Assembly: GCA_026394075.1 (NCBI GenBank)
Contig: JAPKYX010000077.1
Span: 20,313 to 53,949 of the forward strand
Direction of reading: 5' to 3'
DNA length: 33,637 nucleotides
DNA from: Acidobacteriota bacterium
GTDB lineage: Bacteria; Acidobacteriota; Terriglobia; Bryobacterales; Bryobacteraceae
The notes beneath the pieces were generated by a model. That model ran no database searches. It saw nothing but the letters and a program-made list of their open reading frames with translations, and was not told where the DNA came from. Below, in pieces: positions 1-33,637 of this stretch (the first letter of the stretch is position 1; each line of letters starts with the position of its first letter). The position numbers and the translations under genes were made by a program.

Positions 1-1
1 G

Positions 2-145
2 ATCCTGGGTGGCCTGCAATCGCTACCGTTGGCCGGTGGCGTGGGGCGCCGGCGCCGCGTGGACGCCATTGAACTGGAGCGTGTCCGCATCCATCCCATC
101 CCGCCCGACGAGTTTGCAGTCGAGGCCTACGTCAAGAAGAGCTAA
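2..145 (+). CDS. ribD: RibD C-terminus (partial, 5' end outside window)
   Basis: The open frame enters from the left edge and ends at TAA 143-145. The 47 visible residues include ILGGLQSLPLAGG, a basic GRRRRVD stretch and IHPIPPDEF, and resemble the end of the reductase domain of the bifunctional riboflavin deaminase/reductase, where a glycine-rich LPLxGG segment is usual. RibD deaminates and then reduces the pyrimidine intermediate of riboflavin synthesis in the cytoplasm. The main support is context: the next gene, starting 3 bases later, is riboflavin synthase, the usual partner in rib operons. Another reductase-domain protein cannot be excluded from so short a fragment. Confidence 0.6.
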   Translation: MLGGLQSLPLAGGVGRRRRVDAIELERVRIHPIPPDEFAVEAYVKKS

Positions 146-148
146 CCG

Positions 149-733
149 ATGTTTACTGGACTGGTTGAAGAAGTCGGCTTGATCGCCCAACCCGCGCCCC
201 GCATGCGGATCGCCTGCTCGACCGTGCTGGACGGCATCCGGGAAGGCGATTCCATTTCGGTCAGCGGCTGCTGCCTCACCGCGCTCGACATTGGACCGGA
301 CGGCTTTTCCGCCGATCTGGCGCCGGAGACGTTGGCCCGCACGTCACTGGGCGAACGGAAGGTAGGCGACGCCGTGAATCTCGAACGGTCACTCCGCGTC
401 GATCAACGCCTGGGTGGGCACATCGTGCAGGGCCATGTAGATGGCACGGGCGAACTGCTGGCGATGGACGAACTGGGCAACGGGAACTGGTGGCTAAAGG
501 TCGGCATTCCCGCTGACCTTGATCGCTACATCGTCGAGAAGGGCTCGCTGGCGATTGAAGGCATCAGCCTGACGGTGGCCCGCATTGCCGGGGGCGTTGC
601 GGAGGTCACCATCATCCCGCATACTTATTCCCACACCTCCTTGCGCGACCGGCGGCCGGGCGCGCGGGTGAACTTGGAAGTTGACATTCTGGCGAAGTAC
701 TTGGAGAAGCTTACCCATGGCTACACGCGCTGA
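149..733 (+). CDS. ribE: riboflavin synthase, alpha chain
   Basis: The 194-residue product starts with MFTGLVEEVG, the classic N-terminus of the family. It has two lumazine-binding repeats. Repeat 1 carries the VSGCCLTA segment (residues about 38-46) and LGGHIVQGHVDGTG (about 88-101). Repeat 2 carries VEKGSLAIEGISLTV (about 129-143) and a late IPHTYSHTSL. The enzyme dismutates two 6,7-dimethyl-8-ribityllumazine molecules to riboflavin plus a pyrimidine, working as a trimer in the cytoplasm. Length is close to the family norm. The start lies 3 bases after the ribD-like stop, so the two are probably cotranscribed. The 3' end overlaps the next gene by 17 bases. The symbol ribE follows the common convention; some genomes use ribC. 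Confidence 0.95.
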   Translation: MFTGLVEEVGLIAQPAPRMRIACSTVLDGIREGDSISVSGCCLTALDIGPDGFSADLAPETLARTSLGERKVGDAVNLERSLRVDQRLGGHIVQGHVDGTGELLAMDELGNGNWWLKVGIPADLDRYIVEKGSLAIEGISLTVARIAGGVAEVTIIPHTYSHTSLRDRRPGARVNLEVDILAKYLEKLTHGYTR

Positions 734-1886
734 GACGTTGGTATTTCCGGTGGTCCGCGAAAAGGCGGAGACCATTCCCTGGTTCATCTGGGCCTCGGTG
801 GTAGGTGTCACCAGCGCCATCATTGGAGGACACTGGGACATCTCCTGGCACCGCTCCATTGGACGCGATGATTTCTGGACCCCGGCTCACATCGCCATTT
901 ACCTGTGCGGCATCATCGCGGGCCTGTCGTCGGCCTACCTGATTCTGAAGACCACGTTCGGCGGCAGCCTCTACCCGCGCGAGGCGACGGTGAAGATGTG
1001 GGGCTTCCGTGGACCCCTGGGCGCCTTCATCACCGCCTGGGGCGGCGTGGCGATGCTGACGTCGGCTCCGTTTGATGATTGGTGGCACAACGCCTACGGA
1101 CTGGATGTAAAGATCGTCAGCCCGCCGCATGTGCTGCTGATCATGGGCGTGCTGGCCATCCAGACGGGCGCGTTGATGCTGATGCTGGGTTACATGAACC
1201 GGGCCACGGGCGCGTTGAAGCGGACCTATGATCTGTTGTTCCTCTACACCGGCGGCATGATCCTGACGCTGATGTCGGTGCTGATCCTGGAATTTACCAG
1301 CCGCGCCTACGCGCACTCGGGCTTCTACTACCGCACCGTGGCGCTGGCCGTGCCGGCCGTGCTGATCGCGGTGGCGCGGGCCTCCGGGCTGCGTTGGGCC
1401 TCGACCTTCGTGGCGGCGGTCTACACCGTGGTGCTGTTGGGCTTCCAGTGGATCTTGCCCTTGTTCCCGGCGGTGCCCAAGCTGGGGCCGGTCTACAACC
1501 CGGTGACGTTCTTTATCCCGCCCCAGTTCCCGATGCTGCTGATCATTCCAGCGCTGGGTCTCGACATGGTCCGGCCCGCGATGGCAGGCAAGTCGAAGTG
1601 GTTGCAAGCCGTGATCTCCGGCCTACTGTTCTTCGGGTTGTTCCTGGCGGTCCAATGGCCGTTTGCTGATTTCTTGCGGACCGAGGCGGCCAAGAACTGG
1701 TTCTTTGGCTCGCACTACTATGACTACCTGACGGGTCCCAGCTCCGCGCTGGTTCGCGGCGTGTTTGTGGCGGAGAAGACACCGCGCGAGTTCTGGCAGA
1801 ACATGGGCTTGGGCGTGGTGTTCGCGGTCCTGCTGTCGCGCCTGGGTCTGGCCTGGGGTGAAGGCATGCGCAAGGTGCAGCGCTAA
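717..1886 (+). CDS. polytopic membrane protein with duplicated His/Asp motif, function unknown
   Basis: The frame is open from 681, but ATG 717 is preferred because GGAGAAG (703-709) lies 7 bases upstream, giving 389 residues. The start lies inside ribE, which suggests translational coupling. About nine or ten hydrophobic segments span the length, so this is an inner-membrane protein. Two similar motifs of the form D-x2-W-H-x3-G-x-D-x(4,5)-P-x-H are visible, at residues 41-58 (H45, D51, H58) and 120-138 (H124, D130, H138), each followed by a hydrophobic helix. His39, His200 and His333 are further histidines. I do not recognise a named family. The paired His/Asp sites and the His-rich neighbour 1 base downstream suggest metal or heme binding; that is inference. 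No ATPase or transporter signature was seen. Confidence 0.85.
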   Translation: MATRAETLVFPVVREKAETIPWFIWASVVGVTSAIIGGHWDISWHRSIGRDDFWTPAHIAIYLCGIIAGLSSAYLILKTTFGGSLYPREATVKMWGFRGPLGAFITAWGGVAMLTSAPFDDWWHNAYGLDVKIVSPPHVLLIMGVLAIQTGALMLMLGYMNRATGALKRTYDLLFLYTGGMILTLMSVLILEFTSRAYAHSGFYYRTVALAVPAVLIAVARASGLRWASTFVAAVYTVVLLGFQWILPLFPAVPKLGPVYNPVTFFIPPQFPMLLIIPALGLDMVRPAMAGKSKWLQAVISGLLFFGLFLAVQWPFADFLRTEAAKNWFFGSHYYDYLTGPSSALVRGVFVAEKTPREFWQNMGLGVVFAVLLSRLGLAWGEGMRKVQR

Positions 1887-1887
1887 C

Positions 1888-3294
1888 ATGAACCGCTTTC
1901 TGTTGGCTTCGTTCGCGGCTCTGATTGGGGCCAGTGCGGCGTTTGCCCACGTGGGCTCGCCCGATGTCTTCTTTGAGGGCAAGGCGGGCGAATACCGGGT
2001 TTTCGTCACCATCCGCACGCCGCAAGTCATCCCCGGCGTGGCTGAAGTGGAACTGCGCTTTCCGGAACCGGGCGTGGAGCAAGTGAAGATCACCCCCACC
2101 CCGCTCACCGGACTGGGCGCGAAGTTTGCACCCACGGCCGATACGGCCACGCGCTCGCAGCTGGACCCGCAGTCTTATGCCGGATCGCTGTGGATGATGT
2201 CCTCGGGCGAGTGGCAGGTGCGCATCAACGTCACCGGACAAAAGGGCACCGGTGAACTTCGAGTTCCGGTACCCGCGCTGGCCCAGCAGACCATGGGCAT
2301 GGATCCGAAGATGGCCGGCGCTCTGCTGGCTTTGATGGTGTTCCTCGCCGTGGGCATCGTGTCGATCTTTGGCGCGGCCTCGCGTGAAGGAAAGCTCCCG
2401 CCGGGCGAACAGCCCTCGCCGACAAACATCCGCCGAGCCCGCATCGTGATGGCCGCTACGGCAGTGGCGGTGGTGGGCATCATCTTCCTTGGCAACCAGT
2501 GGTGGGGCGCGGAGGCGGCGGACTATTCCCGCAAGATCTTCAAGCCGCTGGCGGTGAAGCCGACGCTCAACGGCCGCTTTCTCAACCTGCAACTGGAGCA
2601 CACGGGCTGGATGCAGTCCCCCGCGTTCGACGATCTGGTGCCGGACCACGGGTACTTGATGCATCTGTTCGTGGTGGCCAAACCCGGCCAGGGGCGCATC
2701 TGGCACCTCCACCCGGCGCTGGCCTCCAATGGAGTCTTCACGCAGGATCTCAGTTCCCTGCCCGCTGGTAAGTACCAGTTGCTGGGCGACATCGTGCACC
2801 GGAGCGGCCTGCCTGAAACGGTGGTGGCCGAACTGGACATTCCCGCGGATCTCGACGGCGGACTGAAGGGTGACGACAGCACCAATTCCCTCAGCGACGG
2901 TCTGAAGATGGTGATGGAGAGTCCGGCGACACTGAAGGCGAAGTCGCTGCAGGTGATGAAGTTTAAGCTACTCGATGCCGGCGGCCAGCCCGCTACTGGC
3001 ATGGAACTCTACTTGGGCATGCCGGCGCACGCGGCGGTGCTGCGCGATGATTTCTCGGTCTTCTCGCACCTGCATCCCAGTGGCACAGTGCCCGCCGCGT
3101 CGCTCGCCATGGCCCAGCCTGCCGACGGCAAGGCGGACCCGCATGCCGGCCATTCCATGTCCACGGCGGAACTTCCGGCTGAAGTGACGTTTCCCTATGG
3201 GTTCCCCGAACCGGGCAACTACAAGATGTTTGTCCAGATGAAGCGCGCGGGTAAAGTAGAAACCGGCGTTTTCGCGATCACGGTGACCAACTAG
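1888..3294 (+). CDS. secreted/anchored YtkA/FixH-like two-domain His-rich protein
   Basis: ATG 1888 is chosen over upstream in-frame codons because it gives a clear signal peptide (residues 1-20, ending SAAFA). It sits 1 base after the preceding stop. Predicted cleavage would leave His21 as the mature N-terminus, as in CopC-type copper proteins. A beta-rich domain (about 22-130) is followed by two hydrophobic segments (about 142-162 and 184-203). Two similar beta domains then each carry an HLHP motif: DHGYLMHLF with WHLHP (272-276), and MPAHAAVL with SHLHP (393-397). A PHAGHSM loop lies near 418-424. The C-terminal layout resembles YtkA-like/FixH-like extracytoplasmic domains. Total 468 residues. 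The histidine pattern suggests metal (copper?) handling together with the upstream membrane protein; this is not demonstrated by the sequence. Confidence 0.8.
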   Translation: MNRFLLASFAALIGASAAFAHVGSPDVFFEGKAGEYRVFVTIRTPQVIPGVAEVELRFPEPGVEQVKITPTPLTGLGAKFAPTADTATRSQLDPQSYAGSLWMMSSGEWQVRINVTGQKGTGELRVPVPALAQQTMGMDPKMAGALLALMVFLAVGIVSIFGAASREGKLPPGEQPSPTNIRRARIVMAATAVAVVGIIFLGNQWWGAEAADYSRKIFKPLAVKPTLNGRFLNLQLEHTGWMQSPAFDDLVPDHGYLMHLFVVAKPGQGRIWHLHPALASNGVFTQDLSSLPAGKYQLLGDIVHRSGLPETVVAELDIPADLDGGLKGDDSTNSLSDGLKMVMESPATLKAKSLQVMKFKLLDAGGQPATGMELYLGMPAHAAVLRDDFSVFSHLHPSGTVPAASLAMAQPADGKADPHAGHSMSTAELPAEVTFPYGFPEPGNYKMFVQMKRAGKVETGVFAITVTN

Positions 3295-3295
3295 C

Positions 3296-4072
3296 ATGCG
3301 GACACTAGCCTACGAAGTCTGGGATGTCTTTACCGCCAAGCCGCTCACCGGCAACCAATTGGGCGTTTTCCTGAACGGGCGGGGCCTTTCTGATCAGGAA
3401 ATGTTCTCGTTAGCCCGGGAGTTGAACTTCTCGGAATCGGTATTCCTGTTCGGCCAGACGCCCAAAGGCCACCGGGTGCGCATCTTTACCGCCACCGAAG
3501 AGCTACCCTTTGCCGGGCACCCCTCCTTGGGGGCCGCCGCGGCCATCCGCCAGCGGATCCATGAGCAACGCATTGTGCTTGATTTGAACGCCGGGCCGAT
3601 TCCGGTGGAGTTCGACGAAACCGGGTACGGCGAAATGCAGCAGGCCGAACCCGTGTTTGCCGAAACCTACCAGAAGGCCGAGATCGCCCGCTGGATCGGC
3701 GTCCAGCCGGATGACATCACCGATCACCCGGTCGAAAGCGTCTCCACCGGCCGCCCAAACATCATCGTCGGCCTGAAGAGACTGAAGGCGATCCGCGCCG
3801 TGAAGATGGATTGGGCGTCGATCGGCCCCCGCGCCTTCTACCTGCTTTCGCTCGAAACCGAGAACCCCAAGGCCCGCGCCCATGCCCGCAAGCTGACACC
3901 GCGCCTGGAAGACCCGGCCACCGGCTCAGCCGCCGGTTGCGCCGCCGCCTGGATGGTGAAGCACCCGGGAGAGCTATTTGTCTCCGCCCGCAACGACGCC
4001 GGCAAAATCACGGGCGTCCGGGTGGGCGGACACGCCGTGCGCGTGATGGCCGGAGAGCTGACCCTTCCCTAG
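3296..4072 (+). CDS. PhzF-family isomerase/epimerase-like protein
   Basis: The 258-residue product has the PhzF fold signatures: VFTAKPLTGNQLGVF at the N-terminus, ELNFSESVFLF with the likely catalytic Glu47, RIFTATEELPFAGHPSLG (about residues 62-79), and DPATGSAAGC in the second half. The family includes the PhzF isomerase of phenazine synthesis and many homologues of unknown substrate that share the diaminopimelate-epimerase fold. No phenazine genes are nearby, so a phenazine role is not supported. It is slightly shorter than typical members (about 280-300). ATG 3296 follows the previous stop by 1 base, which places it as the last gene of the rib/His-rich operon. Confidence 0.88.
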   Translation: MRTLAYEVWDVFTAKPLTGNQLGVFLNGRGLSDQEMFSLARELNFSESVFLFGQTPKGHRVRIFTATEELPFAGHPSLGAAAAIRQRIHEQRIVLDLNAGPIPVEFDETGYGEMQQAEPVFAETYQKAEIARWIGVQPDDITDHPVESVSTGRPNIIVGLKRLKAIRAVKMDWASIGPRAFYLLSLETENPKARAHARKLTPRLEDPATGSAAGCAAAWMVKHPGELFVSARNDAGKITGVRVGGHAVRVMAGELTLP

Positions 4073-4103
4073 CGCGCTGCGGCTACTCCGAATCAGGCAG
4101 CAG

Positions 4104-6731
4104 TTATTCCACTTCGTAGCGGAATGCGCCATCACGGCCAATGTCAGCCAGGATGTGGCGGATCGGTTCGCGTTCTCCCAGCCGCGATAAGACTCGCCGC
4201 GAGATCTCAGGGATCAGCGTACCGGTGAGGATGTTGTCGACGTTGCGGGCACCGGTGTCGGCATCGGTGCAGCGTTGGGCCACGGCTTCCACCAGTTCGT
4301 CGGAACAAGTCAACGTGATGCGGTGGTGATCCATGATGCGCTGCCGCACCTTGTCCAGCTTCAGGTCGATGATGTGCCGCAGCGTGGCGTGGCCGATGGG
4401 ATAGTACGGCACGGTGATCAGGCGGCCCAACAGCGCCGGCTTGAAGGTGCGGCGCAGCTCCGGCCCAATGGCTCCGGCCAGTTCGTCGGGAGTGGGCAGC
4501 CGCCGGGGATCCGCACACGCTCCCTGGATAATCTCGGCGCCCGTGTTGCAGGTCATCAGGATCACCGTATTGCGGAAATCGATCTCCCGGCCTTCACTGT
4601 CTTCCATCCGGCCCTTGTCGAAGACCTGATAGAACAGCTCCATCACATCCTGGTGCGCCTTTTCCATCTCGTCCAGCAGGACCACACAGTAGGGCCGCCG
4701 CCGGACCGCTTCGGTCAGAATTCCGCCTTCGCCATAACCGACATATCCGGGCGGCGAGCCCTTCAGGCCGGAAACGGTGTGGGCTTCCTGATACTCCGAC
4801 ATGTTGATGATCACGGCGTTCCGCTCACCGCCGTAGAGAATGTCGGCCAACGCCAGCGCGGTCTCGGTTTTGCCGACACCACTGGGGCCGACCAGCAGGA
4901 ACACGCCGGTCGGGCGCGAGGGATCGTCCAGGCCGGCCCGGGACGAGAGAATCCGCTTGGCAATGATGTCGAGGGCGTGCGATTGGCCGACGACGCGTTC
5001 CCCCAACTGGTGCTGCAGGTTGAGCACCGAATGCGCCTCATCCTGGAACATGCGGCCCACTGGCACACCCGTCCAGGTGGACACGACCTGGGCCACCGTT
5101 TGCCGGTCCACCACGGCTTGCACCATGGGGTGCGTACCCTGCGTCGCGGCCAGCTGCGCATTCAAGGCGGCCAATTCCTGCTGCTTGGCGAGCAGCGCCG
5201 CGGGCGCCGATTCCGAAACGTCGGCCGCCAGTGCCTCAGCCTCACCGCGCAGGCGCATGACGCGTTCCAGCAGGTCACGCTCTTCCTCGAAACGGTCTTC
5301 GAGATCGGCCAGCCGCGTCTCTTCGGTGGCCAACTGCTCGCGGAGAATCCCCAGGCGCTCCTGGTGATCACTACCAGTAATCGTTTCCCGCTCCAGCACC
5401 AGGATCTCGGTGGACAGCGTGGTGATCCGCCGCTGGCTATCCTCAATGGGCGGTGGGATGGAATTCAAGCCAATGGCGACGCGGGCGCAGGCGGTATCGA
5501 GAACATTCACCGCCTTATCCGGCAATTGACGGCCCGTGACATAGCGGTGCGTCAGCCGGACGGCGGCATCCACCGCTTCGTCCAGCAGCCGGACACCGTG
5601 ATGCTTTTCAAGCGTCGCCACCAGCCCCCGCATCATGTCGATTGCCTGCTGCTCGCCGGGCTCTTCAACCTTGACGACTTGGAACCGCCGGGTGAGCGCG
5701 GCGTCCTTCTCGAAGTACCGCTTGTACTCGGCTTGCGTCGTGGCGGCGATGGTGCGCAGTTCGCCACGCGCCAGCGCCGGCTTCAGCAAGTTGGCGGCGT
5801 CTCCCTGACCAGCGGGGCCACCCGCGCCAATCATCAGGTGCGCTTCATCAATAAACAGAATCACCGGCACCGGCGACGCCTTCACTTCGCTGATGACCGA
5901 TTTCAGGCGGTTCTCAAACTCACCCCGCACGCCCGCACCTGCTTGCAGCAGACCCAGGTCCAGCGTCCGGACACTGACGTCTTTCAGACTGGGCGGCACA
6001 TCACCATTGACGATCCGCAACGCAAAGCCTTCGACGATGGCCGTCTTGCCCACACCCGCTTCGCCTGTCAGGATCGGGTTATTCTGGCGGCGGCGGGTCA
6101 AAATGTCGATCACCTGCCGGATCTCATCATCGCGGCCCAGCACCGGGTCCACTTTGCCGAGGCGGGCATTCTCCGTCAGATCGATGGTGTATTGATCGAG
6201 CGATGGCGAATCAGTCCGGGCACCCGGAGCACTGCTGACGCCGCCGCGCGCCTGCCCCTCCGCGCTCCGGTTCAGGATGTCGCTCCAGTGCTGCTTCAGC
6301 ACGGCGGCATTCAACTTCATCAGGTCCGGCGCGGCCTCAATCACCAGGCGCGAGACATCATCGGCCGCCAGCAGGGCCAGCAACAGGAACCCGGAGCGAA
6401 TCTCACCGGCCGAATATTCGAGCGACGCCACCGTCCAGGCATCCGTCAACAGCTTGGTGACGCGCGGCGACAGGGACGGGCTGCGGTAGTTGCCGGTCTT
6501 CAGCTTGTCGAGCGACCGGGTCAAGTCCCGTGACAACCGGCTCGGGTCGATCCCAAAGTGCTGGAAGATCAGCTCCACATCGGCATTCTTGGCTTCCATT
6601 AAAGGAAACAGGAGATGCTCGATGTCCACCTCATAGTTGGTCCGCGAGAAGCAGGCAGCGGCCGCCGCCTCCATGGCTTGACGGCAGGTGGGGTTCAGTT
6701 TGGCGACGAGAAACTTAAGGGTGACTTCCAC
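4104..6731 (-). CDS. clpV: type VI secretion-type AAA+ ATPase ClpV/TssH
   Basis: The 875-residue product begins at GTG 6731. It contains an N-terminal Clp_N domain (residues 8-150) with KLNPTCRQAMEAAA and LKTGNYRSPSLSPR, both characteristic of ClpV rather than ClpB. AAA domain 1 has Walker A GEAGVGKT (223-230) and Walker B VILFIDEAH. A coiled-coil middle domain lies near residues 420-540. AAA domain 2 has Walker A GPSGVGKT (near 615) and Walker B VVLLDEMEKAH. ClpV hexamers disassemble the contracted TssB/TssC sheath so its parts can be reused. It is the third gene of a minus-strand operon with a PAAR-like and a SPOR protein; no sheath genes are present in this window. No convincing Shine-Dalgarno precedes the GTG. 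ClpB is the alternative, less likely because of the N-domain. Confidence 0.92.
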   Translation of the reverse strand: MEVTLKFLVAKLNPTCRQAMEAAAAACFSRTNYEVDIEHLLFPLMEAKNADVELIFQHFGIDPSRLSRDLTRSLDKLKTGNYRSPSLSPRVTKLLTDAWTVASLEYSAGEIRSGFLLLALLAADDVSRLVIEAAPDLMKLNAAVLKQHWSDILNRSAEGQARGGVSSAPGARTDSPSLDQYTIDLTENARLGKVDPVLGRDDEIRQVIDILTRRRQNNPILTGEAGVGKTAIVEGFALRIVNGDVPPSLKDVSVRTLDLGLLQAGAGVRGEFENRLKSVISEVKASPVPVILFIDEAHLMIGAGGPAGQGDAANLLKPALARGELRTIAATTQAEYKRYFEKDAALTRRFQVVKVEEPGEQQAIDMMRGLVATLEKHHGVRLLDEAVDAAVRLTHRYVTGRQLPDKAVNVLDTACARVAIGLNSIPPPIEDSQRRITTLSTEILVLERETITGSDHQERLGILREQLATEETRLADLEDRFEEERDLLERVMRLRGEAEALAADVSESAPAALLAKQQELAALNAQLAATQGTHPMVQAVVDRQTVAQVVSTWTGVPVGRMFQDEAHSVLNLQHQLGERVVGQSHALDIIAKRILSSRAGLDDPSRPTGVFLLVGPSGVGKTETALALADILYGGERNAVIINMSEYQEAHTVSGLKGSPPGYVGYGEGGILTEAVRRRPYCVVLLDEMEKAHQDVMELFYQVFDKGRMEDSEGREIDFRNTVILMTCNTGAEIIQGACADPRRLPTPDELAGAIGPELRRTFKPALLGRLITVPYYPIGHATLRHIIDLKLDKVRQRIMDHHRITLTCSDELVEAVAQRCTDADTGARNVDNILTGTLIPEISRRVLSRLGEREPIRHILADIGRDGAFRYEVE

Positions 6732-6760
6732 GCGTGTTGTCTGCTGTTCGGGCTAAACCA

Positions 6761-7426
6761 CTATAGCGAGCGGGTGCGGCGGACCAGGGCTTGGATCTGC
6801 TCCCGGTTGGTAAAATCAGCGGCGGCCCGGGAGGCGGAAGAGAGATCGGGAAACAGGCTGACGCGCACGGCGTACCACATCCGCAAATCAGCATCGGGTG
6901 CCTTAAAGATCCGGGCCTGAATGTTCCGCTCCTTTAGCTCCGCCACCAACTGTTGGGCATTCTTGGGTTCCCGGAAGCTGCCCAGTTGCAGCGTATACTC
7001 CCCTTCTTCGCCGCGCACCACCGGCGGCGCGGACGGCTTCACTTCCGCCGCGGCTTGTTGGGGTGGCGCAGTGGGGGCCGCAGCAGGCGATGCATTGGCC
7101 GCCGCCACCGGACTCGCCTTGTCGGCTGCGGCGGGGACGGGAGCGGGCGATGCCGCCACCGGAGCGGGAGCCCGCTCTAACCGCGCCGGTTGCGCCGCTT
7201 CCGGCTGAACTATGGGAGCAGCGGGCGGCACTTCCTTGCGCGAAGCGCCCGTGCCTACCGGTTGCGACTGGCGGTAAGCCTTGGCCAGCAGAATGTCCTG
7301 CTGCGTGGGTTTCCACAAAGCCAGTCCCACCACCAACCCGGCCAGGAACATGCTGCCCATCACCAGGGTGCTGCCCACCAACAGGATGGTTGTGGTCTTG
7401 CGCGTGAGTACGATCGTCGCCAGCAT
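6761..7426 (-). CDS. SPOR-domain membrane protein
   Basis: ATG 7426 is preferred over ATG 7465, since it lies 4 bases beyond the stop of the upstream gene; the longer start would overlap that gene. The 221-residue product has a short cytoplasmic tail, one transmembrane helix (about residues 12-37), a long Ala/Pro-rich linker (about 60-150) and a C-terminal SPOR domain beginning near EYTLQLGSF. SPOR domains bind denuded peptidoglycan glycans, often at division sites, so the protein probably spans the inner membrane with its C-terminus in the periplasm. It lies between a PAAR-like gene and clpV, with 29 bases to clpV. The context hints at anchoring a secretion apparatus to the cell wall; this is inference. 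A similar layout recurs at the right end of the window. Confidence 0.85.
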   Translation of the reverse strand: MLATIVLTRKTTTILLVGSTLVMGSMFLAGLVVGLALWKPTQQDILLAKAYRQSQPVGTGASRKEVPPAAPIVQPEAAQPARLERAPAPVAASPAPVPAAADKASPVAAANASPAAAPTAPPQQAAAEVKPSAPPVVRGEEGEYTLQLGSFREPKNAQQLVAELKERNIQARIFKAPDADLRMWYAVRVSLFPDLSSASRAAADFTNREQIQALVRRTRSL

Positions 7427-7430
7427 CGCC

Positions 7431-7817
7431 TTAGGCCACCTGTACCGTAAACTGCCCGGGGACATTGATCGAGATCACACCGGCCCACATGCACATCAAT
7501 TTGGAAGAGTTGTTCAACGCCGGCATGTTGGCGATCAACACTGTCGGACTACCAGGAACCCAAGGAGCGGCCGTCGCCGGAATGCAGGGCATGGGCGTCA
7601 AGACACCCAAGGCGGCGGCGGTCGCGGCGGCCACCATCGGGTTGGCGATCGAATTACACATGCCAAACGGCATAATGTTCAGCATCGGCACGTGATCCAT
7701 AATGTTCGCCGCCGGGGTCTGGGTGAGCGTGCGGTTCACCGGCAGCACCACCAGGCTGGACGGTGCCACGCCAAAACTGCACTGCAACATCGCGCCCATG
7801 CAGACTTGTTGCCCCAT
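7431..7817 (-). CDS. PAAR-like DUF4280 protein
   Basis: The frame is open from 7928, but the DUF4280 homology begins at MGQQVCMGAMLQCSFG, so ATG 7817 is chosen (128 residues). The longer form would overlap the neighbouring glycosylase gene. The family is compact and rich in Met, Cys, Pro and Gly, with the pattern VCMGAMLQCSFG, MDHVPMLNIMPFGMC, a TPMPCIP segment, and LMCMWAGVISI. DUF4280 proteins resemble PAAR tip proteins that cap VgrG spikes of type VI secretion systems and related contractile injection systems. The downstream genes encode a SPOR protein and ClpV, which supports a secretion role. A -10-like TAGACT (minus strand, 7826-7831) lies 8 bases before the ATG. No toxin domain is fused to it. 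Confidence 0.85.
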   Translation of the reverse strand: MGQQVCMGAMLQCSFGVAPSSLVVLPVNRTLTQTPAANIMDHVPMLNIMPFGMCNSIANPMVAAATAAALGVLTPMPCIPATAAPWVPGSPTVLIANMPALNNSSKLMCMWAGVISINVPGQFTVQVA

Positions 7818-7908
7818 AACCTCGTAGTCTAATACAGGTGCGGTGCCGGGCGATGTGCGATTTTGCTCACTTCCGGCCGGGTTCGGCGGCGTCCCAAAGG
7901 CCGGACGA

Positions 7909-8415
7909 TTATGGCTCCTGCGCCACAAACCGCAGCAACTTGTCGGCGGCCATCCGGATTCCGATTCGTGGCGTCACCAGCACTCCGGCCGGTTCTGGCC
8001 CGGCAGCAATGAAGAGCGGCCCCGGAACCGTGAGATCCGCGCCATTGTGCTGGCGGCCAATGCCGAACGCCTTCGTCAGCCGTCCCGGTCCGTTGACATC
8101 AGCAACGGCCCGGATCAGGACGCAGCCCGCGGTACCGGGCCGTTCACAAGTGACGTTCAAGCAAAGGTGGAGGCCATAGATCAGGTAGACATACGCATGG
8201 CCGGTGGTCTCAAAGATCACCCGCGTCCGCGGCGTTACGCCCCGGGAGGAGTGGGCCGCCGGGTCGTCCTGGCCCAGGTAGGCCTCCACTTCCGTAATGC
8301 GGCTGGAGCGCGAGCCGGAGACCAGGTGCTGGCCCAGCAGAGCACGAGCCACAGTGACCGGGTCACGCTCGTAAAACGATCGCGGCAATGGGGTGAGCGG
8401 AGGCAATCGATCCAT
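7909..8415 (-). CDS. 3-methyladenine DNA glycosylase (AAG/MPG family)
   Basis: ATG 8415 (MDRLPPLTPLPRSFY) is favoured over the first in-frame ATG at 8478, which would extend into the divergent gene. The 168-residue product has the AAG family hallmarks: PLPRSFYERDPVTVARALLG, ITEVEAYLGQDDPAAHSSRG with the likely catalytic Glu in the EAYLG segment, the YVYLIYGLHLCLNV core strand, and GPGRLTKAFGI. The enzyme removes alkylated purines such as 3-methyladenine from DNA to begin base-excision repair. Length is a little short of the usual 185-200. It is transcribed divergently from the thpR-plsY-gpsA run, with only 23 bases between the two chosen starts. Confidence 0.92.
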   Translation of the reverse strand: MDRLPPLTPLPRSFYERDPVTVARALLGQHLVSGSRSSRITEVEAYLGQDDPAAHSSRGVTPRTRVIFETTGHAYVYLIYGLHLCLNVTCERPGTAGCVLIRAVADVNGPGRLTKAFGIGRQHNGADLTVPGPLFIAAGPEPAGVLVTPRIGIRMAADKLLRFVAQEP

Positions 8416-8438
8416 GCGATACCATTCTTGTTTATCCG

Positions 8439-8984
8439 ATGCGGCTGTTCTGCGGACTCGCTCTCGCCTACGAAACAAGGCGCAATCTCGAACTGATGCT
8501 CCAACACCTGCGGCCCTCCGCGTCCATCAACTGGAGCCCGCCCGAGAACTGGCACATCACCACCAAGTTTATCGGGGAGCAGCCGGAAGACCAGTTACCC
8601 GAGATCGTTCGCGCCTTGGGCGAAGTGCCCGCACCCGGTCCACTGGAAATTTCCATCGCCGGCCTGGGCTGGTTCCCCAATCCGCATCAGCCGCGTTTTC
8701 TATTCGCGGGCGTCCAGTGTCCGGCGACGCTAGCCGATCTGGCCCGCGAGACCGATGAGCGGCTGGCTCTGGTGGGCGTCCCCCGTGAAACCAAGCCCTA
8801 CACCCCGCACCTGACCCTGGCCCGGATGAAGCCCCCCAGCGAGATCGCCGATCTCCGCCGCGCCATTGCCGCACTGCCGTTGGCCGACTTTGGCCGGTTT
8901 GTGGCGGCTAAACATCTGCTCTACCAAAGCAAGCTGGGGCCCAACGGCAGCCAGTACACGGTTCTGGCGGAGTTCCCCTTATGA
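8439..8984 (+). CDS. thpR: RNA 2',3'-cyclic phosphodiesterase (ThpR/LigT family)
   Basis: The 181-residue product shows the 2H phosphoesterase signature. Two HxTx motifs are visible: HITT (39-42, in NWHITTKFIGE) and HLTL (124-127, in YTPHLTLARM). The N-terminus MRLFCGLAL is the usual first strand. The family opens 2',3'-cyclic phosphates on RNA and may act in RNA repair or turnover in the cytoplasm. The stop overlaps the plsY start by four bases (ATGA, 8981-8984), so translation is probably coupled. Length is normal for the family. No clear Shine-Dalgarno is seen before ATG 8439. Confidence 0.93.
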   Translation: MRLFCGLALAYETRRNLELMLQHLRPSASINWSPPENWHITTKFIGEQPEDQLPEIVRALGEVPAPGPLEISIAGLGWFPNPHQPRFLFAGVQCPATLADLARETDERLALVGVPRETKPYTPHLTLARMKPPSEIADLRRAIAALPLADFGRFVAAKHLLYQSKLGPNGSQYTVLAEFPL

Positions 8985-9604
8985 TCAGCGCTTTTGGCGT
9001 CCTCATTATTTGCTACCTGATCGGTGGCATACCTTTCGGTTACCTGCTGGTGAGGTGGCGGACCGGCGAAGATGTCCGCGCCAAAGGCAGCGGCAACATC
9101 GGTGCCACCAATGTCCTGCGGACCACCGGGCGGGCGATGGGCGTGGTGACCTTGCTGCTGGATATCGCCAAAGGCGCGTTCGCAGTCTGGTTGATGGATC
9201 GCACGGTGGCCGGGTTAACCCCGGAGACCCAAGCGCTATGGACCTCACTGGCGGCGGTGGTGGTGATGCTGGGCCACGGATTCCCCGTCTTCTTGAAGTT
9301 CCAGGGAGGCAAAGCGGTAGCCAGCTTTATTGGGGCCTTCCTGTACCTGACGCCGCTCCCTCTGTTCGCGGTGCTGCTGGTGTTTGTGGCGGTGGTGTGG
9401 GTGACACGCCACATTTCGCTCGGCTCAATTCTGGCGGCGGGATTGTTCCCCTTGGCGGTCTACCTGATCCTGCACCCGGAGCCGGCGGTATTGGCGGCCT
9501 CGGCGTTCAGCGGAGCATTCATTGTCTGGCGGCACAAGAGCAATCTGGACCGGCTCCGCGCCGGCACGGAGAACGTCTTTACCTTCTCCAAAAAGAAAGC
9601 CTAA
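8981..9604 (+). CDS. plsY: acyl-phosphate:glycerol-3-phosphate acyltransferase PlsY
   Basis: The 207-residue product has about five membrane segments and the three conserved loops of PlsY: YLIGGIPFGYLL, GSGNIGATNVLRTTG (residues about 36-50), and GHGFPVFLKFQGGKAVAS (about 98-115). The enzyme transfers an acyl group from acyl-phosphate to sn-glycerol 3-phosphate, forming lysophosphatidate in the inner membrane. The gene overlaps thpR by 4 bases and is followed 12 bases later by gpsA, whose product supplies the glycerol-3-phosphate. plsY-gpsA linkage is common. The C-terminal FTFSKKKA tail is basic, as expected for a cytoplasmic end. Confidence 0.97.
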   Translation: MISAFGVLIICYLIGGIPFGYLLVRWRTGEDVRAKGSGNIGATNVLRTTGRAMGVVTLLLDIAKGAFAVWLMDRTVAGLTPETQALWTSLAAVVVMLGHGFPVFLKFQGGKAVASFIGAFLYLTPLPLFAVLLVFVAVVWVTRHISLGSILAAGLFPLAVYLILHPEPAVLAASAFSGAFIVWRHKSNLDRLRAGTENVFTFSKKKA

Positions 9605-9616
9605 GGCTACCCCGGC

Positions 9617-10588
9617 ATGACCCAGCTGACGATTCTTGGTGGCGGCAGTTGGGGCACGGCTTTGGCGCTGGCGCTGGCACCCCGATTCACTGGTATCAGG
9701 CTATGGGTGCATGAGCCGGAGTTGGCCCGGAAGATTGAGGAGACCCGGGAGAACGTCCCGTTTCTGCCCGGCTTTCCCCTGCCCCCGAACGTCTCGGTGA
9801 CTTCTGAACTGACCGCCGCGGGCGCGGACCTGGTGCTGGGTGTCATGCCGTCGCAGTTTGCGCGTCAGGTCTACTCGCAACTTTCTCTCGAAGTGCCGGT
9901 GGTGAGTGCCACCAAGGGCCTGGAAAAAGGCACGCTGCGGCGCATGTCGGAGCTGATCGCCGAAGCGCAGCCCGGCATTCCGGTGGCGGTGTTATCCGGG
10001 CCGACCTTCGCCCGTGAGATTGCGGCCGGGTTGCCCGCAGCCGCCGTCATCGCCTCCTCCGATGCCAACTTCGCGGCCCAAGTGCAGCAAGCCTTCAGCG
10101 GACCTTCGCTGCGCCTCTACACCAACGATGACGTTTGTGGAGTGGAACTGGGGGGAGCGCTGAAGAACGTCATCGCCATTGCTGGTGGCGTCGTCCAGGG
10201 CCTGGGATTGGGTCACAATGCATTGGCGGCGCTGATCACGCGGGGCTTGGCGGAAATCACCCGCTTGGCGGTGGCGGCTGGCGGCGACCCACGCACGCTG
10301 GCGGGATTGGCGGGCCTGGGTGATCTGGTGCTGACCTGCACCGGTGAGCTGAGCCGCAATCGCCGCGTCGGCGCTGAACTGGCCCGCGGCCGGACGCTGG
10401 CTGACATTCTGGGCAGTACCCAGATGGTGGCCGAAGGCGTGGAAACGACGGCCAGTGCGCTGGAACTGGCGCGCCGCCTGCAGGTCGAACTGCCGATCAC
10501 CCAGCAGATGGACGATATGCTGCATGGCCGCCGGTCGCCGGCCGAGGCCATCCGCGAACTAATGGAACGCCGGCCAAAGGGCGAGTAA
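9617..10588 (+). CDS. gpsA: glycerol-3-phosphate dehydrogenase [NAD(P)+]
   Basis: The 323-residue product opens with a Rossmann motif GGGSWGTALA (residues 7-16). It contains VSATKGLE, LSGPTFAREIA, and GVELGGALKNVIAIAGGVVQGLGLGHN, which includes the catalytic lysine in the ALKN segment, followed by GLGDLVLTC and NRRVG. It reduces dihydroxyacetone phosphate to sn-glycerol 3-phosphate for phospholipid synthesis in the cytoplasm. It lies 12 bases after plsY and completes that short operon. Length and motifs are complete. Confidence 0.97.
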   Translation: MTQLTILGGGSWGTALALALAPRFTGIRLWVHEPELARKIEETRENVPFLPGFPLPPNVSVTSELTAAGADLVLGVMPSQFARQVYSQLSLEVPVVSATKGLEKGTLRRMSELIAEAQPGIPVAVLSGPTFAREIAAGLPAAAVIASSDANFAAQVQQAFSGPSLRLYTNDDVCGVELGGALKNVIAIAGGVVQGLGLGHNALAALITRGLAEITRLAVAAGGDPRTLAGLAGLGDLVLTCTGELSRNRRVGAELARGRTLADILGSTQMVAEGVETTASALELARRLQVELPITQQMDDMLHGRRSPAEAIRELMERRPKGE

Positions 10589-10615
10589 GCTAAGGGATTA
10601 ACCGGACCGTAAAAC

Positions 10616-11242
10616 ATGCCTGAGCCGCCGGAACATTTCTTAACAGAGCGTGTTCAATCGGATATGGCGGTGGCGCTGGCGTTGGAACATGACGCACAAC
10701 TGATGACCCGGGTGCGCGGCGGCGATACGGCCAGCTTCGCGCTGTTGCTGGAACGGCACCGCCATCCGGTGATCCATTTCCTGTACCGGATGGTGCAAAA
10801 CCAGGCCGTGGCGGAAGAACTGGCGCAGGAGGTATTTCTGCGGGTGTACCGGTCTCGGGAAAGCTATGAGCCAACGGCCAAGTTCACCACCTGGCTCTAC
10901 CGGATCGCCACGCATCTGGCGCTGAACTATCTGCGGGACCACCGACGGGAGCGGGCGGAGCGGTCCATGGATGTGGAGACCGAAGACGGCCCGGCGCAGC
11001 AGTTCACCGACTACCGCCCCAGTGTCGAGCAGGACCTGGTGCGGCAGTCAAAGTTGCAGGAAGTCCGTCAGGCGATTGAGCGGCTGCCCGATAAGCAGAA
11101 GGCGGCGGTGCTGATGCACAAGTATCAGGAACTGGAGTATTCCACCATTGCGCGGGTGTTGAAGTGTTCGGAGTCGGCGGTGAAGTCGTTGTTGTTCCGG
11201 GCGTATGAGACGCTGCGGATGCGGTTGTCGCACATGGCTTGA
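10616..11242 (+). CDS. ECF-family RNA polymerase sigma factor
   Basis: The 208-residue product has sigma region 2 at about residues 35-110 (LLLERHRHPVIHFLYRMV, AEELAQEVFLRVYR, KFTTWLYRIATHLALNYLRDHRRER) and region 4 at about 140-205 (AIERLPDKQKAAVLMHKYQELEYSTIARVLKCSESAVKSLLFRAYETL). It lacks regions 1 and 3, as group IV (extracytoplasmic function) sigma factors do. The next gene encodes a zinc-finger anti-sigma factor 30 bases later, so activity is likely held in check by that partner. The regulated promoters cannot be read from this window. Confidence 0.95.
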   Translation: MPEPPEHFLTERVQSDMAVALALEHDAQLMTRVRGGDTASFALLLERHRHPVIHFLYRMVQNQAVAEELAQEVFLRVYRSRESYEPTAKFTTWLYRIATHLALNYLRDHRRERAERSMDVETEDGPAQQFTDYRPSVEQDLVRQSKLQEVRQAIERLPDKQKAAVLMHKYQELEYSTIARVLKCSESAVKSLLFRAYETLRMRLSHMA

Positions 11243-11272
11243 GGGAAGATGCAACCTCTTGGGTAACTTGAA

Positions 11273-11806
11273 ATGAAACAGAATCAGCTCTCCTGTCCCA
11301 TCAGCGGTCCGGCCCAGCCGGAACTGCTGCTGGACTATGTAGCGGGGCGGTTGGATGCGCGCCGGGCGGCGGCGCTGGAAGATCACGCGGCCGATTGTGA
11401 GCCCTGCCAGCAGTTTATTGCCGATCAGGCCGTACTGTGGCGGGAACTCGATGCGTTTACCCCGGCGGAGATTTCGCCCGGCTTTGATCAGGCAGTGTTT
11501 GCTCAGGTGGCCGCGCATGACCGGGCTCCGTGGTGGGTCCGAGGTTGGCGGCACGTCTTCGCGGCTGGTGAACCGGGTGCCTGGCGTCCGGCGATGGCGT
11601 TGTCCGCGGCCTGTGCCGTGGTGCTGACTGTGGCTCTGGTGCGGATGCCGGGGGCGTTGCCTTCCGGGCGCGCGACGGTGGCCCATCCAGCCGCTGTGGA
11701 TCAGGCGGTGTCCGCTTCGCCCGTCGAGGTCCGCGACATCGAGTTGGCGGAGAGAGCACTGGAAGACATGGAGATGTTACAGGTTGTCTCGGGAGACAAG
11801 CTTTAG
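11273..11806 (+). CDS. zinc-finger (zf-HC2) transmembrane anti-sigma factor
   Basis: The 177-residue product has a cytoplasmic HC2 zinc-finger motif, H-x3-C-x2-C (His38, Cys42, Cys45, in HAADCEPC), followed by one transmembrane helix (about residues 105-123) and a short extracytoplasmic tail of about 50 residues. Such proteins bind the neighbouring ECF sigma factor and release it on an envelope or redox signal. The gene lies 30 bases after the sigma factor gene and 27 before a DUF3106 gene. The tail after the helix is mostly disordered-looking. No known sensor domain is seen. Confidence 0.85.
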   Translation: MKQNQLSCPISGPAQPELLLDYVAGRLDARRAAALEDHAADCEPCQQFIADQAVLWRELDAFTPAEISPGFDQAVFAQVAAHDRAPWWVRGWRHVFAAGEPGAWRPAMALSAACAVVLTVALVRMPGALPSGRATVAHPAAVDQAVSASPVEVRDIELAERALEDMEMLQVVSGDKL

Positions 11807-11833
11807 CGGCTGACCGCGAGCGGATTTCGTCGT

Positions 11834-12487
11834 ATGGAGAACTTTCTGACCGCACGATTCAGGCCCATACCGGCTGCCTTGATGGGCGCGGTTTTGGTGG
11901 GATCGTCGTGGTTGACCGGCCCGGTTTACGGCCAGGGCCCGGAGCCGGACCGTCCGCCGCCACCGCCGCGTGGTGCTGGTCCGCGTGGCCCGCATGGCCC
12001 GGGTGGTCCCCCTCCGTGGATGCGGCCCGGTGGCCCAGGTGGACCCGGCTTTCCGAACTTTGAAGCGATTGAGCGTTTGAGTTCCATGCCCCCACAGCAG
12101 CGGGAGCGTTTTCTGAGCCGCCTTCCGGCGGATCGGAGGCGCATGATGGAAGAGCGGATGGAGCGCTTCCGCAGCATGTCACCGGAAGAGAAGCAGAAGC
12201 TGCGGGAACGGATGGCCCAGTTCCAGCAGATGGACCCGGAAGAACAGGAGCGGGCCCGGCACGCCTTCCGGCGCTTCACCCTCCTGCCGGAAGACCGCCG
12301 CGAGCTGCTGCAAGGTGAGATGGATACACTACGCCGGCTGGGGCCGGACGAGCGTCGCCGCTACATCCGCTCCCCCCAGTTCCGTGATAAGTTCCCACCG
12401 CCGGACCGCCGTCTGGTGCTGGAAATGATGGGCCTGTTTGAGCCGGGGCCCATGCGGCCGCCCCGGAATCCCGACGATCACGAGTAG
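11834..12487 (+). CDS. DUF3106-type exported protein, Pro/Gly-rich
   Basis: The 217-residue product has a hydrophobic export-like N-terminus (about residues 10-34, ending near VYGQ), then a very Pro/Gly/Arg-rich segment (about 35-75), then helical charged repeats: RLSSMPPQQRERFLSRLP, FRSMSPEEKQKLRERM and FQQMDPEEQERARHAF. The repeated (M/L)-x-P-E-E-(K/Q) pattern is typical of DUF3106. The gene is the third of an ECF sigma/anti-sigma run; DUF3106 proteins are often found in this position. A role in envelope stress sensing, like the periplasmic CpxP/Spy helical proteins, is possible but unproven. No clear Shine-Dalgarno precedes ATG 11834. Confidence 0.8.
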   Translation: MENFLTARFRPIPAALMGAVLVGSSWLTGPVYGQGPEPDRPPPPPRGAGPRGPHGPGGPPPWMRPGGPGGPGFPNFEAIERLSSMPPQQRERFLSRLPADRRRMMEERMERFRSMSPEEKQKLRERMAQFQQMDPEEQERARHAFRRFTLLPEDRRELLQGEMDTLRRLGPDERRRYIRSPQFRDKFPPPDRRLVLEMMGLFEPGPMRPPRNPDDHE

Positions 12488-12496
12488 ACCTTGGGT

Positions 12497-12515
12497 GGCG
12501 GCATGCTTGGCCGCC
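12497..12515. terminator. GC-rich hairpin between converging genes
   Basis: A perfect 6-bp stem, GGCGGC (12497-12502) with GCCGCC (12510-12515), and a 7-base loop lie between the stops of the DUF3106 gene (+) and the efflux adaptor gene (-). Neither strand has a T-tract after it, so it may be only a weak or factor-assisted terminator. Confidence 0.35.
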
Positions 12516-12526
12516 CTCAAGCCGGA

Positions 12527-13771
12527 CTATTCGGCCTTGGCCGTCTTCTTGGGTGCGCCGCCCTCCGGCGCCGGGGCAATGCTGACCTTCACGCCATTGT
12601 CGAGCCTGGGCAGCTGTGAGGTGGCCACCGATTCGCCGTCTTCCACGCCTTCCAGAATCTCCACTTCCTGCTCAAACCGGTCCCCCAGCTTCACTTCCCT
12701 CGCCTCAATGGTGCCGTCTTTGATGATGTAGGCTTTGTTGGAACCCAGGATGTAGTTCACCGCCCGGGTGGGCACCAGCAGCGCCCGGTCGGTCTTCTCG
12801 GTGGGGATCCGCGTGCGGGCGTAGCTGCCCGGCTTCAACTGGCCGTTGGAATTGGTGATCAGCGCTTCCACGATAAAGGTGCGCTTGGCCTGATCAACGG
12901 TCGGAGAAATACGCCAGATCTTGCCCTCAAACTTGCGGTCCGTAAAGGCTTCCAGCGATACCTGGGCCACCTGCCCGACTTTCACCCAAGGCGCCATCCG
13001 CTCCGGCACTTCCATGCGCAAGCGAACGGGGTCCGTTTTTACCAGCACCAGCAGCGGCGTGTTGGCGCGGACGTACTGCCCGGCGGTCACCTGACGCTCC
13101 TTCACGGATCCGGCAAAAGGTGCCTTGACGGTGGTGTCGCGCAGCTTCTTGCGCTGCAGGTCGACGATGGCGCGAAAGCGTTCCACTTCCTGGATCAGGT
13201 TGCGGGTCTGATTTGAGGTGGCATCAAGAGCCGCCTGCGCGGCGTCAAACCGAGATTTGGCCTGATCGAGGTCCTGCTGGCTACCGATGCCCTGGTCGGC
13301 CAGGTTCCGGACTCGCTTGTAGCGTTGCTCGGCATCAAACAGGTCGGCCTGGGCGCGGCGCATATCGGGCGTCTGGGCAACGTCGGCCACGCGGTCCTTT
13401 TCGTTGCGAAGGCCCAACCGCTCCATCGCGGACTTCATCTGGGCTTCGTTCTGCAAAAGCAGATACCGCTGCTCCTCGTCCCCGATGTGGACCAGGATCT
13501 GCCCCTCTTTCACGACGTCGCCCAGGTCGAAGCTCACCTTGTCCACGCGACCATCGATCTCCGCGCTGATGATCGCCTCGTCAAACGGGAACAGGGTGCC
13601 GACACTATCCACAATGCGCTGGATCTCGCGCATGTGCACCTTGGCCGCGGTGACGGCGATCGGTCCCGCTTTGTCCTTCTTGGCGACGGGCGCTTCCTTC
13701 TTGGCGCAAGAGGAGAGGACCGCAAAAGCCAGAATCGTGATGGGGAGGAGGCGAAGGGACAAAAATCTCAT
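12527..13771 (-). CDS. efflux RND transporter periplasmic adaptor (HlyD/AcrA family), lipoprotein
   Basis: ATG 13771 is chosen because it gives a lipoprotein signal (MRFLSLRLLPITILAFAVLSSC, lipobox LSSC, Cys22); the longer frame to 13825 has no signal. The 414-residue product then has a barrel-sandwich half (IVDSVGTLFPFDEAIISAEIDGRVDKV), a coiled-coil hairpin (about residues 90-190), the second half (VKAPFAGSVKERQVTAGQYV), a beta-barrel domain and a membrane-proximal domain ending in a KTAKAE tail. Adaptors link an inner-membrane pump to an outer-membrane channel. No pump or TolC gene is adjacent, so its partner is elsewhere. A TATAAT lies 9 bases before the ATG and there is no clear Shine-Dalgarno. 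Confidence 0.92.
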   Translation of the reverse strand: MRFLSLRLLPITILAFAVLSSCAKKEAPVAKKDKAGPIAVTAAKVHMREIQRIVDSVGTLFPFDEAIISAEIDGRVDKVSFDLGDVVKEGQILVHIGDEEQRYLLLQNEAQMKSAMERLGLRNEKDRVADVAQTPDMRRAQADLFDAEQRYKRVRNLADQGIGSQQDLDQAKSRFDAAQAALDATSNQTRNLIQEVERFRAIVDLQRKKLRDTTVKAPFAGSVKERQVTAGQYVRANTPLLVLVKTDPVRLRMEVPERMAPWVKVGQVAQVSLEAFTDRKFEGKIWRISPTVDQAKRTFIVEALITNSNGQLKPGSYARTRIPTEKTDRALLVPTRAVNYILGSNKAYIIKDGTIEAREVKLGDRFEQEVEILEGVEDGESVATSQLPRLDNGVKVSIAPAPEGGAPKKTAKAE

Positions 13772-13780
13772 GAAGCTCGT

Positions 13781-13786
13781 ATTATA
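13781..13786 (-). promoter_or_regulatory. TATAAT -10 box 9 bases before efflux adaptor ATG
   Basis: On the minus strand a perfect TATAAT ends 9 bases before ATG 13771. No good TTGACA-like -35 was seen at 16-18 bases spacing. If it is used, transcription would begin within a few bases of the ATG, giving a leaderless or nearly leaderless mRNA. This is an inference from position and motif only. Confidence 0.45.
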
Positions 13787-13823
13787 CGGCGGGCAGGCGG
13801 GCCACGACGTTACCGGCAGGCGC

Positions 13824-13856
13824 AAAAAAGCTCCGCCCGAGTGGAGGTGGCGGGCG
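13824..13856 (-). terminator. putative rho-independent terminator of the beta-propeller gene
   Basis: Read on the minus strand, CGCCCG (13856-13851) can pair with CGGGCG (13839-13834) across an 11-base loop. After four more bases there is a run of six T (13829-13824). It lies 42 bases beyond the stop of the 13898-14926 gene and before the adaptor promoter. The stem is short, so confidence is moderate. Confidence 0.45.
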
Positions 13857-13897
13857 TAACCGCTTATTTTTGTGACCTTTGCCGCCTCCGAGGGCCG

Positions 13898-14926
13898 CTA
13901 GTCGGTTTCCGTCTTTTCCACTAGTTTTTCGACGGTCATGGAATAGATGGCCATCTTGCCGTTGCGGTCACTCTGGAAATAGATCCGCTGGCTGGAGGGG
14001 GAAAAGGTGGGGTTCACTTGGTCCGGGTGCGAACACCGGTGTTCGCACAACGCCAGTTCCCGGCGTGTCACGCGGAGCATCAGCAGCACATAGGGTGACG
14101 CTTTGCTGCCGGAAGCGCCGACAAACACGCTTGCGTCCGCGTTTCGTCCGAAGGTGATGAACTGGCTGGTCTTGGCCACCAGGGCATCGGCATTGCTATC
14201 CGGGGTGTGCTCCCGCAATTCCGAGCCCGAGAGGTAGGTGAATGCCCGTCCGTCAGCAGACCATTGGGGGTTGGACGTCACCGGCCCCGTCTTGAGCTTG
14301 CGCGCCGCCCCACCTTCAAACGTGGCCAGCCATGTGCTCTCTCCGTCGCGGCACAGCACGCCCGCGCGCTTGGGCCGGATCAGCGGAATCGCCGCGTCGG
14401 CAGAGACCTCCGCCAACGCTTTCGCGGTCCCCTTCACCGCCAGCGTCGCCAGCATCAGCTTGCCGCCGCTGCAATAGGCGGCAAAAAGGCCGTCCTCGCT
14501 GACTGAAAATGGCCCCACCTCCGTGGCAACTTCGCGATCCCGCAGCATGGCAAAACTGGTTTGCTTCAGGGTGGTGCCGTCGAGGTAGTAAATCGACTTC
14601 TCGTCCGCGGCCAGCGTTACGCTCCGTGGGTTGAGGTTGGCCGCCTCCGTCAACACCTTGGACTCGCCGGTCTTGATGTCCATCCGCAGCGCTTGCATCG
14701 AGCCCGGCCGGTCAGAGGAATAGATCAAGAAACCAGACCGCGAAGACGCGGACCGCAGCCACGGTGCCGGCAGGAAACTCGAGTACGCGGGGTCGGTCAT
14801 CCGCAGCACTTCCATTTCGGTTGCGCCATCGGCGAACCGGGCCCGGTCAGTAGGTAGCAGTTGACCGCGCGGGGTGGCGGCCATGGCGGGCATCGCCAAC
14901 AGAAATGCGCGCCGGGTTAGAGCCAT
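13898..14926 (-). CDS. Tat-like exported TolB/PD40-type beta-propeller protein
   Basis: The 342-residue product starts MALTRRAFLLAMPAMAA, a twin-arginine style signal. The body is a beta-propeller with PD40-like blades: SGFLIYSSDRPGSMQALRMD, SVTLAADEKSIYYLDG, NPQWSADGRAFTYLSG and NPTFSPSSQRIYFQSDRNGKMAIYSM. Such repeats occur in TolB and in oligogalacturonate lyase-type proteins, and the layout (CEHRCSHPDQVNPTFSP) recalls the latter group. Catalytic identity cannot be assigned from the sequence. A 22-bp perfect palindrome lies within the gene at 14028-14049. A -10-like TAGGAT is 6 bases before the ATG. The gene upstream (DUF3500) is on the same strand, 148 bases away. Confidence 0.8.
   Translation of the reverse strand: MALTRRAFLLAMPAMAATPRGQLLPTDRARFADGATEMEVLRMTDPAYSSFLPAPWLRSASSRSGFLIYSSDRPGSMQALRMDIKTGESKVLTEAANLNPRSVTLAADEKSIYYLDGTTLKQTSFAMLRDREVATEVGPFSVSEDGLFAAYCSGGKLMLATLAVKGTAKALAEVSADAAIPLIRPKRAGVLCRDGESTWLATFEGGAARKLKTGPVTSNPQWSADGRAFTYLSGSELREHTPDSNADALVAKTSQFITFGRNADASVFVGASGSKASPYVLLMLRVTRRELALCEHRCSHPDQVNPTFSPSSQRIYFQSDRNGKMAIYSMTVEKLVEKTETD
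14028..14049. repeat. 22-bp perfect palindrome inside the beta-propeller gene
   Basis: GTGCGAACACC (14028-14038) is followed directly by its exact reverse complement (14039-14049), with no spacer. It lies in the coding sequence for the LCEHRCSH segment. It may be an operator, a hairpin in the mRNA or chance. Confidence 0.6.
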
Positions 14927-15023
14927 GGCAACATCCTAGCGCTGCGGGAAGGCACGATTCTCGGGGCCAATGGCCAGGGATAACGAGTCACTCACTTCAA
15001 TGGATGCCCGAAATCGGTGCGGC

Positions 15024-15055
15024 GTTTCACGGCCTTCGCCCGAAGGCCGCGAAAC
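15024..15055. repeat. long hairpin (15-bp arms) after the DUF3500 gene
   Basis: GTTTCACGGCCTTCG (15024-15038) and CGAAGGCCGCGAAAC (15041-15055) are inverted copies with one mismatch and only CC between them. It begins 19 bases beyond the DUF3500 stop on the minus strand and has no T-tract on either side. It could act as a transcript-end stabiliser, a rho-assisted terminator or a REP-like dispersed element. Confidence 0.6.
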
Positions 15056-15074
15056 ATCAGCCAGAAAAGCAGCG

Positions 15075-16142
15075 CTATTCGCCGCGGGCCTTGGACGGCT
15101 TGGACGGATGGGCTTCCTGGTAATGCGCCTTCAGCACATCCCCGCCGAAATCAGCCTTCAGGTCGCGCCAGACACTGTGGACGTGGTTGGCACCGTTCTG
15201 AGTGTTGTCGTATTCCACCAGGAAGCCTGGGCCCTGAACACGATAGTAATGCGGTCCCTTCTTCTCTTCGACGCCCGCCCAGGCGAAGTTCAGGTTGGTC
15301 CCCGCTGCCTTCACCAAAGCCGTCCGGCCTTCCGCCACATCCTCCGGGACGTTCTGGCAGTATTCGTCCAGCACCGCCGCCAGCAGTTCCCGCTGCTTGG
15401 GCGTCATCTTGGCGGCGCTCAAACCCGAGGGCTGACCGTCGAGAGCGGCGGAGCGCTTCACCGTGGTGAGAATGTCCGGATAGGCCTTGGTGTCGACAAT
15501 GGCCACTTTCTTCTGCTCCGGCGTCAACGCCATCAGCAGGTCGCGGCCCAGATCTTCCTCGCGCGCCAGCACGCGGAGCCCGGTGCGCGGTCCTTGGCGG
15601 ACTTCGGCCGGATTCGAACCAAAGAAAGTCGGCGCGGCCAGCACCTTGCCACCAGCGATGACAAACGTCAGGCTGATGTGGTGGCCTTCAATCCGCATGC
15701 CCCAGGTGGCGGTCTCCGACGGCTCACCGTAGATCGAGAAGTAGTACTTTTCCGGGTTGCGGCGCTCACCGGAGTCGCTTTCCAAAATCCGCAGCACATC
15801 TTCCAGGCTCATGATGGTGGAGGCCTTCATGAAGCCGCGCTGGCTGAGCGAGGAGGCCAGCATGGCCTGCGCCAAGTGGCGCTGCGCCGGGGTCATCTCC
15901 CGCAGCGTCAAGCCCTTGCGGGAGGTCTTGTAAAACTCCTGGTAGTTGTTATCCGGGACGAAGTGCCATTGGAGGCGCGCCTCGGTGGTGAGGTCCATTT
16001 TCGCCTTCGCCGTCTGTTCCGGCGTCAGGGAGGCGAGAAATGCCTTGGCTGCGCCCAACATCGCAACCGGGCTTTGAGTCTTCAAGTGCGCAGCGCTGAA
16101 CAGCAGTACCGCGCTAGAGGCCAACAGGATCCGCGAAAGCAT
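15075..16142 (-). CDS. DUF3500 family exported protein
   Basis: The 355-residue product begins with a hydrophobic export signal (about residues 1-17, LSRILLASSAVLLFSA). The family pattern is clear: AFLASLTPEQTAKAKMDL, RLQWHFVPDNNYQEFYKTSRKGLTLREMTPAQR, YYFSIYGEPS, W-G-MRIEGHHISLTFVIAGG, PTFFGSNPAEV and HVHSVWRDLKADFGGDVL near the C-terminus. DUF3500 proteins are common in Acidobacteria and Planctomycetes. Their biochemical role is not established. The Trp-Gly and paired His segments recur in the family and may form a binding site. A perfect TATAAT lies 8 bases before the ATG, so a leaderless transcript is plausible. Confidence 0.9.
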   Translation of the reverse strand: MLSRILLASSAVLLFSAAHLKTQSPVAMLGAAKAFLASLTPEQTAKAKMDLTTEARLQWHFVPDNNYQEFYKTSRKGLTLREMTPAQRHLAQAMLASSLSQRGFMKASTIMSLEDVLRILESDSGERRNPEKYYFSIYGEPSETATWGMRIEGHHISLTFVIAGGKVLAAPTFFGSNPAEVRQGPRTGLRVLAREEDLGRDLLMALTPEQKKVAIVDTKAYPDILTTVKRSAALDGQPSGLSAAKMTPKQRELLAAVLDEYCQNVPEDVAEGRTALVKAAGTNLNFAWAGVEEKKGPHYYRVQGPGFLVEYDNTQNGANHVHSVWRDLKADFGGDVLKAHYQEAHPSKPSKARGE

Positions 16143-16150
16143 CGACTCGG

Positions 16151-16156
16151 ATTATA
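16151..16156 (-). promoter_or_regulatory. TATAAT -10 box 8 bases before DUF3500 ATG
   Basis: On the minus strand, TATAAT is followed by 8 bases and then ATG 16142. No purine-rich Shine-Dalgarno is present between them. No strong -35 was found. The arrangement matches the one before the efflux adaptor gene. Confidence 0.45.
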
Positions 16157-16215
16157 TGCGACCGGGCAACGCAATGGAAGCGATACCGGCGAATTGCTGT
16201 CTGGGACAATAGGGC

Positions 16216-17631
16216 GTGGACTCTGATTCCCGTACTACCCAGCCCGCTCAACCGATGCTTGCCCTGGATGGCCAGCAGCAGGCGATGATCCTTGAACAAG
16301 CCGCCCAGCACGCGATCGCCTTTCTCGAAGCGGCGGGAGAACGTCCCGCGGCAGCAGCGCAGCGGCCCTTACCGATGGCGGCTCTGCCCGAGAGTGGCCT
16401 GGGTGCGCAGGCGTCGCTCGAACGTTTCTACGCCACCATCGAGCCGTATCTGTCGGGCTCCTCGGGTCCGCGTTATCTGGGCTTCGTCACCGGCGGCAGC
16501 ACGCCCGCCGCGATTGCGGCCGACTGGTTGACCAGCGCCTATGACCAGAATGCGGCCCTGATTGGTGGCTCCGCCGCGTGTGCCGTGGAGTTGCAGGCAC
16601 TCGCTCTGCTGCGGAGCCTGTTCGACTTGCCCACCTCTTTTGAAGGCGCACTGGTGACGGGCGCAACCATGGCCAACTTCACCGGGTTGGCGGTGGCCCG
16701 ACAGTGGTGGGGGGAGCGCCGGGGCATCAATATCGCCGAGGCGGGCCTGGCCGGTCTGCCCGCCCTGCCCGTGCTGTCCGCGACGCCGCACGTCAGCGCG
16801 TTGAAGGCGCTTTCCATGTTGGGCCTGGGCCGTCGGGCCATTGAGCCGGTGCCCACCCTGCCCGGCCGTGAGGCAATGGATATGGCCGCGCTGGAGCGCC
16901 AGTTGCAAGCCCACCAGGGCGCGCCGGTGGTGGTGCTGGCCAGTGCCTGCACGGTCAACACGGCCGACTTCGACGATCTGGAAGCGGCCGCGGCACTCTG
17001 TCGCCAGCATGGTGCCTGGCTGCACGTCGATGCCGCGTTTGGCCTCTTCGCGGCCTGCTCGCCCGAGTACTCGCATTGGGTCAAGGGCATCGGCCAGGCG
17101 GACTCCATTGCCGCCGACGGACACAAATGGCTGAACGTCCCCTACGATTGCGGCTTTGTCTTCACCCGTCACCTGGCCCTGCACGAGCGGACCTTCCAGA
17201 CCAGCGCGTCCTATCTGGACCCAGGGGCCAACACGGTGCCGGAGCTACTGCACCGCACACCTGAAAACTCGCGCCGCTTCCGGGCATTGCCCGTCTGGGT
17301 GGCACTGCTAGCCTATGGCCGCGAAGGCTACTGCGAGATCGTGGAGAGCAACTGCGGGGCGGCGGCGGCACTGGGGGAATGGATCAGCACCAGCAGCGAG
17401 TTTGAACTGCTGGCTCCGGTGCGCTTGAACATCGTCTGCTTTGCCTTGACGGAAGGCACCGCAGAAGGCACTAAAGCGTTCCTCAAGCAGCTGGAGACAG
17501 ATGGCCGGGTCTACCTGACACCCACTACCTACGCCGGACGCCCCGGCATCCGCGCGGCGTTCTCCAACTGGCGGACGACGCTGGAGGATCTAGCTGTGAT
17601 TCAGGCGGCGATGCGGGATTGCCTCAGCTAG
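16216..17631 (+). CDS. PLP-dependent group II decarboxylase family protein
   Basis: The 471-residue product has the fold-type I decarboxylase signatures: GSSGPRYLGFVTGGSTPAAIAADWL, GALVTGATMANFTGL, HVDAAFG with Asp272 (pyridine-nitrogen contact), and ADGHKWLNVPYDCG with Lys304 as the likely PLP Schiff-base residue. Relatives include tyrosine/DOPA, glutamate and sphingosine-1-phosphate lyase-type enzymes. The substrate cannot be stated. Start GTG 16216 is weakly supported: AGGG is very close and GACAAT lies 5 bases upstream. ATG 16255 (MLALDGQQQ) is the alternative. The gene is divergent from DUF3500 and no partner transporter is near. Confidence 0.87.
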   Translation: MDSDSRTTQPAQPMLALDGQQQAMILEQAAQHAIAFLEAAGERPAAAAQRPLPMAALPESGLGAQASLERFYATIEPYLSGSSGPRYLGFVTGGSTPAAIAADWLTSAYDQNAALIGGSAACAVELQALALLRSLFDLPTSFEGALVTGATMANFTGLAVARQWWGERRGINIAEAGLAGLPALPVLSATPHVSALKALSMLGLGRRAIEPVPTLPGREAMDMAALERQLQAHQGAPVVVLASACTVNTADFDDLEAAAALCRQHGAWLHVDAAFGLFAACSPEYSHWVKGIGQADSIAADGHKWLNVPYDCGFVFTRHLALHERTFQTSASYLDPGANTVPELLHRTPENSRRFRALPVWVALLAYGREGYCEIVESNCGAAAALGEWISTSSEFELLAPVRLNIVCFALTEGTAEGTKAFLKQLETDGRVYLTPTTYAGRPGIRAAFSNWRTTLEDLAVIQAAMRDCLS

Positions 17632-17679
17632 CTGCTTTCCTTCGCAACATGGGCCATCGCCCACCGCTCCCTTGCGGTC

Positions 17680-17710
17680 GCGGCTCGGTATGGAGCGCAT
17701 TCCGAGCCGC
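17680..17710. repeat. palindromic element between converging genes
   Basis: GCGGCTCGG (17680-17688) and CCGAGCCGC (17702-17710) are a perfect 9-bp inverted repeat with a 13-base spacer. The element sits in a 123-base gap between the decarboxylase stop and the DUF2905 stop. The preceding CCGCTCCCTTGCGGTCG looks like a dispersed GC-rich intergenic repeat. A terminator role for one or both genes is possible; there is no T-tract. Confidence 0.5.
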
Positions 17711-17754
17711 CATGCGCCAGCATGCGGTTGGCTGAGTTTGATGAAATGCTGCCG

Positions 17755-17970
17755 CTAACGCTTCCGCATCAGCCAGACCACCAGCCACAGCGCGCCATTC
17801 AAGATCAGCATCGTAGCCAGCGGCAGATAAACGGTGGTGTTGCGGCCCTGCCAGACAAAATCGCCCGGCAGACGGCCCCAACGGACAGGCAGCCGTTCGC
17901 CTATCATGAGCAGCAAACCAATGGCGGCGATGGCGAAGCCGATGATGACGATTGTCCGGCCCATACCCAT
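17755..17970 (-). CDS. DUF2905 small membrane protein
   Basis: The 71-residue product has two membrane helices (about residues 5-23 and 48-66) flanking the family signature RLPGDF in a short polar loop. DUF2905 proteins are small, widespread and uncharacterised; they sit in the inner membrane. The N-terminus MGMGRT offers two possible ATGs (17970 and 17964) and the longer is used. It follows the xylose isomerase-like gene by 21 bases on the same strand, so the two are probably cotranscribed, without an evident functional link. Confidence 0.88.
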   Translation of the reverse strand: MGMGRTIVIIGFAIAAIGLLLMIGERLPVRWGRLPGDFVWQGRNTTVYLPLATMLILNGALWLVVWLMRKR

Positions 17971-17991
17971 CGCCGCCTGATTCCGATCCGT

Positions 17992-19236
17992 TTAGAGCGA
18001 GTAGACGCGGCCCTTGTGCAGGCCCAGCAGGATCTGCACCAGCCGGTGCGCGATCAGTTCATGCAAGGTCAACAACTCCTTGTTGGCCTCAAAGATGGCG
18101 TAGCCATCCTGCGGGTCCGTGCTGGTGACCAGTCCGCCGGCCTTTAGCGCATCGGTGGCACCCTTGATCACGCTGTCTTCCAGAACCTCGCCCGCCATCT
18201 CCCACAGAGTGATGAAGCGGTCGATCGCGCTGGGGAAGCTGACATGGAAGACGCCGTGCGTGGAGGTGGTGCGCGGCGGCTTGTAATCGAGGTTGAACGG
18301 CCCGTGGAAGTCATGGCTGCGCAGCAGGACCAGAACGTTCAACCAGTCCAGCGGATTCACCAAGCCCACCGCGATATCGACGTCGTGTTTCAACCGGTAG
18401 CCGTCGTTGATGTCAAAGTGCCACAGCTTGCCGTTCACCAGCGCGCGCGCCAGCGCCGCCCGGACGCTGCCACCCCACATCAGTTCGTGCAGGTACTCCG
18501 GGTTGAGGCCCACCATCTCGGGATGTTCGAGCAGCCCAGAGTTGATGAAGCCCAACATCGCATCCGAGGTGGGCAGCAGGATCTCGCCCTGCGGCTCAAA
18601 CGGCTTGGCTTCCATACAGTGCTTCAGCGTCGGGCGGCCCTTTTTGGCCGCGATCTCAAGATCAGCCTTGCAAGCCGCATTGAGGCCGTCGGCGTACCAC
18701 TTCAACGTCTCGGTTTCTTCGACCGCACCGGGCGTGTAGTAGCCTAGCGAACCCGGCCAATAGACGGCATAGCTGGCGCCCAGCTCATGTCCAATGGCCA
18801 CCGTGTTGGTGACGCGGAACTTGGCGTACTCGCGGATCGACGGCGATTCAGAAGCGGGCGACGTCGCAAACACCGGGTGGAAGAACGTCTCCGTGGTCAC
18901 CATGGAGCATTCCATAGCGTTCTTGCGGAGCGCTTCGCCAATCTGGCCGACGATGTCCCACTGCTCCTGCTTGCCCAGCGCGGTGGCCGGAATCACGTCT
19001 GAATCGTGCGTGCACCAGTAGTTGATGCCGATCTCGGCATAACGCTCGATGATCTCTTCAAACCCCACCGGCCGACGCGTTGGCGCATGGAACAAGGCGT
19101 TGCCTTCATAGGCACCCGCCCACTGCGGTCCGGTGATAAAAAACTTGCGCCGCTGCTCGGGCGTATAGGCTCCACCGCAGGCCGCGTAGAGCTTCTCGAC
19201 TAGGGGTTGTTGCTGGTCAACGGGAACAGGATTCAT
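17992..19236 (-). CDS. xylose isomerase-like TIM-barrel protein
   Basis: The 414-residue product aligns with XylA by motif spacing. Visible residues match the xylose isomerase active site: His77/Asp80 (CTHDSD), Glu209/Lys211 (MEAKPFEP), Glu247/His250 (NPEYLHELMWGG), Asp275 (HFDINDG), Asp285/Asp287 (KHDVDIAVG) and Asp317 (LDYKPPRT). All metal ligands are therefore kept. The usual WGGREG segment is replaced by YWPGSLGYYTPG (about residues 159-170), so the sugar may not be xylose. There is no xylulokinase, sugar transporter or regulator nearby. AGGGG precedes the ATG and a TATGAT lies 11 bases upstream. It is a sugar isomerase of uncertain substrate. Confidence 0.9.
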   Translation of the reverse strand: MNPVPVDQQQPLVEKLYAACGGAYTPEQRRKFFITGPQWAGAYEGNALFHAPTRRPVGFEEIIERYAEIGINYWCTHDSDVIPATALGKQEQWDIVGQIGEALRKNAMECSMVTTETFFHPVFATSPASESPSIREYAKFRVTNTVAIGHELGASYAVYWPGSLGYYTPGAVEETETLKWYADGLNAACKADLEIAAKKGRPTLKHCMEAKPFEPQGEILLPTSDAMLGFINSGLLEHPEMVGLNPEYLHELMWGGSVRAALARALVNGKLWHFDINDGYRLKHDVDIAVGLVNPLDWLNVLVLLRSHDFHGPFNLDYKPPRTTSTHGVFHVSFPSAIDRFITLWEMAGEVLEDSVIKGATDALKAGGLVTSTDPQDGYAIFEANKELLTLHELIAHRLVQILLGLHKGRVYSL

Positions 19237-19287
19237 AATGCCCCCTCATCATATCGAGTGTGGCGGCGCGGTGGTATGTTGAGGAAT

Positions 19288-19824
19288 ATGCGAGCGGTGG
19301 GCGAGCTGGTCAGCATCGACGAGTACCTGAGCAACCCTCTCTATGCCCGCTCGGAATGGGTGGAGGGGGAGATTGTTGAGAGAGGTATGGGCACTGGCTT
19401 TCATGGCGAGCTGAGTGGTGATTTGTTTGTAGCCCTGCGCTCCTACCTTCGTGCACACCCGATCGGCGGCGTTGGCGTCGAAGTCCACTGCCATTTTGTC
19501 CTGGCGGGAGAACGGATTTATCGCATCCCCGATATCGCCGTCGTCCTGGGTGTGCGCATGCGCAATGTTCACCACATTGATGGCGCTCCGGCGATTGCTT
19601 TCGAAGTCCGTTCCCCCGATGAAAGCGTGACCTCGCAAATAGCCAAGTGCCGTGAGTACGTCGAGGCGGGATCGCTGTACGCAGTGTTGCTGGTGCCCGA
19701 GACGCGGATGGTGCACGTGTTGACGGCGGGCCAGCCACGCCAGGAGTTGACCGTGGCGGATACCCTCCGGTTTCCAGAAGTGCTGCCCGGGTTCGAGTTG
19801 CCGCTGGCCGAACTGTTCGCCTGA
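19288..19824 (+). CDS. Uma2 family (DUF820) PD-(D/E)XK-fold protein
   Basis: ATG 19288 is chosen because GAGG precedes it closely and family homology begins soon after; ATG 19276 and ATG 19207 are in-frame alternatives, the latter overlapping the divergent gene. The 178-residue product shows SIDEYL, SEWVEGEIVER, RIPDIAVVLG (catalytic-type Asp), AIAFEVRSPDE (Glu) and the KCREYVEAGSLYAVLLVPETRMVHVL tail strand. The Uma2 family has a restriction-endonuclease-like fold, but its cellular role is unclear and it is often present in many copies. It is divergent from the xylose isomerase-like gene and lies 39 bases before acs. Confidence 0.85.
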   Translation: MRAVGELVSIDEYLSNPLYARSEWVEGEIVERGMGTGFHGELSGDLFVALRSYLRAHPIGGVGVEVHCHFVLAGERIYRIPDIAVVLGVRMRNVHHIDGAPAIAFEVRSPDESVTSQIAKCREYVEAGSLYAVLLVPETRMVHVLTAGQPRQELTVADTLRFPEVLPGFELPLAELFA

Positions 19825-19847
19825 ATCCAATCCCCCGCCCACTTCGA

Positions 19848-19853
19848 TAGAAT
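19848..19853 (+). promoter_or_regulatory. -10-like TAGAAT upstream of acs
   Basis: TAGAAT ends 10 bases before ATG 19864. No Shine-Dalgarno lies between, and no clear -35 was found. The arrangement suggests a very short leader for acs. Confidence 0.3.
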
Positions 19854-19863
19854 CGCTTAAAGC

Positions 19864-21810
19864 ATGAGCGATCAGAATCCCCTCGCCGGGAGCATCTTCC
19901 CCCCGTCACCTGAATTTGTGGCCCAGGCCAACGTCTCCGGCATGGCTGCCTACCAGGCCCTCTACGATGAAGCCGCCGCGCGGCCGGAACAGTTTTGGGG
20001 GCACCTGGCCGAGACTGAACTGGCTTGGCAGCAGAAGTTCGACCACGTCTTTGAGTGGGCGCCGCCCTTCTCCAAGTGGTTTGTCGGCGGCAAGCTGAAT
20101 GCCAGCTACAACTGCCTGGACCGTCACCTCGACGGACCCCGCGCCCACAAGGCGGCCATCATCTGGGAAGGTGAGCCGGGCGACACGCGCACCATCACCT
20201 ACACCGAGCTGCACCGCCTGGTCTGCCGCTTCGCCAACTCGATCAAGAGCCTCGGCTATCAAACCGGCGACCGCGCCATCATCTACATGCCGATGGTGCC
20301 GGAAGCCGTGGTGGCAATGCTGGCCTGCGCACGCCTGGGCATCATCCACAGCGTCGTGTTCGGCGGCTTTTCCGCCGAGGCGTTGAAGGCCCGCATCCAG
20401 GATCTCGGCGCGACGCTGGTGATCACGGCCGATGGCGGCTGGCGCCGGGCGAAGGAAGTGAAGCTGAAGCCGGCTGTCGACGAAGCGTTGCTGGAATGCC
20501 CGGAAGTGAAGCACACGATCGTGCTGCGGCGGACGGGCTCTGAGCCCGAGATGATGGAAGGCCGCGACCTGTGGTGGCACACGCTGGATGAGACCTCGCA
20601 TGACGACTGCCCGGCCGTCCCCGTCGATAGCGAGCATCCGCTGTTTGTGCTCTACACCTCTGGCACCACTGGCAAGCCCAAGGGCATCCTCCACACCACG
20701 GCCGGTTACCTGTTGCAGACCACGATGTCGATGAAGTGGGTCTTTGATCTCAAAGAGAACGACGTCTACTGGTGCAGCGCCGACATTGGCTGGGTGACCG
20801 GCCACAGCTACATCACCTACGGGCCACTTTCCGCCGGAGCCACCAACGTCATGTACGAAGGCACGCCCGACACTCCGGCGTTTGACCGCTGGTGGCAGCT
20901 GATCGCCAAGTATAAGGTGACGCTGTTCTACACCTCGCCCACCGCCATCCGCGCCCTGATCCGTCAAGGCGACCAGTGGCCCGAGGGGCATGATCTGTCG
21001 AGCCTCCGCTTGCTGGGCAGCGTCGGCGAGCCCATCAATCCGGCCGCCTGGGAGTGGTACCACCGCGTCATCGGCAAAGGCCGCTGCCCGATTGTCGACA
21101 CCTGGTGGCAGACCGAAACCGGTGCCATTCTGATCGCCCCCATGCCCGGGGCCGTACCGCTGAAGCCCGGTTCCGGCACGCTGCCGATGCCCGGCATTCT
21201 GGCCGAAGTGGTGGACCTTGATGGCAAGCCCGTGCCGCCCGACGCCGAAGGCTATCTGATCATCCGGCGACCGTGGCCCGCAATGATCCGCAACATCTGG
21301 GGCGACCCGGACCGCTACGCGCAGACCTACTGGGGCCGCATGGAAGGCGTCTACTTCACCGGCGACGCCGCCCGCCGCGATGCCGATGGCTACTTCTGGG
21401 TGCTGGGCCGCGTCGATGACGTCATGAACGTCTCCGGCCATCGCCTATCGACTATGGAAGTGGAATCCGCGCTGGTGCGTCACCCCGCCGTGGCCGAAGC
21501 CGCAGTGGTGGCCAAGCCGCATGAGATCACGGGTCAAGCCGTGTGCTGCTTTGTGACCCTCAAGAAGGGCGATTATAACCACGACGTGTTGGGCAAGGAA
21601 CTGCGCCAGTGGGTGGCGCATGAAATCGGCGCGTTCGCCCGTCCAGAAGAGATCCGGTTCTCTGAAGCCCTGCCCAAGACGCGCTCCGGCAAGATCATGC
21701 GCCGGCTGCTGCGCGAGATCGTAACTTCGAACACGGTGGCGGGTGACGTGACCACGCTCGAAGACATGGGCGTACTCACGCGTCTGGCGGCGCAACAGGA
21801 CGAGCCGTAG
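19864..21810 (+). CDS. acs: acetyl-CoA synthetase
   Basis: The 648-residue product carries the adenylate-forming family motifs. The P-loop-like [20 protein letters not shown] lies near residues 261-280. [31 protein letters not shown] and the hinge [20 protein letters not shown] follow, and the C-terminal [14 protein letters not shown] contains the conserved lysine that acetylation controls in Acs. The enzyme converts acetate, ATP and CoA to acetyl-CoA in the cytoplasm. Length is typical (about 650). It is monocistronic, followed by a good terminator. A -10-like TAGAAT is 10 bases upstream of the ATG. Confidence 0.97.
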
Positions 21811-21835
21811 AGCGCGAGCATCAGTGAACACATTG

Positions 21836-21876
21836 GGGCGGGCGATCCACTGCGGATGAGCCCGCCCTTTGTTTTT
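21836..21876 (+). terminator. rho-independent terminator of acs
   Basis: GGGCGGGC (21836-21843) pairs with GCCCGCCC (21860-21867), with an inner ATCC/GGAT stem in the loop. A T-rich tract, TTTGTTTTT, follows at 21868-21876. It lies 25 bases after the acs stop, before the 21906 gene. Confidence 0.85.
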
Positions 21877-21905
21877 GCCGCGCAACGTGATATTGCTCTT
21901 AGGCG

Positions 21906-22715
21906 ATGTTCACCCGACGCACACTGCTCCAGGCGCCGTTGGCGCTGTCCGCTGCTTCCCGTTTGTTCGCGGCTGTTCCCACGCGGCACGTCAAGGTAGA
22001 GACCGTATTCAAGTCTCCCGGCCCGGCACCGAACGGCTTGCAAGCCACCGCTGACGGCTTATGGGTGCTGGATCAGCGCGATAATCATGCCTATCTGGTG
22101 GGCTACGAGAAAGGCGAGATCCGCCGCAAGCTGAAGACCGATTCGGTCTCCGGCAGCGGGATTACCTTCGACGGCAAGGCGCTGTGGCTCGCCTCCACCT
22201 ACAGCCGCGAGATCATCCAGTGTGACGCGCAGTCGGGAGCAACCCTCAAGCGCTTTCCCAGCCCTGGTGTGGGCGTCGTGTCGTGGAAGCCATCCGAAGC
22301 TCGCCGCAGTCCGCTACAACCACCACCCCCGCCGCCCGACCCGAATGCGGCCAAGAAGCCAGCCGGTCCGGGCACTCCGACCGGTGCGCACGGACTGGAA
22401 TGGCGCGACGGCAAGCTGTGGATCTCGAATCCACCTTCCAAGACCGTCTACCGCATGAACCCGGCCAACGCCCAGATCGAGTTCCAGTTCCCCACTGTCT
22501 TCAACCGCCCGCACGGCCTGGGCTGGGATGGTGACTACTTGTGGTGTGCGGATTCAAACCTGAACGCCTTCCACAAGCACGATCCGAAGACCGTCAAGCT
22601 GATCGAGCAGATTCAACTGGCCGATAGCGACCCGCAGCCGCACGGCATGAGCATCTGGCAGGGTTGGATGTGGTACTGCGACGAGGCCGGCGTGATCTGC
22701 CGCTTGAAGCTATAG
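21906..22715 (+). CDS. Tat-like exported beta-propeller (NHL/SMP-30-like) protein
   Basis: The 269-residue product begins MFTRRTLLQAPLALSAASRLFA, a twin-arginine style signal. The body contains repeated blade-like units: GLQATADGLWVLDQRDNHAYLV, GITFDGKALWLASTYSREII, GLEWRDGKLWISNPPSKTVYRM, GLGWDGDYLWCADSNLNAFHK and GMSIWQGWMWYCDEAGVICRL. A Pro-rich insertion (PLQPPPPPPDPNAAKK, about residues 138-155) interrupts the middle. This resembles extracytoplasmic SMP-30/NHL-type propellers, but no catalytic residues identify an activity. It follows the acs terminator, so it has its own promoter, which I could not identify with confidence. Confidence 0.75.
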   Translation: MFTRRTLLQAPLALSAASRLFAAVPTRHVKVETVFKSPGPAPNGLQATADGLWVLDQRDNHAYLVGYEKGEIRRKLKTDSVSGSGITFDGKALWLASTYSREIIQCDAQSGATLKRFPSPGVGVVSWKPSEARRSPLQPPPPPPDPNAAKKPAGPGTPTGAHGLEWRDGKLWISNPPSKTVYRMNPANAQIEFQFPTVFNRPHGLGWDGDYLWCADSNLNAFHKHDPKTVKLIEQIQLADSDPQPHGMSIWQGWMWYCDEAGVICRLKL

Positions 22716-22735
22716 CGACTTCGTGACGGACCAGC

Positions 22736-23188
22736 TTACTGGCCAGTAGGGCCACTCCCGATAACGGTGATGGAACTAAACCCCTCCTCCAACGCGGGAG
22801 CTGTCAAGCGTCGGGCCAGTTTGTCCATGGCCTCCTCCGGCACGACCCGAGCCCGCAGGGCATTGCGCCGCTTGCATTCAGCCAGCGGCACGTCAAGAAA
22901 GACGGCCTCCGCCGTTGCTCCATGGCTCTGCGCGATCTCGATGTAGGGCCGGCGTTCGGCGGCGGTCAGGTTGGTGGCGTCGATGTAGGTGGCCTCCATG
23001 CCAATGGCCAGGCGCTGTTCCAGCAGATACCGGACGGTTGCGAACACCCGGTCGTTCACGTGCTGGCTGGCGGCATCTCCGGTGAGCAGGCGGCGCACTT
23101 CGTCGGAAGAGATGGCAACTTCATTACGCTCGGCCAACCATGTCGACTTGCCGCAACCGGGCAGGCCCACCAGGAGAATCACTTTCAT
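22736..23188 (-). CDS. P-loop ATPase/kinase (AAA_33, polynucleotide kinase-like)
   Basis: ATG 23188 (MKVILLVGLPGCGKST) is preferred because GAGGGAG directly precedes it; ATG 23197 is the alternative. The 150-residue product has Walker A GLPGCGKST, SSDEVRRLLTGD (a base-type Asp), YIDATNLTAAERRPYI, and VFLDVPLAECKRRNALRAR, which is a lid/arginine segment of P-loop kinases. The family includes zeta-toxin, gluconate kinase and RNA/DNA 5'-kinase proteins. The substrate is unknown. It converges with the propeller gene. There is no adjacent antitoxin, so a toxin function is not supported. Confidence 0.85.
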   Translation of the reverse strand: MKVILLVGLPGCGKSTWLAERNEVAISSDEVRRLLTGDAASQHVNDRVFATVRYLLEQRLAIGMEATYIDATNLTAAERRPYIEIAQSHGATAEAVFLDVPLAECKRRNALRARVVPEEAMDKLARRLTAPALEEGFSSITVIGSGPTGQ

Positions 23189-23290
23189 CTCCCTCATCTT
23201 AGGGTAGGGTTGGGCTTGTTACCCATCGGTACTGGACCATCGCCCGCCGAATGAAACCTGATTTTTGCGTAGTATTCATCCGTCCCGCGA

Positions 23291-23413
23291 TACACTAAAG
23301 AGGTGGGAACCCCTTCCACAGCTCGACCTTCCTTGTTCGGCGGCGACTAACCGCCCTGTCTCCTAAGCGGCCTACGTCCTGTTGGCTGGTGGTGTTTTTT
23401 CGAGGAGACTCCC
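23291..23413 (+). promoter_or_regulatory. possible promoter and structured leader of the aminotransferase gene
   Basis: A TACACT (23291-23296) could be a -10, with TTGCGT at 23265-23270 a poor -35 at a 20-base spacing. The leader contains a GGCGG/CCGCC hairpin (23339-23355). GTCTCCT (23358-23364) is exactly complementary to AGGAGAC (23403-23409), which holds the Shine-Dalgarno GAGGAG. A six-T run lies between them at 23395-23400. SD masking is therefore possible. No known riboswitch was recognised. Confidence 0.4.
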
Positions 23414-24820
23414 ATGACAGTTCTAGATGCTCTCGCGCGGACGCACGTCCCTGGCGCGTTGCCGAAGCTGGTGACGGCGCTGCCCGGCCCCCGCGCGGCA
23501 GAGATCATTGCTCGCGATGAGGCGGTGCTTTCGCCGTCCTACACGCGAGGCTACCCGCTGGTGATCGAACGCGGCGAAGGGGCGGTGATTACCGACGTCG
23601 ACGGCAACCGCTTTCTTGATTTCAACGCCGGAATTGCCGTGCTGGCAGCCGGACACGCCCATCCGCGCCTGACCAAGGCCATTCGTGAGCAGGCCGAAAA
23701 ATTCCTGCACTATTCGGGCACCGATTTCTACTACCAGAACATGGTGGAGCTGGCGGAGAAGCTGGCCGCGCTTGCACCGATCGGGGGGCGCAAACGGGTC
23801 TACTTCGGCAACTCCGGCACGGAGGCGCTGGAGGCGGCCTTTAAGCTCTCGCGCTACCACTTCTCGCAAGGCCAGGGCAGTAACGATCAGGCTGGGGGCC
23901 GCGGCCGGGACAAGATGATCGCCTTCTTCGGCGGCTTCCACGGCCGCACGATGGGCGCGTTGTCGTTGACTGGTTCCAAAAGCGTCCAGAAGAAGGGCTT
24001 CGGCCCGCTGGTGCCCGGTGTCCAGCACATCCCTTATGCCTACTGCTACCGGTGCGCTTACGGCAAGCAGCCGGACACCTGCGCGGTGGAGTGCGTGAAG
24101 GTGATCGAAGACACGCTGATCAAGCACATCCTGCCCGCCGACGAGATCGCCGCCATTGTGGTGGAGCCGATCCAGGGCGAAGGCGGCTATGTCGTTCCGC
24201 CCGTGAAGTTTTTCGACGAACTGCAATCCGTCGCCCGCCGCCACGGCATCCTGATCATTGCCGACGAAGTGCAGAGCGGGATGGGCCGCACCGGCAAAAT
24301 GTGGGCGTCCCAGCATTTCGGCCTGGAACCGGACATGATCACCATCGCCAAGGGCATCGCCAGCGGCATGCCGCTGTCGGCGGTCGTGGCCCGGGCTGAT
24401 GTGATGACCTGGAAGCCCGGAGCGCATGCCTCCACCTATGGCGGCAATCCGGTGGCGATCGCCTCCTCACTGGCCACGATCGAGTTGCTGGAAGAAGAGC
24501 TAATCAAGAACGCCCGCGTGCTGGGCGAGTACATGCTGGGCCGCATGCGCGACTGGCCGCGCCGCTTCACCACAGTGGGCGATGTGCGTGGCAAAGGCCT
24601 GATGCTGGGCTTTGAGCTGGTGAAGGACCAAACCACCAAGGAGCGCGCACCGCAGCTTCGCGATCGGATTGAGCAGTTGGCGTTTGAGCGCGGGTTGCTG
24701 GTGCTGGGCGCCGGGCAGAACTCCATCCGCCTCTGCCCGCCTCTAGTGATCAGCCGCGATCAGGCGGAGTTCGCGCTGGACACACTGGAGGAGTGTCTGC
24801 GGCTGACGTCCAATTTCTAG
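23414..24820 (+). CDS. class III PLP aminotransferase (GABA/ornithine aminotransferase or racemase-like)
   Basis: The 468-residue product has the fold-type I class III features: GEGAVITDVDGNRFLDFNAGIAV, FGNSGTEALEAAFKL (131-145), FFGGFHGRTMGAL, VVEPIQGEGGY, ADEVQSGMGRTG (Asp284) and TIAKGIASGMPL with Lys313 as the PLP lysine. The N-terminal PGPRAAEIIARDEAVLSPSY resembles the group containing archaeal broad-specificity ornithine/amino-acid racemase-like enzymes and GABA aminotransferases. A cysteine cluster (Cys211, 214, 223, 227) is also typical of that group. GAGGAG lies 6 bases before ATG 23414. The stop overlaps an operator-like palindrome for the following vapBC genes. Confidence 0.9.
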   Translation: MTVLDALARTHVPGALPKLVTALPGPRAAEIIARDEAVLSPSYTRGYPLVIERGEGAVITDVDGNRFLDFNAGIAVLAAGHAHPRLTKAIREQAEKFLHYSGTDFYYQNMVELAEKLAALAPIGGRKRVYFGNSGTEALEAAFKLSRYHFSQGQGSNDQAGGRGRDKMIAFFGGFHGRTMGALSLTGSKSVQKKGFGPLVPGVQHIPYAYCYRCAYGKQPDTCAVECVKVIEDTLIKHILPADEIAAIVVEPIQGEGGYVVPPVKFFDELQSVARRHGILIIADEVQSGMGRTGKMWASQHFGLEPDMITIAKGIASGMPLSAVVARADVMTWKPGAHASTYGGNPVAIASSLATIELLEEELIKNARVLGEYMLGRMRDWPRRFTTVGDVRGKGLMLGFELVKDQTTKERAPQLRDRIEQLAFERGLLVLGAGQNSIRLCPPLVISRDQAEFALDTLEECLRLTSNF

Positions 24821-24842
24821 AATATTGGTATGATTCTAGAAA
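24814..24842. promoter_or_regulatory. twin-palindrome operator before vapBC
   Basis: TTTCTAGAAT (24814-24823) and ATTCTAGAAA (24833-24842) form a perfect inverted repeat with a 9-base spacer. Each arm also contains the palindrome TTCTAGAA. A -10-like TATGAT (24829-24834) is embedded, ending 9 bases before the vapB ATG. The site overlaps the aminotransferase stop codon. VapB-type antitoxins commonly bind such repeats to repress their own operon. Confidence 0.7.
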
Positions 24843-24843
24843 G

Positions 24844-25107
24844 ATGGCCTTCAGCATCAAGAACGAAGCGACTGACCAGTTAGCGCGCCGGTTGGCACGC
24901 GAGACTGGTGAGTCGCTGACCGATGCCGTCACCATTGCTCTGCGAGAGCGACTGGAGCGGGTGAGCGTCGATTTTCGGACTCACCGCCCCGGTGAATCGG
25001 TCCTGAGTGACTTGGTGGATGAGTTGGCGGCCATGCCAGACCTGGATCCGCGCAGTCCTGATGAGATTCTCGGGTATGACGAACGGGGCCTTCCAGGCCG
25101 ATGGTAG
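24844..25107 (+). CDS. vapB: VapB-like antitoxin (type II)
   Basis: ATG 24844 is chosen over an upstream in-frame codon at 24793 because MAFSIKNEATDQLARRLARETGESLTDAVTIALRERLER is the antitoxin start known from the Rv0623/PSK family. The 87-residue product has an N-terminal ribbon-helix-helix-like DNA-binding segment (residues about 2-40) and a charged tail (DELAAMPDLDPRSPDEILGYDERG) that should wrap the toxin. The 3' end overlaps the vapC start by 7 bases. Autoregulation through the 24814-24842 repeat is likely. Confidence 0.9.
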   Translation: MAFSIKNEATDQLARRLARETGESLTDAVTIALRERLERVSVDFRTHRPGESVLSDLVDELAAMPDLDPRSPDEILGYDERGLPGRW

Positions 25108-25493
25108 TGGATTCGTCGGCCCTGGTCGCCATCTTATTGGCTGAGCCGGAAGGGCCGCGACTGGAGCAGGCGCTTCTGTCTGATCCCTTCCGGCTGATGT
25201 CAGCCGCCTCCGTACTTGAGGTTTCTCTGGTGCTGTCCGCCCGCAAGGGTGCGGCGGTTGACGGCATCATTGATCGCGCCCTTGAACGGTTGCGTATCTC
25301 TGTCCGTCCGGTCAGTTTGGAAGAACTGGCCGCCGCCCGGCGCGCTTTCCTTGAGTTCGGCCGAGGCCGCCATCCCGCAGGCCTCAACTATGGGGATTGC
25401 TTTTCCTATGCGCTGGCGAAAGTTTCCGCTGAACCCTTGCTGTTCAAGGGAGCAGACTTCTCCCGGACGGACCTCACGCCAGTGCTTTGGTAG
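25101..25493 (+). CDS. vapC: VapC-like PIN-domain toxin
   Basis: The 130-residue product begins MVVDSSALVAILLAEPE, the PIN-domain start. The expected acidic residues are Asp4, Glu40, Asp99 (in NYGDCFSYALAK) and Asp119 (FKGADFSRTD). All four acidic positions of the PIN active site are present, so the toxin looks intact. PIN toxins cleave specific RNAs, often tRNA, when the antitoxin is degraded. The gene overlaps vapB by 7 bases. It is followed by converging sequence at 25494-25514. Confidence 0.92.
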   Translation: MVVDSSALVAILLAEPEGPRLEQALLSDPFRLMSAASVLEVSLVLSARKGAAVDGIIDRALERLRISVRPVSLEELAAARRAFLEFGRGRHPAGLNYGDCFSYALAKVSAEPLLFKGADFSRTDLTPVLW

Positions 25494-25514
25494 AAGCCTC
25501 GACGGCCGGCTAAC

Positions 25515-26111
25515 TTAGGCCGACTTGCGGCGCAACGCCAGCAGAGCCAGCGCGGCACCCGCCAGCGCGACTGTGGCCGGCTCCGGTATGTCCACCGCGA
25601 AGTTGTCGATGGCGAAGCCGTTCAACGGATCCTGCGAGGTATCCGGCGAGGCGAACGTGATCTTGATCGAGTTCACCGCAGCACCCTTGTATTTGTAGAG
25701 ACCCTCAGCAAACACCAGCGACTTCTGGGCATTGGCCTTTTCTTCTCCCACCTTATTGCCCCGCTCGTCATAGCGAGCCACCGTGATGGCATCCGCGACA
25801 TCACCAAAGAAGGTCAAGGTAAAGCCGAACTGGAAGTTATCCAGCGGGGAGCCGAACACGATCTCCAACACTTCGTCCTGATTGGGCTGGCCCACGATGG
25901 CCGGTCCATTCAGATAGAGCGCCTGGGGAGGGCCGCCAAAGTTGTACTGCGCATCCACCTGCGAACTGAACGTGAAGTCATAGCCGTTCTTGCTGACCGT
26001 CAAACCGTTCACGGTTTGCTGGGAAACCTCATCCATCGTCAGCACGACGCCGCCCCACATCGATACCGAAGTCAGGGCGAAGGTGAGGAGTGTAAAGAAT
26101 AGTCTTGTCAT
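25515..26111 (-). CDS. PEP-CTERM sorting-domain exported protein
   Basis: The 198-residue product has an N-terminal signal (about residues 1-20, RLFFTLLTFALTSVSMWG) and a C-terminal PEP-CTERM module: IPEPATVALAGAALALLALRRKSA, meaning Pro-Glu-Pro, a hydrophobic helix and a basic end. PEP-CTERM proteins are processed by an exosortase, which is not in this window. The middle is beta-rich and of unknown function; it contains FQFGFTLTFFGDVADAITVARYDERGN. AGGA lies about 7 bases before the ATG, and the palindrome at 26124-26135 is just upstream. Confidence 0.88.
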   Translation of the reverse strand: MTRLFFTLLTFALTSVSMWGGVVLTMDEVSQQTVNGLTVSKNGYDFTFSSQVDAQYNFGGPPQALYLNGPAIVGQPNQDEVLEIVFGSPLDNFQFGFTLTFFGDVADAITVARYDERGNKVGEEKANAQKSLVFAEGLYKYKGAAVNSIKITFASPDTSQDPLNGFAIDNFAVDIPEPATVALAGAALALLALRRKSA

Positions 26112-26123
26112 CTGATTTCCTAC

Positions 26124-26135
26124 GAAAACGTTTTC
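26124..26135. promoter_or_regulatory. 12-bp palindrome, LacI-family-like operator candidate
   Basis: GAAAACGTTTTC is a perfect palindrome with a central CG, as LacI-family operators often have. It lies 12 bases before the PEP-CTERM ATG and between two divergent genes (enolase starts at 26300). A regulator gene is not nearby. Confidence 0.4.
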
Positions 26136-26152
26136 AGTGTTCTCTACGATAA

Positions 26153-27586
<1,434 letters not shown>

Positions 27587-27598
27587 GAGCCACGGCGA

Positions 27599-28348
27599 AT
27601 GTACAAGATCGTACTCATCCGCCACGGCGAATCGACGTGGAACAAAGAAAACCGCTTCACCGGCTGGACCGACGTGGACCTTTCCGAAAAGGGCGTCGAG
27701 GAAGCTCATGAAGCCGGGCAGGTGTTGAAGCGCGAAGGCTATGCTTTCGACATTCTCTACACCAGCCTGCTGAAGCGCGCCATCAAGACGGCCAACATTG
27801 TGGCCGAGGAACTGGATCAGATCTGGCTTCCGGTGGTGCGTAGCTGGCGCTTGAATGAGCGTCACTACGGCGCGCTGCAAGGCCTGAACAAGGCCGAAAC
27901 CGCGGACAAGTATGGCGAAGCCCAGGTGAAAATCTGGCGCCGCAGCTACGACACGCCGCCGCCGCCGCTGGAACTGACCGACGAGCGTTTCCCGGGCAAC
28001 GATGCCCGCTACGCCAAACTGGGCTCCTCCGCCCTGCCGGTCACCGAGTGCCTGAAGGATACCGTCGCCCGCTTCCTGCCGTTCTGGGAAGACACAATCG
28101 CCCCGGCCATCAAGAGTGGCCAGCGGGTGGTCGTCGCGGCGCACGGCAATTCCATCCGGGCCCTGGTGAAGTTCCTCGACAACGTCAGCGAAGAGGACAT
28201 CGTGGAGCTGAACATTCCCACCGGAATGCCGCTGGTCTACGAACTCGACGCCAACCTGAAGCCGATCCGCAGCTACTATTTGGGCGATCCGGAAAAGGTA
28301 AAGGCCGCCATGGACGCGGTGGCCGCGCAAGGCAAGAAAAAGGCGTAG
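27599..28348 (+). CDS. gpmA: 2,3-bisphosphoglycerate-dependent phosphoglycerate mutase
   Basis: The 249-residue product starts [28 protein letters not shown]. His9 in RHG is the phospho-acceptor, and the second active-site histidine is in [28 protein letters not shown] is the third conserved segment. It interconverts 3- and 2-phosphoglycerate. It lies 12 bases after eno, which uses its product, and the two probably form an operon. AGGAG is about 9 bases before the ATG. Length is typical. Confidence 0.97.
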
Positions 28349-28363
28349 CGCTCACGCTTCGCC

Positions 28364-28381
28364 GTCATCCAAAGGGATGGC
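28364..28381. terminator. hairpin between gpmA and the DUF6265-like gene
   Basis: GTCATCC (28364-28370) pairs with GGATGGC (28375-28381), including one G-T pair, across an AAAG loop. It sits between two converging genes. No T-tract follows on either strand, so termination is uncertain. Confidence 0.35.
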
Positions 28382-28839
28382 TATTCGTGGCAAGCAGTGC
28401 GCTTGTACGGATAGTTCATCCCTTTTTTGCTGTCTGCTGATTCGACGCGTGCCGACAGTCCGTCGGGTGTTGCGCGATAGATGATGCGCTGCGGAAAGTC
28501 GTGCGCCAAATTCTCGAAGACGGCTTCCTCGGCCGTCACCTTGGTGGCGGTGAAGACGGTGTCTCGGCCTTTGATGGTAGGGATGTCCTCGGCCGTCACC
28601 TTGGTGGCGGTGAAGACGGTGTCTCGGCCTTTGATGGTAGGGATGTAGGCGAGCACTCCATCGCGCGGTTCGATGCGAAGGTACTCATACCCGGCGGTCT
28701 TCCCCGCCCGTTCCGTTTGGCTATGCCCCAACATCATGCCACCCAACGGCCGGCTCCAGACTTCCAGGACCGTCGTGCCTCGCCCTTCCGCCTGCCAGCA
28801 ACCAGTCAGAAACTTCAACAGCAGCAACATTTCAGCCAT
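28381..28839 (-). CDS. DUF6265-like protein carrying a 20-residue internal duplication
   Basis: The 152-residue product resembles DUF6265: LTGCWQ, EVWSRPLGGMMLGHSQT, GYEYLRIEPRDG, VFENLAHDFPQRIIYRATPDGLSARVES. An in-frame stop lies 12 bases before ATG 28839, so there is no longer start and no signal peptide. The segment IPTIKGRDTVFTATKVTAE occurs twice in a row, from a perfect 60-bp DNA duplication (28526-28645). It would add a second copy of one strand region, so the fold may be altered. The function of DUF6265 is unknown. The neighbouring genes are unrelated. Confidence 0.75.
   Translation of the reverse strand: MAEMLLLLKFLTGCWQAEGRGTTVLEVWSRPLGGMMLGHSQTERAGKTAGYEYLRIEPRDGVLAYIPTIKGRDTVFTATKVTAEDIPTIKGRDTVFTATKVTAEEAVFENLAHDFPQRIIYRATPDGLSARVESADSKKGMNYPYKRTACHE
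28526..28645. repeat. perfect 60-bp tandem duplication
   Basis: Bases 28526-28585 and 28586-28645 are identical (2 x 60 bp), with no mismatches. The unit is a multiple of three, so the reading frame is kept. It may be recent replication slippage or an assembly artefact. Confidence 0.95.
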
Positions 28840-28931
28840 GGAGTTAAGCTACACAATCGCGAGCCACCTTGTCTTCAGAAAGTCATGGATTTTGCGTGAT
28901 TCGCCCCAGCGAAGATTGGGCCGGGCATAAC

Positions 28932-28960
28932 AAAAAGGGCCAGCCATTTCTGGCCGGCCC
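28932..28960 (-). terminator. rho-independent terminator of the fasciclin gene
   Basis: On the minus strand, GGGCCGGCCA (28960-28951) pairs with TGGCTGGCCC (28946-28937) with one mismatch and a four-base loop. Five T (28936-28932) follow. It begins 26 bases after the stop of the 28987-29445 gene. Confidence 0.85.
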
Positions 28961-28986
28961 ATTCAGCAACAGTTGGTAATTTACAG

Positions 28987-29445
28987 TTACAGCTTCGGCA
29001 GGATGACGCTGTCGATCACGTGGATCACGCCATTGGAGGTCTCGATGTCAGCCTTCACAACCTTGGCCTTGTCGATCGTCACGCCACCGGCGGTGGCCAG
29101 CGTAGCGGACTGACCATTCACGGTCTTTACCTTGCCAGCCTTGACGTCCTTGGCCATCACTTTGCCGGCAACCACGTGGTACAGCAGCACCTTCTTCAGC
29201 TTTTCCTTGTCCTTGCCCAGCATTTCCAGCGTCGCGGCCGGAACCTTGGCGAAGGCTTCATCGGTGGGCGCGAACACGGTGAACGGGCCAGCGCCCTTCA
29301 AGGTGTCCACCAAGCCGGCATCGCCGACCAGCTTCACCAAAGTCTTAAAGCTGCCCGCGGCCACCGCGGTGTCCACAATGTCAGCCGCAGCGGAGAGACC
29401 AGCAAAGGCCATCAAACCCGCGAACATCAGAGCAAAACGCTTCAT
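28987..29445 (-). CDS. fasciclin (FAS1) domain exported protein
   Basis: The 152-residue product has a signal peptide (about residues 1-21, [21 protein letters not shown]) followed by one FAS1 domain: [57 protein letters not shown], and [17 protein letters not shown]1 proteins are secreted or surface-bound and often aid adhesion; the function here is not shown. AAGGAG lies 8 bases before the ATG, the best Shine-Dalgarno in this part. A terminator follows at 28932-28960 and a TATAAC -10-like box precedes it (minus strand, 29464-29469). Confidence 0.92.
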
Positions 29446-29463
29446 TCACAATCTCCTTAGTCA

Positions 29464-29469
29464 GTTATA
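29464..29469 (-). promoter_or_regulatory. -10-like TATAAC upstream of the fasciclin gene
   Basis: On the minus strand TATAAC ends 18 bases before ATG 29445, with AAGGAG between them. No convincing -35 is present. This is a plausible promoter position for a leader that carries its own Shine-Dalgarno. Confidence 0.3.
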
Positions 29470-29510
29470 ACTTCTAACATTTGTGAGATGTAAGCGGATT
29501 TACGCTGGAG

Positions 29511-30545
29511 CTAATTATTTTTGGAAGAATCGCTTTTCTTGGCCGGTGGCACCACCACCGTCACCGTGCCGCGCTGCGCGGAGGCATATTCGCCCCGCAG
29601 CCGGAAACCGACGCGCAGGTCACCTTGCGGTCGCGGGAACTCATGCCGTCCGGAGCGCAGGCGGTCCAGCGGCAACTCATAGTCAATGCCGTTAATCCGC
29701 AGCTCCACGCCGGTCGCACCCGATAGAAAACCCACCGAAGGATTCCAGCTCACCGTGACCGAGCGGGCGTCCGTATAATCAACAGCCAGCCGGACCGGGC
29801 GGTCCAGCGCAAGGAACGTCGCGCCCGCGACGGCCGCCACCGCCGCCAAGAAGGCCGCCACTCTCGGCACGGCCGACCGGATCACCATCCAGCGCGAACG
29901 TGCCGCGCCCGTGGAGGGCGGTACCAGAGGAACATGCGGCGAAGAAGCGGTGGGCACGGTATCGGAGGCTACGGTCGCGGGGGGCACCTGGATATCCAGC
30001 TTCTCTAGCTCAGGAGCCATCAATTCAAATTGCACGCCACGGTTTGACGCGGCCCGGTCCGGCCCAGCGGGATCCGGGGCTGATTGCGGCGGTCCCGGCC
30101 GGTAGTGGATCAGGGCAGCCGCCACCGGACGCTGGGTGGAGGGTCGCAGGATCAGCGCCAGCGCACCCTTCTTGCCGAAGATCGCCTCGCAGGCCTCACC
30201 ATCTTCGGGCGACAGAGCGGCCATGCCGCGCGTCCTTGAGCGGAACCAGCCGATCGGCTTCAGCGTGCGCAAATCGAGGTCACTCATCCAATCGCTGACC
30301 ATTCCCTTGGCCACCGCCAGTTCCCCGGGCGGCAGCGGAACGGCCGGGCGGGAGGGATCCTCCCGGGGCAGTTCCCGCCACGCAAGAATACGCCAGCGGG
30401 TATTGGAAGCCCGGCCGTAGAGAATGCCCGCGATCTCGCCGCCAATGGGCGATTGCGCTTCGTAGGCCTCCATCACGCGGAGGCGCAGTTGCTCCATCGC
30501 CGTTCCGTCCCAATCCACCGGCTTGCCATTCACGCTCAGCGACAT
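29511..30545 (-). CDS. single-pass membrane protein with degenerate MPN/JAMM-like domain
   Basis: The 344-residue product has an N-terminal MPN-like domain (about residues 15-150): GGEIAGILYG with Glu37, and IGWFRSRTRGMAALSPED. In true JAMM proteases the second segment is H-x-H-x7-S-x2-D. Here the spacing is exact (Ser112, Asp115), but both histidines are arginine (Arg102, Arg104), so metal-dependent cleavage is unlikely. A linker, one transmembrane helix (about 226-246) and a C-terminal beta-rich segment (SVTVSWNPSV, ELRINGIDYELP) that resembles an FN3-like fold follow. The start has weak TAGGCGA upstream. The gene ends 65 bases before the fasciclin start. A pseudo-enzyme with a scaffold role is my inference. 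Confidence 0.75.
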   Translation of the reverse strand: MSLSVNGKPVDWDGTAMEQLRLRVMEAYEAQSPIGGEIAGILYGRASNTRWRILAWRELPREDPSRPAVPLPPGELAVAKGMVSDWMSDLDLRTLKPIGWFRSRTRGMAALSPEDGEACEAIFGKKGALALILRPSTQRPVAAALIHYRPGPPQSAPDPAGPDRAASNRGVQFELMAPELEKLDIQVPPATVASDTVPTASSPHVPLVPPSTGAARSRWMVIRSAVPRVAAFLAAVAAVAGATFLALDRPVRLAVDYTDARSVTVSWNPSVGFLSGATGVELRINGIDYELPLDRLRSGRHEFPRPQGDLRVGFRLRGEYASAQRGTVTVVVPPAKKSDSSKNN

Positions 30546-30657
30546 TCGCCTACCAGTCTGCCACGGGCGCGGAACCAGGGAGAAGTCTTAGGCTGGACCG
30601 CCGGAACGCAACGAAAGTTAACCATCGCAGCGACAACCTGCGATCATCAAAATAACG

Positions 30658-31905
30658 ATGCACGGATGGTTCCTTTTCTATACAACCGCCGGTTTGGCGG
30701 TGGACTCCATGAAAGCGCACAAGTTGCGCACCTTTCTGACACTGCTAGGTGTCTTGATTGGGGTTCTTAGTGTCGTGCTGGTGGGCGCGGCGATTGAAGG
30801 GCTGGGAGTCACGGCCAGCGAGATTACCTCCAAGGCCTTCGGCACCGAGACCTACTTGATCGCGCAGATCGCCTCGCCCGGCGGCCTCAGCCGGCGGCAG
30901 GTGTTCGAGAAGCTGCGCAAGAACAAGCAGATCCGCAAGGAGGATCTGGCGCACCTGCGGATGATTACGGGCGACCAGATCCTCTACAGCCCCTATCAGC
31001 AGCGCCCCGAGGATGTGAAGTCCGGCGAGCGGACCTTTGAAGGAGCCATCATCATCGGTGTCGCGGCCGCGCTAGCTGACATACGCGACGTCGCCGTGGC
31101 CGATGGACGCTTCTTCACGGACCAAGAAGAACAGACGCGACAGCAGGTCTGTGTGATCGGCGAGGATCTGCGCATCGCCTTCTTCGAGGGCACATCACCC
31201 ATCGGTAAGACCATCAAGGTGCGGGGCTATGACTTCCGCATCGTCGGCGTGCAGGAGAAGCTGGGGTCTAGTTTTGGCCGCACCCAGGACAATTCGGTCT
31301 ATATGCCCGCCGCTGTGTATGCCCGGCTTTATGGCTATCCCGCGACGATGTCGATCTTTGGCCGCCCGCGCGCGGGCACCGGACTTACCCTGGACACCAG
31401 CCTGGATGTCACGCGTGTGGCCTTGCGGTCGCGCTTCCGCGCCAAGCCCGGTGCGGACGATCCGTTTGAGTTTTTGACGCCGGATTCCATCCGGGGTTTT
31501 GTCGACAACATCCTGGGGTTGATCAGCGTCGTGGTGGTACCAGTGACGATGATCTCGCTGGTCGTGGGCGGCATCGTGATCATGAACATCATGCTGGTCT
31601 CAGTCACGGAACGGACCCGTGAGATTGGCGTGCGCAAGTCACTCGGCGCCCGGTCCAACGACATCCTTTTGCAGTTCCTGATGGAATCGCTGATCGTGTC
31701 CGGAGCTGGGGGCATGCTGGGGTTGGCGTTTGCGGCGGTGCTGTGCGAGATATTGAGCCAGGCATTTGGCGCGGCGCTCAAGATCACGACGCCTTACGTT
31801 TTCCTGGCGATCTTTGTGTCTTCGGCCACGGGCGTCATCAGTGGCTGGTATCCGGCGCGCCGCGCCGCGCGGCTCGATCCAGTGGAAGCGCTCCGCGCGG
31901 AATAG
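30658..31905 (+). CDS. MacB/FtsX-type ABC transporter permease
   Basis: The 415-residue product has the MacB-type permease layout: an N-terminal helix (HKLRTFLTLLGVLIGVLSVVLV, about residues 20-41), a large periplasmic domain (about 45-280; GRFFTDQEEQTRQQVCVIGEDL, VRGYDFRIVGV), then three helices with the FtsX signature NIMLVSVTERTREIGVRKSLGARSNDILLQFLMES. The final segment is WYPARRAARLDPVEALRAE. Such permeases need a separate ATPase, which is not adjacent. ATG 30658 gives the expected lead-in; ATG 30709 (SD-like GGTGGA) is the alternative. The second permease follows 13 bases later. Confidence 0.93.
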   Translation: MHGWFLFYTTAGLAVDSMKAHKLRTFLTLLGVLIGVLSVVLVGAAIEGLGVTASEITSKAFGTETYLIAQIASPGGLSRRQVFEKLRKNKQIRKEDLAHLRMITGDQILYSPYQQRPEDVKSGERTFEGAIIIGVAAALADIRDVAVADGRFFTDQEEQTRQQVCVIGEDLRIAFFEGTSPIGKTIKVRGYDFRIVGVQEKLGSSFGRTQDNSVYMPAAVYARLYGYPATMSIFGRPRAGTGLTLDTSLDVTRVALRSRFRAKPGADDPFEFLTPDSIRGFVDNILGLISVVVVPVTMISLVVGGIVIMNIMLVSVTERTREIGVRKSLGARSNDILLQFLMESLIVSGAGGMLGLAFAAVLCEILSQAFGAALKITTPYVFLAIFVSSATGVISGWYPARRAARLDPVEALRAE

Positions 31906-31918
31906 GACAAGGGACCCC

Positions 31919-33169
31919 ATGCAAATCACCCCCAGCGAAAATCTACGGATGGCGATTGAGGCCGTCTGGACCAACCGCTTCCGCAGCCTGCTGACCATCT
32001 TGGGAATCGTCATCGGCATCACCACGGTGGTGACCGTGGCCAGCCTGCTGACCGGGCTCCGCAAAGGCATCGTCACTTTCTTCCAGGAGTTCGGACCGGA
32101 CAACATCTTCGTGGCACGATTTTCGGGCGACCCCGGCTCCCAGGGCACACCGAAGGAAGCCAAGCGTCGCCCCTTGCGGCCTGAATACGCCGACCTGATC
32201 CGGCGTCTGTCGCCATCGGTGGAGGACGTGTCGATCCAGATGTTCGTACCCGGCAACGTCGGCAACCGGCCGATCACGGCCAAGGTACCGGGCTTCGAAT
32301 CGGACAATGTCAGCCTGGTGGGCCAGACCGCCAACTCCATCCAGATCCAGCCGCGCGAGTTCCGCGAAGGCCGCTACTTCACGCAGGAGGAGGAGAACCG
32401 CGCACTGCGGGTGGCCGTCATCGGTCCTTTGCTGGCCGACGTCTTGTACCCTGACGGCAATGCCGTCGGGCGAACGTTCATCATTGATGGCGCGGAGTAC
32501 ACCGTAATCGGAGTGACGGCCAAGGCCAAGGGCGGATTTTTCGGAGAGAACGGCATTGACCGTCAGGCCACCGCACCACTGGCCACCATCCGCCTACGCT
32601 ATCCGCAACTCGACCGGTTTTTCATCACCGTCAAAGCCAAGCCGACCCTGCGTGATTCCGCCTTTGAGGAAGCCCGGGCCACTTTACGCAAGATCCGGCG
32701 CGTGCCCAACGGCGTCGATGACGACTTCAGCATCACCACGCCGGACTCCATCATTAAGCAGTTCGACACCATCACTGGCCTGATCGTCCTGGTCTCGATC
32801 GCCATTTCCGGACTGGGTCTGCTGGTGGGCGGCATTGGCGTGATGAACATCATGCTGGTCTCCGTAACGGAACGCACCAAAGAGATCGGGATTCGTAAAG
32901 CGTTGGGCGCGCGGCGGTTCGACATTGTCAGCCAGTTTCTGATCGAGGCCATCGCCCTGACGGGGGTGGGCGGAATTCTGGGAATTGTCATCTCGATTGC
33001 GGTGACGGCGCTGGTCAGCGCGCTGGTACCCTCTCTGCCGTCTGAAACGCCGTCCTGGGCGATCGTCGCGGGGCTGGGCGTTTCGGTCGCCGTGGGACTG
33101 TTTTTCGGAGTTTGGCCGGCCACCAAGGCGTCGCGCCTGGATCCGGTGGAAGCGCTCCGGTACGAATAG
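31919..33169 (+). CDS. MacB/FtsX-type ABC transporter permease, second of a pair
   Basis: ATG 31919 follows the previous stop by 13 bases, with AAGGG 5 bases before it; the longer frame from 31766 reads through the previous gene. The 416-residue product repeats the same layout: first helix RFRSLLTILGIVIGITTVVTV, a periplasmic domain (about 55-300), then three helices with NIMLVSVTERTKEIGIRKALGARRFDIVSQFLIEA and the end WPATKASRLDPVEALRYE. It is a paralogue of the preceding permease, so they may form a heterodimer. No ATPase or adaptor gene is adjacent. Substrate is unknown. Confidence 0.93.
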   Translation: MQITPSENLRMAIEAVWTNRFRSLLTILGIVIGITTVVTVASLLTGLRKGIVTFFQEFGPDNIFVARFSGDPGSQGTPKEAKRRPLRPEYADLIRRLSPSVEDVSIQMFVPGNVGNRPITAKVPGFESDNVSLVGQTANSIQIQPREFREGRYFTQEEENRALRVAVIGPLLADVLYPDGNAVGRTFIIDGAEYTVIGVTAKAKGGFFGENGIDRQATAPLATIRLRYPQLDRFFITVKAKPTLRDSAFEEARATLRKIRRVPNGVDDDFSITTPDSIIKQFDTITGLIVLVSIAISGLGLLVGGIGVMNIMLVSVTERTKEIGIRKALGARRFDIVSQFLIEAIALTGVGGILGIVISIAVTALVSALVPSLPSETPSWAIVAGLGVSVAVGLFFGVWPATKASRLDPVEALRYE

Positions 33170-33242
33170 GACCTGACCGGCTGGACCGCTCTGGAGCCCG
33201 GCGCATAGCCGATGCCTGGCCGGACATGCTACACAGTTATAG

Positions 33243-33637
33243 ATGCCACGGAACGACGAAGGCGAATACGAACTGATTCTGGACAACAAGAAGTTGCTCA
33301 GCATCTTCTTTGTGGTGGTGGTCTTGCTGGGCGTCGGCTTCACGCTGGGGTTCGTTCTGGGGCGGAGTTCCGGGCCGGGCTTGGCTGAGCCGCTGGCCGA
33401 GAAACCGGCCTCGAAGCCATCGGATTCCGCGCCAACGTCATCCGCAGCGGCCAGTCCGACAAAACCGGACCCCGCCCCCGCCTCCTTGCCGCCGGTCCTA
33501 ACGGAGCCCGCACCGGGCCGCTCCACTGAGTCCGTCACGCCGCGCGAACCGGAGAAAGAAGCAAAGCCGGAAGCGGCACCGGCGAAGCCCAATAAGGCCA
33601 GTTCAGCTGCCGCTGCCTACCGCACCGGCGCACCTCC
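33243..33637 (+). CDS. N-terminus of a SPOR-type membrane protein (partial, 3' end outside window)
   Basis: ATG 33243 opens a frame that runs off the right edge. The first 131 residues show a short cytoplasmic tail (MPRNDEGEYELILDNKK), one transmembrane helix (about residues 19-40, IFFVVVVLLGVGFTLGFVLG) and a Pro/Ala/Lys/Ser-rich linker. This layout and its GEYELIL start are typical of acidobacterial SPOR-domain proteins. The SPOR domain itself would lie beyond the window, so the assignment is by layout. The protein recalls the SPOR gene at 6761-7426. No clear Shine-Dalgarno is seen. Confidence 0.6.
   Translation, partial: MPRNDEGEYELILDNKKLLSIFFVVVVLLGVGFTLGFVLGRSSGPGLAEPLAEKPASKPSDSAPTSSAAASPTKPDPAPASLPPVLTEPAPGRSTESVTPREPEKEAKPEAAPAKPNKASSAAAAYRTGAP

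Follow-up and report, generated by a model that had tools for sequence, protein, structure and literature searches.

The gene at positions 29511 to 30545 of the window (the whole stretch of DNA that was analyzed, 33,637 nucleotides from an Acidobacteriota bacterium of the family Bryobacteraceae) encodes a protein in which an MPN domain is followed by a linker, a single transmembrane helix, and an Fn3-like domain. Both of the histidines that bind the metal in JAMM proteases are replaced by arginine. We think that the product is probably a transmembrane pseudo-protease that has been kept by selection and whose groove docks an anionic partner at the inner membrane. An initial annotation, made from the DNA alone, had already called it an MPN domain without either JAMM histidine, and the reading frame, the residues Glu37, Arg102, Arg104, Ser112, and Asp115, and the H-x-H-x7-S-x2-D spacing that it gave are all correct. 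Our analysis goes further in that inactivation recurs across an entire family of transmembrane MPN proteins, and the locus of the window gene has HxH orthologues in other genomes. The gene and the parts of its product are as follows:

29511-30545, minus strand: MPN-TM-Fn3-like protein of 344 amino acids with an ATG start (from the ORF, homologues, and the structure model)
30096-30545, minus strand: N-terminal MPN domain, residues 1-150, predicted to be cytosolic (from pLDDT, Foldseek and VIA, and JAB matches in 22 of 30 homologues)
30435-30437, minus strand: Glu37, in the column of the JAMM catalytic glutamate, kept (from the alignment)
30201-30251, minus strand: JAMM loop from G99 to D115 (GWFRSRTRGMAALSPED), with Ser112 and Asp115 kept (from the alignment)
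30240-30242 and 30234-30236, minus strand: Arg102 and Arg104, respectively, which stand in for both JAMM histidines
29895-30095, minus strand: Pro/Ala-rich linker, residues 151-217, which evolves fast and is mostly modeled with low confidence
29808-29894, minus strand: single transmembrane helix, residues 218-246, with a predicted N-in orientation
29544-29804, minus strand: Fn3-like beta-sandwich, residues 248-334, predicted to be periplasmic (from the model, Foldseek, and VIA)

We define the Bryobacteraceae MPN-TM-Fn3 family here by an MPN domain, a single transmembrane segment, the C-terminal domain, and an S-x-T-R loop, and the window protein has all four.

Comparison of the whole window protein to the Pfam model for JAB (PF01398) gave 15 bits (E = 0.023), and the MPN domain alone gave 18.3 bits (E = 0.0021), which is still below the gathering cut-off of 22.5. 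The homologues are more readily recognized: at E = 0.01 or better, JAB matches 22 of 30 aligned homologous domains (best E = 2.6e-11) and Prok-JAB (PF14464) matches 15 of the 30. When the full-length protein was searched against PDB sequences, it returned chance-level matches only (E = 0.78 and worse), and no NCBIfam model scored above its cut-off for five members of the family. Structure prediction, which the initial annotation had proposed as a check, recovered the MPN fold. In the AlphaFold model (pLDDT 84.2; built on 48 sequences from an alignment that is rich in HxH homologues), residues 1-150 form an alpha/beta MPN domain, residues 218-246 a transmembrane helix, and residues 252-330 a beta domain, so the membrane anchor and the beta-rich C-terminus that had been noticed earlier are both present. 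Every ten-residue block of the MPN domain has a pLDDT of 90 or more. When the model was compared to the PDB with Foldseek, the best matches included MPN chains of Rpn11 and Rpn8 (from E = 3.9e-6), and VIA aligned it to 4ocl_E with Z = 13.2 (158 residues aligned, rmsd 4.7). A Rpn11 homologue from Caldiarchaeum, BRCC36-type proteins, and CSN6 are also among the best matches. The relation of the window protein to MPN domains is not due to chance.

The C-terminal domain, modeled alone, has a pLDDT of 82, and its best Foldseek matches are Fn3 domains (E = 4.4e-3; by VIA, Z = 9.4 over 87 residues, rmsd 2.4). The fn3 model is absent from the 14 Pfam families listed at up to E = 1 for the C-terminal domains of 39 members, and no single Pfam model hit more than one of these 39 domains. 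We also considered whether this domain is shared with other proteins, which might have hinted at its function, and rejected the idea: in the 30 loci examined (of 45 listed), it always occurs with an MPN domain in the same frame, with one exception (L267), which is cut at the end of the locus and whose gene does have an MPN domain in L217.

The register of the loop is clear from the alignment of the 30 homologous domains. The window protein has I98-G-W-F-R102-S-R104-T-R-G-M-A-A-L-S112-P-E-D115, with E37 upstream, and those ungapped columns have the consensus GWFHSHTRS...LS..D, which is the JAMM signature; the loop of the homologues is mostly GW[FY]HSHTRS..LS..D. Because the homologues carry HxH at the aligned columns, Arg102 and Arg104 occupy the positions of the metal ligands. 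These columns are flanked by G99 (100% conserved), S103, and T105-R106. Of the features of an active JAMM (MPN+) site, the window protein holds the catalytic glutamate, the serine, and the metal-binding aspartate (E37, S112, and D115); in place of the H-x-H ligands, it has R102 and R104, as do all three genomes of the genus. The initial annotation had called for a survey of RxR and HxH among homologues. HxH is found at the same columns in 84 of 227 distinct domains, a set from which identical copies and domains with fewer than 100 aligned positions were dropped and which was partly chosen by best score and by loop pattern. (In a smaller set, before further loci were added, it was found in 82 of 184.) The annotation had named two outcomes that would count against it, namely that the protein has no relation to MPN domains or that the segment is not the JAMM loop, and neither was borne out by HMMER, by AlphaFold with Foldseek and VIA, or by this survey.

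In the other 143 of the 227 domains, one or both histidines are gone, usually the first, and the losses include VxH (37 domains), RxH (35), and RxR (12). The rest of the site has fared unevenly. The column of Glu37 is glutamate in 95% of the 84 HxH domains and in 91% of the 143 domains that lost a histidine. In those 143, the column of Asp115 is aspartate (83%) or glutamate (14%), and the frame of the loop is largely intact (Ser103 in 89%, Thr105 in 73%, and Arg106 in 82%). Gly107 is common to all 12 RxR domains. In contrast, the signature serine (the column of Ser112) is present in 88% of HxH domains but in just 20% of the domains that lost a histidine (threonine in 32%) and in 33% of RxR domains. 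Because this serine is often lost, and because the column of Glu37 is aspartate in 2 of the 12 RxR domains, the groove is not preserved as a whole. The groove residues that the family retains could be structural.

This pattern bears on a second explanation, which we consider possible although we do not favor it: the protein might be a structural scaffold whose MPN domain is a dimerization or assembly module with a ligand-free groove, and which spaces or pairs partners in the membrane. The first histidine is replaced by many different residues (V, R, I, L, C, or A) and the signature serine is often missing, as might be expected of a scaffold, and the closest folds include the MPN- subunits Rpn8 and CSN6. 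However, the glutamate and the aspartate are kept in most of the inactive members, and, as described below, arginine is conserved at the first position in some parts of the family.

The MPN gene lies among the following genes:

28987-29445, minus strand: FAS1 (fasciclin) protein, PF02469 with E = 1.9e-39, probably secreted (by eye)
30658-31905, plus strand: MacB-type permease 1 (MacB1), PF12704/PF02687, divergent from the MPN gene and 112 bp from it
31919-33169, plus strand: MacB-type permease 2 (MacB2), PF12704/PF02687; the start at 31919 was inferred from a 416-amino-acid ORF in L034, and the ORF list gives 31766

The FAS1 gene lies 65 bp downstream of the MPN gene in the same direction. The other neighbors that we scanned encode a DUF6265 protein, a phosphatase, enolase, and others. 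(The DUF6265 protein is at 28381-28839 on the minus strand, and a PEP-CTERM protein is at 25515-26111, also on the minus strand.) We surveyed other genomes by targeted searches with the window's own neighbor genes, and we assigned a locus to the MacB/FAS1 niche if a divergent MacB-type permease lay within 3.5 kb and shared more than 50% identity with that of the window, and/or if FAS1 followed. This yielded 25 loci, of which 6 encode HxH, 9 VxH, 8 RxR (including the window's), 1 AxH, and 1 IxH. The orthologues of MacB1 at these loci are 56-100% identical to the window's, while the 15 other matches to MacB1 in the window genome are only 27-41% identical (the 41% is over just 118 residues, and the best full-length match is 36%). 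This implies that these are instances of one locus and not chance adjacency to a common gene. In two genomes from another genus with RxR, the wider gene order resembles that of the window: enolase, a phosphoglycerate-mutase-like protein (by eye), FAS1 (one of two), MPN, an aldo/keto-reductase-like protein (by eye), MacB1, and MacB2.

FAS1 is adjacent to the MPN gene in 14 of the 18 niche loci that lost a histidine and could be tested, and in none of the 6 HxH loci (whose downstream flanks span 663-1333 bases), but this bias is only suggestive because the loci are related and because 3 of the 14 entered the niche by FAS1 alone. The loci with this arrangement are L008, L212, L319-L327, and RxR loci. 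The closest named relative of the window protein (88% identical in the MPN domain) is from L034, a Bryobacteraceae MAG, in which a SPOR protein, a radical-SAM lipoyl-synthase-like protein, and Lnt are encoded beyond the permeases. These neighbors suggest an envelope setting.

To trace the losses, we relied on a tree of MacB1 because the tree of the MPN domain itself (184 rows, with the columns of the loop left out) is poorly resolved, with 91 of 181 inner branches open, and because the two RxR genera have long branches that meet in it. On that MPN tree, intact versus lost sites require 13 changes and RxR requires 4, of which well-supported branches force 2. In the MacB1 tree, the RxR genera join an HxH genome (L011) with support of 95/95. 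HxH versus lost sites require three changes on this tree (well-supported branches force two) and RxR requires one; a single origin of RxR is found in 58% of bootstraps, and one and two origins are indistinguishable. These counts assume that the permease and the MPN gene travelled together and that HxH was lost rather than gained. They cover the niche loci except for five of the 25 (L005, L008, L212, L221, and L250, whose MacB1 was short, absent, or not entered), and L095 is unscored, as its permease is about 6 kb from its MPN gene. If the changes are read as losses, then the active-type site would have been lost more than once at the MacB/FAS1 locus. The ancestor of the window protein was most likely a metal-competent (HxH) form encoded at this MacB-linked locus.

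Did the protein lose its metal site because it was no longer needed? It does diverge quickly: it is 76% and 64% identical within the genus, as compared to 95-100% for MacB1, FAS1, the phosphatase, and enolase, and of the neighbors compared, only the DUF6265 protein (71-73%) evolves about as fast. Nevertheless, the open reading frame is intact in all three genomes of the genus, and dN/dS (by NG86) is 0.08-0.10 for the MPN domain, 0.26-0.41 for the linker, 0.25-0.53 for the transmembrane part, and 0.19-0.32 for the C-terminal domain, although these values are rough, since some pairs are close to saturation at synonymous sites. Furthermore, residues 95-115 show no amino acid changes at all among the three genomes, while 13 of the 19 codons for residues 97-115 differ synonymously; for instance, Arg104 is encoded by AGG, CGG, or CGC. 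Just 7 of the 134 segments of 17 residues in the MPN domain are fully invariant, and five of these are in this loop region. The arginines of the RxR loop are under constraint, as judged from these codon comparisons. The low dN/dS of the MPN domain, together with a loop that is invariant despite synonymous change, indicates a selected pseudo-protease and not a decaying gene. We consider decay to be hardly credible, especially as the family is nearly universal in Bryobacteraceae (see below). The window protein has an MPN fold, has lost its JAMM ligands, and is kept under selection, as in MPN- pseudoenzymes. The invariance of the RxR loop also suggests that the residues themselves matter, which counts against a scaffold with an empty groove.

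At least one member of the family (E = 1e-6 or better) is present in 148 of 150 sampled genomes of Bryobacteraceae and in 63 of 64 genera. Across the phylum, 17 of 297 sampled genomes have a match, three of which are themselves in Bryobacteraceae, so the family is rare outside of Bryobacteraceae. Among 14 loci from other families, the C-terminal domain is present in one (L108), the transmembrane segment is absent from 10 (by a hydropathy cut), and the loop, within the stretch examined, is HPGFG in 7. Similarly, we found the C-terminal domain in 23 of 41 genomes, namely in 23 of 25 from Bryobacteraceae and in none of 16 that belong to two further families in the order. Six loci (L004, L007, L010, L013, L020, and L029) encode an extra C-terminal stretch of about 100 residues (GR.IW.G.L...) behind a Pro-rich part. 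Also, a contig that is titled Bordetella parapertussis (L055, from a MAG bin) holds a gene that looks the same as those of L012 and L105 from Bryobacteraceae, so the Bordetella label is probably wrong.

Behind the MPN domain, a transmembrane-like stretch is found in 197 of 221 distinct members (6 of the 227 end too soon and were left out). Lysine and arginine are more common in the 15 residues before this stretch than in the 15 residues after it in 130 of the 197, less common in 22, and equally common in 45. By the positive-inside rule, this excess of basic residues before the helix implies that the MPN domain is probably cytosolic and that the Fn3-like domain is probably periplasmic.

A second MPN-TM-Fn3 clade is linked to rsmI. 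In all 32 loci that are divergent from rsmI, the first JAMM histidine is replaced by arginine; the second position is histidine in 21, asparagine in 8, glutamine in 2, and threonine in 1. The fixation of arginine at the first position is another argument against the scaffold explanation. The adjacency of rsmI in this niche also implies that the neighbors of the MPN genes may be incidental.

The window genome itself has a second membrane MPN protein (L032:928-2082, minus strand), which belongs to the rsmI niche and has R-x-H. Might the inactive protein instead form a heterodimer with an active MPN protein of its own cell, in the way that Rpn8 does with Rpn11 and CSN6 with CSN5? The fold is similar to those pairs, and besides the L032 protein, the window genome encodes one intact soluble JAMM, which is of a different kind from the membrane family:

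L335:1408-1824 (contig C39 of the window genome): intact soluble JAMM (GFFHSHPDEGAYFSSTD)
L335:1831-2904, same strand as the soluble JAMM: cysteine synthase (by eye)
L335:1142-1423, same strand as the soluble JAMM: MoaD/CysO-like Ubl of 93 amino acids, ending in SIAGGGR (by eye)

However, the L032 protein has also lost a histidine, and the soluble JAMM sits elsewhere, in a row of cysteine synthase and Ubl genes. This row resembles the operons of JAB, ThiS/MoaD-like, and cysteine synthase genes that are described by Iyer et al. (PMC1779556). In the window genome (96.9% complete), the membrane family is represented by the RxR and RxH proteins only, and we did not find a same-family MPN+ partner of the kind that Rpn8 and CSN6 have. 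More broadly, a census of 28 genomes identified 65 matches to the family, of which 7 have HxH (5 of these with the C-terminal domain), and 24 of the 28 genomes lack any HxH member. (These genomes were picked mainly by assembly quality and not at random, and the wider set is richer in HxH, with 84 of 227 as compared to 7 of 65.) An active sister does not seem to be required for function, and we reject an obligate MPN+/MPN- pair on the basis of this quality-selected census. We consider an MPN-/MPN+ heterodimer to be very unlikely.

Because both of the metal-binding histidines are arginine, the MPN domain should not hold the JAMM zinc, and we infer that the RxR domain has neither zinc nor peptidase activity. 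The protein has retained the fold, the glutamate and aspartate at the catalytic positions, and the frame of the loop. The former active-site groove now carries R-S-R-T-R, with the alternate arginines 102, 104, and 106 predicted to face the groove. On chemical grounds, these should make it strongly basic and fit for a carboxylate or another anion. We propose that the groove binds, without cutting it, a partner that bears a carboxylate or is anionic in some other way (for instance, the C-terminus of a protein). The initial annotation had suggested that a pseudo-protease of this layout may bind ubiquitin-like or other peptides. Indirect support for such binding may come from the glutamate, the aspartate, and the S-x-T-R that most inactive members keep (they do not keep the signature serine), and from the CysO-like Ubl that the window genome encodes elsewhere together with its own intact soluble JAMM. 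The flexible linker and the one transmembrane helix would join the cytosolic MPN domain to the Fn3-like domain, so that a docked partner might be held at the inner membrane and coupled to the periplasmic domain outside.

The same residues might conceivably support a different reaction, with an arginine-based active site whose substrate could be, for instance, a small molecule that is phosphorylated or anionic. Glu37 and Asp115 do remain beside Arg102, Arg104, and Arg106 in the window protein, and the presence of Gly107 in all 12 RxR domains looks like a coordinated change in the loop. On the other hand, the replacement of Glu37 by aspartate in 2 of the 12 RxR domains speaks against this, we did not recognize a metabolic operon around the gene, and we know of no precedent among MPN domains. 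We therefore view another catalytic activity as very unlikely. Overall, we judge docking of a cytosolic partner to be the most likely function, with a pure scaffold second.

A more speculative extension, which we put forward tentatively and think is much more likely to be wrong than right, is that the MPN proteins of Bryobacteraceae are transmembrane receptors or tethers. More than once at one locus, and across the rsmI-linked clade, the protease site might have given way to a docking groove lined by arginine or aliphatic residues. This groove would read the C-termini of proteins (perhaps a ubiquitin-like Gly-Gly tail, such as that of the CysO-like protein encoded in the window genome) and report or anchor them across the inner membrane. 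These proteins would be bacterial analogues of MPN- readers that act alone. A CysO-like tail as the ligand of the groove is a guess.

Whatever its ligand, this bacterial family has kept membrane MPN domains in 148 of 150 genomes but has given up the zinc site again and again. Its HxH and RxR orthologues, which occupy one locus, offer a natural pair for studying what MPN domains do besides cutting. The family also suggests that membrane proteins of bacteria that are annotated as JAB should not be assumed to be proteases.

In our searches of the open-access literature, and in passages of PMC1779556, we found no description of a membrane-anchored MPN family. At the level of Pfam, 22 of 30 homologues match JAB and 15 of 30 match Prok-JAB, while the window protein is below the cut-off for JAB. 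Among the scanned neighbors of the window gene, we found no Ubl, E1, or E2 gene, nor the linkage to Ubl, E1, or cysteine synthase genes that characterizes Mec+/Ubl-processing JAMM proteins.

The bacterial and archaeal JAMM proteases, among which we take Mec+/CysO and HvJAMM1 to belong (these two were compared by name), share the Glu, Ser, and Asp positions with the window protein, and PfJAMM1 (5ld9 and 5lda) and Cap3 (9ild) have the same fold (VIA Z = 12.1, 11.9, and 12.1, respectively). Unlike them, the window protein lacks both histidines, has no adjacent Ubl or E1 that we saw, and adds a membrane anchor and an extra domain. In eukaryotes, MPN- subunits are parts of large soluble complexes that also contain an MPN+ partner (Rpn8 with Rpn11 and CSN6 with CSN5), where they serve as dimerization or assembly modules. 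Like Rpn8, CSN6, and eIF3h, the window protein has an MPN fold without a working JAMM metal site. MPN- domains are thus a kind that is already known, and the window family is a variant: in contrast to Rpn8, CSN6, and eIF3h, the family has no HxH member in 24 of the 28 genomes examined, and the window protein is bacterial, with a transmembrane helix and an Fn3-like domain.
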